From an uncultured Caulobacteraceae bacterium (lineage in GTDB: Bacteria; Pseudomonadota; Alphaproteobacteria; Caulobacterales; Caulobacteraceae), in the NCBI GenBank assembly GCA_903923135.1, contig CAIXWN010000188.1, positions 1-52,353 of the forward strand: 52,353 bases of DNA, written 5' to 3'. Shown here piece after piece: positions 1 through 52,353 of this stretch. A model generated the notes under the pieces. The model was not told the DNA's origin. It searched no databases and saw only the letters and a program-made list of their open reading frames with translations. Numbering within the stretch: the first letter of the stretch is position 1; each line of letters begins with the position of its first letter. Both the position numbers and the translations under genes were made by a program.

Positions 1-249
1 GCCCGGGCGATGGCCGCCGGTTCCGCCGCGGCCACCAGCTGGGTGGTCGCCGCCGCGCCCAGCGAACCGCCGCCCGGTGTGCCGGGCCTGGGCGCGCCGC
101 GCTGGCGGGTCGACCTCAGGCGCTGCCGGGGCGGCCGGCCGGGCCGCTGGATTCTGGAGATGAGCGATGGACCGTATCCTCTGCGTGTGGTCGCCCAACT
201 GGGCGATCGCCAACTGGAAGCGCCGCAACCCCGCCGCCTCGCCGGCTGA
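1..249 (+). CDS. imuA: ImuA C-terminus (5' end outside window)
   Basis: The reading frame is open from base 1 and ends at 249. The visible residues include WRVDLRRCRGGRPGRWILE, the arginine-rich tail typical of ImuA/SulA-like proteins, preceded by a proline-rich linker. ImuA is the RecA-like accessory protein of the ImuA-ImuB-DnaE2 mutasome, needed for damage-induced mutagenesis. Its end overlaps the start of imuB by 83 bp, so the genes are co-transcribed and probably translationally coupled. The promoter and any LexA box lie upstream of the window. Identification rests mainly on the tail and on gene order. Confidence 0.75.
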   Translation, partial: ARAMAAGSAAATSWVVAAAPSEPPPGVPGLGAPRWRVDLRRCRGGRPGRWILEMSDGPYPLRVVAQLGDRQLEAPQPRRLAG

Positions 250-1687
250 GGCCTTCGCCCTTGTCCAGGCCGAGCGCGGCGCGCGGCGGCTCTATGCGGT
301 GGACGAGGGCGCGGCGGCGCTGGGGCTGTTCGTCGGCCAGAAGGCGACCGACGCCGCCGCCCTGGTCCCGGGCCTCGTGGCGGCCGACGCCGACCCGGCC
401 GCCGATTCCCGCGCCCTGACCGCCCTGGCCGACTGGTGCGTGCGCTTCTCTCCGGCCGTGGCCGAGGCGTCTCCGGACAGTCTGTTTCTCGACATCGGCG
501 GCGTCGCTCACCTGTGGGGCGGGGAACGGGCCATGGCGCGGGACCTGATCGCCCGTCTGGCGGCGAATGGCGTCCCCGCCCGGGCGGCCATAGCTGGTGG
601 TCCGGGCGCGGCCTGGGCTCTGGCGCACTTCGGCGAGGCGGGGACGATCGTTCCGCCGGGTGGCGACGCGGCGCGTCTGGCGCCCCTGCCGGCGGCGGCG
701 TTGCGGCTGGCGCCGGCCGAGGCGGCCCAGATCGCCCGACTGGGCCTGACCACCGTCGCCGCTCTCGCCGCCCTGCCCCGGGGCCAGGTCGTCCGGCGGT
801 TCGGACGGCCGGTCGGCCTGCGTCTCGATCAGGCGCTGGGCGATGTCCGCGAGGCGTTGAATTTCCGCCGCCCGCCCAATCCGTGGTTCGCCCGCCTGGC
901 CTTCGCCGAACCGGTCAGCGTTCCCGAGGATCTGGCCCGGGTCACGGTCGATATCGTCGCCAGGCTGTGTGCGCGTCTGGAGGCCGAGGGCCAGGGCGCT
1001 CGGCGGTTCGACCTGGGCTTCCATCGTCTTGACGGCGTCGTCTGCCGGCTCGCCGTCGGCCTGGCCCTGCCCGGTCGCGACACCCGGGCCATCGCCCGGT
1101 TATTCACACCCCGGCTCGATTCGGTGGACCCCGGTTTCGGTATCGAGGTCGTGACGCTCGCCGCCGAGGGGATACAGCCTCTGTCCGCCCGTCAGGGGTG
1201 CCTGGACGAGGACCGTGACGCCGCGCCGGAGGCCGGCGTGGCGCCGCTGGTGGACCGGCTGACCAACCGTCTGGGCGAGGATGCGGTCTGGCGCGCCGAG
1301 GCCTGGCCCAGTCACGCCCCTGAGCGGGCGGTGATGCGCCGTCCGCCCCTGTCGCCGGCGCAGGGCGAGGGGTGGGATCCGGAACGGCCGCGGCCTCTGC
1401 GCCTGCTGCGCCGGCCGGAGCCCATAGAGGCGGTCGCCCCGGTGCCGGACGATCCGCCGGTGTTCTTCCGCTGGCGGGGCGCCGCCCATCGCGTGCGCCA
1501 TGCCGAGGGTCCCGAGCGCCTGGCCGAGGAGTGGTGGCGCCGCCCCTTCGCCGACGCCGATCCCGGCCGGGCGCGTGACTATTACCGGGTCGAGGACGAG
1601 GCGGGCTCGAGGTTCTGGTTGTTCCGGGACGGCCTCTACCAGGCGGAAAGCCCGCCCCGATGGTGGCTGCACGGCCTGTTCGGATGA
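167..1687 (+). CDS. imuB: ImuB, Y-family polymerase-like mutasome protein
   Basis: The product has 506 residues and resembles Y-family DNA polymerases, but appears to lack their catalytic carboxylates. The N-terminus reads [10 protein letters not shown] where active enzymes carry a D-x-D-type metal site, and residues about 104-112 read DSLFLDIGG instead of the SIDEAFLD-type motif. In this family ImuB is a non-catalytic hub that bridges the beta clamp, ImuA and DnaE2 during SOS translesion synthesis. The ATG at 167 gives the conserved start [10 protein letters not shown] and lies inside the end of imuA. dnaE2 begins 16 bp after the stop. Length and order match the usual imuA-imuB-dnaE2 cassette. 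Confidence 0.93.
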
Positions 1688-1703
1688 GCGGCGCGACCCA
1701 CGG

Positions 1704-4868
<3,165 letters not shown>

Positions 4869-4885
4869 TCGTCGCCCCGGGAGGC

Positions 4886-5836
4886 TCAGCGCGAGGTGGC
4901 GAAGGCCGAGGACATCCAGCCGCGGTTGCCGTTCTCGTCGTCCACTTCCATCCAGATGCCGTTACGCTGCCCGGTCGGATAGACCGAGGCGCCGGCGTGC
5001 AGGGTGTAGACCACCTTGGCGCTCGTCGAAGGATTTGCGCGGAGTTGAACGTCGGTCGTCGTCCGCTGCGAGGCGATCGGCGCCGAGGCCGCCTGCGCGC
5101 CGGGCTCCTGCGCCTGCATATAGTGGACCAGATCGACGAAGGCGTTGAAATAGGCCGCGCCGATAACCTTGCCGATGTCGGTGTCCGAATAGCCGCCGCC
5201 CGCGGCGCCGATCAGGCCGCCCCAGCCGCCGCCGCCGCCGCCCGCGCCGAACGACACGTCGGACTTCTGCGCCGCGCCTTCGGCCACATAGAGCTGTTCT
5301 GTGGTCCGGGCGTCCTCGAGGGTGATCAGGGTGTGGGCCTCGGATTTCTTGACCCGCACGCTGCCGGCCAGGGCGCCGAAGCCGCCGGGAAGGAAGCTGC
5401 CGGCCACCGCGCCGATATTGCTGCCGCCGGAATCGCGGTTGGAGCCGGCGATGTCGGGAATGATAAAATAGTCCGCCGCCGCGATCTGTCCGCGCCCGAC
5501 ATTGGAGCCGCGCTGCAGGTCGCCCGACGAGTTCAGCCCCGATTCCTGGTTGCGCATGGCAAGCCCGCCATTGCGATCGACAATGCGCAGGCAGCCCGAC
5601 TTGAGAGCGAACAGCTTGAGCAGGGCCTCGGGGTTGGACAGGCCCAGCCCTTCCCACCAGCGGTTTTCCGGCTCCTTGATGGCCGCCCGTCCGAGCGGAC
5701 GGTCACAATGGGGCAGGTCAGGCGTCAGGGTGTTCTTGGGCCCGTTGCGGTCCATGCCGTACTGGGCGAACGCCGGCGTCGCCATGGACGCGGCGGCGAT
5801 CCCGATCGCCAGAAACCCCGTGAGGAACTTGCGCAT
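4886..5836 (-). CDS. Secreted CsgG-like protein with C-terminal SH3 domain
   Basis: The product has 316 residues and begins with a clear Sec signal peptide (MRKFLTGFLAIGIAAASMA, probably cleaved after AFA). There is no lipobox cysteine. The middle, about residues 60-245, resembles CsgG/HfaB-type proteins: a short helix, LRIVDR, GAxY-like AAADYFIIPDI, then TLITLEDARTTEQLYVAEG. A glycine-rich stretch (GAGGGGGGWGGLIG) interrupts it. The last 60 residues form a bacterial SH3 domain (VQLRANPSTSAKVVYTL). A periplasmic or envelope role is inferred. The ATG at 5836 has a good AAGAAGAGG ribosome site. An in-frame GTG at 5935 overlaps the stop of the upstream fatty-acid gene and reads through a 14-G tract into this gene, so an N-terminally extended form is possible. 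Confidence 0.75.
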   Translation of the reverse strand: MRKFLTGFLAIGIAAASMATPAFAQYGMDRNGPKNTLTPDLPHCDRPLGRAAIKEPENRWWEGLGLSNPEALLKLFALKSGCLRIVDRNGGLAMRNQESGLNSSGDLQRGSNVGRGQIAAADYFIIPDIAGSNRDSGGSNIGAVAGSFLPGGFGALAGSVRVKKSEAHTLITLEDARTTEQLYVAEGAAQKSDVSFGAGGGGGGWGGLIGAAGGGYSDTDIGKVIGAAYFNAFVDLVHYMQAQEPGAQAASAPIASQRTTTDVQLRANPSTSAKVVYTLHAGASVYPTGQRNGIWMEVDDENGNRGWMSSAFATSR

Positions 5837-5903
5837 GGACACCTCTTCTTGCTGAACCTGAAGCTTAGTCCCGTTGGTGGGGACGTCAACGCCGCGGCGC
5901 CGA

Positions 5904-5917
5904 CCCCCCCCCCCCCC
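5904..5917. repeat. 14-base homopolymer (C on plus, G on minus)
   Basis: Fourteen consecutive C lie 68-81 bp upstream of the CsgG-like start, in the 95-bp gap below the fatty-acid oxidation gene. On the coding strand this is G14. Such tracts are prone to slipped-strand length change. They are also error-prone to sequence, so the exact length is uncertain. Confidence 0.9.
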
Positions 5918-5931
5918 GCCGCCGGCGACGG

Positions 5932-8007
<2,076 letters not shown>

Positions 8008-8212
8008 GGGCGTTTCCTGATGCGGGCCTCGGAGCCTGAGGTCCGAAGTCGTTGTTCGACGTCTGTCATTGGCCCACCGGCGCGGTCGGCGTCAATCGCG
8101 GCGGCGCGCGGCGACGGTGCGTCACAAGCGTCCCGCGCCGCCCTGAGGGGCGCTTCCCGCCACTCTGCTCCTGTAGTATACCTGCCCGAGGGCTGACGAC
8201 GGGGGATGGGGG
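8008..8212. promoter_or_regulatory. Divergent intergenic region
   Basis: This 205-bp region separates the minus-strand fatty-acid oxidation gene from the plus-strand secreted protein, so it should hold both promoters. The best plus-strand -10 candidate is TATACC at 8177-8182, with a weak TTCCCG 17 bp upstream. No operator-like inverted repeat was found. Confidence 0.35.
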
Positions 8213-9511
8213 ATGGACACCCGCAAGCTGGACCGGACGGCGGTAACGCATCGGCGACCACTCTGGTGGCGGATTGTGACAACGGCGGCGGCGCTTGCCG
8301 CCATGGCCGGCATCTTCGCCGCCACGCCGGTCGCCGCTCAACTCGCCGATCAGCAGCTCTATCTGCAGACCCACATGGCGGACACAGCCGCCTGGACGCC
8401 TCACTATCTGACCTCGCCGCCGCATCGCCAGACCTTGCCGCCCCGGACCTACGCCCATCTTCAGGCGCTGGGGACCGGATCGACGATCCCCTACTGGTCG
8501 ACAACCCTCACATCGCCGCTCGACGGCGGGACCTATAATATCTCCATTGTCGGCTCGAGCCCCTATGCGGCGACGCGCGCCAACACCAATGTGACCTATG
8601 TCCCCATCATCGTGCGTCTGCACTTCCCCGGGGGTTTCGTTTTCGATCCGACGGCGAACGCCAACTGTGACACCCAGTCGGTGGCGCAACGCTTCTACAA
8701 CTCGCCGCTCTTTCAGCCCCGATCCTTCAGTTCGAATGGCGTGGCGGTCGCCGTGCCCAAGGCCGGCTCGCAGCTCATATCGGCCTTCCAAAGGGCGAAT
8801 TTCTGGCAGGCGGTCAAGGGAACGACCTACGGAGTGACCCTGGTTCCGTCCCAGGCGACGCCGGTGGTCGTCGACTACACAGCCAGCGCTCCGGGCGACG
8901 TGGTCATGGGCGTCAACACCCGTTGCGCCTGGGGCAAGGCCGCCCCCTTTGGCCTGATCGACATCAATGAATATGACGCCCTGGTTCAGAGCCTTACCGC
9001 AACCTACGCCACGCCGACCCAGATTCCCGTCGTGCTCAGCTACAACGTGGTCGAGTTCACCGGCCTGCCGGCCCTGAGCAACTGCTGCGTGCTCGGCTAT
9101 CACAATGCGCTCTCGGTGGCGCTGGGCACCCAGCTCTACGCCGTCGGCGCCTATCTCGACGGCGGGATCTTTTCCGGCGTCGCCGATGTCAGCACTTGGT
9201 CGCACGAGCTGGCCGAACTCGTCGACGATCCCTTCGTGCAGTCCATTCCCGGCGTTCCAGGGGGCTATGCCAACGACCTGACGCCGCCCTGGGGAAACCT
9301 GGGGCAGGTCAGTGGTTGCCAAAACAACCTGGAAGTGGGCGATCCTCTCAGCGGCACGCTGAAGTCCGTCGCCGGCGTCGGCGGGTTCACCTATCACTAT
9401 CAGGACCTGGCTTTTCACGACTGGTTCTATCGCACCCCGTCCACCAGCGCCGGCGGCTCGGGCTCGTTCAGTGGCAAGCTGCCCGGCGGCGGTCAGGCCG
9501 CCTGCCACTAG
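8213..9511 (+). CDS. Secreted protein with HELAE metallopeptidase-like motif
   Basis: The product has 432 residues. A twin-arginine-free signal peptide follows a basic N-terminus (WWRIVTTAAALAAMAGIFAA, with cleavage probably after VAA near residue 43). The mature part is rich in Thr, Ser, Gly and aromatic residues. At 331-340 it reads HELAELVDDP inside WSHELAELVDDPF, a pattern seen in extracellular proteins annotated as zinc-metallopeptidase-like. His331, Glu332 and Glu335 or Asp338 could be ligands or catalytic, but a full HExxH is absent. Cysteines near residues 148 and 284-285 and at the end may form disulphides. It lies just upstream of three TonB-dependent receptors on the same strand, so a role in releasing or binding their substrate is possible. 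I do not recognise a named family. Confidence 0.7.
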   Translation: MDTRKLDRTAVTHRRPLWWRIVTTAAALAAMAGIFAATPVAAQLADQQLYLQTHMADTAAWTPHYLTSPPHRQTLPPRTYAHLQALGTGSTIPYWSTTLTSPLDGGTYNISIVGSSPYAATRANTNVTYVPIIVRLHFPGGFVFDPTANANCDTQSVAQRFYNSPLFQPRSFSSNGVAVAVPKAGSQLISAFQRANFWQAVKGTTYGVTLVPSQATPVVVDYTASAPGDVVMGVNTRCAWGKAAPFGLIDINEYDALVQSLTATYATPTQIPVVLSYNVVEFTGLPALSNCCVLGYHNALSVALGTQLYAVGAYLDGGIFSGVADVSTWSHELAELVDDPFVQSIPGVPGGYANDLTPPWGNLGQVSGCQNNLEVGDPLSGTLKSVAGVGGFTYHYQDLAFHDWFYRTPSTSAGGSGSFSGKLPGGGQAACH

Positions 9512-9517
9512 GGCGGA

Positions 9518-9537
9518 GTTCCTGCGGAACGCCGCCC
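9518..9537 (+). terminator. Imperfect hairpin after the HELAE protein gene
   Basis: GTTCC (9518-9522) pairs with GGAAC (9526-9530). The stem extends through a mismatch to GGCGG/CCGCC pairs starting just before 9517. There is no T run, so this is a weak terminator candidate. Confidence 0.3.
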
Positions 9538-9615
9538 CGCCGCCGCCCACATGAGGTGGCGGCGCCACAGCCGCGCGCAACGTTACTTTTTCGCAACAAA
9601 ACGCGGATCCCCCAG

Positions 9616-9643
9616 TTGACGGGTTCGTTTCGATAGCTATGCA
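9616..9643 (+). promoter_or_regulatory. Candidate sigma-70 promoter for the first TBDR
   Basis: TTGACG (9616-9621) and TATGCA (9638-9643) are separated by 16 bp and lie about 93 bp before the TBDR ATG. The -35 matches five of six consensus bases and the -10 only three. A 7-bp-stem hairpin (GCCGGCG 9705-9711 with CGCCGGC 9716-9722) sits just before the ribosome site. Confidence 0.4.
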
Positions 9644-9735
9644 TCAAGCCTCGACCCGACCCCAAAGGCGTCAAGCTGCGGCGGGTTCAACCGGAAACGC
9701 AACCGCCGGCGCTCACGCCGGCCTTGGGGGGCTTA

Positions 9736-12483
9736 ATGCTGAATAGACAGACTTTGCTTGTGTCCTGCGCCGTGGGCGCTCTGGCGCTGGGCGGCGGCCA
9801 CGCCTTCGCCGCCGAAGCCAACGCCAAGGCCGTCGACAGTTCCGGCGGCACCACGATCGGCGAACTGGTGGTCACCGCCGAAAAGCGCGAACAGAACCTT
9901 CAGACGGTTCCGGTGGCCATCTCGGCCTACACCGCCGCCAAGCGTCAGCTGATGGGCATCGACTCCATCCAGGACATGACCAACTTCACCCCGGGTCTGG
10001 AGTACAACAGCTCCACCGACCGGATCAGCCTGCGCGGCGTCGGCCGCCAGACCAACGTGTTGTCCGCCGACGCCTCGGTGGCCAACTACAGCGACGGCGT
10101 CTACGAGACCTTCGCCGTGGGCGCGGGCGCCTCGACCCTGTTCCTCGACCGGGTGGAAGTGCTGCGCGGCCCGCAGGGCACCTTGTACGGCCGTAACGCC
10201 ATCGGCGGCGCGATCAACGAGATCTCGCGTCACCCCACCACCTCGCCTTATGCGGAGATCCGCGGCACCTACGCCAACTACGACCACTACAACATCGAAG
10301 GGGCGATCTCCGGCCCGATCACCGACAACATCCAGGCCCGCCTGGCCGGCAACTTCGAGAAGCAGACCCAGGGCTGGGTGAAGAACATCTACCCCGGCGC
10401 GGCCGACGAAGGCGGGATTATCAAGCAGTTCTACGTCGAAGGCCAGGTGCAGTGGAAAATCAACGACAAGCTCGATTTCTGGGCCAAGGTCGGGATGAAC
10501 CAGTGGGCCAACGGCTCGGGCGGCCCCGGCGCGGCCTCGGCCGGCTGGACGCCGTTCCCCTATGAGACCTCCGAATACGGCAATGCCGCCACCCAGCTGA
10601 ACCCCGGCTACGGCTGCAGCGGCAACCCGCAGGTGACCAATGTGGTCAATCTGTCGCCGACGGGCTGCGCCAACCCGGCGCAGGCGAGCCCGTGGATCGA
10701 ATCGCGCGCGGTTCCCTACAAGGTCGACCTGCCCTACGCCTACACCATCGCCGCGCACCTGACCTGGCACCTGCCCTTCGCCGACGTGAAGTACATCACC
10801 GGCGGGGTGAACTATCACTACATCCTGACCGGCCCCAGCGGCGGGGTCGACAATCCGGGCTACAACGCCCCGGTCAGCTCCTACACGATCAACGGCGTCT
10901 ACAACCTGCTGACCGGCAAGCCGGGCGCCACCTCCCTGGTCATCAACCCGCAGGAAAATTTCCGCTACCAGGAGCTCAACGCCTTCTGGTCGCACGAGAT
11001 CAACATCATCTCGACGACGCCCGGGCCGTTCCAGTGGGTTCTGGGCGGGTACTACTATCGCCAGCACTACCAGCAGCCGGTCTACACCGAGAACGCCGCG
11101 CAACCGCAGTGGAACGGATATTTCTACAACCCGATCTGCAGCAAGACCGGCGGCGTCTGCGCTCCGCAGTCCGACTTCCGCCGCTTCGACAACCGCCCGG
11201 CTGTGACCAACGAGTCCTACGCCGTGTTCGGCCAGGCCGACTGGAAGCTCAACGAGAACTTCAAGTTCACCGGCGGCCTGCGCTACTCGCACGACCAGAA
11301 GTACGGCTCTGAATCGGTGCGCATCCTCTGCTTCGCCGACCCGGCCTGCGGCTTCAACCCCAACCTGTTGGGTGGCTCCTACGCCCCCGCGGTGGATCTG
11401 ACCCAGGTCGGCACGGTCGTCGACTCCGGCTATGACGGCCCCGGCGGCACGCTGCAGCTGCCCCAGGGCGTGACCGGTCCGACCACCTATAACGCCAAGA
11501 CCGGCTTCGCTACCCGCTACTACAACGCCAGTTGGCAGGCTGTGACCGGCACGGCTGGCGTCGAGTGGACCCCGGATTCCCAGACGCTGGTCTACGCCAA
11601 ATACAGCCGGGGCTATAAGTCGGGCGGTTACAACATCGGCATCTTCACCGTGCTCAGCTACTTCCCCTACACGGCGCCGGAGCATGTCGACTCCTTCGAG
11701 GTCGGCTACAAGAAGACCTGGTTCCACAGCCTGACCACCGATATCGCGGCGTTCTATTACAGCTATGAGAACCTGCAGATCCCGACCACCATCTCGGCGA
11801 ACGCCGGCAACCTGACCCAGAACGCCACCACGTTCTACAACGTGCCCAAGGCCATCTCCCGGGGTATCGAGTTGGAAACGACCTGGCAGGCGACCAAGGA
11901 TCTCGCCTTCCTGTTCGACTATTCCTACCTCGACGCCTATTCGACCTCGGGCGCCCTGCCCGATCCGGTCGATCCGGACGCCACCGGACCGGGCGCCAAG
12001 CCCCTGCCCAACACGGCCGCGACGCCCTGGACGGCGGACGTCTATACCGGCGGCCAGCAGAAGTATCAGAGCCTGGCCGGCAACCGCCTGCCCAACGCGC
12101 CGCGCAACAAGATCGCGCTGAACGGCAATTATACCTTCCACTTCACGGCGGGCACGCTCAACGCCTCGGCGAGCTACATCTGGCGTGACACCCAGGTGGG
12201 CACACTGTTCACGCGGTCCTACAACACCGCTCCGTCCTGGGACCAGGTCGACGCCCGCCTGACCTGGAACGGCGCCAACGGCCGCTACAAGATTATCGTG
12301 TTCGGCAAGAACCTGTTCAACACCATCGGCTACGACGCCGGCGCCATCGGCCACCGCTATGCGGGCAACAACGCCAGCCCGGCCGGCATCACCCATGTCA
12401 TCGAGCCGCAGGCTATCGGCAGCTCCTACTCTGTCACGCCGCCCCGGACCTATGGGGTCGAGATCGACTACAAGTTCTTCTGA
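9736..12483 (+). CDS. TonB-dependent receptor, copy 1
   Basis: The product has 915 residues and is an outer-membrane, proton-motive-force-driven importer. It has a signal peptide (to about residue 24, AFA), a TonB box and plug start (TIGELVVTAEKR), a plug with RGVGRQ, RVEVLRGPQGTLYGRNAIGG, then a 22-strand barrel ending in aromatic YKFF. Long extracellular loops contain paired cysteines. The ATG at 9736 follows a GGGGGG ribosome site; a TTG 12 bp upstream is less likely. It is the first of three tandem receptors. The protein is highly similar to copy 2 along almost its whole length, differing mainly in loops. The absence of an N-terminal signalling (STN) domain argues against direct anti-sigma signalling. 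The substrate is unknown. Confidence 0.93.
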   Translation: MLNRQTLLVSCAVGALALGGGHAFAAEANAKAVDSSGGTTIGELVVTAEKREQNLQTVPVAISAYTAAKRQLMGIDSIQDMTNFTPGLEYNSSTDRISLRGVGRQTNVLSADASVANYSDGVYETFAVGAGASTLFLDRVEVLRGPQGTLYGRNAIGGAINEISRHPTTSPYAEIRGTYANYDHYNIEGAISGPITDNIQARLAGNFEKQTQGWVKNIYPGAADEGGIIKQFYVEGQVQWKINDKLDFWAKVGMNQWANGSGGPGAASAGWTPFPYETSEYGNAATQLNPGYGCSGNPQVTNVVNLSPTGCANPAQASPWIESRAVPYKVDLPYAYTIAAHLTWHLPFADVKYITGGVNYHYILTGPSGGVDNPGYNAPVSSYTINGVYNLLTGKPGATSLVINPQENFRYQELNAFWSHEINIISTTPGPFQWVLGGYYYRQHYQQPVYTENAAQPQWNGYFYNPICSKTGGVCAPQSDFRRFDNRPAVTNESYAVFGQADWKLNENFKFTGGLRYSHDQKYGSESVRILCFADPACGFNPNLLGGSYAPAVDLTQVGTVVDSGYDGPGGTLQLPQGVTGPTTYNAKTGFATRYYNASWQAVTGTAGVEWTPDSQTLVYAKYSRGYKSGGYNIGIFTVLSYFPYTAPEHVDSFEVGYKKTWFHSLTTDIAAFYYSYENLQIPTTISANAGNLTQNATTFYNVPKAISRGIELETTWQATKDLAFLFDYSYLDAYSTSGALPDPVDPDATGPGAKPLPNTAATPWTADVYTGGQQKYQSLAGNRLPNAPRNKIALNGNYTFHFTAGTLNASASYIWRDTQVGTLFTRSYNTAPSWDQVDARLTWNGANGRYKIIVFGKNLFNTIGYDAGAIGHRYAGNNASPAGITHVIEPQAIGSSYSVTPPRTYGVEIDYKFF

Positions 12484-12491
12484 TATCCACC

Positions 12492-12525
12492 GGACGCGGC
12501 GGGCCTGCAGGCTCCCGCCGCGTCC
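12492..12525 (+). terminator. 12-bp-stem hairpin after TBDR copy 1
   Basis: GGACGCGGCGGG (12492-12503) pairs perfectly with CCCGCCGCGTCC (12514-12525). No T run follows. It may act with the stronger terminator 26 bp further on. Confidence 0.5.
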
Positions 12526-12550
12526 CGGAGTTCAGAACAGTGTCGCCTTC

Positions 12551-12585
12551 AGGCGGGCCGGTTCCTACCGGCCCGCCTTTTTCTT
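12551..12585 (+). terminator. Intrinsic terminator after TBDR copy 1
   Basis: AGGCGGGCCGG (12551-12561) pairs perfectly with CCGGCCCGCCT (12568-12578) around a 6-base loop, followed by TTTTCTTG. This is the clearest Rho-independent terminator in the window. It suggests that receptor copies 1 and 2 are separate transcription units. Confidence 0.85.
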
Positions 12586-12778
12586 GTCTGGCCGACCCCG
12601 CCTGCGGCTAACGCGGGCGCTGGGCGGGGGACCGTCGGGTTGACGAAGGTCAAGGATGGTCTTGCGGCAACACAAAGACAGCCGCGATCGCGCCGAACAC
12701 TCCTTGCAAGGTGGGATTCGCCGTCAAGGCGAACCGAGTGGTGTGAACCGGCGCGTACCGACGCCGAGTGGAGGAAAC

Positions 12779-15514
12779 ATGACCAGGCCCTTTCTGTTGC
12801 TGACCACCGCGTGGGGCGTCCTCGCCCTGTCTGCCGGTGTCGCCCATGCCGCCGCGCCGCCGCCCGCGACACCTCCGACGGCTCCCGCCGCCGTGAATGC
12901 GACCACCATCGGCGAACTGGTCGTTACGGCGGAGAAGCGGTCGCAGAACATCCAGACGGTGCCGGTGGCCATCTCGGCCTACACGGCCGCCAAGCGTCAG
13001 CTGATGGGCATCGACTCCATCCAGGACATGACCAACTTCACCCCGGGCCTGGAGTACAACAGCTCCACCGACCGGATCAGCCTGCGCGGCGTCGGCCGCC
13101 AGTCCAACGCGCTCTCGGCGGACGCCTCGGTGGCCAACTACGCTGACGGCCTGTACGAGACCTTCGCCGTAGGCGCGGGCTCCTCGACCCTCTTCCTGGA
13201 ACGGGTGGAAGTGCTGCGCGGCCCTCAGGGCACCCTGTACGGCCGCAACTCCATCGGCGGCGCGATCAATGAAATCTCGCGCCGGCCGACCACGTCTCCC
13301 TATGCGGAAATCCGCGGCACCTACGCCAACTACGACCACTTCAATATCGAGGCGGCCATCTCCGGCCCGATCACCGACAACATCCAGGCGCGTCTGGCCG
13401 GCAACTTCGAGAAGCAGTCCCAGGGCTGGGTGAAGAACATCTACCCGGGCGCGGCCGACGAAGGCGGGGTGATCAAGCAGTTCTACGTCGAAGGCCAGGT
13501 GCAGTGGAAAATCACTGACAAGCTTGACTTCTGGGCCAAGGTCGGGATGAGCCAGTGGGCCAATGGCGCCGGCGGTCCGGGCGGGCTACCGGGATGGACG
13601 CCCGGTCCCTACATCACCTCTGAATATTCCAACGCCGCGGTGCAGTTGAACCCGGGCTACGGCTGTCAGGCGGGCGCCCCGGTGAGCAACGTCATCAACG
13701 CCTCGCCGCTGGGTTGCGTGAACCCGGCCACCAGCAGCCCGCGGCTGGAAGCCCGCCCGGTGACCTACAAGGTCGACCTACCCTATTCCTACACCATCAC
13801 GGCGCACCTCACCTGGCACCTGCCATTCGCCGACCTGAAATACATCACCGGCGGCGTGAACTATAACTACAAGCTGCGCGGACCCAGCGGCGGCACCGGA
13901 CCGCAGGGCCTCGAAGCCCCGGTGACGGCCTACACCATCAACGGTCTCTATGGCCCGCTGACCATCCACCCTCAGGAGGACTTCTTCTACCAGGAGAAGA
14001 ACGCCTTCTGGAGCCACGAGCTCAACCTGATCTCGACAACCCCCGGACCGTTCCAGTGGGTGTTCGGCGCCTACTACTATCGCCAGCACTACGACCAGCC
14101 AGTCTACACCGAGGACTATCTGCAGACGCAGTGGAACGGACCGTTCGGCGTCCCGGCCGCCCTGTGCGCCAAGACAGCCGGGGTTTGCGCGCCGGAGACC
14201 GCCTTCCGGCGTTTCGATAACCGGCCGACCGTGACCAACGAATCCTACGCCACCTTTGGCCAGGTCGATTACAAGCTCAACGAATCGTGGAAGTTCACCG
14301 GCGGCCTGCGCTATTCGCACGATCAGAAGTACGGCTCCGAATCGGTCCGCCTGCTCTGCTTCGCCGTCGCCACCTGCTACGCCGATCCCAACGTCATCGG
14401 CCCCTACACCGCGCCCGTCGACCTGACCCAGGTCGGCACGGTCGTCGACTCCGGCTATGACGGCCCCGGCGGCACGCTGCAGTTGCCGCAGGGCGTGAGC
14501 GGCCCGACCACCTATGATCCCAAGACCGGCTTCGCCACCCGCTACTACAACGCCAGCTGGCAGGCGGTGACCGGCACGGCCGGCGTCGAGTGGACGCCCG
14601 ATTCCAAGACCATGGCCTACGCCAAGTACAGCCGCGGCTATAAGTCGGGTGGCTACAACATCGGCATCTATACAGTGCTGAGTTATCACCCGTTTACCAA
14701 CGCCGAAAACGTCGACTCCTTCGAAGTGGGATTCAAGAAGACCTGGGCCCATACCCTGACGACCGACGTGGCCGCGTTCTGGTACAACTACCGGCACCTG
14801 CAGATTCCGGTCGTTATCCCGATCAATACAGGCGGCCTCACCCAGAACGGCTATGACTTCTACAACGTTCCCTCCGCCGTCTCGCGGGGTATTGAACTGG
14901 AGACCACGTGGCAGGCAACGCGTGATCTCGCCTTCCTGTTCGACTATTCCTACCTTGACGCCTATGCCACCTCGGGCGCCCTGCCAGACCCGGCCGACCC
15001 CGACGCCACGGCGCCGGGCGCCAAGCCCCTGCCCAACACGGCGCTGACGCCCTGGACTGCGGATGTCTACACCGGCGGCATGCAGAAGTACCAAAGCCTC
15101 GCCGGCAACCGCCTGCCCAACTCGCCGCGGAACAAGATCGCGATCAACGCCAACTACACACTGCGGTTCACCGCCGGGAACCTGAACGTGTCGGCCAGCT
15201 ACATCTGGCGCGACACCCAGGAAGGGGCGCTGTTCACCCGGGCCTATAACACCGCCCCGTCCTGGGATCAGGTGGACGCCCGCATGACCTGGACCGCAGC
15301 CGACGGACGGTACAAGGCGATCGTCTTCGTGAAGAACCTGTTCGACACCATCGGCTATGACGCCGGGGCCTATGGCACGCGTTACGCCGGCGTGAACGGC
15401 GCCCGGGGAACCTTGCCTGCGGGTCCCTATATCCAGCAGTCCGGGATCGCCAGCACCTATTCGGTGACCCCGCCGCGCACCTATGGTGTCGAGATCGACT
15501 ACAAGTTCTTCTGA
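12779..15514 (+). CDS. TonB-dependent receptor, copy 2 (paralogue of copy 1)
   Basis: The product has 911 residues with a signal peptide (MTRPFLLLTTAWGVLALSAG, cleavage near AHA), TonB box/plug start TIGELVVTAEKR and a plug nearly identical to copy 1 (RVEVLRGPQGTLYGRNSIGG). The barrel ends YGVEIDYKFF, as in copy 1. The ATG at 12779 is preceded by GAGGAAAC. The DNA from about 12985 to 13100 matches copy 1 almost base for base, whereas the loops around residues 270-400 and the last 40 residues differ. This pattern fits tandem duplication with diversification of the extracellular face. It has its own upstream gap of about 295 bp after the terminator, so it probably has its own promoter. Confidence 0.93.
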   Translation: MTRPFLLLTTAWGVLALSAGVAHAAAPPPATPPTAPAAVNATTIGELVVTAEKRSQNIQTVPVAISAYTAAKRQLMGIDSIQDMTNFTPGLEYNSSTDRISLRGVGRQSNALSADASVANYADGLYETFAVGAGSSTLFLERVEVLRGPQGTLYGRNSIGGAINEISRRPTTSPYAEIRGTYANYDHFNIEAAISGPITDNIQARLAGNFEKQSQGWVKNIYPGAADEGGVIKQFYVEGQVQWKITDKLDFWAKVGMSQWANGAGGPGGLPGWTPGPYITSEYSNAAVQLNPGYGCQAGAPVSNVINASPLGCVNPATSSPRLEARPVTYKVDLPYSYTITAHLTWHLPFADLKYITGGVNYNYKLRGPSGGTGPQGLEAPVTAYTINGLYGPLTIHPQEDFFYQEKNAFWSHELNLISTTPGPFQWVFGAYYYRQHYDQPVYTEDYLQTQWNGPFGVPAALCAKTAGVCAPETAFRRFDNRPTVTNESYATFGQVDYKLNESWKFTGGLRYSHDQKYGSESVRLLCFAVATCYADPNVIGPYTAPVDLTQVGTVVDSGYDGPGGTLQLPQGVSGPTTYDPKTGFATRYYNASWQAVTGTAGVEWTPDSKTMAYAKYSRGYKSGGYNIGIYTVLSYHPFTNAENVDSFEVGFKKTWAHTLTTDVAAFWYNYRHLQIPVVIPINTGGLTQNGYDFYNVPSAVSRGIELETTWQATRDLAFLFDYSYLDAYATSGALPDPADPDATAPGAKPLPNTALTPWTADVYTGGMQKYQSLAGNRLPNSPRNKIAINANYTLRFTAGNLNVSASYIWRDTQEGALFTRAYNTAPSWDQVDARMTWTAADGRYKAIVFVKNLFDTIGYDAGAYGTRYAGVNGARGTLPAGPYIQQSGIASTYSVTPPRTYGVEIDYKFF

Positions 15515-15939
15515 ACCCTTGGCGGCCGGGCGACGTCGCCCGGCCGCCATCGATGCGAGCCTGAGGTCACGGCGTGACGGCGTTGTCGCCGCCTCGACCC
15601 ACCACGGCCGCCCTCGCCATCTCGGCCCGATCGAGTTTCGCAGTCGCGAACGCTGAGGTGCGGGAATCCTGCAAACGGGGTTCGAGCTCGCCGATTCTCC
15701 TCCGCATCCTGCCGCTTTCTTGACATCACGCGGGTTCGCAGGCGCCACAAATCAAGGCAGCCCCCCCCGATTAGCGGCTTCCCCGCCACAGTGCCCTGGC
15801 AATCACCGGGCGGTATCTTCGGGCGACCTTGACCGTGGGAGGGCCGGCAGACACCTACCGCCGCCCATCCGCACACTCGCCACGGCGTCGCGGCTGACCA
15901 GCCAAAAACGGCGCACGGCGCCGCTCCAAGGGAGGAACG
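15515..15939. other. 425-bp non-coding gap between TBDR copies 2 and 3
   Basis: The gap begins with a perfect 28-bp palindrome (15521-15548) and contains a run of eight C (15761-15768). It ends in the ribosome site GGGAGGAACG before the third receptor. The promoter of the third receptor should lie here, but I find no convincing -35/-10 pair and no conserved small ORF. Confidence 0.6.
15521..15548. terminator. Perfect 28-bp palindrome after TBDR copy 2
   Basis: GGCGGCCGGGCGAC (15521-15534) is followed directly by its exact reverse complement (15535-15548), six bases after the receptor stop. As RNA it gives a very stable hairpin, but no T run follows. Transcription termination or 3'-end protection is the likely role. 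Confidence 0.55.
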
Positions 15940-18669
15940 ATGAAGACCCACATCCTGTTCATGTCGAGCGCGCTGGGGGCCCTGGCCCTGTCGGCCGGTC
16001 TGGCCCACGCCGCCGCAGCGGCCACCACCGTCGCCACCCCCGCCGACACGACCATCGGCGAGATCGTGGTCACCGCCGAGCGCCGCGAAGCCAGTCTGCA
16101 GGATGTGCCCGAGGCGGTCACTGCCTTCACCGCCAAGGACCGTAACCTGAAGGGCATCAGCACCGTTCAGGACATCACCAACTTCACGCCCGGCCTGACC
16201 TATTCCAGCCAGCTCGATCGCCCGGCGATCCGCGGTCTGGCCAAGAACAACAACATCTACACCTCCGACTCCGGGGTGGCGATCTACTACGATGACTTCT
16301 ATTCCAACTCGACCTTCCTGGTCGGCCGCGACGACCTGTTCATCGATCAGGTGGAAGTGCTGCTGGGCCCGCAGGGCACCCTCTATGGCCGCAACGCCAT
16401 CGGCGGCCTGATCAACACCATCTCCAAGCGCCCGACCGACGAGTTGAGCGGCGAGGTCCGCGCGGTGGTCGGCAACTATGGCTACACCAAGTTCGAAGGC
16501 ACCGTGTCGGCGCCGCTCGGCCACGGTTTCAGCGCCCGCGTCAGCGGCTATGACATCAACCAGACCCAGGGCTATTTCCGGAACCTGGTTCCGGGCAAGC
16601 CGTCCGAAGGCGAGGTCCATCACGATCCCTACATGGACCTGCAGCTGCAGTATAAGGACGACAAGAACAACATCTGGCTCGACGCCAATGATGTGGCCTT
16701 CAACCACGATCGCGGCGGCCCGGGCGGCCTGCTCGGCACGCCCACGACCGGCGGCTACGACACCTCCCTGACCACTTCGGGCCAGATCTTCTTCAACCCG
16801 AACTTCGCCTACAGCGGAAACGCCACCAACGTTGTTGGCCAGATCGGAACCGACAACCCGGCCAAGACCAACATCCGTACGTTCGCCCACTCCATCCCGA
16901 CGGACATCTACGTCCACGGCGCCTACGGCATCACCTTCCACGCCGTGCACCACTTCGACGGCTTCGACGTGAAATACGTCACCGGCTACAGCCAGTACCA
17001 CTACAACCTCAACACGGCCCTGTTCGGCAACGGCAACTCGCCGATCACCTCCTACACCGTGCCGCTCGCGCCCAACGGCGAGTGCGCCATTCTCGGCGGC
17101 CTTGGCCCGACGCTGCCGGCCGGCCTCGGCGGCGGCCCCAACCCGCTCAACGGCTGCGGTCCTCTGACCGTGCACCCGGCCCAGACCTTCGTCTATGACA
17201 CCCACGCGGCGTGGTGGAGCCAGGAGCTGACGTTCTCCTCCACCACCAACAACCCGCTGCAGTGGATCGGCGGCCTCTATTACTACCACGAGACCAACAA
17301 CAACCCGCAGACGGTGCAGGCACTCGATCAGGCGCAACTGGCCAATCCGACTCCCGCCTTCGGCGGTCCGGCCTACGCCAACCCCGGCCGCTACTATTAT
17401 TTCACCGACTATCAGGCGACGATCCAGAGCTACGCCGCCTATGGCCAGCTGGACTGGAAGATCACCCCGACCCTGAAGCTGACGGGCGGCTTCCGCTTCA
17501 CCTACGACGACAAGACCGCCCAGGAAGAGGCCCGCTTCGTGGCCTTCGACAACTTCTCCCCGGGTGTCGGTTTCGGTCTGCCCGCCGGCGCGGGCGTCAA
17601 TCCCTACCAGCTGGGCGCCTATATGCCGGCGCTGGACATCACCCCGGCCCTGACCAACTCCGGTTCAGTGGGCGGCGTGCTGACCAAGGGCGTCACCTGC
17701 GCGGCCACCGTGGCGTCTTCCGGACCGTTTGCCGGCGACCGCGTCCGCTGCCTGGGCGACCACTCCAGCGCCCCCACGGGCACCGCCGGCGTCGAGTGGA
17801 CCCCGGACCACGACACCCTGGTCTATGTTCGCTACAATCGCGGCTACAAGGCTTTCGGCCTGAACGCCGGCAACCTCAGCGCCACGCCGGAAGCCAAGCC
17901 GGAAACTGTCGATGACATCGAAGGCGGACTGAAGAAGACCTTCGGCCATACCCTGACGGTGGACGTCGCCGCCTTCTACTACAACTACAGCAACGCCCAG
18001 GTGCCGCTCGGCTTCCCGGTGGGCGGCATCAACCTGACGCAGTTCATCAATGTGCCCTCGGCGGTGTCGGACGGGATCGAACTGAGCGCCAACTGGCGTC
18101 CGGTCCGTGACCTGAACCTCAGCCTGACCTATGGCCTCGACCACACCTCGATCCGGTCGGGCTGCACGGCCGTCAACGGCGTCGCCACCGGCGCCTGCTA
18201 CATCGACGCCAACGATCCGCGCGCCCTGGCGCCCGGAGCGCGCCCGGTGGGCGGGCTGACCTCCAGCGGCGACTATTATCAGGCCGTCAAGGGCGACGCT
18301 CTCCCGCAAGCGCCCGAGAACAAGATCGCCATCAACGCCAACTACACCCTGCGGTTCGAGCCGGGCAACCTGACCCTGTCGGGCACCTACATCTGGAAGG
18401 ACCAGTCCTTCTCGTCGGTCTTCACCCGGTCCTACGACCGGGCCCCGTCCTGGGATCAGGTGGACCTGCGCGCGGTGTGGAGCGGAAATCACGACCGCTA
18501 CGAGATCGTCCTGTTCGTCAAGAACGTGTTCAACAGCCTTGGCTATGACGCGGCCACCACCGGCTACTACTCCGGGGGCAACGCGGCCGGTTCGCCCTAC
18601 ACCCAGAATAACTCCTACGACCTGACGCCGCCCCGCCTCTACGGCGCGGAAGTCCACTTCAAGTTCTAG
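15940..18669 (+). CDS. TonB-dependent receptor, copy 3 (divergent)
   Basis: The product has 909 residues. The signal peptide resembles that of copy 2 (ALGALALSAGLAHA). TonB box/plug start is TIGEIVVTAERR, followed by RGLAKNNNIYTSDSG and VEVLLGPQGTLYGRNAIGG; LLGP replaces the usual LRGP. The barrel ends in VHFKF. It is clearly related to copies 1 and 2 (shared plug blocks and a C-terminal APSWDQVD block) but much more diverged, so it probably takes a different ligand. The ATG at 15940 follows GGGAGGAACG. A terminator follows at 18697. Confidence 0.92.
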   Translation: MKTHILFMSSALGALALSAGLAHAAAAATTVATPADTTIGEIVVTAERREASLQDVPEAVTAFTAKDRNLKGISTVQDITNFTPGLTYSSQLDRPAIRGLAKNNNIYTSDSGVAIYYDDFYSNSTFLVGRDDLFIDQVEVLLGPQGTLYGRNAIGGLINTISKRPTDELSGEVRAVVGNYGYTKFEGTVSAPLGHGFSARVSGYDINQTQGYFRNLVPGKPSEGEVHHDPYMDLQLQYKDDKNNIWLDANDVAFNHDRGGPGGLLGTPTTGGYDTSLTTSGQIFFNPNFAYSGNATNVVGQIGTDNPAKTNIRTFAHSIPTDIYVHGAYGITFHAVHHFDGFDVKYVTGYSQYHYNLNTALFGNGNSPITSYTVPLAPNGECAILGGLGPTLPAGLGGGPNPLNGCGPLTVHPAQTFVYDTHAAWWSQELTFSSTTNNPLQWIGGLYYYHETNNNPQTVQALDQAQLANPTPAFGGPAYANPGRYYYFTDYQATIQSYAAYGQLDWKITPTLKLTGGFRFTYDDKTAQEEARFVAFDNFSPGVGFGLPAGAGVNPYQLGAYMPALDITPALTNSGSVGGVLTKGVTCAATVASSGPFAGDRVRCLGDHSSAPTGTAGVEWTPDHDTLVYVRYNRGYKAFGLNAGNLSATPEAKPETVDDIEGGLKKTFGHTLTVDVAAFYYNYSNAQVPLGFPVGGINLTQFINVPSAVSDGIELSANWRPVRDLNLSLTYGLDHTSIRSGCTAVNGVATGACYIDANDPRALAPGARPVGGLTSSGDYYQAVKGDALPQAPENKIAINANYTLRFEPGNLTLSGTYIWKDQSFSSVFTRSYDRAPSWDQVDLRAVWSGNHDRYEIVLFVKNVFNSLGYDAATTGYYSGGNAAGSPYTQNNSYDLTPPRLYGAEVHFKF

Positions 18670-18696
18670 GCCCCAGACGACCTGGACAGCGATCAG

Positions 18697-18729
18697 ACGG
18701 CGGGGCCTCACGGTCCCGCCGTTTTCGTT
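18697..18729 (+). terminator. Intrinsic terminator after TBDR copy 3
   Basis: ACGGCGGG (18697-18704) pairs with CCCGCCGT (18715-18722), followed by TTTCGTTC. It separates the receptor cluster from the MATE gene. Confidence 0.75.
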
Positions 18730-18821
18730 CGGGCCCTGGAGAGATGGTCCCAGCCCGCCGGGAGCGGAATGAAAACGCGCCGGGGCCTTGGATATGGCGG
18801 CGGGCTGCCTATACAGGACTC

Positions 18822-20264
18822 ATGGACGCCATAACCGAGCCCCGGAGCGATGGCGCCCGCCCTTCCGCAACCCGCCCTGGCGGTCCGCCGGGGCGAGGCG
18901 GTCGCGACCTGACCCAGGGGCCGATCACCCGCACCCTTCTGCTGTTTTCCCTGCCCCTGCTCGGCGGCAACGCCCTGCAGTCGCTCAACGGCACCGTCAA
19001 CCAGATCTGGGTGAGCCACACCCTGGGCGAGGCGGCGATCACCGCGCTGGGCAACGCCAACATCGTCATGATGCTGATGATGGGGGCGATCTTCGGTGTC
19101 GGCATGGCGGCCAACATCCTGGTGGCCCAGGCGGTCGGCGCCCGTGATCCCCGGCGGGTGAAGTGGGTGATGGGCACGGCGACCACCTTCTTCGTCGGCC
19201 TGTCGGTAAGCATCGCGGTGCTGGGCGGGCTGCTGTCGCCGACGATCCTCGATCTGATGGGCACGCCCCTGGAGGCGCGCGCCGACGCGATCATCTATCT
19301 GCGCATCATCTTCATGGCCCTGCCGTTCATGAACTTCTTCATGTTCCTGCAGATGGCCCAGCGCGGCGCGGGCGATTCGATCACCCCGTTCTGGTTCCTG
19401 GCCCTGGCCATCGCCATCGACATCGTCCTCAACCCCCTGCTGATCATGGGTGTCGGACCGTTCCCCCGTCTCGGCATAGCCGGGTCGGCCACGGCCACCT
19501 TGATTGGTCAGAGCGTCTCCCTTCTGGCCCTGATGGTCTGGCTTTACCGCAAGAACAGCGTGCTGATGCTCCGGCGCGGGGAACTGCATCTGTTCCGGCC
19601 GCACATCGAGATCATGACCTCCCTGCTCGGACGCGGCCTGCCCATGGGCATGCAGATGATCATCATGTCCGGCGCCCAGGTGGTGATGATCAGCTTCGTC
19701 AACCGCTACGGCGCCCTGACCAGCGCCGCCTATTCCATATCCATGATGATCACCGGCTACCTGCAGATGCCAACCATGGCCATCGGCGGCTCGGTGTCCT
19801 CCATGGCGGCGCAGAACATCGGCGCCCGCCGCTGGGACCGCGTGGCGATGGTGGCCCGTTCAGGGGTGATCTCAGGGCTGCTTGTCACCGGCGCCCTGGC
19901 GCTGCTGCTCTATGCGATCAACGATCAGGTTCTGGCCATCCTGCTGCCGGCCCACTCCCCGGCCATTCCTCTGGCTCACCACATCAACACCCGCATTCTT
20001 TGGGGCTTCGTGCTGTTCTCGATCACCTTCGCCCTGTCGGGCGTGGTGCGCGCGACAGGCGCGGTATGGTGGCCGATGGCCATTCTGGTGATCTCCATGG
20101 TCGGCGTGCGGATCCCCTTTGCCGCCCTGCTGTCGCCCCGCTTCGGGGCCGACGCCATCTGGTGGAGCTTTCCGTTGGGAACCCTGACCTCGGCGGCCCT
20201 GACCAGCGTCTACTATCTGCAGGGTGGCTGGCGCCGCGCCCGGATGCTCCGCGACGAGGCCTGA
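18822..20264 (+). CDS. MATE-family multidrug/cation antiporter
   Basis: The product has 480 residues with a hydrophilic N-terminus of about 35 residues (RDLTQGPITRTLLLFSLPLL marks the start of the conserved part) and about 12 hydrophobic helices in two MatE halves. MATE proteins export drugs or metabolites in exchange for Na+ or H+. Family features include the N-terminal TQGPI before TM1, GNANIVMMLMMGAIFGVGMA in TM2, and SSMAAQNIGARRWDR in the second half. The ATG at 18822 was taken because upstream in-frame codons run into the terminator of TBDR copy 3. It stands alone between terminators, so no dedicated substrate can be inferred. Confidence 0.9.
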   Translation: MDAITEPRSDGARPSATRPGGPPGRGGRDLTQGPITRTLLLFSLPLLGGNALQSLNGTVNQIWVSHTLGEAAITALGNANIVMMLMMGAIFGVGMAANILVAQAVGARDPRRVKWVMGTATTFFVGLSVSIAVLGGLLSPTILDLMGTPLEARADAIIYLRIIFMALPFMNFFMFLQMAQRGAGDSITPFWFLALAIAIDIVLNPLLIMGVGPFPRLGIAGSATATLIGQSVSLLALMVWLYRKNSVLMLRRGELHLFRPHIEIMTSLLGRGLPMGMQMIIMSGAQVVMISFVNRYGALTSAAYSISMMITGYLQMPTMAIGGSVSSMAAQNIGARRWDRVAMVARSGVISGLLVTGALALLLYAINDQVLAILLPAHSPAIPLAHHINTRILWGFVLFSITFALSGVVRATGAVWWPMAILVISMVGVRIPFAALLSPRFGADAIWWSFPLGTLTSAALTSVYYLQGGWRRARMLRDEA

Positions 20265-20270
20265 CGACTG

Positions 20271-20286
20271 GCCGAAGCGCTTCGGC
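20271..20286. terminator. 16-bp palindrome between convergent genes
   Basis: GCCGAAGC is followed by its exact reverse complement GCTTCGGC, six bases after the MATE stop. It lies between convergent genes and could stop transcription from either side. No T run follows. Confidence 0.45.
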
Positions 20287-20316
20287 GGTTCAGGACGGCG
20301 GCGGGGGGAAGGGCGG

Positions 20317-20889
20317 TCAGACCGCCCAGCGGCTGGCGAAATCGACCACCTGCCGGGCGACGGTCTCCACCTGCCAGGCGTCGCGCGGATCGACGAAGGC
20401 CCCGGAGTCGTCGAAGAGGCCACTGGCCCCCAGGGCGGCGCCGAACGGGGTCGGCCAGCCGCGCAGGGCGTGAATGATCGAGCGCAGGGTGGCCAGGGTG
20501 GACCCCGCCGCCTGGGCGCCGCCGGCCGAGACGATGCAGCCCACGGCCCGTCCGTCGAAATAGGGGCGGGGATCGTCCCGCAGCCCTTCCAGGCTGTCGA
20601 GGGCGTTCTTGACCACGCCCGAGATCGAGCCGTGATAGCCGGGGGTCGAGACGATCACGCCGTCGGCCGCGGCGATGGCGGTGAGGAACCTGCCCATCTC
20701 CGGACCGTCGAACGGGTCATGGGGATTGTAGATCGGCAGACCGGCGAGGAACGCGCCCCCGAACAGTTCGGTTCGCGCGCCGGCCGCCTCGGCGACCGCC
20801 AGGGCCTTGACCAGGGCCTTTTCGCTGCTGGAGCCCGGGCGCACGGTGCCGCCCAGACCGACGACGAGCGGTCGATGGGCTGAGGTCAC
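20317..20889 (-). CDS. NAD(P)H-dependent FMN reductase
   Basis: The product has 190 residues with the flavodoxin-like fold of FMN_red proteins. GTVRPGSSSEKAL near residue 14 is the phosphate-binding loop, and PGYHGSISGVVKNALDSL near 82-99 corresponds to the flavin-contacting P-x-Y...KNA(I)D motif. Such enzymes supply reduced FMN to two-component monooxygenases or reduce quinones and metals. The ATG at 20889 overlaps the TGA of the acyl-CoA dehydrogenase gene by 4 bp (ATGA), so the two are translationally coupled. No flavin monooxygenase partner is found in the window. Confidence 0.88.
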   Translation of the reverse strand: MTSAHRPLVVGLGGTVRPGSSSEKALVKALAVAEAAGARTELFGGAFLAGLPIYNPHDPFDGPEMGRFLTAIAAADGVIVSTPGYHGSISGVVKNALDSLEGLRDDPRPYFDGRAVGCIVSAGGAQAAGSTLATLRSIIHALRGWPTPFGAALGASGLFDDSGAFVDPRDAWQVETVARQVVDFASRWAV

Positions 20890-22205
20890 GCCTTGGCCGA
20901 TTCCGCCTTCAGGGATGCGTAGTGTTGTTTCAAGGCGTCGAGCTCCCCAGCGTACTTGTCCCGCGCCGCCTCTTGCAGCTTGGGAATGTGATAGGACGGA
21001 AACAGATCGTTGTCCGGCCTATAGTCTTTCAACACCTGCTTGGCCACCGTGACCTTGTGCACCTCGGTGGGGCCGTCGGCGATGCCCATGACAAAGGCCC
21101 CGGCGACCATGCCCATGAACGGCATCTCGTTGGAGACCCCCAGGGCCCCGTGCAGGTGCAGGGCGGCGGCGGCGATGTCGTGATAGACCTTGGGCATGGC
21201 AACCTTGATGGCCGCGATGTCCTTGCGCACCAGCTTGTAGTCCTGGTGCTTGTCGATCAGCCAGGCCGTGCGCAGCACCAGCAGGCGGAACTGTTCGAGC
21301 TGGATCCAGGAATCGGCGATCTGCTGCTGCACCATCTGCAGGTCCGACAGCCGCCCGTCGCGGGTCTGGCGCGACACGGCCCGCTGGCACATCAGGTCGA
21401 AGGCGTGCCGGCATGCGCCCACGGTGCGCATGGCGTGGTGCACGCGTCCGCCGCCAAGCCGGGTCTGGGCGATGATGAAGGCGCCGCCCCGCTCGCCCAG
21501 CAGGGCGTCCCGCGGAACCCGGACGTTCGTGTAGCGGATGTAGCCGTGACTGCCCTCGCCGGCGTGGCCGACGCCCATGTTGCGCACCGTCTCAACCCCG
21601 GGCGTATCCTTGGGCACCAGGAAGATCGAGGTGCGGCGGTAGGGGTCCTTCGCCTCCGGGTCGGTGATTGCATAAACCACCAGGACCTTGGCGTAGCGCG
21701 AGCCGCTGGAGAACCACTTCTCGCCGTTGATCACCCATTCGTCGCCGACCAGTTCGGCGCGCGTCTTGAAGGTCAGCGGGTCCGAGCCGCCGGTGGGTTC
21801 GCTCATCGAGAAAGCCGAGCGGATCTCGCCATTGAGCAGGGGCTTGAGCCACTTCTCCTTCTGCTCCGGGGTGCCGTAGTGGGCGATGATCTCGGCGTTG
21901 CCGGTGTCGGGCGCCTGGCAGCCGAAGATCGTCGGCGCCAGGCCGTTGCGGCCCAGCTTCTCGTTCATCAGCGCCAGCTTCAGCTGGCCATAGCCCTGGC
22001 CGCCCAGCTCCGGGCCCAGATGACAGGCCCACAGGCCCTGGTCGCGCACCTTCTGCTGCAGGGGCTTGATGAACCGCTCGCGCCCTTCCGATCCCCAGAC
22101 GGCCATGCCCAGGTGCGAGATCGGCTCGACCTCGTCGGTCATGAACTCCTCGATCCAGTCCAGTTTCTTCTGGAACACCGGATCGGTCTCGAAATCCCAC
22201 GCCAT
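20886..22205 (-). CDS. Acyl-CoA dehydrogenase (ACAD10/11-like)
   Basis: The product has 439 residues and is an FAD-dependent alpha,beta-dehydrogenase of acyl-CoA esters. Family motifs are FSMSEPTGGSDPLTFKTRA near residue 140, WVINGEKWFSSGSRYAK, VPKDTPGVETVRNMGVGHAG, GGRVHHAMRTVGACRHAFDL and the C-terminal IADGPTEVHKVTVAKQVL. The last motif and the long N-terminal part place it with the ACAD10/11-like group, which often acts on branched or hydroxylated acyl-CoAs. The ATG at 22205 has a GGTGGAGGA ribosome site; a GTG four codons upstream is the alternative. A CAAAC-N4-GTTTG inverted repeat lies 84 bp upstream. The FMN reductase gene follows with a 4-bp overlap. Confidence 0.93.
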   Translation of the reverse strand: MAWDFETDPVFQKKLDWIEEFMTDEVEPISHLGMAVWGSEGRERFIKPLQQKVRDQGLWACHLGPELGGQGYGQLKLALMNEKLGRNGLAPTIFGCQAPDTGNAEIIAHYGTPEQKEKWLKPLLNGEIRSAFSMSEPTGGSDPLTFKTRAELVGDEWVINGEKWFSSGSRYAKVLVVYAITDPEAKDPYRRTSIFLVPKDTPGVETVRNMGVGHAGEGSHGYIRYTNVRVPRDALLGERGGAFIIAQTRLGGGRVHHAMRTVGACRHAFDLMCQRAVSRQTRDGRLSDLQMVQQQIADSWIQLEQFRLLVLRTAWLIDKHQDYKLVRKDIAAIKVAMPKVYHDIAAAALHLHGALGVSNEMPFMGMVAGAFVMGIADGPTEVHKVTVAKQVLKDYRPDNDLFPSYHIPKLQEAARDKYAGELDALKQHYASLKAESAKA

Positions 22206-22288
22206 GACGTCCTCCACCTGGTCTGCCGTGCGGCCGTTCGCCGCCCCTTGCCGGCATCATCAGGCCTCGCCGGCCGCCGTGCAACCGA

Positions 22289-22306
22289 TTCAAACGCTTG
22301 TTTGAA
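22289..22306. promoter_or_regulatory. PsrA/TetR-type operator candidate
   Basis: TTCAAACGCTTGTTTGAA is a perfect inverted repeat (7-bp arms, 4-base spacer) between an acyl-CoA dehydrogenase gene and pgl, which diverge. It fits the (C/G)AAAC-N2-4-GTTT(G/C) consensus described for the fatty-acid-responsive TetR-family repressor PsrA. Its position fits control of the dehydrogenase promoter, of pgl, or both. No regulator gene is nearby. Confidence 0.6.
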
Positions 22307-22343
22307 GATTTCGCGGTCCGCCCGGTCGTGATAGCGGGCGGGC

Positions 22344-23018
22344 ATGGACATCTTCCCGGATCGACAGGCCCTGGCCAACGCCGCCGCCAAGCTTCTGGCC
22401 GCGGCGCTCGCCGGACCGGGCGCCGGGACCCTGGTGGTCACCGGCGGCGGGACGCCGGGTCCGGTCTATGACCGCCTCTCGGCGATGGACCTGGGCTGGG
22501 ACCGGATCACCGTCACCCTCACCGATGATCGCCGCGTGGACGGGCGCTCGCCGTTCAGCAATGCGCGTCTGGTCCGTCAGCGGCTGCTCGTCGGGCCGGC
22601 GGCCGCGGCGCGGTTCGTCGGCCTGACCGGCGGCGGCGGCGCCCCCGATGACGACGCGACGGCGGCCGAGGCGGTCGTGCGCGCGCTGCTGCCCTCGGCC
22701 GCCACCCTGCTCGGCATGGGCGAGGACGGCCATGTCGCCTCGCTGTTTCCCGGCGACCCCGATCTGGCCGCCCGGCTCGATCCCGATGGCGACCGTCTGT
22801 GCGTCGGCGTCCCCGTCGCCGGCCTCGAGCCCTTCATCCCGCGCGTCAGCCTGACGGTCCGCGCCCTGCTCGACACGCGCCTGGTGGTGCTGCTGATCAC
22901 CGGCGCGGCCAAGCGGGCGATCATCGAGCGCATCGACGCCGACCCGGCCTGGGCGCCGCCGGTGGCGGCCGTCCTGCGCCAGACCCGGGCGCAGGTGAGG
23001 ATCCTCTCGGCTGACTGA
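22344..23018 (+). CDS. pgl: 6-phosphogluconolactonase
   Basis: The product has 224 residues and hydrolyses 6-phosphogluconolactone in the pentose-phosphate/Entner-Doudoroff route. Family motifs are VVTGGGTPGPVYDRL near residues 31-45, VTLTDDRRVDGRSPFSNARL, LLGMGEDGHVASLFPGD, and LITGAAKRAIIERI near the C-terminus. Length is typical of the DevB family. The ATG at 22344 lies shortly after a start-proximal operator-like repeat shared with the divergent acyl-CoA dehydrogenase gene. No zwf or edd gene is adjacent. The order seen here (acyl-CoA dehydrogenase, operator, pgl, amidase) is unusual. Confidence 0.92.
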   Translation: MDIFPDRQALANAAAKLLAAALAGPGAGTLVVTGGGTPGPVYDRLSAMDLGWDRITVTLTDDRRVDGRSPFSNARLVRQRLLVGPAAAARFVGLTGGGGAPDDDATAAEAVVRALLPSAATLLGMGEDGHVASLFPGDPDLAARLDPDGDRLCVGVPVAGLEPFIPRVSLTVRALLDTRLVVLLITGAAKRAIIERIDADPAWAPPVAAVLRQTRAQVRILSAD

Positions 23019-23106
23019 GCCGGCTTGATCCTGCGCATTGACCGCGTGCGCCCGGCCATCGATCTTCCCCCCGGGGCGCCAACGCCGGACGACGAAGGGA
23101 GCGGCT

Positions 23107-24540
23107 ATGATCCGTGTCGCCGATTACCTCAGCCATGACGCGGTCGGGCTGGCCGATCTGGTGCGAAGAGGCGAGGCCAGCGAGAGCGAGCTCGTCGAAA
23201 GCGCCCTCACCCTCATCGAACGGCACAACCCGACGCTCAATGTGATCACCCAGCGGATGGACGACTTCGCCCGTCGCACCGTCGCCGACGACCTGCCGCA
23301 CGGCCCCTTCCGGGGCGTGCCGTTCCTGCTGAAGGATCTGTTCGAAGACCTGCCGGGTGTTCCCAGCAACAACGGTTCGGCCCTGTTCCGCGGCCGGCTT
23401 CCCGAGCGCGAGTCGTCCTTCGTCCGCCAGGTGCGGGCGGCGGGCCTGGTCATCGTCGGCAAGGCCTCCAGCCCGGAGCTGGGCCTGATGCCCACCACCG
23501 AGCCGCGGACCTTCGGGCCGGCCCGCAATCCCTGGAACACCGGCCATACCCCGGGCGGCTCGTCCGGGGGATCGGCCGCGGCGGTGGCGGCGGGGATCGT
23601 GCCGGCGGCGGCGGCCTCGGACGGCGGCGGGTCCATCCGCATTCCCGCGGCCTGCTGCGGGCTGGTCGGCCTCAAGCCCAGCCGCGGACGCTTCGGCGCC
23701 GGCCCGGTCGAGGCCGAGGGCTGGAACGGCCTGGCCACGGCGGGGGTCGTCAGCCGCACCGTGCGCGACACCGCCCATCTGCTCGACGCCCTGGAGGGGG
23801 GCGATCCGGGCGAACCCTACGCAGCCCCGGCCAAACCGGGACCGTGGGCGCAGGAGGTCGGCCGCGATCCCGGCCGCCTCCTCATCGCCGTCTCCCATCG
23901 GGCGACATCGGACGGCAGCCTCCACATCGACTGCCTGGCCGCCCTGCAACAGGCGGCCGAAACGCTCGCGGCCCTCGGCCACGAGGTGGTCGAGGTCGAT
24001 CCGCCGATCGACATGGACCGTTTCGCCGACGGGTTCTGGTCGCTGCTGGCCGCCAACACCGCCGCCGACCTCATCGAACTCGCCGAACTCTTCGGCCGGC
24101 CGATGACCGGGCGGGACCTGGAGCCCTGGACCCTGGGTCTCGCCGCCGGGGCCGCGAAACAGGGGGCCGGCGCCTTCACTCTGGCCTTTCGCAATCTCTG
24201 GCGTATGCACCGGCCAATGGGCGAATTCCTCACCCGCTACGACATCCTGCTGACCCCGACCCTCGCCCAGCCGCCGGCGCCGCTGGGCTGGCTGGACCCT
24301 TGTCTGGAGGATTTCGACGAGCTGATGCGGCGAATCCGCGTCTTCATGCCCTACACGGCGCTGGCCAACGCCTTCGGACATCCTGCGGTGAGCCTGCCTC
24401 TGTCCTGGAACGCCGACGGCCTGCCCATCGGCGTGATGGCCCAGACCGCCCTCGGCGGAGAGGGTCGGCTGCTGCGTCTGGCCGCCCAGCTCGAGGCCGC
24501 CACGCCCTGGGCTCAGCGACGTCCGCCCGTCTGGGGGTGA
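23107..24540 (+). CDS. Amidase signature family hydrolase
   Basis: The product has 477 residues. It carries the Ser-Ser-Lys catalytic triad of the amidase signature family: Lys in PFLLKDLFED (near residue 78), a serine in GGSSGGSAAAVAAG and the nucleophile in SDGGGSIRIPAACCGLVGLK. These enzymes hydrolyse carboxamides, aryl amides or short peptide amides; the substrate cannot be told. The ATG at 23107 follows a GGGAG ribosome site and gives the conserved MIRVADYLSHDAVGLADLV. It follows pgl by about 90 bp on the same strand and converges on the ATP-grasp gene with 18 bp between them. It is not a GatA: it has no gatB or gatC neighbours and the specificity loops differ. Confidence 0.92.
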   Translation: MIRVADYLSHDAVGLADLVRRGEASESELVESALTLIERHNPTLNVITQRMDDFARRTVADDLPHGPFRGVPFLLKDLFEDLPGVPSNNGSALFRGRLPERESSFVRQVRAAGLVIVGKASSPELGLMPTTEPRTFGPARNPWNTGHTPGGSSGGSAAAVAAGIVPAAAASDGGGSIRIPAACCGLVGLKPSRGRFGAGPVEAEGWNGLATAGVVSRTVRDTAHLLDALEGGDPGEPYAAPAKPGPWAQEVGRDPGRLLIAVSHRATSDGSLHIDCLAALQQAAETLAALGHEVVEVDPPIDMDRFADGFWSLLAANTAADLIELAELFGRPMTGRDLEPWTLGLAAGAAKQGAGAFTLAFRNLWRMHRPMGEFLTRYDILLTPTLAQPPAPLGWLDPCLEDFDELMRRIRVFMPYTALANAFGHPAVSLPLSWNADGLPIGVMAQTALGGEGRLLRLAAQLEAATPWAQRRPPVWG

Positions 24541-24558
24541 GGCGATCGGGCGCGAGAG

Positions 24559-26079
24559 TCAGCCGGGCGAGCCCTCGCGGTTGAGGATGTCCACCGTGCG
24601 CCGGTAGAAGCTCTCGGCGCGTTCCGGCGTGGAGCCCACGCAGACCACGCCCAGTTTACCGAACTCCGACAGGGCGCCGATCAGATGGAAGACCACGCCT
24701 TCGTGCGAGGTGCCGTCATAGTGCAGTTCGTTGAGCACCGAGATGTCCACCAGGTCGGCCGGCGTCAGGCCGCGATAGCGGTCGGCCTCGAGGTTGTCGG
24801 AGGCGAAATAGAACCGTGGCTGGCCGGTGGGCGTGTGGAACAGCCCGGTCGCCGGATCATAGGCGCCGCCGGTGAGGAACTGCAGCATCAGGAAGGGATG
24901 GGTCGTGCCGCCCTTGCGCAGGTTGATCTCTATGGCGTGATTGCGCCAGCCGTCGGCCTCGCGCACCGAGACGAAGTCGACGCTGAACCGGCCCAGCACC
25001 CCCCGCCCGGCCAGGGCGCGGGCCACCTTCGCCCCCTCGGCCTGGATGGCCAGCCGGTAGCCGTCGTCGGCGGGGAAATGGCAGCCCAGATAGACCTGCC
25101 CCGTGGGCCCGCCCAGCACCTGATCATGGGTGGAGATGAACTCCACCTCGCCCAGGGGATCGATGCGGAACTGCACCGACGGAGAGCGCTTCGGCCCGCC
25201 CTCGATGAACGCCTCGACGATGGCGCCCATCTGGCGCACCTTGGCCTCATAGGCCTCCCAGGTCATGCCGCGGGCCTCGAAGGCCAGGTCCGGCAGGCGG
25301 GTGCGGATCCAGGGCCCCAGGGCGGAGGCGTCCGGCGCGCCACGGAAGTCAAAGGTGGCGTTGCCCTCGCCGGAGAAGCCTTCGTTGAGCTTCACCACCG
25401 CCCGTCGCAGGCCGGGGTTGCGGCGCTTCAGGACAGCCAGCGCCGCGGCGATTTCGTCCGCGCCGGCCAGGTCCTCGACGCCGTCCGGAACCCGCACCCC
25501 GGCCTCGCGCATCAGCCGCCGGCCGCCGCTCTTGGAACCCAGCGCCTGCAGGTCCGGATCGCAGCCGTAGATCGGCGCGCACAGCCGAACGGCCAGGGTG
25601 CGCTCCAGGCCGGAGACGGTGTAGGCGGCGATGTGGGCGGTGGCCGGATCGCCGATGGCGTTGCGCAGTCGGGCGATCAGCCGGGGTCGCTCGAGGATCT
25701 TCTCGGTCAGCGACCGCGAGCTGCCGTCGAAGCAGGAGAGCAGGGTCAGCCGCTGCCGGGCGTGCGCCGCCGGAACGCCCTGCAGCAGGTGCAGATAATA
25801 GTCGACGATGGTCTCCGAGAGCGGCTCGCTGGTCAGATAGACCAGCCGCGTGCGCGGCAGGCGAAGCAGCATCAGCATGCCCAGCATCCGCTCCTCGTAG
25901 TGATGCATGCCGGTCACGCGCGACAGCACATCCTGGTCCAGGCTCAGGCTGGGCAGCACCACCACCGTGCGCGGCGCGGCGCGGTTCGGGAAGATGCCGC
26001 GGAACTGATCGGGCAGGCCGGCCTGGATGCGCGCGAAGGCGGCGCGCTCCTCGGCCGTTCCCGCCGCCGGCGCCGACAT
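24559..26079 (-). CDS. ATP-grasp ligase, PGM1-like
   Basis: The product has 506 residues. The first 190 or so resemble the pre-ATP-grasp region of PGM1-related proteins. The ATP-grasp core carries a nucleotide-binding loop (VVKLNEGFSGEGNATFDF) and the Mg-binding HAIEINLRKGGTTHPF. The last 60 residues (GVVFHLIGALSEFGKLGVVC) match the PGM1 C-terminal domain. PGM1 itself is a peptide ligase of pheganomycin synthesis; most homologues have no known substrate. Carboxylate-amine ligation is inferred. The ATG at 26079 is chosen because a longer in-frame start falls in a palindromic element at 26108-26175. It converges on the amidase gene, and no biosynthetic partner is obvious. Confidence 0.8.
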   Translation of the reverse strand: MSAPAAGTAEERAAFARIQAGLPDQFRGIFPNRAAPRTVVVLPSLSLDQDVLSRVTGMHHYEERMLGMLMLLRLPRTRLVYLTSEPLSETIVDYYLHLLQGVPAAHARQRLTLLSCFDGSSRSLTEKILERPRLIARLRNAIGDPATAHIAAYTVSGLERTLAVRLCAPIYGCDPDLQALGSKSGGRRLMREAGVRVPDGVEDLAGADEIAAALAVLKRRNPGLRRAVVKLNEGFSGEGNATFDFRGAPDASALGPWIRTRLPDLAFEARGMTWEAYEAKVRQMGAIVEAFIEGGPKRSPSVQFRIDPLGEVEFISTHDQVLGGPTGQVYLGCHFPADDGYRLAIQAEGAKVARALAGRGVLGRFSVDFVSVREADGWRNHAIEINLRKGGTTHPFLMLQFLTGGAYDPATGLFHTPTGQPRFYFASDNLEADRYRGLTPADLVDISVLNELHYDGTSHEGVVFHLIGALSEFGKLGVVCVGSTPERAESFYRRTVDILNREGSPG

Positions 26080-26107
26080 TGTCCCGGCTGGGTCTTTCAC
26101 ACCCTTG

Positions 26108-26175
26108 CCCTCCCCCCCGTGGGCGCGACGGCGGGTGTCAGCGGACACCCCTGCGGCGCGCGAGCCCGGGGAGGG
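26108..26175. repeat. REP-like compound inverted repeat
   Basis: Outer arms CCCTCCCC (26108-26115) and GGGGAGGG (26168-26175) enclose GGGCGCG/CGCGC-type pairs and an inner perfect stem, GGGTGTC (26133-26139) with GACACCC (26144-26150). The element occupies the gap between the SDR at 26210-27010 and the ATP-grasp gene. It looks like an intergenic repetitive element, although no second copy occurs in this window. Confidence 0.5.
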
Positions 26176-26209
26176 TCCGCCCGCGGTCAGGCCGCCGCAT
26201 TGATCCGCC

Positions 26210-27010
26210 TCAACCCCTGCGGACCGAGGCGCCGCCGTCGACCGCCAGGATCTGGCCGGTGATGAACTTCGCCTCGTCCGAGGCCAGGAACAGGGCGGCG
26301 TAGGCGGTGTCCCAGGCCTCGCCCATCTTGCCGCCCAGGGGCACCCGGGCGTTGCGCGCCGCCCGGATGGCCTCGACGCTCTCCCCGCGCGAGGCCGAAT
26401 AGCCCTGCACCGCCATGGGGGTGTCCATCAGGCCGGGCATGATGGCGTTGCAGCGGATGTTGTGGCGGGCGTTGAGGGCGGCGGTGGAGGTGGTCAGCTT
26501 GTTGACCCCGGCCTTGGACACCTCATAGGCGATGATGTTGGCCGGGGCGATCGCCGCCACCGAGCTGATGTTGACGATGGCCCCGCCGCCCTGCGCCTTC
26601 ATCACCGGCAGGGCGTGCTTGATGGTCAGCCACATGCCCGTCAGGTTCACCGACAGGATGCGCTCCCAGGTCTCCCGGTCCAGCCGGGCGATCGACGAAT
26701 CGCCGGCGCCGACGCCGACATTGTTGTGCAGGATGTCCAGCCGTCCCAGGCGGGCGCCCGCTTCGGCGATCAGGGCGACACAGTCGGCCTCGCGGCTGAT
26801 GTCGGCCTCGAAGGCCCGGGCCTCGCCGCCCTCGCCGGCGATCATCGCCGCGGTCTCGAGGGCCGAGTCCAGACGGCGGTCGACGCACAGGACCCGGGCG
26901 CCCTCGCGCGCGAAGAGGATGGCCGTGGCGCGGCCGTTGCCGATGGTCTCGCCGGGGGTCTGTCCGGCCCCCACCACCACCGCGGCCTTGCCGGCCAGCC
27001 GGCCAGTCAT
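26210..27010 (-). CDS. Short-chain dehydrogenase/reductase (SDR)
   Basis: The product has 266 residues with a classical SDR fold. The cofactor loop is an extended variant (VVVGAGQTPGETIGNGRA) rather than TGxxxGIG. NNVG replaces NNAG near residue 90, the catalytic Tyr and Lys are in YEVSK, and Ser is in VNISSVAAI. The C-terminus reads ITGQILAVDGGASV. An NAD(P)-dependent alcohol or ketone conversion is expected. The ATG at 27010 lies one base after the stop of the alpha/beta hydrolase gene, so the two are probably one transcript. Together with the ECH, acyl-CoA dehydrogenase and GFA genes upstream on the same strand, it suggests a catabolic operon. Confidence 0.9.
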   Translation of the reverse strand: MTGRLAGKAAVVVGAGQTPGETIGNGRATAILFAREGARVLCVDRRLDSALETAAMIAGEGGEARAFEADISREADCVALIAEAGARLGRLDILHNNVGVGAGDSSIARLDRETWERILSVNLTGMWLTIKHALPVMKAQGGGAIVNISSVAAIAPANIIAYEVSKAGVNKLTTSTAALNARHNIRCNAIMPGLMDTPMAVQGYSASRGESVEAIRAARNARVPLGGKMGEAWDTAYAALFLASDEAKFITGQILAVDGGASVRRG

Positions 27011-27011
27011 C

Positions 27012-27791
27012 TCACGCCTCCGCCCGGTCCAGGCCGGCGTCGGCCAGGAAGTCCAGGATGGCGGCGTTGAACGCCTCGGGCTGGTCGATATTGGCGGCGT
27101 GACCGGCGTCGGGGATCACCACCTTGCGCGCGCCGGGGATCTTGGCGGCCATATAGTCGCTGGCGGCGAGAAACGGCGTGTCGTCGGCGCCGACGACCAC
27201 GATGGCCGGCACGGCGATGGTCGGCAGGCTCGAGATCACCCCGGCGTCGCGCTGGGTCAGCATGCCGCGCGCCGCCTTGGCCAGGCCGTCGGCCGAGCGG
27301 TGCCGGCTTGTGCGCATCTCCACGCTGCCGGCCGCCAGGCGCCCCAGGCCCTCGGTCTCGTAGCGCTCCGCGGTCTTGAGCGAGGTGCGGTTCCAGCCCT
27401 CCCGGGCCTCGTCGTTGCGATAGCCGGGGCCGGTGTCGATGATCAGCAGCGCCCGGACCCGCTCCGGATGCGCCCGGTGGAAGGCCAGGCTCATGTAGCC
27501 GCCCAGGGACAGGCCGCCGACGACGGCCGTTTTCGCGCCGACCACGTCCAGCAGGGCCGCCATGTCTGCGACCGTCGCCGGCTCGCTGTAGGCGGCCGGA
27601 TCCTCCGGATAGTCGGACTCCCCGTGGCCCCGCATGTCCCAGAGGATCAGGGTGTGGCGCTTGGACAGCGCCTCGATCTGGACGCGCCACATCTGGCTGG
27701 TGGCCGAATAGCCGTGGGTGAGCAGCAGGGCCGGGCCTTGGCCATGCACCTCGTAATAGAGATTGACCCCGTCGCGATCGAGCCTCGGCAT
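27012..27791 (-). CDS. Alpha/beta-fold hydrolase
   Basis: The product has 259 residues with the alpha/beta hydrolase fold: LLLTHGYSATSQMW (oxyanion-hole HG), LWDMRGHGESDYP, nucleophile Ser in GGLSLGGYMS (near residue 97), acid loop VVGADDTPFL and catalytic His in DAGHAANIDQPEAF. Epoxide/haloalkane or C-C bond (meta-cleavage) hydrolases have this layout, and the substrate cannot be chosen from sequence. The ATG at 27791 gives the canonical MPRLDRDGVNLYYEVHG. It ends one base before the SDR start at 27010 and lies 91 bp after the GFA gene on the same strand. Confidence 0.92.
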   Translation of the reverse strand: MPRLDRDGVNLYYEVHGQGPALLLTHGYSATSQMWRVQIEALSKRHTLILWDMRGHGESDYPEDPAAYSEPATVADMAALLDVVGAKTAVVGGLSLGGYMSLAFHRAHPERVRALLIIDTGPGYRNDEAREGWNRTSLKTAERYETEGLGRLAAGSVEMRTSRHRSADGLAKAARGMLTQRDAGVISSLPTIAVPAIVVVGADDTPFLAASDYMAAKIPGARKVVIPDAGHAANIDQPEAFNAAILDFLADAGLDRAEA

Positions 27792-27882
27792 GGCCGTTCC
27801 GTCCCTTGCTGGTCCCCCCGCGTTGGTCGCGGGCGTCAGGTGCGGCGATGACTTTCGCCGTCCGACCGCCCGGGCGCAAGCC

Positions 27883-28290
27883 TCACCCCGTCGGTATGGT
27901 CTCGAACCGGGCGACGCCGGGCGGCAGCCCCACCCAGGCCGGCCGGTCGCGGTTGAAGATCGCCAGGCTCGGCTGGGACAGCGACGGATCGTCCAGCGAG
28001 CCGGCATAGATCGTGAAGTTGGTCGAATTCGGCTGATCGCCGCCGAACACCAGGCTCCCGCACACCGGGCAGGAATTGCGCAGCGCGATCCGCCCGCTGG
28101 CCGACGGCGAGCCATAGGTCAGGGTCGGGCCCGAGAACCGCACCCGCTCGCGCGGGTACGACAGGAAGCCGATGTAGCCCGAGCCCGTGGCCTTGCGACA
28201 GTCGGCGCAGCAGCAGAAACCGGCGCGGTCCGGCGCGCCGCTCAACGCATAGCGCAGCGCGCCGCACAGACAGCCGCCGCCGTGGCTCAC
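27883..28290 (-). CDS. GFA-family zinc protein
   Basis: The product has 135 residues with the cysteine pattern of the glutathione-dependent formaldehyde-activating (GFA/CENP-V) fold: CLCGALRY near the start, FCCCADCRKATGS, and CPVCGSLVFGG. The fold binds zinc, and homologues act on glutathione adducts or small aldehydes; most are uncharacterised. The start is a GTG at 28290 that overlaps the TGA of the enoyl-CoA hydratase gene (GTGA). This gives translational coupling with that gene and places it inside the same catabolic operon. Confidence 0.85.
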   Translation of the reverse strand: MSHGGGCLCGALRYALSGAPDRAGFCCCADCRKATGSGYIGFLSYPRERVRFSGPTLTYGSPSASGRIALRNSCPVCGSLVFGGDQPNSTNFTIYAGSLDDPSLSQPSLAIFNRDRPAWVGLPPGVARFETIPTG

Positions 28291-29066
28291 GTGCCGGTGA
28301 ACACGCCGGTGCGCCGCTCGTTCACCGACCGCACGCCCTCGGCGAAGTCGGCCGTGGCGCGCAGCCAGGTCTGCTCCACCAGTTCGTGGTCGGTCTGGGC
28401 CTTCACCGCCGCGGCCAGTCCGGCGCGCAGGGTGGCGCGGGTGGAGACCACCGCCAGGGGCGCGGCCTCGGCCAGTTCGCCGGCCAGGGCCAGGGCGGCA
28501 GGGCGCAGTTCGTCCAGCGGAACCATCTCGTCGGCCAGGCCCCAGGCCAGGGCCTCCTCGCCCTTGATGCGGCGACCGGTCAGGCACATCAGCTGCGCGC
28601 GCTGCATGCCGATCACCCGCGGCAGGGTGTGGGTGATGCCGAATCCGGGGTGAAAGCCCAGCTTGACGAAGTTGGCGGTGAACCGCGCCTCCGGCGACAC
28701 CACCCGGAAATCGGCCACCAGCGCCAGGCCCAGGCCGGCGCCGACAGCAGCCCCCTGGACCGCCGCCACGATCGGCTTCTTGGCCGAGAACAGCCGCACC
28801 GCCTGTTCATAGAGCGGGTTGATCCCCGACATGCCAGAGCCGCCGACGCCGGTGGGCGAGGCCAGGTCGGCGCCGGCGCAGAACGCCTTGCCGGCGGCGG
28901 CCAGGACCGTCGCCCGCAGGAACGTCTCGGCGTCGATGTCCTCCAGGGCGTCGGCCAGGTCGCGCATCAGCTCGACGCTGACGAAGTTGTTCGGCGGCCG
29001 GTCGATTTCCAGCAGCGCCACATGGCCGTCGATGCGGACGGAAATCTCGCCGTATTGGTCTTTCAT
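28287..29066 (-). CDS. Enoyl-CoA hydratase/isomerase family protein
   Basis: The product has 259 residues with the crotonase fold. The oxyanion hole is formed by AFCAGADLASP near residue 62 and GAAVGAGLGLALVADFRV near 108. The region FVKLGFHPGFGITHTLPRVIG takes the place of the usual glutamate-bearing PE.xLG..PG segment, so one hydratase glutamate may be missing; isomerase or hydrolase activity is therefore possible. The ATG at 29066 overlaps the stop of the acyl-CoA dehydrogenase gene (ATGA). It acts in CoA-thioester breakdown together with that gene and probably with the CoA-transferase and ligase encoded nearby. Confidence 0.9.
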   Translation of the reverse strand: MKDQYGEISVRIDGHVALLEIDRPPNNFVSVELMRDLADALEDIDAETFLRATVLAAAGKAFCAGADLASPTGVGGSGMSGINPLYEQAVRLFSAKKPIVAAVQGAAVGAGLGLALVADFRVVSPEARFTANFVKLGFHPGFGITHTLPRVIGMQRAQLMCLTGRRIKGEEALAWGLADEMVPLDELRPAALALAGELAEAAPLAVVSTRATLRAGLAAAVKAQTDHELVEQTWLRATADFAEGVRSVNERRTGVFTGT

Positions 29067-30229
29067 CGTTTCGATCCCAGAAGGTTGCGGGCCACCACCC
29101 ATTTATGGACTTCGGTCGGGCCGTCATAGATTCGCATGGTGCGCAGCTTCGCCGCCATCAGCTGCAGGGGCATTTCCTTGGTCATGCCCATGGCGCCGAA
29201 GGTCTGCATGGCGCGGTCGACGACCTCCCAGGCCATCTCGGTGGCGTAGGCCTTGATCATCGAGATCTCCAGGCGGCTGTCGCGGCCCTCGTCGATCTTC
29301 CAGGCGCAGTCATAGGTCATCAGCCGCGCGGCGTGGATGCGGGTGGCGGCGTCGGCCACCCACCACTGGATCGCCTTGCGTTCCGACAGCGGCAGGCCGA
29401 AGGTCTTCCGCTGCGGAGCGTACTCGCAGATCATGTCCAGCGCCCGCTGGGCCATGCCGATCGACCACGCGGCCATCTCCAGGCGCCGCGTCCCCAGGCG
29501 CAGCTGCATGGGCGCGAAGCCCTGGCCCTCGACGCCCAGCAGTTTCCAGCCCGGAACCCGGCAATCCTCCAGCGCCACCTCATAGGTCACCGCCCCGGCG
29601 ATCATCGGGATGCGGCGCAGCACGTTGAAGCCCGGCGTGCCCTTGTCGACCAGGAAGGCGCTCATGCCGCCCCGCGCGCCCTTTTCCCGGTCGGTCACCG
29701 CCATCAGGATGGTGAAGTCGGCGTCGGCCGCGCGGCTGATCCAGATCTTGCGGCCGTTGATCACCCAGTCGTCGCCGTCGCGCACGGCGCGGGTCAGCAT
29801 GCCGGCCGGATCGCCCCCGGCCTGGGGCTCGGAGATGCCGATCGCCGAGATGGTCTCGCCGCGGACATAGGGGGCCAGATAGGCGTCGCGCTGGCGATCG
29901 TTCACCGTGGCGGCCAGCATGCGCAGGTTCGGGCTGTCCGGCGGCAGGGTGTAGGGTGTGATGGTGCGGCCCAGCTCCTCGTTGACGCCGATCATCGCCA
30001 CATTGGGCAGGTCTATGCCGCCCACGTCCTCGGGCGCGTCCAGGCCCCACAGGCCCAGGGTCTTGGAGACCTCGTCCAGCCGCCGGTGCTCCTCGGGCGC
30101 CAGGCCCAGGCCCTTGCCGTCGGCTTCCCGCGCCAGGACCCCCGCCTCCAGCGGCATCAGCTCGTCCTTCACGAACCGCGCCACCAGGTCCTTGAGCATG
30201 CGGTGCTCTTCCGCCAGCTCGAAATTCAT
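29063..30229 (-). CDS. Acyl-CoA dehydrogenase
   Basis: The product has 388 residues, the usual length of the family. Motifs are ISEPQAGGDPAGMLTRAVRD near residue 135, WVINGRKIWISRAADAD, LGTRRLEMAAWSIGMAQRAL, QTFGAMGMTKEMPLQLM and the C-terminal RIYDGPTEVHKWVVARNLLG. It oxidises an acyl-CoA, passing electrons to ETF. The ATG at 30229 faces the CoA-transferase gene across a 103-bp divergent gap. It is the first gene of a minus-strand run (acyl-CoA dehydrogenase, ECH, GFA, hydrolase, SDR) joined by overlaps or short gaps, which looks like one operon. Confidence 0.93.
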   Translation of the reverse strand: MNFELAEEHRMLKDLVARFVKDELMPLEAGVLAREADGKGLGLAPEEHRRLDEVSKTLGLWGLDAPEDVGGIDLPNVAMIGVNEELGRTITPYTLPPDSPNLRMLAATVNDRQRDAYLAPYVRGETISAIGISEPQAGGDPAGMLTRAVRDGDDWVINGRKIWISRAADADFTILMAVTDREKGARGGMSAFLVDKGTPGFNVLRRIPMIAGAVTYEVALEDCRVPGWKLLGVEGQGFAPMQLRLGTRRLEMAAWSIGMAQRALDMICEYAPQRKTFGLPLSERKAIQWWVADAATRIHAARLMTYDCAWKIDEGRDSRLEISMIKAYATEMAWEVVDRAMQTFGAMGMTKEMPLQLMAAKLRTMRIYDGPTEVHKWVVARNLLGSKR

Positions 30230-30332
30230 CCCGCGTTCCTCCGCCCGTTCGTCTTTTCCAACCGATTGCCGTCACTGTAGGGATAGATCAACCGGCCGTC
30301 ATCGGCGCCGGAGCGTAAAGGGAGAGCGAAAT

Positions 30333-31565
30333 TTGCCCACGCCGCGCGAACTGGCCCGCGAGGCCACCGGGCCCCTGAAGGGCGTCCGCATCCTGGACAT
30401 GACCGCCGTGGTCTTCGGCGCCTACGCCACCCAGATGCTCGGCGACCTCGGCGCCGACGTGATCAAGGTCGAATTCCCCGGCGGCCGGCGCGGCGGCGGC
30501 GGCGACACCATGCGCTGGACCGGCCACGGCCAGCCCGACGGCCCGGACGACCTGGGGCCGATCTTCCTGACCATCAACCGCAACAAGCGCTCCCTGCTGC
30601 TCGACCTGCGCGAGGCGCCGGCCAAGGCGGCCCTGGCGAAGCTCATCGCCACCGCCGACGTTTTCGCCGCCTCGGTGCGCTACGACGGGCTCACCCGCCT
30701 GGGTCTCGACTACCAGGCCGTCCGGGCCATCCGGCCCGACATCGTCTATGTCCACGGGGCCGGCTACGGCGCGGCGGGCCCCTATGCCGGCGAGCCGGCC
30801 TATGACGACCTGATCCAGTCCGCCAGCGGCCTGGCCGACCTCGCCTCACGGGTCGATGGCGATCCGACGCCGCGGCTCATCCCCACCCTGGTGGCCGACA
30901 AGGTCAGCGGCCTGTTCATGTCCCAGGCGATCCTGGCGGCCCTGTTCCATCGGCAGAAGACGGGCGAGGGCCAGTTCGTCGAGGTGCCGATGATGGAATG
31001 CGTCACCAGCTTCACTCTGGGCGAGCACTTCTACGGTCATGTCTACGACCCGCCCACAGGCCCCTGGGGCTACACGCGGGTGACCAATCCCCTGCGCAAG
31101 CCCTACGCCACCAGGGACGGCCATATCGGTCTGCTGCCCTATACCGACCGGCAGTGGGACCAGTTCTTCGACGTCGCCGGATGGGGCGACACCTTCGCCC
31201 GCGATCCCCGCTTCAACGAGCACCGCGCCCGCGCCGCCCATGTGCGCGAGCTTTTCGCCCTGGTCGAGGAGGTCGCCCTGACCCGCACCACCGACGAGTG
31301 GCTGGCCCTGCTCAAGCCCCTGCAGATCCCGGTGGTCAGGATGAACCGGCTGGACGACCTGATGGACGACCCGCACCTCGTCGCTGTCGACTTCTTCGAG
31401 CGCTATGTGCACCCGGAGGCGGGGGCCTACGTCGGCATGAAGCCGCCGGTGACCTACGCCGCCACCCCCGCCAACGTCCGCCGCCACCCGCCCCGCCTGG
31501 GCGAGCACACCGACGAGATTCTGGCGGAGCTGGGTCTGGCCGAACCGGGCCTGGACAGGGCGTGA
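30333..31565 (+). CDS. Class III CoA-transferase (CaiB/BaiF family)
   Basis: The product has 410 residues. The N-terminus LKGVRILDMTAVVFGAYATQ and LGADVIKVEFPGGRR, then NRNKRSLLLDLR, VHGAGYGAAGPYAGEPAYDD and the late PVVRMNRLDDLMDDPHL are family signatures. These enzymes move CoA between acids, often as the activation step of aromatic, carnitine or bile-acid breakdown. No ATG fits; a TTG at 30333, preceded by AGGGAGAG with suitable spacing, gives LPTPRELAREATG, so I place the start there. It is divergent from the acyl-CoA dehydrogenase operon and convergent with the acyl-CoA ligase gene. A regulatory link between the two directions is likely but unproven. Confidence 0.88.
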   Translation: MPTPRELAREATGPLKGVRILDMTAVVFGAYATQMLGDLGADVIKVEFPGGRRGGGGDTMRWTGHGQPDGPDDLGPIFLTINRNKRSLLLDLREAPAKAALAKLIATADVFAASVRYDGLTRLGLDYQAVRAIRPDIVYVHGAGYGAAGPYAGEPAYDDLIQSASGLADLASRVDGDPTPRLIPTLVADKVSGLFMSQAILAALFHRQKTGEGQFVEVPMMECVTSFTLGEHFYGHVYDPPTGPWGYTRVTNPLRKPYATRDGHIGLLPYTDRQWDQFFDVAGWGDTFARDPRFNEHRARAAHVRELFALVEEVALTRTTDEWLALLKPLQIPVVRMNRLDDLMDDPHLVAVDFFERYVHPEAGAYVGMKPPVTYAATPANVRRHPPRLGEHTDEILAELGLAEPGLDRA

Positions 31566-31584
31566 TCGAACAGGGCGTTGCACC

Positions 31585-33051
31585 CTAGCCCTTCGCGGCC
31601 AGCCTCTCCTCCCGCAGCTGGCTGCGCCGCACCTTGCCGGCGTCGTCGCGGATGTTCCCTTCGACGAACTCGAAGCTGCGCGGCTGCTTGTAGGTCACCA
31701 GCCTCGCGGCCAGGTGGGTGCGCAGGTCGGCCTCGCTCAGGGCCCCCCGGGGCTGGACGATGGCGTGGATGCGGTTGCCCAGGTCGTCGTCGGGCAGGCC
31801 GATCACCGCGCTGGACTGCACCGCGGGGTGTTCGTCCAGGGCCGATTCGATCTCGGCCGGATAGACGTTCGAGCCGCCCACCAGGATCATGTCGGTGCGC
31901 CGGTCGGCCAGATAGAGGAAGCCGTCCTCGTCGAACCAGCCGATGTCGCCCAGGGACTCCCAGCCGTCGTCGATGGCGCGCGCCTCGGCCCCGCGGTAGG
32001 CGTAGGTCTTCGGACCCCCCGGCGTCGGGCGCATGAAGATCTCGCCGATCTCGCCGGGCGGCAGGGTGTTCCCGTGCGCGTCCACCGCCCGCATCTCGCC
32101 GAACACCGGCCGGCCCACCGAGCCGCGATGGGCCAGCCACTCGGCCCCGGTGATGATCGTCGCCGACTGGCCCTCGGTGCCGCCGTAGAGCTCCATCACC
32201 ACCTCCGGCCCCAGCCAGTCGATCCAGGCCTCCTTCAGCCAGGCGGGGCAGGGGGCGGCCAGGTGCCACATCATCCGCAGCGAGCGGATGTCATAGGCGG
32301 CGCGGGTCGCCTCCGGCAGCCGCCATATGCGGCCCATCATCGTCGGCACCAGATAGATCCAGCTGCCGCGATGGTCGTGGATGGCCTTCAGGGTCGCCTC
32401 GGCGTCGAACCGCGGCAGGATCACCAGGTGCGCGCCCATGTTGATGGCCGACACCGAGGTGACGAAAGGGCCGTTGTGATAGAGAGGCCCGGGCATGATC
32501 GCGGTGTCCTCGCCGACGATCCCCCAGGCGCCGATGCCGCCCTCTTCCGGCGGAATGAACACCCCCGGCGATCCCGACAGGATCAGCTTGGGCCGGCCGG
32601 TCGAGCCGCCGCTGGTGGGAGCCTTGTAGACCGGCGCGATGGTGTCCGGCGGCGGCGGGCCGCCGGGGTCGAGGGCCAGCAGCGAGGTCACGTCGTGGCG
32701 CGGTTTGTGGCTGTGCAGGCCCGGGCCGGCGATCAGGATCGGCGTCTGCGCCAGGTCCATCACCGCGTCGGCCTCGGCCTGGGGCAGGCGGTGCGAGATC
32801 GGCTGCGGCGTCGCCCCCATCTTCCACAGGCCCCAGCACGCCTCGATGAAATCGACGCTGTTGCTCAGGCCGATGGTCACTAGGTCGCCGTGCCTCACCC
32901 CCGCCGCCAGCAGCCCGCGGGCCAGGGCGTCGGTGCGCGCGTCCAGCTCCGCCCAGGTGACAGTGCGATCCTTGTCGGACACCGCCGGTCGCTCCGGCTG
33001 GGTCGCGGCGTGATGGCGCAGGCGCGCGCCCAGGGAAATCGGTTCGTTCAT
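31585..33051 (-). CDS. AMP-dependent acyl-CoA synthetase/ligase
   Basis: The product has 488 residues of the ANL superfamily. The phosphate-binding loop is a variant, TSGGSTGRPKLILSG (near residue 148). Adenine-site ELYGGTEGQSATII lies near 290, the hinge is in LYLADRRTDMILVGGSNVYP, and the catalytic lysine should be in DDAGKVRRSQL near the end. It activates a carboxylic acid as acyl-AMP and then as CoA thioester, the entry step for the oxidation enzymes encoded alongside. The ATG at 33051 is clear. It converges on the CoA-transferase gene with 19 bp between stops. Confidence 0.92.
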   Translation of the reverse strand: MNEPISLGARLRHHAATQPERPAVSDKDRTVTWAELDARTDALARGLLAAGVRHGDLVTIGLSNSVDFIEACWGLWKMGATPQPISHRLPQAEADAVMDLAQTPILIAGPGLHSHKPRHDVTSLLALDPGGPPPPDTIAPVYKAPTSGGSTGRPKLILSGSPGVFIPPEEGGIGAWGIVGEDTAIMPGPLYHNGPFVTSVSAINMGAHLVILPRFDAEATLKAIHDHRGSWIYLVPTMMGRIWRLPEATRAAYDIRSLRMMWHLAAPCPAWLKEAWIDWLGPEVVMELYGGTEGQSATIITGAEWLAHRGSVGRPVFGEMRAVDAHGNTLPPGEIGEIFMRPTPGGPKTYAYRGAEARAIDDGWESLGDIGWFDEDGFLYLADRRTDMILVGGSNVYPAEIESALDEHPAVQSSAVIGLPDDDLGNRIHAIVQPRGALSEADLRTHLAARLVTYKQPRSFEFVEGNIRDDAGKVRRSQLREERLAAKG

Positions 33052-33270
33052 CTCGGGCGTGTCCTCCGGCCCCTTCAGGGGCGCTTCGTCCTGTTCTTAG
33101 GGCGAAAGCCGGGCCGCCGGAACCCTGACCCTTCGCGCCGCGCCGCCGTAGTCGCCGCTATGGGTACAATTTGATATTTATTGGCCGCTGATCTTGCCAA
33201 GCCTTTCCGGGTGAGCCTAACCTAGGGTCACCTTGCAACTCGCCTCCCGCTCGCAGATCCGAGGAGGGCC

Positions 33271-33588
33271 ATGAAGCGGACCACCATCCTGTTGCCGCTG
33301 TGCGCGCTGGCCCTGTCCGGCTGCCTGGCCAACACGGCCCCGGCCGACGTGGCGCTCGCCGATCCCCGTCACAAGACCGATATCGGCATCGGCCTCTGGC
33401 ATGGCGTGCTGGCCCCGGTCACCTACCCGGTCGAGGCCCTCCGGCACGCCGTCCATCCCGGCTCGGCCGAGCGCTGGCACGTCTATGAGAACAACAACGC
33501 CGGGCTTCCCTACGGCGTCGGCTTCTACGGCGGCCTCATCGCCTGCCTGGTGTTTCTGCTGGGCAGGCTCTTCGCCTGGCTTCGCTAG
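33271..33588 (+). CDS. Small lipoprotein with C-terminal membrane helix
   Basis: The product has 105 residues. The signal MKRTTILLPLCALALSGC ends in a lipobox (LSGC), so lipid attachment at Cys18 is predicted. A polar middle part (RHKTDIGIGLWHGVLAPVTYP) is followed by a hydrophobic helix near the end (GGLIACLVFLLGRLFAWL), giving a protein anchored at both ends. The ATG at 33271 has a GAGGAGGG ribosome site. No family is recognised. In the inferred ancestral order it converges on the SDR gene with 20 bp between stops; today it faces the SDR fragment. Confidence 0.75.
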   Translation: MKRTTILLPLCALALSGCLANTAPADVALADPRHKTDIGIGLWHGVLAPVTYPVEALRHAVHPGSAERWHVYENNNAGLPYGVGFYGGLIACLVFLLGRLFAWLR

Positions 33589-33608
33589 ATACCCGACGGC
33601 GAAACCCG

Positions 33609-33971
33609 CTATCCTCGCCGCGTGCCCACCGGATGGCTCGAACTCAGCCCCCCGTCCACCACGATCGCCTGGCCGTTGACATAGCTGAAGTCGTCGCTGG
33701 CCAGGAACAGGGCCGCCCCGGCGATCTCGCCGGGCTCGCCGCCGCGACGCAGGGGGTTGAGCTGGCCGATGCGGTCGTCGGCGCCCCGCTCGCGGGCGCT
33801 CCTGTAGATCGGCGCGGTCATGCCGGTCTCGATCAGGCCGGGGCAGATGGCGTTGACCCGGACATTGGTACCGTAGAGCACATTGGCGGTGGTCTGGACG
33901 AGGTTGATCACCCCGGCCTTGCTGGCGCTGTAGGGAATGCCGCCGGCGCCCGAGCGGATGCCCGCCACCGA
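33609..33971 (-). pseudogene. 3' fragment of a short-chain dehydrogenase
   Basis: This reads as the last 120 codons or so of an [23 protein letters not shown] (with the catalytic Tyr and Lys), [15 protein letters not shown] and the C-terminal [18 protein letters not shown]. The Rossmann half and the catalytic Ser are absent, so it cannot be a working dehydrogenase. It matches the 3' end of the intact SDR at 40140-40928 without gaps over 363 bp, diverging abruptly at 33972. Its ATG at 33968 is accidental. I take it as the displaced or duplicated 3' end left by the helicase-island insertion. Confidence 0.85.
33609..33971. repeat. Left copy of 363-bp direct repeat
   Basis: Same orientation as 40140-40502 with no gap. 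By hand I count roughly 31 mismatches (about 91% identity), only about four of them in the 230 bases next to the junction. Confidence 0.85.
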
Positions 33972-34117
33972 TCCAAGTCGTCACGCAATGTTCGCGGGAC
34001 TCCAATGTGTCCCTTAATGGGTGCTCCTGCACACACATCGTCATCGCAAGTCTGGAAGTTGACGCCGTATTGGCCCCTGCTCGGCCTATGAACATCATCC
34101 CTGATGACCTTGACCAG

Positions 34118-34131
34118 CGGTTTACAAACCG
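34118..34131. promoter_or_regulatory. Inverted repeat upstream of the helicase-nuclease gene
   Basis: CGGTTT-AC-AAACCG lies 33 bp before the ATG, just after a -35-like TTGACC (34110-34115). It could be an operator overlapping the promoter. The -10 is not clear. Confidence 0.4.
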
Positions 34132-34164
34132 GCACCAATTACTTGCGGTGCGGTGGGGAAATTA

Positions 34165-37100
34165 ATGGACGGCTTGCGGGTCGAAATCACCGCCGTTCTG
34201 GCTCCGAAGGTGACTTTCGCGTCGCACCAGAACTCAGTTCCGATTCTGCGCGAGCTGAAGATCGAAAATCCCCGTGACGAGGCGTTGAACGACCTCATCG
34301 TGGAGATCGAGGCCGACCCGCCGATACTGGAGACTCGCCGCTGGCCGATTGATCGGATCGGCGGCAATTCGACGACCGAAGTGCGTGATCTCGACGTGAG
34401 GTTGAACGCGGGCCTCCTGCTCGATTTGCATGAGGCAATGACCGCGGCCGTGACGGTGCTCGTTCAGAAGGGCGATAGCGTACTGGCGCGGCAGTCCTAT
34501 TTGCTCGAAGCCCTCGCCCAGACCGAATGGGGCGGAGCGGGAATGCCGGAGCTCCTCGCGGCATTCGTTATGCCCAATGACCCGGCTGTCGAGACCTTGT
34601 TGAAAGGCGCCGCGAAGATTCTGAACCGGGCAGGGAAATCCGACGCGCTGAATGGTTACGAGTCGGGGTCGGCAACCCGAATCTGGGAGATCGCGTCCGC
34701 GATCTGGTCGGCTGTTGCGGGGCGCGGCCTCACCTATGCTCTGCCACCTGCCAGTTTCGAAACGGAAGGACAGAAGATCCGGACGCCGTCGGCGATCCTG
34801 TCGGGCGGCTTGGCGACCTGTCTCGACACCGCGAGGCTGTTCGCGGCCGCGCTGGAACAAGCCGGCCTCAATCCCATACTCGTGTTGACCAAGGGTCATG
34901 CCTTTGTGGGCGTGTGGCTTCAGCCAGAACCGTTCAACAGCATTCTGACTTATGAGGCGATGACGCTGAGAAAGCGCGTGAAGCTTCAGGAACTGGTGGT
35001 GTTCGAGACAACGCTCGCGACACAGAAGCCCCCACCTTCGTTCAGCATCGCGGTGGCTGCCGCGGACCGCCAGATAGCGGAGGAAAAGGAGGCCGAATTC
35101 GTCCAGGCAATCGATATTCGGCGCGCCCGGATGCAGCGGTTGCGCCCGCTGGCGCTCAGGCTGGATTCGATCGGCGAGAGCCCGTCTGAAGCGCTTCACA
35201 CGGAAGAGGGGTTCGAAGAGGCGCCGCTGCTTCCCAGCTTCGCCCCGCGCCAGACGGAACCGGACCTGGATGCGGGGTCTGACCGCCTGCGGCAATGGCG
35301 CCGTAAATTGTTGGACCTCACAGTGCGGAACCGTCTGCTCAATGTAACGCCGAGCAAGACGGCTCAGCGATTGATCTGTCCCGACCTGGCTAAACTGGAG
35401 GACAGACTGGCAGGTGGCGCCAAGATCAGGATTGCGGCGGTGCCGCCTTTGGACTCTGCGGGGCGTAGCGCGGATTTGCATGCCCACCGGACCGGTGAGC
35501 AGCTTCTGGAGGCCTATGCCCGAGACGCGCTTGAGCGTGATGAGGTTCTCTCCCCCCTGGCTGAGAAGGACCTGCAGGCGGCCCTGGTCGAACTCTATCG
35601 CAAGGCCCGGCTAGACCTTCAGGAGGGCGGAGCGAACACGCTGTTCCTTGCGGTTGGCTTGCTCAGTTGGAAGCGTGAACCCGAAGATGTTCGCGCTTTT
35701 CGGGCGCCGCTGATCCTTTTGCCCGTCTCCCTTGAACGCAAGACCGCACGCTCAGACGTGCGCATGATCGCTCACGAAGACAAGGCGAGGTTCAATGGGA
35801 CATTGCTCGAGCTGCTGCGGCAGGATTTCGAGATTCATGAGTTAGACCCGCTCGAGCAGAATCTGCCACAGGACGATGTGGGAGTGGACGTTACTGGCGC
35901 CTTGGACTCGGTGCGCAGGGCCGTGCGCGACATGAAGGGGTTCGAGGTTATCGAGGAGGTCATGCTAGGCACCTTCTCGTTCTCCAAATACCTGATGTGG
36001 AAGGATTTGACCGACCGCGCGGAGCAACTCTCGGGGAACCGCGTCGTCAAACACCTGCTTGAGTCTCCACGCGACCCATTTCCGTACGATTCGGAAATCC
36101 CAAAACCCGGGTCGCTCGATGCTTTGATCGACCCGGGCTCGATCTTCACGCCCTTGCCTGTCGACTCCTCTCAGCTTGCGGCCGTGGTCGCGTCCCACAG
36201 GAGATGTGACTTCGTGCTCGATGGCCCGCCGGGCACGGGGAAGTCCCAAACGATCGCGAACATAATCGCGCACAATCTGGCCCTGGGTCGCAAGGTTCTG
36301 TTCGTTGCCGAAAAGATGGCCGCGCTGAACGTGGTCTACAGCCGCCTGGAGGCAAATGGCCTGGGCGCGTTTTGCCTGGAGCTTCACTCGAACAAAGCCA
36401 ACAAGGCCGACGTGGTTCGTCAACTCGGCCGGGCCTGGGATACCCAGGAGGATAACCCTGCTGAAATTTGGACCAGAGACTCGGCCCGACTGAAGGCTCT
36501 ACGCGATGAATTGAACGCGGTAGTCCGATTGCTTCACCAACCCCAGCCGGGGGGGTTGACGCTTCATCAGGCCATCGGTCGGGTCGTTCGTGACGGAGGG
36601 CCGCAGACTCCGGAATTCTCGTGGCCAACAGATCGAGGCCCAGACGAGTCGACACTGGTCCGCATGCGCGACGTAGCGCGCAGGCTTGACCTCAACAGAG
36701 CCAATACTGCGGAACTCGATCCGAGAAGCTTCGCCTGGATTGGCGAGGATGATTGGTCTCCAGGGTGGCAGACGACGGCCTTGGCTGCCTGTGCGGACGC
36801 TTCTGAGGCAACCCGTGAATTGGAGGGCGCTTTCGCTGCTCTCTGCGATCTGCTGAAGGTGCAGTTCGCTTCCGATCCGAGGACACTAAATTGCTTGGAG
36901 ACCTTGGCAGTGGCGCTGTGCGCCGCACACGGGCTCAACCTCGAGTTCGCCTTTACGCCAAATTACGCCGCCGCCTCTTCCGCCGCGCTCTCGGGCTTGG
37001 CTCACCTGCGAGCCTATCGCGCTAGTGAAGGCACGCTTTCGACGACCTATAGGCCAGACGCTTGCCGAACGGTGCCGATCGATGCGCTTAAGACGCGGTG

Positions 37101-39993
37101 GCGCGATGCGGATCGCAAGGTCTGGCCCCTGTCAGTCTTCGCCAAAAGCGCCGTGCGCAAGGGCTTGGCGACAACAGGCGGCTGCAGCTCGCGGCCGGAT
37201 CCAGCCAAGGATTTGCCCCTCCTAGAGGGCATGCGTACGGAACGTCTGGCGCTGGACGGGCACGAAGATCTCGCCCGACGCGTCGATGGTTGGGCATCGT
37301 TGAGCACTAATGCAGAAGCGATCGAACGGTCGCTTCAGATCGCAGCCGACCTGCTTGCCGCGACTGCCGGGCTGGCAGGATCCACGGATGAGTTGATCTC
37401 CCTGAGAGTGGCCGTGCGCGGTCTCGTGCTTGAGGGCAACGAGCTTCTCGCGGATGGGATGCCGGTCCGCGGCGCTTTGGAGCGCTTTGAGCGCGCGTGT
37501 ACCGTTCAGAGCGCTGCCTTTCGCCGATTCCGTGACGCCGCGCGGACGCCTGCCGAAGTCGGCGGCGAGACTCAGCTGGCAGAAATGCGGACGGCGCTGA
37601 ATGCGCTGCTCGCAACGCGCACCGCGATCAACGCGTGGTGCGGCTGGGTCCGGGTGCGCAGGGAAGCCATCGATCTCGATCTCACACCGCTCTTGCAGGC
37701 CGTGGAGGATGGAGCGCTGGGCGATTCAGGCGCAGTTCGCGCATTCGAGGTCGGCTATGCGCGCTGGCTGGCGAATACGGTGATGGACCGCGAACCCGTC
37801 TTGCGGCGGTTTCTGCCGGCCGAGCATGACGCAAAGATCGCCGACTTCCGTAAACTCGACGACGAACTCGCCTCCCTCTCTTCTCTGGCGATTCGCGCCA
37901 GGCTCTCCGGAAAAATTCCTCGCAAGGATGACAAGCGCCTGCCTCGGGGCTACGGCGCGCTGAAATATCAACTGGGCCTCAAGGCGCCCCGAAAGGCGCT
38001 CCGCGAGCTCGCGGCTGAGATGGGGGACACCCTTACGACCCTCACGCCCTGTTTGCTGATGAGTCCCCTGTCAGTGGCGCAATACCTACCTGCGGACAGC
38101 GAACTGTTCGATCTGGTGATCTTCGACGAAGCGTCCCAGATCACACCATGGGACGCCGTCGGCGCCATTGCCCGAGGCAGGCAGGTGATCGTGGCAGGCG
38201 ACCCGAAACAAATGCCGCCGACCAACTTCTTTAATCGCAGTGCCGGGGGCGATGATGACGGGGGCAGCTCAGATGACGCTGACCAGGAAAGCGTGTTGGA
38301 GCAATGCCTGAGCGCGGGACTTCCTCAACATCGGCTGACCTGGCACTACAGGAGCCGCCACGAGAGCCTGATCGCGTTCTCGAACCAGCGTTACTACGAT
38401 GGCGAGTTGGTCACCTTTCCCGCAGCCGTCACCCGCGAGAGCGCTGTAAGCCACGTCAAGGTCGATGGGGTCTATGCGAAGGGAAAGGGCAGAACCAACG
38501 CGAACGAGGCCAAGGCGCTCGTGGCTGAGGTGGTTCGACGTCTGACTGACCCCGCGTTCGTTGATGAGAACGGGAAGCGCCTGACGCTTGGAGTTATCAC
38601 GCTGAACAGCGAACAGCAGAAGCTGGTCGAAGACCTGCTGGATACCGAGCGCCAGAGGCGGCCGGCAATCGAACCCTATTTCGATGAGTCGCTCGCGGAG
38701 CCGGTGATCGTCAAAAACCTTGAAACGATCCAGGGCGATGAGCGGGATCTGATCCTGCTAGGAGTCGGCTACGGGCCCGACACGCCGGAGGCCAAGGACA
38801 TGTCGATGAACTTCGGCCCCTTGAACAAGGATGGCGGGTGGCGGCGCTGGAACGTGGCCGTGACCCGCGCCCGCCGCGAGATGATGCTGTTCACATCCTT
38901 TCCTGCCGGCATGATCGACATCAACCGCAGCGGCGCCAGGGCGGTGAAGGATCTGCGCGACTATCAGGATTTCGCTATCCGTGGACCAAGAGCATTGGCG
39001 CAGGCCGATCACGGGTCCTTGGGAGGCTACGAGTCCCCCTTCGAGCAGGCTGTAGCGCGCGGGCTACGTGACAAAGGATGGGTTGTCACACCCCAGATTG
39101 GAGCCTCACGTTTTCGGATAGACCTGGGTGTCGTCCACCCTGACCGACCCGGAGATTACCTGGCTGGGGTCGAGTGTGACGGCGCGACATATCACCGAGC
39201 CGCCACGGCTCGCGACCGTGACAAGGTTCGGGAAACGATCCTGCGCGGCCTTGGGTGGGACTTGGTGCGCGTCTGGTCCACGGACTGGTGGCATGATCGA
39301 ACCGGCGCCCTGCGAAAGCTCGACTTGCGCTTGCACGATCTTCTCAAAGCCAATCGTCAAGCCGCGGTGGCGGTTGCGAATGGCCGCGACACCCACGTCG
39401 CAGAAGCGCCCGCCGGCGAACAAAACGATTCCACACCAATGCTCTCGCCGCGCTTCGCGCGCGATGGGGGCGCTCCGCCATCGGTCAGTCCTGTCGCCAT
39501 CGCCGGCGCCAAATTCCGTAGGGCTGACCTTTCTCGATTTGAAGGGCTCCTGAAGCCGGATCAGTTCTATGAACCCGCCTACAATCCCACCTTGCTGGAA
39601 CTCACCGCCTATATCGTGAAGGTCGAGGCCCCGTTGCGCGACGACCTCTTGGTGGAACGTGTCGCTCGCGCGCACGGCTTCGCCCGCTCCGGGCGGGCGA
39701 TCCGGGAGCGGGTGCTCACGCTGAAGGGCCGACGCTTCCTCCGCTACAAGGATGCCGTGGGAGGCATGTTCGTTTGGCCCGACTCGGCGTCGCGGAAGCT
39801 GTGGTCGACGTTTCGGGTGCCCGCTACCGAGGATGACTTCCGGCCGATCGAAGATATCTGTTCGGAGGAATTGCGGGCGGGCGCAGCGGGGCTATCGGTG
39901 GAGGACGTGCCCTGGGAGCTCTCTCGGCTATTGGGGATTCGCCGTCTCAGTGCGGCCGCGCGCCAACGCATTGAGGCCGCGCTTGCAGGGTAA
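34165..39993 (+). CDS. Giant SF1 helicase-nuclease, DUF4011/DUF3320 type (putative defence)
   Basis: The product has 1942 residues. A transglutaminase-like segment lies near 205-255 (Cys219 in LATCLDTARLFAAAL, His245 in LTKGHAFVGVW). DUF4011 begins near 375 (WRRKLLDLTVRNRLLN). The SF1 (Upf1/Dna2-like) helicase follows: Walker A GPPGTGKS at 687-694, DEAS at 1321-1324, GDPKQMPPT near 1345, TWHYRSRHESL, IQGDERD, and VTRARR near 1566. A Vsr-like nuclease (REase_MTES_1575 type) follows with Glu1627, Asp1653 and ECD at 1670-1672. DUF3320 closes the protein from about 1810. All key residues appear intact. The ATG at 34165 has a GGTGGGGA ribosome site. Proteins of this build occur in defence islands, so anti-phage or anti-plasmid action on foreign nucleic acid is inferred. 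No partner gene is present. Confidence 0.9.
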   Translation: MDGLRVEITAVLAPKVTFASHQNSVPILRELKIENPRDEALNDLIVEIEADPPILETRRWPIDRIGGNSTTEVRDLDVRLNAGLLLDLHEAMTAAVTVLVQKGDSVLARQSYLLEALAQTEWGGAGMPELLAAFVMPNDPAVETLLKGAAKILNRAGKSDALNGYESGSATRIWEIASAIWSAVAGRGLTYALPPASFETEGQKIRTPSAILSGGLATCLDTARLFAAALEQAGLNPILVLTKGHAFVGVWLQPEPFNSILTYEAMTLRKRVKLQELVVFETTLATQKPPPSFSIAVAAADRQIAEEKEAEFVQAIDIRRARMQRLRPLALRLDSIGESPSEALHTEEGFEEAPLLPSFAPRQTEPDLDAGSDRLRQWRRKLLDLTVRNRLLNVTPSKTAQRLICPDLAKLEDRLAGGAKIRIAAVPPLDSAGRSADLHAHRTGEQLLEAYARDALERDEVLSPLAEKDLQAALVELYRKARLDLQEGGANTLFLAVGLLSWKREPEDVRAFRAPLILLPVSLERKTARSDVRMIAHEDKARFNGTLLELLRQDFEIHELDPLEQNLPQDDVGVDVTGALDSVRRAVRDMKGFEVIEEVMLGTFSFSKYLMWKDLTDRAEQLSGNRVVKHLLESPRDPFPYDSEIPKPGSLDALIDPGSIFTPLPVDSSQLAAVVASHRRCDFVLDGPPGTGKSQTIANIIAHNLALGRKVLFVAEKMAALNVVYSRLEANGLGAFCLELHSNKANKADVVRQLGRAWDTQEDNPAEIWTRDSARLKALRDELNAVVRLLHQPQPGGLTLHQAIGRVVRDGGPQTPEFSWPTDRGPDESTLVRMRDVARRLDLNRANTAELDPRSFAWIGEDDWSPGWQTTALAACADASEATRELEGAFAALCDLLKVQFASDPRTLNCLETLAVALCAAHGLNLEFAFTPNYAAASSAALSGLAHLRAYRASEGTLSTTYRPDACRTVPIDALKTRWRDADRKVWPLSVFAKSAVRKGLATTGGCSSRPDPAKDLPLLEGMRTERLALDGHEDLARRVDGWASLSTNAEAIERSLQIAADLLAATAGLAGSTDELISLRVAVRGLVLEGNELLADGMPVRGALERFERACTVQSAAFRRFRDAARTPAEVGGETQLAEMRTALNALLATRTAINAWCGWVRVRREAIDLDLTPLLQAVEDGALGDSGAVRAFEVGYARWLANTVMDREPVLRRFLPAEHDAKIADFRKLDDELASLSSLAIRARLSGKIPRKDDKRLPRGYGALKYQLGLKAPRKALRELAAEMGDTLTTLTPCLLMSPLSVAQYLPADSELFDLVIFDEASQITPWDAVGAIARGRQVIVAGDPKQMPPTNFFNRSAGGDDDGGSSDDADQESVLEQCLSAGLPQHRLTWHYRSRHESLIAFSNQRYYDGELVTFPAAVTRESAVSHVKVDGVYAKGKGRTNANEAKALVAEVVRRLTDPAFVDENGKRLTLGVITLNSEQQKLVEDLLDTERQRRPAIEPYFDESLAEPVIVKNLETIQGDERDLILLGVGYGPDTPEAKDMSMNFGPLNKDGGWRRWNVAVTRARREMMLFTSFPAGMIDINRSGARAVKDLRDYQDFAIRGPRALAQADHGSLGGYESPFEQAVARGLRDKGWVVTPQIGASRFRIDLGVVHPDRPGDYLAGVECDGATYHRAATARDRDKVRETILRGLGWDLVRVWSTDWWHDRTGALRKLDLRLHDLLKANRQAAVAVANGRDTHVAEAPAGEQNDSTPMLSPRFARDGGAPPSVSPVAIAGAKFRRADLSRFEGLLKPDQFYEPAYNPTLLELTAYIVKVEAPLRDDLLVERVARAHGFARSGRAIRERVLTLKGRRFLRYKDAVGGMFVWPDSASRKLWSTFRVPATEDDFRPIEDICSEELRAGAAGLSVEDVPWELSRLLGIRRLSAAARQRIEAALAG

Positions 39994-40139
39994 GCGGCCG
40001 TAACGGGCCTTTTCGCTGGATGCGGAACACCGGAGCCACAAATGCGCCGCGCCGTTCTTGAGTTTAACGAGACGGGCGTTGGCGCCTTCGCAGGCCTTTA
40101 GGACAGGCGTCCGAAAAGCGGCGACTGCACGCTCGCTGC

Positions 40140-40502
40140 CTACCCCTTTCTCACCCCCACCGGATGGCTGCTCGACAACCCCCCATCCACCACGATCGCC
40201 TGGCCGTTGACGTAGCTGGAATCGTCGCTGGCCAGGAACAGCGCCGCGCCGGCGATCTCGTGCGGCTCGCCGCCTCGGCGCAGGGGGTTGAGCTGGCCGA
40301 TGCGGTCGTCGGTGCCCCGCTCGCGGGCGCTCCTGTAGATCGGCGCGGTCATGCCGGTCTCGATCAGGCCGGGGCAGATGGCGTTGACCCGGACATTGGT
40401 CCCGTAAAGCACATTGGCGGTGGTCTGGACGAGGTTGATCACCCCCGCCTTGCTGGCGCTGTAGGGAATGCCGCCGGCGCCCGAGCGGATGCCCGCCACC
40501 GA
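40140..40502. repeat. Right copy of 363-bp direct repeat
   Basis: This is the 3' part of the intact SDR gene and pairs with 33609-33971 at a constant offset of 6531 bp. Similarity stops sharply at 40502/40503. Confidence 0.85.
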
Positions 40503-40928
40503 GGCGGTGCAGATGATCGAGCCCTTGCCCGCCGCCCGCATGATCGGGCTGGCGTGCTTGATGACCAGGAACGGGCCGATCAGGTTCACCCGCAGGATCT
40601 CGGCGAAGAAGGCCGCGTCGATGTCGGGCATCTGCGTCGCCCCGCCGCTGATCCCGGCGTTGGCGTAGATGGCGTCGAGGCTGCCATGATTGGCGACGGC
40701 GAAGTCGATCAGCGCCTTCACATCGGCCTCGTCGCCGGCGTCGCCGGTGACGGCCAGGGCCGTTCCGCCGGCCGCCGCGATCAGGGCGGCGGTCTCGTGG
40801 GCGGCGTCGGTCTTGTCGAAACAGACGACCCTCGCGCCCTCCTGGGCGAACAGCCGCGAGGTGGCCCGGCCGATGCCGCTGCCGGCCCCGGTGATGACCG
40901 TCGAACGGCCTTCCAGACGACCTGCCAT
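40140..40928 (-). CDS. Short-chain dehydrogenase/reductase, intact copy
   Basis: The product has 262 residues with a classical SDR fold: [15 protein letters not shown] cofactor loop near residue 14, Asp38 region CFDKTD, NAGISG near 93, Ser in CTASVAG, Tyr-Lys in YSASK, and C-terminal [10 protein letters not shown]. The acidic residue after beta-2 favours NAD. The ATG shares one base with the TGA of the upstream SDR gene (TGATG), so the two are coupled. The last 363 bp are repeated at 33609-33971, on the far side of the helicase gene. The 3' end here may have been supplied by the inserted element. Confidence 0.93.
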
Positions 40929-41860
40929 CAGCCGGCCGCCGCGTCGGCGGGCTTCGGGGTCGGCGGCAGGGGCAGACGGTTCAGCGAATAGAACTTGTCC
41001 TGCATGTTCGGTAGCGCCTCGGAGAGGATGGTCCCCACTGTCCAGCCCTCGGCCTTGGTCTCGGTCTGGATCGGGCGCGGCTGGCTGTAGAGGATGATGT
41101 TCTCGCCGCTGGAGCCGAAGATCTGGCCGCTGACGTGGCGGGCGGCGTCGGCCAGCAGGGCGACGCTGAAGCGGGCGGGCTGGTCGGGGCGGATGGCCTC
41201 GGCCATCTGCTGGCGGCGCGCGGCTTGGGCCTCGTCCCGCACCGGCACCGACTGGGTCATCCGCGTCCAGGCCACCGGGGCCAGGCAGTTGCAGCGGATG
41301 TTCTTCGCCGCGCCCTCCATGGCGATGATCCGCGACAGGCCGGCGATGCCCATCTTGGCGGCGCCGTAGTTGGTCTGGCCGATGTTGCCGATGATGCCCG
41401 AGGTGGAGGTGTAGAGCACATAGGCGCCGTCCTCCTGGTCGCGGAAATGCTCGATGGTCGCCCGGCAGACGTTGAAGGTGCCGCGCAGGTGGACCTCGAT
41501 CACCGCGTCCCAGTTCTCCGGGGTCATCTTGTGGAACATGGCGTCGCGCAGGATGCCGGCCGGGTTGATCACCGCGTGCAGGGCGCCGAAGCTGTCCAGC
41601 GCCTGTTCCAGCATGCCCTGGCAGGCCTTCAGGGAGGTGACGCTCTCGGTGTTGTGGACCGCCTCGCCGCCGGCGGCGCGGATCTCCTTGGCCACAGCCT
41701 CGGCCGGGCCGACCGATCCCTCGTCGCCGCCATGCAGGCCGCCGCCGAGGTCGTTGACCACCACCCGGGCCCCCTCCCGGGCGGCGATCAGGGCGCATTC
41801 GCGGCCGATGCCGTTGCCGCCGCCGGTGATCAGCACGACCTTGCCTTCAAGCACACCCAT
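40928..41860 (-). CDS. SDR of the 17-beta-HSD4-like group
   Basis: The product has 310 residues. The start [20 protein letters not shown] and [17 protein letters not shown] are typical of the (3R)-hydroxyacyl-CoA dehydrogenase part of 17-beta-hydroxysteroid dehydrogenase type 4 and its bacterial relatives. Catalytic residues are Ser in YTSTSGI and Tyr-Lys in YGAAK. The usual NNAG is NPAG ([10 protein letters not shown]), a change of the catalytic-tetrad asparagine region. A C-terminal tail of about 50 residues extends past the core. It oxidises a hydroxyacyl-CoA or steroid-like alcohol, by inference. The ATG at 41860 lies 43 bp after the MFS stop, and the next SDR gene overlaps by one base. 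Confidence 0.9.
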
Positions 41861-41903
41861 GATGATCCTGGCTCCCTGAGATGCTGTTATGTTTCCCGGA
41901 GGA

Positions 41904-43154
41904 TTATTCGAGGCGGTCGGCCCTGCGCAAGGCCGGAAAGGCCTTGGCCCAGACCCCTGTGACGATCAGCGCACCCACCCCGCCGAACACCGCCGCGCCT
42001 ACCGGCCCCAGGAACCGGGCCGCCAGACCGCTCTCGAACTCGCCCAGTTCGTTCGAGGCGCTGATGAACAGGGTCGAGACCGCCGCCACCCGCCCGCGCA
42101 TGGCGTCTGGGGTCATCAACTGGACCAGGGTCTGGCGGACGAACACGCTGAGCATGTCGGCGCCGCCCAGAAAGGCCAGGGCGACCACCGACAGCCACAC
42201 CAGTGTCGACAGGCCGAACACCACCGTGGCCAGGCCGAACACGGCCACGCCGGCGAACATGGTGATCCCCGCCCGGCTGCGGATCGGGTGCAGGGTCAGG
42301 AACAGCCCCACCGCCGTCGCCCCGATCGCCGGCCCGGCGCGCAGCAGACCGAAGCCCTGCGCCCCCACATGCAGCACATCCTTGGCGAAGGCCGGCAGCA
42401 GGGCCGTGGCGCCGCCCAGGATCACCGCCGCCAGGTCCAGGGAGATGGCCCCGAACACCACCTTGTGGGTCCACACATAGACCAGCCCCTCCTTGACCAG
42501 GGCCAGGCGCGAGCCGGGCTGCACCTGCGGCCGGGTCGGCCGGCGGATGGACATCAACGACAGGGCGGCGCCCACATAGAGCGCCAGGGTCGTGGCGAAG
42601 GCCGCGCCGGGCGAGATCGCCACCAGCAGGCCGCCGATGGCTGGTCCGGCGATGGACGCCGACTGCCAGGCCAGGGAGTTCCAGGCGATGGCCCGCGGCA
42701 GCAGGGCCCGCGGCACCATCATCGGACCCAGCGCCGTCATCGCCGGCGAGAAGAATGCGCGCGAGGAGCCGAACGCCAGGGCTGCGCCCAGCAGCAGGGG
42801 CACGGTGGCCGAATGGGTGAAAGCCGCCCAGCTCAGCACCGCCACCGTGGCGATCTCTCCGGCGTAGCAGAAGATCAGCACGCCGCGTCGGTCGTGCCGG
42901 TCGGCGGTTTCCCCCGCCGGCAGGGCCAGGAAGAACAGCGGCGCGAAGGTGATCAGGCCGATCAGGCTGACGTTGAACGCCGAGGCGCCCACCCCCAGGG
43001 TCTGGCGGGAGATGGCGTAGATCTGCCAGCCCATGGTCACGCTCTGGATCTGCGAGCCCAGGCTGCCCATCCAGCGCGACGCCCAGAAGCGCAGATAGTC
43101 GCCTTCGCGCAGCAGGGCTCGGGCCGAGGGCAGGGCGCTGGAGGCGTCGGACAT
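41904..43154 (-). CDS. MFS transporter (EntS-like)
   Basis: The product has 416 residues with about 12 hydrophobic helices, of the MFS_3/enterobactin-exporter-like subgroup: LRFWASRWMGSLGSQIQSV in TM1, LPAGETADRHDRRGVLI (the conserved loop 2-3 motif), PALxxG-type AFGSSRAFFSPAMTAL and IAWNSLAWQSASIAGPAIGG. Export of a small molecule or siderophore-like compound is the usual role; the direction here is not proven. The ATG at 43154 follows GGCGGGG. An upstream in-frame extension exists but adds a polar, arginine-rich stretch and is unlikely. It heads the MFS-SDR-SDR operon. Confidence 0.88.
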   Translation of the reverse strand: MSDASSALPSARALLREGDYLRFWASRWMGSLGSQIQSVTMGWQIYAISRQTLGVGASAFNVSLIGLITFAPLFFLALPAGETADRHDRRGVLIFCYAGEIATVAVLSWAAFTHSATVPLLLGAALAFGSSRAFFSPAMTALGPMMVPRALLPRAIAWNSLAWQSASIAGPAIGGLLVAISPGAAFATTLALYVGAALSLMSIRRPTRPQVQPGSRLALVKEGLVYVWTHKVVFGAISLDLAAVILGGATALLPAFAKDVLHVGAQGFGLLRAGPAIGATAVGLFLTLHPIRSRAGITMFAGVAVFGLATVVFGLSTLVWLSVVALAFLGGADMLSVFVRQTLVQLMTPDAMRGRVAAVSTLFISASNELGEFESGLAARFLGPVGAAVFGGVGALIVTGVWAKAFPALRRADRLE

Positions 43155-43236
43155 GCCCCGCCATAGCCTGCCCGCCAAGCCTGCGGCAATGCTGCGGTTG
43201 ACTTGCAGGGGCGCATGGCCGTAACCGCGCGCCTCC

Positions 43237-43770
43237 ATGTCCGCCGCCCTCGCCATGACCGTTCCTCCCGCCCTCTTCCCGGAGCGGCTCCAGGACGCTC
43301 CTCTCGTCGAGGGGCTGATCGCCCGCGCCTTCGGCCCGGGGCGCTTCGCCAAGACCGCCGAACGCCTGCGCGAGGACGCCGGTAGGCCGGTGCGGGAGCT
43401 GTCGTTCGTGGCCTGGAGCGAGGGCGTGGCCGTCGGCTGCGTCCGCCTCTGGCCGGTCGACATCGGCGGGACGCCGGCGCTCATGCTCGGGCCGTTCGCC
43501 GTGGACGAGGCCTGGCGCAGGCAGGGCCTTGGCGCCGCGCTCATCCTTCGCGCCTGCGACGAGGCGCGCCGGCGCGGCCACGGCCTGATCGTGCTTGTCG
43601 GCGACGAGCCCTTCTTCGGCCCTCTGGGGTTCTCGTCCGCCGAGGCCCGCCGCGTCCGCCTGCCCGGCCCGGTCGACCAGCGTCGGGTGCTCGTCCGGGC
43701 GCTCAGGCCCGGCGCCGCCGACAACCTCGCCGGCCGCGTCCACGCGGCCCATCCCGCCATCCCCGCTTGA
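43237..43770 (+). CDS. GNAT-family N-acetyltransferase
   Basis: The product has 177 residues. The acetyl-CoA site is LGPFAVDEAWRRQGLGAALI (near residues 84-103), with the (R/Q)xxGxG/A signature RRQGLGAA. GLIVLVGDEPFFGPLGF is the beta-6/alpha-4 region of the YhbS-like subgroup. It transfers acetyl from acetyl-CoA to an unknown amine. The start may be the ATG at 43237 or the one at 43255; neither has a good ribosome site. It is divergent from the MFS gene with about 80 bp between them. Confidence 0.85.
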   Translation: MSAALAMTVPPALFPERLQDAPLVEGLIARAFGPGRFAKTAERLREDAGRPVRELSFVAWSEGVAVGCVRLWPVDIGGTPALMLGPFAVDEAWRRQGLGAALILRACDEARRRGHGLIVLVGDEPFFGPLGFSSAEARRVRLPGPVDQRRVLVRALRPGAADNLAGRVHAAHPAIPA

Positions 43771-43801
43771 GCCGGCCCGATAGGGGGCCTACCTGTGGGG
43801 G

Positions 43802-44407
43802 ATGAACGCGACCCAGAGCACGGGAACGGCCAGGGCTGGCCTGGACGGGGTGATCGCCGCGGCGAAGGCCCAGGCGCCGGGGCGCGGCCTGCCGCCGGTG
43901 CATCTGTGGAACCCCGCCAACTGCGGCGACATCGATATCGTCATCAAGAAGAACGGCCTGTGGTTCCATGAGGGAACGCCCATCGGCCGCGAGGCCCTGG
44001 TCCGGCTGTTCTCCACTGTCCTGCGCAAGGACCCGGATGGTTTCCACCTGGTCACGCCGGTGGAGAAGATGCGCATCCGCGTTGAGGACGCGCCCTTCAT
44101 CGCCGTGCGGGTCGATCAGGTCCGCGACCGGGCCGGCTCCCCGGTGCTGCGCTTCCTCACCAACGTCGGCGACGAGGTCGAGGCCGGTCCCGAAAACCCC
44201 ATCCGCGTCGATGTCGACCCCCTGACCGGCGAACCGCGCCCTTATGTTCACGTCCGCCGGGGTCTCGAGGCCCTGATCGCCCGGCCGGTGTTCTATGAAC
44301 TCTCGGAGTTGGCCGCCGAGCGCCCCACGCCCGAGGGGCCGACCCTCGGCGTCGAGAGCCACGGCGCCTGGTTTCCCGTCTGCCCGCCGGGAGCCCATCT
44401 GACGTGA
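43802..44407 (+). CDS. DUF1285-family protein
   Basis: The product has 201 residues and matches DUF1285 proteins of alphaproteobacteria: LWNPANCGDIDIVIKKNGLW, FHEGTPIGREALVRLFSTVL, LVTPVEKMRIRVEDAPFIAV and YVHVRRGLEALIARPVFYEL. The function is unknown. It is soluble, with no signal peptide. The gene stands at the head of a chain, DUF1285, Nudix and cca, linked by GTGA overlaps; this order suggests a housekeeping role. Confidence 0.9.
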   Translation: MNATQSTGTARAGLDGVIAAAKAQAPGRGLPPVHLWNPANCGDIDIVIKKNGLWFHEGTPIGREALVRLFSTVLRKDPDGFHLVTPVEKMRIRVEDAPFIAVRVDQVRDRAGSPVLRFLTNVGDEVEAGPENPIRVDVDPLTGEPRPYVHVRRGLEALIARPVFYELSELAAERPTPEGPTLGVESHGAWFPVCPPGAHLT

Positions 44408-45048
44408 ACGCCGACCTCTCGCCGGCCGATCTGCGCCAGTGGATCACCGACCGCCTCGACCCGCTCAGCGCCGACGCCGTGTCGCGCCACGGCGTGCGCT
44501 CGGATTTCGACCTCAACAACGATCACCCGCCCCATGATCCGGCCGCCCTCAAGCCCGCCGCCGTGCTGGTGGGTCTGGTCGAGCGCCCCGAGGGCCTGTC
44601 GGTGATCCTCACCCGCCGCTCCGACACCCTGCGCAGCCACACCGGCCAGGTGGCCTTTCCCGGCGGCCGCTGCGATCCGGGCGAGACGCCCTGGGCCGCC
44701 GCCCTGCGCGAGGCCGAGGAGGAGATCGGCCTGGATCCCTCCCACGTCGCCCTGGCGGGCCTGGGCACGCCCTATCGCACCGGCACCGGCTATCACGTCA
44801 TCCCGGTGGTGGGCTTCGTCACCCCCGGCTTCACCCTCACGGCCAATCCGCACGAGGTCGCCGACATCTTCGAGCCGCCCTTCGGCTTCCTGATGGACCC
44901 GGCCAACCATGTTCAGCGCCAGGGGCGGACGCCGGCCGGCGACGAGCGGCGCTTCTACGCCATCACCTGGAACGATTTCCTCATCTGGGGCGCCACGGCG
45001 GGAATGCTGCGGGCCCTTCATGACCGCCTGCACGGGGCGCCGGGGTGA
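44404..45048 (+). CDS. CoA pyrophosphatase (Nudix, NudL/YeaB-like)
   Basis: The product has 214 residues. The CoA-type signature LTRRSDTLRSHTGQVAFPGG is followed by an intact Nudix box, in which REAEEEIGL carries the metal-binding glutamates (near residues 95-120). It hydrolyses CoA and its derivatives to 3',5'-ADP and 4'-phosphopantetheine. The start is a GTG at 44404 that overlaps the TGA of the DUF1285 gene by 4 bp. The same type of overlap joins it to cca. Coupled translation of three genes is inferred. Confidence 0.92.
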   Translation: MNADLSPADLRQWITDRLDPLSADAVSRHGVRSDFDLNNDHPPHDPAALKPAAVLVGLVERPEGLSVILTRRSDTLRSHTGQVAFPGGRCDPGETPWAAALREAEEEIGLDPSHVALAGLGTPYRTGTGYHVIPVVGFVTPGFTLTANPHEVADIFEPPFGFLMDPANHVQRQGRTPAGDERRFYAITWNDFLIWGATAGMLRALHDRLHGAPG

Positions 45049-46295
45049 CAGCCACCCTGCCCGTCCTGCCCTGGATGACCCATCCGGCCACGGTGGCGGT
45101 GATGGACGCCCTGGCGGCGGCCGGCGGCCCGGACTGCGCCCGCTTCGTCGGCGGCTGCGTGCGCAACGCCGTTCTCGGCGTGGCGGTCCGCGACATCGAC
45201 ATCGCCACCACCCTGACGCCGCCCGCCGTGACCGCCGCCCTCGAGGCGGCCGGCCTCAAGGCCATCCCCACCGGCGTCGAGCACGGCACCATCACCGCCG
45301 TCGCCCTCGGCCGGCCCTTCGAGATCACCACCCTGCGCCGCGACGTGGAGACCGACGGCCGCCGCGCCGTCGTCGCCTTCACCACCGACTGGGACGAGGA
45401 CGCCGCCCGGCGCGATTTCCGGCTCAACGCCCTGTACGCCGACGCCGCCGGTCGCCTCTTCGACCCCACGGGGGCCGGTCTCGCGGACGCCCGCGCCGGA
45501 GCCGTCGTCTTCGTCGGCGACCCGGCGGCGCGCATCGCCGAGGACGCCCTGCGCATCGCCCGTTACTTCCGCTTCCTCGCCTGGTACGGCCGCGGCGAGC
45601 CCGACCCCGTCGCCCTGGCCGCCTGCCGGGACGGGCGTGAGCGGCTCGCGGGGCTGTCCGCCGAACGCCTGGGCCACGAGACCCTCATCCTGCTGGCCGC
45701 CGAGGACCCCCGGGCGACGGTTCGCCTGATGGCCGGGGCCGGCGTCCTCCCCTTCCTGGTTCCCGCCGTCGCCGGGCTGGCGCGCTTCGAGGCCCTCGTC
45801 GGCATCGAGACCGGCATCCTGTTCACCGAGGACGCCCTGCTCCGCCTGGCGGCCCTGCTGCCCGACGATCCGGACGCCGCCCGGGCCACGGCCCTGCATC
45901 TGAGGCTGTCCAACGCCCAGCGCGACCGGCTGGTCGCCGCCGTCGGGGCCGAGCCGCCCCTGGTCTCCTGGATGTCGCCGCGCCAGATGCGCCGGATCGT
46001 CTATCGGCTCGGCGTCCAGGTGTTCTGCGACCGGGTCATGCTGACCTGGGCGGCCTCCAACCGGCCCGCCGCCACCGTGCAGTGGCGCGCCCTGCTGCCC
46101 ATGGCCCAGGGCTGGACGCGCCCGTCCCTGCCGCTCACCGGCGAGGAGGTGGTCGCCGCCGGCGTCCCCCGCGGCCCCCTGGTCGGGGCGGTGCTGCGCG
46201 AGGTCGAGGCCTGGTGGATCGACCACGACTTCATCGACGACAAGCTTTCGGTGGTCGAGCGGCTCAAGGCCGTGGCCCAGGGAATGGCCTTCTAG
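45045..46295 (+). CDS. cca: CCA tRNA nucleotidyltransferase
   Basis: The product has 416 residues. The head has FVGGCVRNAVLGVAVRDIDIATT, with the flexible GGxVR loop and the catalytic DxD. Neck motif RRDFRLNALYAD and IAEDALRIARYFRFLAWYG follow. It adds or repairs the 3'-CCA of tRNAs. This matters here because the tRNA-Thr gene at 51787-51859 does not encode CCA. Start GTG at 45045 overlaps the Nudix stop (GTGA). No HD domain is visible. Confidence 0.94.
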   Translation: MTATLPVLPWMTHPATVAVMDALAAAGGPDCARFVGGCVRNAVLGVAVRDIDIATTLTPPAVTAALEAAGLKAIPTGVEHGTITAVALGRPFEITTLRRDVETDGRRAVVAFTTDWDEDAARRDFRLNALYADAAGRLFDPTGAGLADARAGAVVFVGDPAARIAEDALRIARYFRFLAWYGRGEPDPVALAACRDGRERLAGLSAERLGHETLILLAAEDPRATVRLMAGAGVLPFLVPAVAGLARFEALVGIETGILFTEDALLRLAALLPDDPDAARATALHLRLSNAQRDRLVAAVGAEPPLVSWMSPRQMRRIVYRLGVQVFCDRVMLTWAASNRPAATVQWRALLPMAQGWTRPSLPLTGEEVVAAGVPRGPLVGAVLREVEAWWIDHDFIDDKLSVVERLKAVAQGMAF

Positions 46296-46436
46296 ATCCC
46301 GATCCGTTCGCGCCGAACAGAGGCGGACGGTGAATCTGGCTCTACGGGTCCGGACCCAGGGCAAACCCGGACGGATCGCCCTCTTTCCCGCGCGGATCGT
46401 TATGGTAGGTCTGCCGGGACGGCTTCTGGAGGACTC
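46296..46436. other. Intergenic region before the TauD-type gene
   Basis: This 141-bp gap contains GGTCCGGACC, a small palindrome near 46348, and a clear GGAGGA ribosome site just before 46437. No terminator with a T run was found after cca. Confidence 0.4.
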
Positions 46437-47342
46437 ATGGCGACACGGACCGCGCGCAGGCCCGAGGCGGCGACGCCCCGGCTCGACTTCCGCACCCTCT
46501 CGGTCGAGCCGTTCAACCCCGTTGTCGGGGCCGAGATCACCGGGGTCAATCTGTCGGCCCCCCTGTCCCCGGAGCAGATCGCCGAGATCCGCGCCGCCTT
46601 CGCCGCCTGGCACGTGCTGGTGTTTCGCGATCAGGCGCTCGGCGACGAGGATCACAAGCGCTTCGCGCGGCTGTTCGGGGCCCTGCACGTCCATCCCTAT
46701 CACGCCAAGGCCGCGGCGCCTGACCATGCGGCCGCCGCCGGCGCGGCCGTCGATCCGGAGATCCTGGTGGTCAAGGCCGACCAGGCCTCACGCTTCGTCG
46801 CCGGCGAGGAGTGGCATTCCGACGTCACCTGCGATGACGAGCCGCCCATGGGATCGATGCTCCACATCACCCGCACCCCCGAGATCGGCGGCGGCGACAC
46901 CCTGTTCGCCTCCACCGTGCGCGCCTACGAGGCCCTGTCACCGGCGATGCAGGCGTTCCTTGGCGGTCTCAGCGCCACCCACGACGGCGCCAAGCCCTAC
47001 ACCGGCGCCTATGGCGCCGCGCCGCCGCCCGGCGGCTGGCCGAAAACCGCCCACCCGGTGGTGATCACCGTGCCGTGGAGCGGCCGCAAGGCGCTCTATG
47101 TCAATCGCGGCTTCACCACCCGCATCAACGAACTCGAGCGCAAGGAGAGCGACGCCCTCCTGGACTTCCTCTGGCGCCATATCGAGAGCCATGTGGAGTT
47201 CCAGTGCCGCGTGCGCTGGACCCCCAACACCCTGGTGTTCTGGGACAACTGGAGCGTGCAGCACCACGCCGTGTGGGACTACTATCCCTACCCGCGCTAC
47301 GGCCGGCGCGTCTCGATCATCGACGGCCGCCCCGCCGCCTGA
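46437..47342 (+). CDS. TauD/TfdA-family dioxygenase
   Basis: The product has 301 residues and is an Fe(II)/2-oxoglutarate-dependent dioxygenase. The iron ligands are His and Asp in EWHSDVTCDDEPP (near residue 123) and the distal His in WSVQHHAVWDYYP (near 280). The 2-oxoglutarate-binding arginine is expected in YPRYGRRVSIIDG. TauD enzymes release sulfite from taurine, TfdA degrades 2,4-D, and others act on alkyl sulfates, so the substrate is not determinable. The ATG at 46437 has a GGAGGA ribosome site. It converges on the Rieske gene with 21 bp between stops. Confidence 0.92.
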   Translation: MATRTARRPEAATPRLDFRTLSVEPFNPVVGAEITGVNLSAPLSPEQIAEIRAAFAAWHVLVFRDQALGDEDHKRFARLFGALHVHPYHAKAAAPDHAAAAGAAVDPEILVVKADQASRFVAGEEWHSDVTCDDEPPMGSMLHITRTPEIGGGDTLFASTVRAYEALSPAMQAFLGGLSATHDGAKPYTGAYGAAPPPGGWPKTAHPVVITVPWSGRKALYVNRGFTTRINELERKESDALLDFLWRHIESHVEFQCRVRWTPNTLVFWDNWSVQHHAVWDYYPYPRYGRRVSIIDGRPAA

Positions 47343-47363
47343 GCGGACCGCCCGCGCCTGTCC

Positions 47364-47717
47364 TCAGGCGGTCACCACCACCCCGTCGGCGATTCGCACC
47401 GGCCAGGGCCACAGGGGCCTGCCGGCGCACGGACCGCCCACGCACAGGCCGTCGTCCGGCCGGAACAGGGCCCCGTGGGAGGCGCACAGGATCAGGTCGC
47501 CCTCGCGGGTCAGGTAGCGGTCGGGAACCACCGCCAGCGGCATGCCGGCGTGCGGGCAGCGGTCTATCCAGCCCTTCACCGCCTCGCCCCTGCGGGTGAC
47601 GAAGCCCATGAACAGGGCTTCGCCTTCCCGGAAGATGAAGCCCCTGGCGCCCGGGTCGCGCAGCGCGTCCAGGCGGCAGAGCACCGTTCCGGGGGCCGGC
47701 TGGGCGGGGTTGCTCAT
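47364..47717 (-). CDS. Rieske [2Fe-2S] protein
   Basis: The product has 117 residues. Cluster ligands are CPHAG (C-x-H) near residue 54 and CASHG (C-x-x-H) near 78, followed by the GPCAGRPLWPWPVRI strap. It is soluble, without a membrane helix, so it is a ferredoxin-type or nitrite-reductase-small-subunit-like Rieske protein. The ATG at 47717 is 16 bp after the gpsA stop on the same strand. This places it at the end of the tsaD-gpsA transcript. Its electron partner is not known. Confidence 0.88.
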   Translation of the reverse strand: MSNPAQPAPGTVLCRLDALRDPGARGFIFREGEALFMGFVTRRGEAVKGWIDRCPHAGMPLAVVPDRYLTREGDLILCASHGALFRPDDGLCVGGPCAGRPLWPWPVRIADGVVVTA

Positions 47718-47733
47718 CGCGCCTGGTCCGGCT

Positions 47734-48723
47734 TCAGCTCTCGGCGCGCAGCGGTCGGGCCAGCAGGCCGGCGATCGCCGGGTCCACCGCAACCTCGCCG
47801 GCCAGAATGGCGCTCACCGCATCGCAGATCGGCGTCTCCACCCCCAGCCGGGCCGCCAGGGCGCGCACCGCCGGCGCCGAGGCGACGCCCTCGGCGACCG
47901 AGGACTTGCCGGCCAGGGCCTGCTCCAGGCTCTCGCCCTGGCCGAGGGCCAGGCCGACGCTCATGTTGCGCGACTGGTGGCTCGAACAGGTCAGCACCAG
48001 ATCGCCCAGGCCGCACAGACCGGCCACCGTCTCGGCCTGGCCGCCCAGGGCCACGGCGAAGCGGGTCAGCTCGGCGAAGCCCCGGGTGATCAGGGCGGCG
48101 TGGGCGCTTCGGCCCAGGCCGCGGCCCTCGACGACGCCGCAGGCGATGGCCAGGACGTTCTTCACCGCCCCGCCGGCCTCGGCGCCGATCATGTCGCCGG
48201 ACACATAGGGACGGAACGTCGGACTGGCGATACGCCGGGCCAGCGTCTCGGCCAGCCGGACGTCGGCCGCCGCCAGGGTCACGGCGGTGGGCAGGCCGCG
48301 CGCGACCTCGCCGGCGAAGCTCGGCCCCGACAGCACGGCCGGCCGCGCGCCGGGCAGGGTTTCGGCCAGCACCTGGGTCATCAGCTTCAGCGATGACGCC
48401 TCCACGCCCTTGGCGCAGACAATCACCGGAACCCCGTCCGCCGCATGGGGCGCGAACAGCGTCAGGGTCGAGCGCAGATGCTGGGCCGGCGTCACCGCCA
48501 GGATCAGGTCGGCGCCGGCCAGGGCGGCCGGGTCGGTGCTGGCGACGATGGCCGGGTCGAGCGGAACTCCGGGCAGGAAGTGCGGGTTGCCCTGGCCAGC
48601 GTTGATCGCCTCGGCCACCTCGGCTTCGCGCGCCCACAGGGTGGCCTGCAGGCCGGCGCGGGCGCAGACCTGCGCCAGGGCCGTCCCCCAGGCCCCGCCG
48701 CCGATCACGCCCACCGTCCTCAC
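47734..48723 (-). CDS. gpsA: Glycerol-3-phosphate dehydrogenase [NAD(P)+]
   Basis: The product has 329 residues. N-terminal [15 protein letters not shown] binds NAD(P). [16 protein letters not shown]-like [19 protein letters not shown], the catalytic Lys in [12 protein letters not shown], and [20 protein letters not shown] are standard GpsA motifs. It reduces dihydroxyacetone phosphate to sn-glycerol-3-phosphate for phospholipid synthesis. Start GTG at 48723 overlaps the tsaD stop (GTGA). The order tsaD-gpsA is common in alphaproteobacteria. Confidence 0.94.
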
Positions 48724-49829
48724 GCCTTCGCCCCCTTGCGGCCGGCGATGTGCGTCGGGTTCAGGCGGGCCGCCGCCTCGTCCAGTGGCCAGCGCGGGCG
48801 GGCAACCACGTCCAGCGGGTCGGTCAGCCCCAGGGCCAGCCGCTCGGCCCCCGCCAGGGCGATCATCGCGGCGTTGTCGGTGCAATAGGCCAGCGGCGGG
48901 GCGGAGAAGCTGAAGCCCCGGCGGGTGGCCAGGGTCTCCAGCGCCTTTCGGACCGCGCCGTTGGCGGCCACGCCGCCGGCCACCACGAAGCGGCGCTGCC
49001 CCCCGCCGTGGGCCGAGTCATAGACGCTCATCGCCCGTTCCGTGCGATCGGTGAGCTGGCGGGCGATGGCGGCCTGCACGGCGGCGGCCAGGTCGCGGCG
49101 GTCGGTGTCGCCGGTCATCGTCGCCGCCAGCCGCGCGGCCGCGGTCTTCAGGCCGGAAAACGAGAAGTCGCAGCCCGCCCGCCCCAGCAGGGCCCGGGGC
49201 AGGGGGTAGCGGCTTTCGTCGCCGCCCGCCGCCAGACGCTCGAGGGCCGGGCCGGCGGGATAGGGCAGGCCCAGGGCCCCGCCGATCTTGTCGAAGGCCT
49301 CGCCGGCGGCGTCGTCGATGGTCGAGCCCAGGCGCGTGCAGGCGCCGACGCCGGCCACCTCCAGCAGCTGGCAGTGGCCGCCGGACACCAGCAGCAGCAG
49401 GAAGGGATAGGGGATGTCGGCGGTCAGCCGGGCCGACAGGGCGTGCCCTTCCAGATGATTCACCGCGATCAGCGGCTTGCCCAGGGCCAGGGCCATCGCC
49501 TTGCCGAACGACAGGCCCACCATCACCCCGCCCACCAGGCCGGGGCCGGCGGTGGCGGCCACGCCGTCCAGCGCCGCCGGAGTCACCCCGGCGTCGGCCA
49601 GGGCCCGGCCGACGATGGCGTCGATGCTTTCCACGTGGGCCCGTGCGGCGATCTCCGGCACCACGCCGCCGTAGGGCGCGTGTTCCGCGGTCTGGCTGAG
49701 CACCACCGACGACAGCACCGCCACCGGCGCCCCGGGAGTCAGGCGGACCACCGACGCGGCGGTCTCGTCGCAGCTGGTCTCGATTCCCAGCACGGTCAGC
49801 GGCGGAAACTGTGGTGATCTGGTGGTCAA
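48720..49829 (-). CDS. tsaD: tRNA N6-adenosine threonylcarbamoyltransferase TsaD
   Basis: The product has 369 residues from a TTG at 49829. ASKHA-fold motifs are [16 protein letters not shown], the metal-binding [38 protein letters not shown] and [14 protein letters not shown]. It transfers the threonylcarbamoyl group to A37 of tRNAs reading ANN codons, including the tRNA-Thr of this window. The start is uncertain: TTG at 49829 adds a short leader, whereas a GTG just before LGIETSCDE is also possible. No ribosome site is clear for either. It is divergent from hemC, with about 60 bp between starts. Confidence 0.92.
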
Positions 49830-49889
49830 GGTGCGGCCAGAAAGCCTTGAAGATTGCCGGGTCGGGCGCTCTGGGGTAGCTGGACAGAC

Positions 49890-50819
49890 ATGATCACGCA
49901 ACAGCTACGCATCGGCACCCGGGCCTCCAAGCTGGCCCTCACCCAGTCCGGCCATATCCGCGACCGCATCGCCCGGGCGGTGCCCAAGGGCGCGGTGAGC
50001 CTGGCCCATATCACCACCTCCGGCGACCGCATCCAGGACCGGCTGCTCACCGAGATCGGCGGCAAGGGCCTGTTCACCCAGGAGATCGAGCAGGCCCTGC
50101 TGTCGGGCCGCATCGACTGCGCCGTGCACTCGCTCAAGGACATGCCGGCCGAATGTCCGCCGGGCCTGGTGATCGCCGCCATCCCCGAGCGCGAGGACCC
50201 CCGCGACGCCATCCTCAGCGCCACCTACGACTCCATCGACGCCATGCCCATGGGGGCGAGGCTCGGCACCGCCAGCCTGCGCCGCCAGACCCAGGCCCGC
50301 CACCGCCGGCCCGACCTGATCATCGTGCCCCTGCGCGGCAACGTCGACACCCGCATCGCCAAGCTCGAACAGGGCGAGGCCGACGCCATCCTGCTGGCCG
50401 TTTCCGGACTCAACCGCCTGGGCCTCGGTCATCTGCCGCGCGGCTTCCTTGACCCGGTCGAATGCCCCCCCGCCCCCGGCCAGGGCGCCCTGGCCATCCA
50501 GACGCGCGAGGCCGACGCCGACGCGCCGTGGCTGGAGTCGCTCAAGCACCTGCCCACCACCCTGGCGGTGGCCGCCGAACGCGGGGCCCTGACGGCCCTG
50601 GAGGGCTCCTGCCGCACCGCGATCGGCGCCTACGCCCGCGTCGACGGCGTTCGCCTCACCCTGATCGTCGAGGCGCTCACGCCGGACGGCGCCCGCCGCT
50701 TCCGCCGCGAGGCCGAAGCCGATGTCGGCGGCCTTGATGGCGAGATCGTCGCCCGCGACCTGGGCCTGGCCCTGGGCGAGGCGGTCCGGGCTGAAGGCGG
50801 CGAGGCCCTCCTGGGGTGA
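49890..50819 (+). CDS. hemC: Hydroxymethylbilane synthase
   Basis: The product has 309 residues and polymerises four porphobilinogens to hydroxymethylbilane in haem biosynthesis. [15 protein letters not shown] opens it, [24 protein letters not shown] and [21 protein letters not shown] line the active site. The dipyrromethane cofactor cysteine is Cys241 in EGSCRTAIG. The ATG at 49890 gives [18 protein letters not shown]. The divergent layout with tsaD and the overlap with hemD are common in this group. Confidence 0.95.
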
Positions 50820-51550
50820 GCGACGCCGGCGCGCCGGAGTCCGCAACGGCCGGACGCAGGGTGTGGGTCACGCGCGCCAGTCCTGGCGCGGAGGCCACCG
50901 CTGCGCGTCTGACGGACCGGGGCTTCGTCGCCCTCGTCGCCCCTCTGCTGGAAGTCCGCCCGGTGGACGGCGGTCCGGTCGACCTTGCCGACGTCGGAGC
51001 CCTGGCCTTCACCAGCGCCAATGGCGTCGCCGCCCTCGCCGCCCGCTCTGATCGCCGCGACCTGCCCGTCTACGCCGTGGGCGCCGCGACCGCCCGCGCC
51101 GCCTGGGCGGCCGGATTTTCCAATGTCGTCTCCGCTGGCGGCGATGTGGCGGCCCTGGCCCAGGCCATCCACTCCGCCGGCGCGCCGGACGGATGCGTGT
51201 TTCACGCCGCCCCGGCCGAGCCCGCCGGCGATCTGGTGGGCGCTCTCGCCGCCGTGGGAATCCCGGCCCGTGCGGTCACGATCTATGAAACCGCGCCCGT
51301 GGCGCTGGGCCCGGAAACCGTGGCCCGCGTCGCCAGCGCCGACGCTGTTCTGCTCCACTCGCCCAAGGCCGCGCGCCTGCTGGCCCGGCATCTGGCGGAG
51401 CACCCGGCCGGCGGCCTGCGGGCGCTCTGCCTCTCGGACGCCGTCGCCGCCCCGCTGGGGGGCGCCGGTCTGGCGACGATCCGGGCCGCGGCCACGCCCA
51501 GCGAGACGGCGCTGCTCGATCTTCTCGAGTCCTGGCCCCAGACGGCCTGA
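50816..51550 (+). CDS. hemD: Uroporphyrinogen-III synthase
   Basis: The product has 244 residues. It starts with VWVTRASPGAEATAARL and has the two-domain layout of HemD, with GALAFTSANGVAALAARSDR and SADAVLLHSPKAARLLARHL marking the two lobes. Sequence conservation in this family is weak, so order after hemC is strong support. It closes and inverts ring D of hydroxymethylbilane. The GTG at 50816 overlaps the hemC TGA by 4 bp. The next gene starts 5 bp after the stop. Confidence 0.9.
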   Translation: MSDAGAPESATAGRRVWVTRASPGAEATAARLTDRGFVALVAPLLEVRPVDGGPVDLADVGALAFTSANGVAALAARSDRRDLPVYAVGAATARAAWAAGFSNVVSAGGDVAALAQAIHSAGAPDGCVFHAAPAEPAGDLVGALAAVGIPARAVTIYETAPVALGPETVARVASADAVLLHSPKAARLLARHLAEHPAGGLRALCLSDAVAAPLGGAGLATIRAAATPSETALLDLLESWPQTA

Positions 51551-51555
51551 GCCTG

Positions 51556-51768
51556 GTGACGCCAATTCGCCCCGATCCGGTCGACCCCGACCGCCCCCGG
51601 CTGCTCAGCAAAGCCTTCTGGATGATGATGGCGTTCGCCTTTGCCTGCGTGGCGGCCGCGGTGGTCGTCGCCGTCTTCGGGCCCAGGCTGTTCGGCCCGC
51701 CGCCATCAGCGCGCGCGGGCCCAACCCTGCCGGCCGTGATCATCCGACCGTCAGCGGCAAGTCTCTAG
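51556..51768 (+). CDS. Small single-pass membrane protein
   Basis: The product has 70 residues from a GTG at 51556, five bases after hemD. A proline-rich cytoplasmic start (PIRPDPVDPDRPRLLSKAF) is followed by one hydrophobic helix at about 22-42 (WMMMAFAFACVAAAVVVAVF) and a short tail. It lies where many alphaproteobacteria have a mitofilin- or HemY-like membrane gene after hemD, but it is far shorter and I do not recognise the family. Confidence 0.55.
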   Translation: MTPIRPDPVDPDRPRLLSKAFWMMMAFAFACVAAAVVVAVFGPRLFGPPPSARAGPTLPAVIIRPSAASL

Positions 51769-51786
51769 GGAGTCTGGAGGAAAGCG

Positions 51787-51859
51787 TGCCGCTTGCGTGA
51801 CTCGAACACGCGACCCCCGCATTACGAATGCGATGCTCTACCGGCTGAGCTAAAGCGGC
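51787..51859 (-). tRNA. tRNA-Thr (anticodon CGT)
   Basis: This gives 73 nt on the minus strand. Acceptor arms GCCGCTT and AAGCGGC pair fully, the T arm has TTCGAGT, and the anticodon stem TCGCA/TGCGG carries loop TTCGTAA with CGT at positions 34-36, reading ACG. CCA is not encoded, so the cca product must add it. Confidence 0.95.
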
Positions 51860-52046
51860 TACGCGCGGCGTTCATAGCCGGCAGGCGCGGCTTTTCCTAC
51901 CCCTCTTTTGGCCGGCCCGGCTCTGGCGCGTTCGGGCGGTTTGGCGCCGCGGCCGGGATGGTGTTGAGTGACCCAAGCGATTGTTGACCCGATCGGCGCA
52001 GGGTCGTGGTCGGCGGTCAAGGTGTGCGAGGCAAGGGGAAACCACC

Positions 52047-52353
52047 GTGGGGACAGGCTCGAGGGTCGTTGGCGTGGCTCTGTCGGCCGTCCTGACGCTG
52101 CCGTCGGCGGTCTCCGGCCAGGCCCCGATCGCATTGCCCGACAGGCCGCCGCCGCCGTCGCTGTTTCGCGCGCCTCCGGCCTTGGTTGACGGGGCCGACG
52201 CTCCGCCTCCCGAGCCCGAAGCCTACCTCTACCCAGTGGACCCCGCCCCCGAGCCGGCCCCCACGGCCCGGCGCCGGCCACGGGCGGCGCCGGCCACACC
52301 TGCCCCTGCGCCGCCGCCCGCTTCCGGCCCGCGGACTGCGGCTCCGGCGATCC
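52047..52353 (+). CDS. Secreted proline-rich protein (3' end outside window)
   Basis: An open frame starts at GTG 52047 behind an AAGGGGA ribosome site and runs off the window end. It begins with a plausible signal peptide (VVGVALSAVLTLPSAVSG) followed by a Pro/Ala-rich stretch (DRPPPPSLFRAPPALVDGAD, later a run of Pro, Ala and Arg). Such tails are common in cell-envelope proteins of Caulobacteraceae. No domain is visible in the 100 or so codons present. The 187-bp gap before it, after the tRNA gene, shows nothing else. Confidence 0.5.
   Translation, partial: MGTGSRVVGVALSAVLTLPSAVSGQAPIALPDRPPPPSLFRAPPALVDGADAPPPEPEAYLYPVDPAPEPAPTARRRPRAAPATPAPAPPPASGPRTAAPAI

Follow-up and report, generated by a model that had tools for sequence, protein, structure and literature searches.

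Gene architecture and setting of the inserted gene

How does a long gene of foreign appearance come to lie between an intact chromosomal gene and a second copy of that gene's own 3′ end, with no integrase at its side? The question is raised by a 52,353-nucleotide stretch of DNA, hereafter the window (contig CAIXWN010000188.1, assembly GCA_903923135.1), from an uncultured Caulobacteraceae bacterium whose genome is fragmented into 279 contigs. A first-pass annotation had described an island bracketed by a direct repeat of an SDR gene's 3′ end, and its account of the geometry is borne out. Positions 33609..33971 and 40140..40502 align without gaps at a constant offset of 6531, both copies start at the SDR stop codon, and the homology stops at 33971 and 40502. 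The copies are identical at 332 of 363 positions (31 mismatches), and chance similarity is ruled out by an E value of 1.3e-152 over a 350-column core. The right copy (40140..40502, minus strand) is the 3′ end of an intact gene, SDR2 (40140..40928, minus strand; 262 aa, adh_short_C2), which is the last gene of an MFS-SDR1-SDR2 run and has SDR1 (40928..41860, minus strand; syntenic in several relatives) as its upstream neighbor. The left copy (33609..33971, minus strand; 363 bp), which we refer to as a scar, is a 3′-end fragment of SDR2 with its stop codon at the low-coordinate end and an open frame of 119 codons.

The DNA between the two copies begins at a non-homologous junction at 33971/33972 and consists of a non-coding interval (33972..34152), one long gene (34153..39993, plus strand; start GTG 34153 or ATG 34165), and intergenic DNA (39994..40139) that runs up to the stop codon of intact SDR2. 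For the two intervals, no homologues were found outside the window genome among the collected loci. That the long gene looks foreign, as had been proposed, is confirmed by composition: its GC3 is 0.729 vs 0.93-0.95 in SDR1, SDR2, MFS, and ligase, and the GC content of the island is 0.62 vs 0.70-0.71 in the flanks. Between the scar and an AMP-binding ligase (31585..33051, minus strand) lies a small lipoprotein-like gene (33271..33588, plus strand), which was named by eye and has no Pfam or NCBIfam match; Pfam supports the names of the ligase and MFS genes, as it does those of the P450 and ACAD genes discussed below.

The ProA family of DUF4011 helicase-nucleases carries a domain set of DUF4011, AAA helicase-type domains, and a C-terminal nuclease-like domain. 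This set is complete in the window protein, which contains DUF4011, AAA_11/AAA_12, an MTES_1575 endonuclease-like domain, and DUF3320 (PF13195, PF13086/PF13087, PF18741, and PF11784). The protein scores 2092.7 bits against NF058533 (NCBIfam antiphage_ProA; cut-off 1500) over residues 22-1929, and 1093.2 bits against PADLOC PDC-S37. The 'helicase gene' of the first-pass annotation is thus present in the island, but by profile score it belongs to a named defense family, ProA. Judged by these matches it is an ordinary member, much like the other DUF4011 helicase-nucleases of the ProA (NF058533), Hhe (NF042953), and PDC-S37 types and unusual only in its setting, and it may serve in phage defense. 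Our literature search found no paper behind the family name ProA, nor one for PDC-S37.

Empty sites in relatives of the window genome

If the ProA gene was inserted, sister genomes should carry one SDR and no helicase gene, while an intact SDR with a separate fragment in a genome lacking the helicase gene would speak for an older duplication. A single full-length SDR2 orthologue (73-96% identity), with no second piece at E <= 1e-40, is present in 10 of the 15 same-genus genomes, and ProA is absent from all 15 at E <= 1e-100. This is the state that the first-pass annotation had predicted, and it supports its proposal that the insertion took place at a gene's 3′ end and regenerated it. The opposite state is seen in none of the 15, two of which are unreadable, and an SDR duplication older than and unrelated to the insert is ruled out by the single copy in 10 of 15 genomes, with two undecided (G012 and G004, with SDR2 pieces at contig ends only) and three in which no SDR2 orthologue was found (G002, G011, and G013). 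The threshold used here overlooks short pieces; in G015, G009, G014, and G010, a finer search of the gap after SDR2 for shorter pieces of its end found none. In G012 (L050, L051) and G004 (L052), SDR2 is interrupted by contig ends near codons 168-174 and 125, and a second copy lost in assembly could be hidden there.

SDR2 directly adjoins the AMP-binding ligase in the same orientation in three relatives (G008, G001, and G006), which we take as the ancestral state, and the SDR2 fragment and ProA are therefore a derived state at a variable site. The idea that removal of one repeat unit would restore an operon converging on the lipoprotein gene is not favored by this comparison, as the ancestral neighbor of SDR2 was probably the ligase rather than the lipoprotein-like gene, for which no protein match was found in 13 fetched genus loci. 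Other genes occupy the gap between SDR2 and the ligase in G015, G009, and G010. In G014, other genes occupy the DNA from a CoA-transferase-like gene (named by eye) to SDR2; a search for the ligase was negative in the fetched stretch of G014 and in the other remaining fetched loci. Extra DNA is also present in the SDR1-SDR2 and MFS-SDR1 gaps of G010 and G001 (L046:9597-13270, L047:4936-7135), so the whole SDR region is variable.

Uneven divergence along the repeat

The mismatches between the two window copies are distributed unevenly, a feature that the first-pass annotation did not mention, with 3 in the first 180 nt, on the codon-143 side, vs 28 in the last 183 nt (simulated p ~1e-5). Over the same first 180 nt, 11 differences separate the intact SDR2 copy from that of the nearest relative, G015, and the codon-143 side is therefore not simply conserved. 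A simple recent duplication of the resident SDR2 can be rejected, as the stop half has diverged about as much as between species. The mosaic fits one-sided recombination, in which the codon-143 side would be resident in both copies while the end of the intact gene would be imported. A switch along the repeat in which copy is the odd one was not significant (permutation, 0.07).

Recurrence of gene-end scars at other targets

The flanks of 76 ProA-like loci (the window and L083-L157, with L083 and L112 apparently drawn from one contig) were surveyed for repeats, and 17 of them had flanks too short to judge. Flank repeats at E <= 1e-3 were present at 10 of the 59 judgeable loci, and only the window and L100 had repeats longer than 300 bp. 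The shorter ones were tRNA-linked at L097, L106, and L117, and also occurred at L089, L111, L120, L136, and L150. In a set of 25 loci with about 1.5 kb of flank, five of them with flanks too short, no repeat of at least 30 bp was found. L100, the second large case, lies in G307, a one-contig genome of the same family, and reads in order as an intact P450 gene, a 1976-aa DUF4011 protein, and a P450 3′ fragment (660/677 identical). The DUF4011 protein is PDC-S37/Hhe-like, with scores under the ProA and Hhe cut-offs.

The P450 site was then examined because L100 had turned up there, and its rate of occupation is for this reason not an unbiased estimate: among 100 genomes of the G307 genus, 10 have a closely related P450 (at least 91% identity; cut at contig ends in G786 and G758), and four of these 10 have an intact P450, an insert, and a P450 3′ fragment. 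The cargo and the length of the scar differ in each. G307 combines its Hhe/PDC-S37-like insert with a scar of 677 bp. In G185, the insert carries Septu and type I R-M genes (PtuA, PtuB, and type I methylase and restriction subunits, with a 646-aa ORF whose Methylase_S match is barely above cut-off), and the scar of about 610 bp is pieced together from 65-353 and 289-674 on two unjoined contig ends. G766 has MqsR/MqsA (MqsRA) and a 194-aa protein with a scar of 219 bp, and G770 has a GmrSD_N/NsnA-like protein and a HEPN-like protein under its Pfam cut-off with a scar of 166 bp. Among the matches listed in a DNA search of the 100 genomes, high-identity second P450 pieces occur only in these four. 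G797 is an empty site, and no P450 fragment was found in G287, G736, G063, or G797; none was found in G758 or G786 either, but their P450 copies are cut by contig ends. Eighteen fetched, more distant genomes with a P450 at 73-81% identity also had no fragment (for G021, the downstream side was read in L205). In G287, Cas9 and Cas1 genes lie behind P450 (L202:7781-14063), at a site that holds other defense genes in relatives.

At a third gene, ACAD in G185, three cassettes stand in series, and each is followed by a scar, of 217, 151, and 82 bp, with 95%, 91%, and 80% identity to intact ACAD, respectively. One of these cassettes contains transposase fragments. In G063 and G287, the DNA that follows the third scar comes immediately after ACAD, and these two genomes are therefore empty sites. 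In G736, only ACAD residues 9-60 match (L256:2364-2518), beside DNA that follows ACAD elsewhere, and the gene looks truncated. The fourth target is a CMD gene in the one-contig genome G059, where the gene, an insert, and a CMD 3′ copy of 347 bp are followed by a 201-aa ORF and a DUF4011 gene (L099:3624-13105). This insert is phage-terminase-like with native-like GC3 and is not a defense cassette; the 201-aa ORF and the DUF4011 gene begin right after the CMD 3′ copy.

An intact gene, an insert, and a 3′ fragment that ends at or near the stop codon are thus found at four different target genes in the family, and defense or toxin-antitoxin genes are present in 7 of the 9 inserts. This recurrence bears on the concern that the assembly joined strain variants of one population and so produced a spurious repeat in the window contig. 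The fragmentation of the window genome into 279 contigs and the 8.5% difference between the copies would suit such an artifact, but the same arrangement appears in G307 and G059, each a one-contig genome, and in G185, which is in about 20 contigs, and we regard a misassembly as very improbable.

In a control scan with a threshold of at least 120 bp and at least 80% identity, repeats were found at 4 of 21 loci in the order's ProA set, which includes the window, at 5 of 55 ProA loci, and at 4 of 8 P450-site loci (one of these, L196, at ACAD, and another, L201, being a downstream repeat described at the end of this text). Random stretches gave 1 of 20 (L247, at paralogous genes), and hsdR loci of the family gave 0 of 20 (20 of 24 matches fetched, including two truncated by contig ends). 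Together, the hsdR and random results indicate that scars are not a general mark of defense genes, and the hsdR result and the 18 distant P450 genomes without a fragment indicate that they are not a general rule.

A probable route by recombination into gene ends

Taken together, we consider it probable that the ProA unit entered beside SDR2 by recombination within the 3′ end of SDR2 and that the old end was left behind as a scar. The donor, the route, and the order of events, which we infer from sequence comparison, could be as follows. The incoming DNA would have consisted of another strain's SDR2 end with ProA behind it. By recombination within the SDR2 sequence common to both, this import would be linked to the resident gene, which would stay whole with its end partly imported; at the other edge, the import would be attached inside the resident SDR2 without homology, or else a circle would integrate by one crossover. 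In both cases, the resident SDR2 3′ end would remain beyond the insert as a scar, and repeated rounds of this process at a single gene would give rise to scar-separated cassette stacks. That 3′ ends are the ones found at these sites can be explained if selection keeps the last gene of the operon intact. In 118 genomes, a search for a donor in which ProA immediately follows SDR2 gave none.

The scatter of the upstream breakpoints and the negative integrase search among the ORFs favor homologous recombination in the gene end, either with its second junction made without homology or as one crossover of a circle, over a fixed attachment site. The nine scars share repeats that end at or near the stop codon, their upstream breakpoints lie at scattered positions, and no common core was seen by eye across them. 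As the first-pass annotation had noted, no integrase is seen in the island, where ProA is the only long gene; in all the inserts, the ORFs searched, which included some but not all of the small ones, yielded no integrase. In the window, one junction lies in shared homology and the other lacks it, which is the pattern of homology-facilitated illegitimate recombination. Of the two routes, the mosaics of the window and G307 incline us slightly towards the one-sided one; in G307, the P450 repeat has 1 mismatch in its first 376 columns and 16 after. The mosaic is clear in these two cases only; G185 P450 (7/289 and 29/386), G766 (12/223, spread), and G770 (17/170) are without a clear mosaic. Regarding the machinery, Ku turned up in 1 of 7 genomes, the gene-transfer-agent marker GTA_TIM was found in none of the 7 (the control, Caulobacter vibrioides, was positive), and ComEC is present in all 7 and also in 10 of 14 controls.

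The prophage e14 of E. coli has one known integration site, in icd, and a comparable origin could be imagined for the window: site-specific integration into a gene's 3′ end by an element that brings a substitute end, with the integrase since lost or acting from elsewhere. The gene-restoring direct repeat of a 3′ end is present in the window, and a recombinase gene in the element was not found. Relatives of the inserted gene lie beside tRNA genes with a flanking repeat of the tRNA end at L117 and L097 (with an integrase-like ORF, named by eye) and at L106, at tRNA-Leu with a 68-bp repeat, where no integrase was seen. Precedent also comes from e14 itself, which has the same geometry and a similar divergence, with a 165-bp 3′-end duplication containing 12 nucleotide exchanges in E. 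coli K-12, and a putative integrase gene, intE (PMC11148124). Against such an origin stand the searched insert ORFs, among which there is no integrase and, in one ACAD cassette, transposase fragments, and the lengths of the scars, which vary within one gene (166, 219, about 610, and 677 bp at P450; 82, 151, and 217 bp at ACAD), so that breakpoints differ within P450 and within ACAD where a fixed attachment core would be expected. As to the earlier remark that the repeat is far longer than usual attachment cores, the core reading is disfavored because the 3′ fragments at other genes vary much in length and no common core is seen. Long gene-end repeats do have precedent in the 165 bp of e14/icd (PMC11148124). 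We consider site-specific integration unlikely here. At L106 (L106:2987-10369), the ProA gene is accompanied between the 68-bp tRNA-Leu repeats by a pair matching Xre/MbcA/ParS and RES.

A different history would have each site begin with one old duplication, with a single ancestral scar shortened by deletions and the cargo swapped by ordinary homologous recombination. The scars do all lie to one side of the gene and reach to the stop codon or close to it, the P450 scars of G766 and G770 have the same downstream DNA, and alleles have been exchanged between genomes, as the G307 scar is 273/275 identical to the intact P450 of G770 over columns 345-620. However, the three serial scars with different cargo at G185 ACAD and the existence of four different target genes argue against erosion of one duplication, as does the near identity of the window and G307 copies over their first 180 and 376 nt, which are closer than the orthologues compared. 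We therefore give this history little credence, as an improbable account, and prefer repeated entry by recombination into gene ends.

Relation to known systems

Recombination into gene ends, as we propose it, has parts in common with several described systems. Like e14 in icd, it would involve insertion into a protein gene, an intact gene with an imported 3′ end, and a displaced 3′ fragment on the far side; unlike e14, which is a prophage with its own putative integrase according to the account in PMC11148124, the inserts here are small cassettes in which no integrase was detected, and the fragment lengths vary within one target. For the T6SS orphan-immunity arrays of V. cholerae, homology-facilitated illegitimate recombination was proposed by the authors (PMC5361080), and the likeness extends to homology on one side with non-homologous joining on the other, and to additions that push older modules and 3′ ends downstream. 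In V. cholerae, the region preceding the toxin module serves as the anchor, with displacement of the old toxin gene (PMC5361080), whereas the anchor here would be an unrelated metabolic gene that is kept intact, and the cargo is mostly anti-phage or toxin-antitoxin. The core defense hotspots of P. aeruginosa likewise hold variable defense systems between conserved chromosomal genes, and the study raises homologous recombination as a means of transfer while leaving to future work the question of how the hotspots are built (PMC10250203); unlike those hotspots as described there, where gene-end scars do not figure, the events here are marked by scars. Homology-assisted illegitimate recombination has also been discussed for variable segments in E. 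coli (PMC2884548). Among the literature titles and abstract openings covered by our search, with subscription papers and bioRxiv mostly outside that coverage, no description of gene-end scars around defense cassettes was found.

The same layout around other inserts in relatives suggests that these bacteria can acquire defenses by recombining into ordinary gene ends, keeping a scar each time. Gene-end scars would then be a direct sequence signature of integrase-free events, one that records the insertion, the target gene, the order, and possibly the donor, and that can be searched for in any genome collection. More speculatively, and with doubt on our part, 3′ ends might serve as both landing and exit sites for integrase-free defense cassettes. 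The scars would form a record of acquisition in which the most recent adjoins the intact gene, and a circle released by recombination of a scar with the gene could take its own homology arm to the next cell.

The DNA downstream of P450 has repeats of its own. The first 150-230 bp of this downstream region, J, recur two or three times in L197, L200, L201, L202, and L203, and are possibly a second repeat-marked insertion site. Small ORFs lie between the J repeats, and a nearby one is a Phd/YefM-type antitoxin by Pfam (L202).
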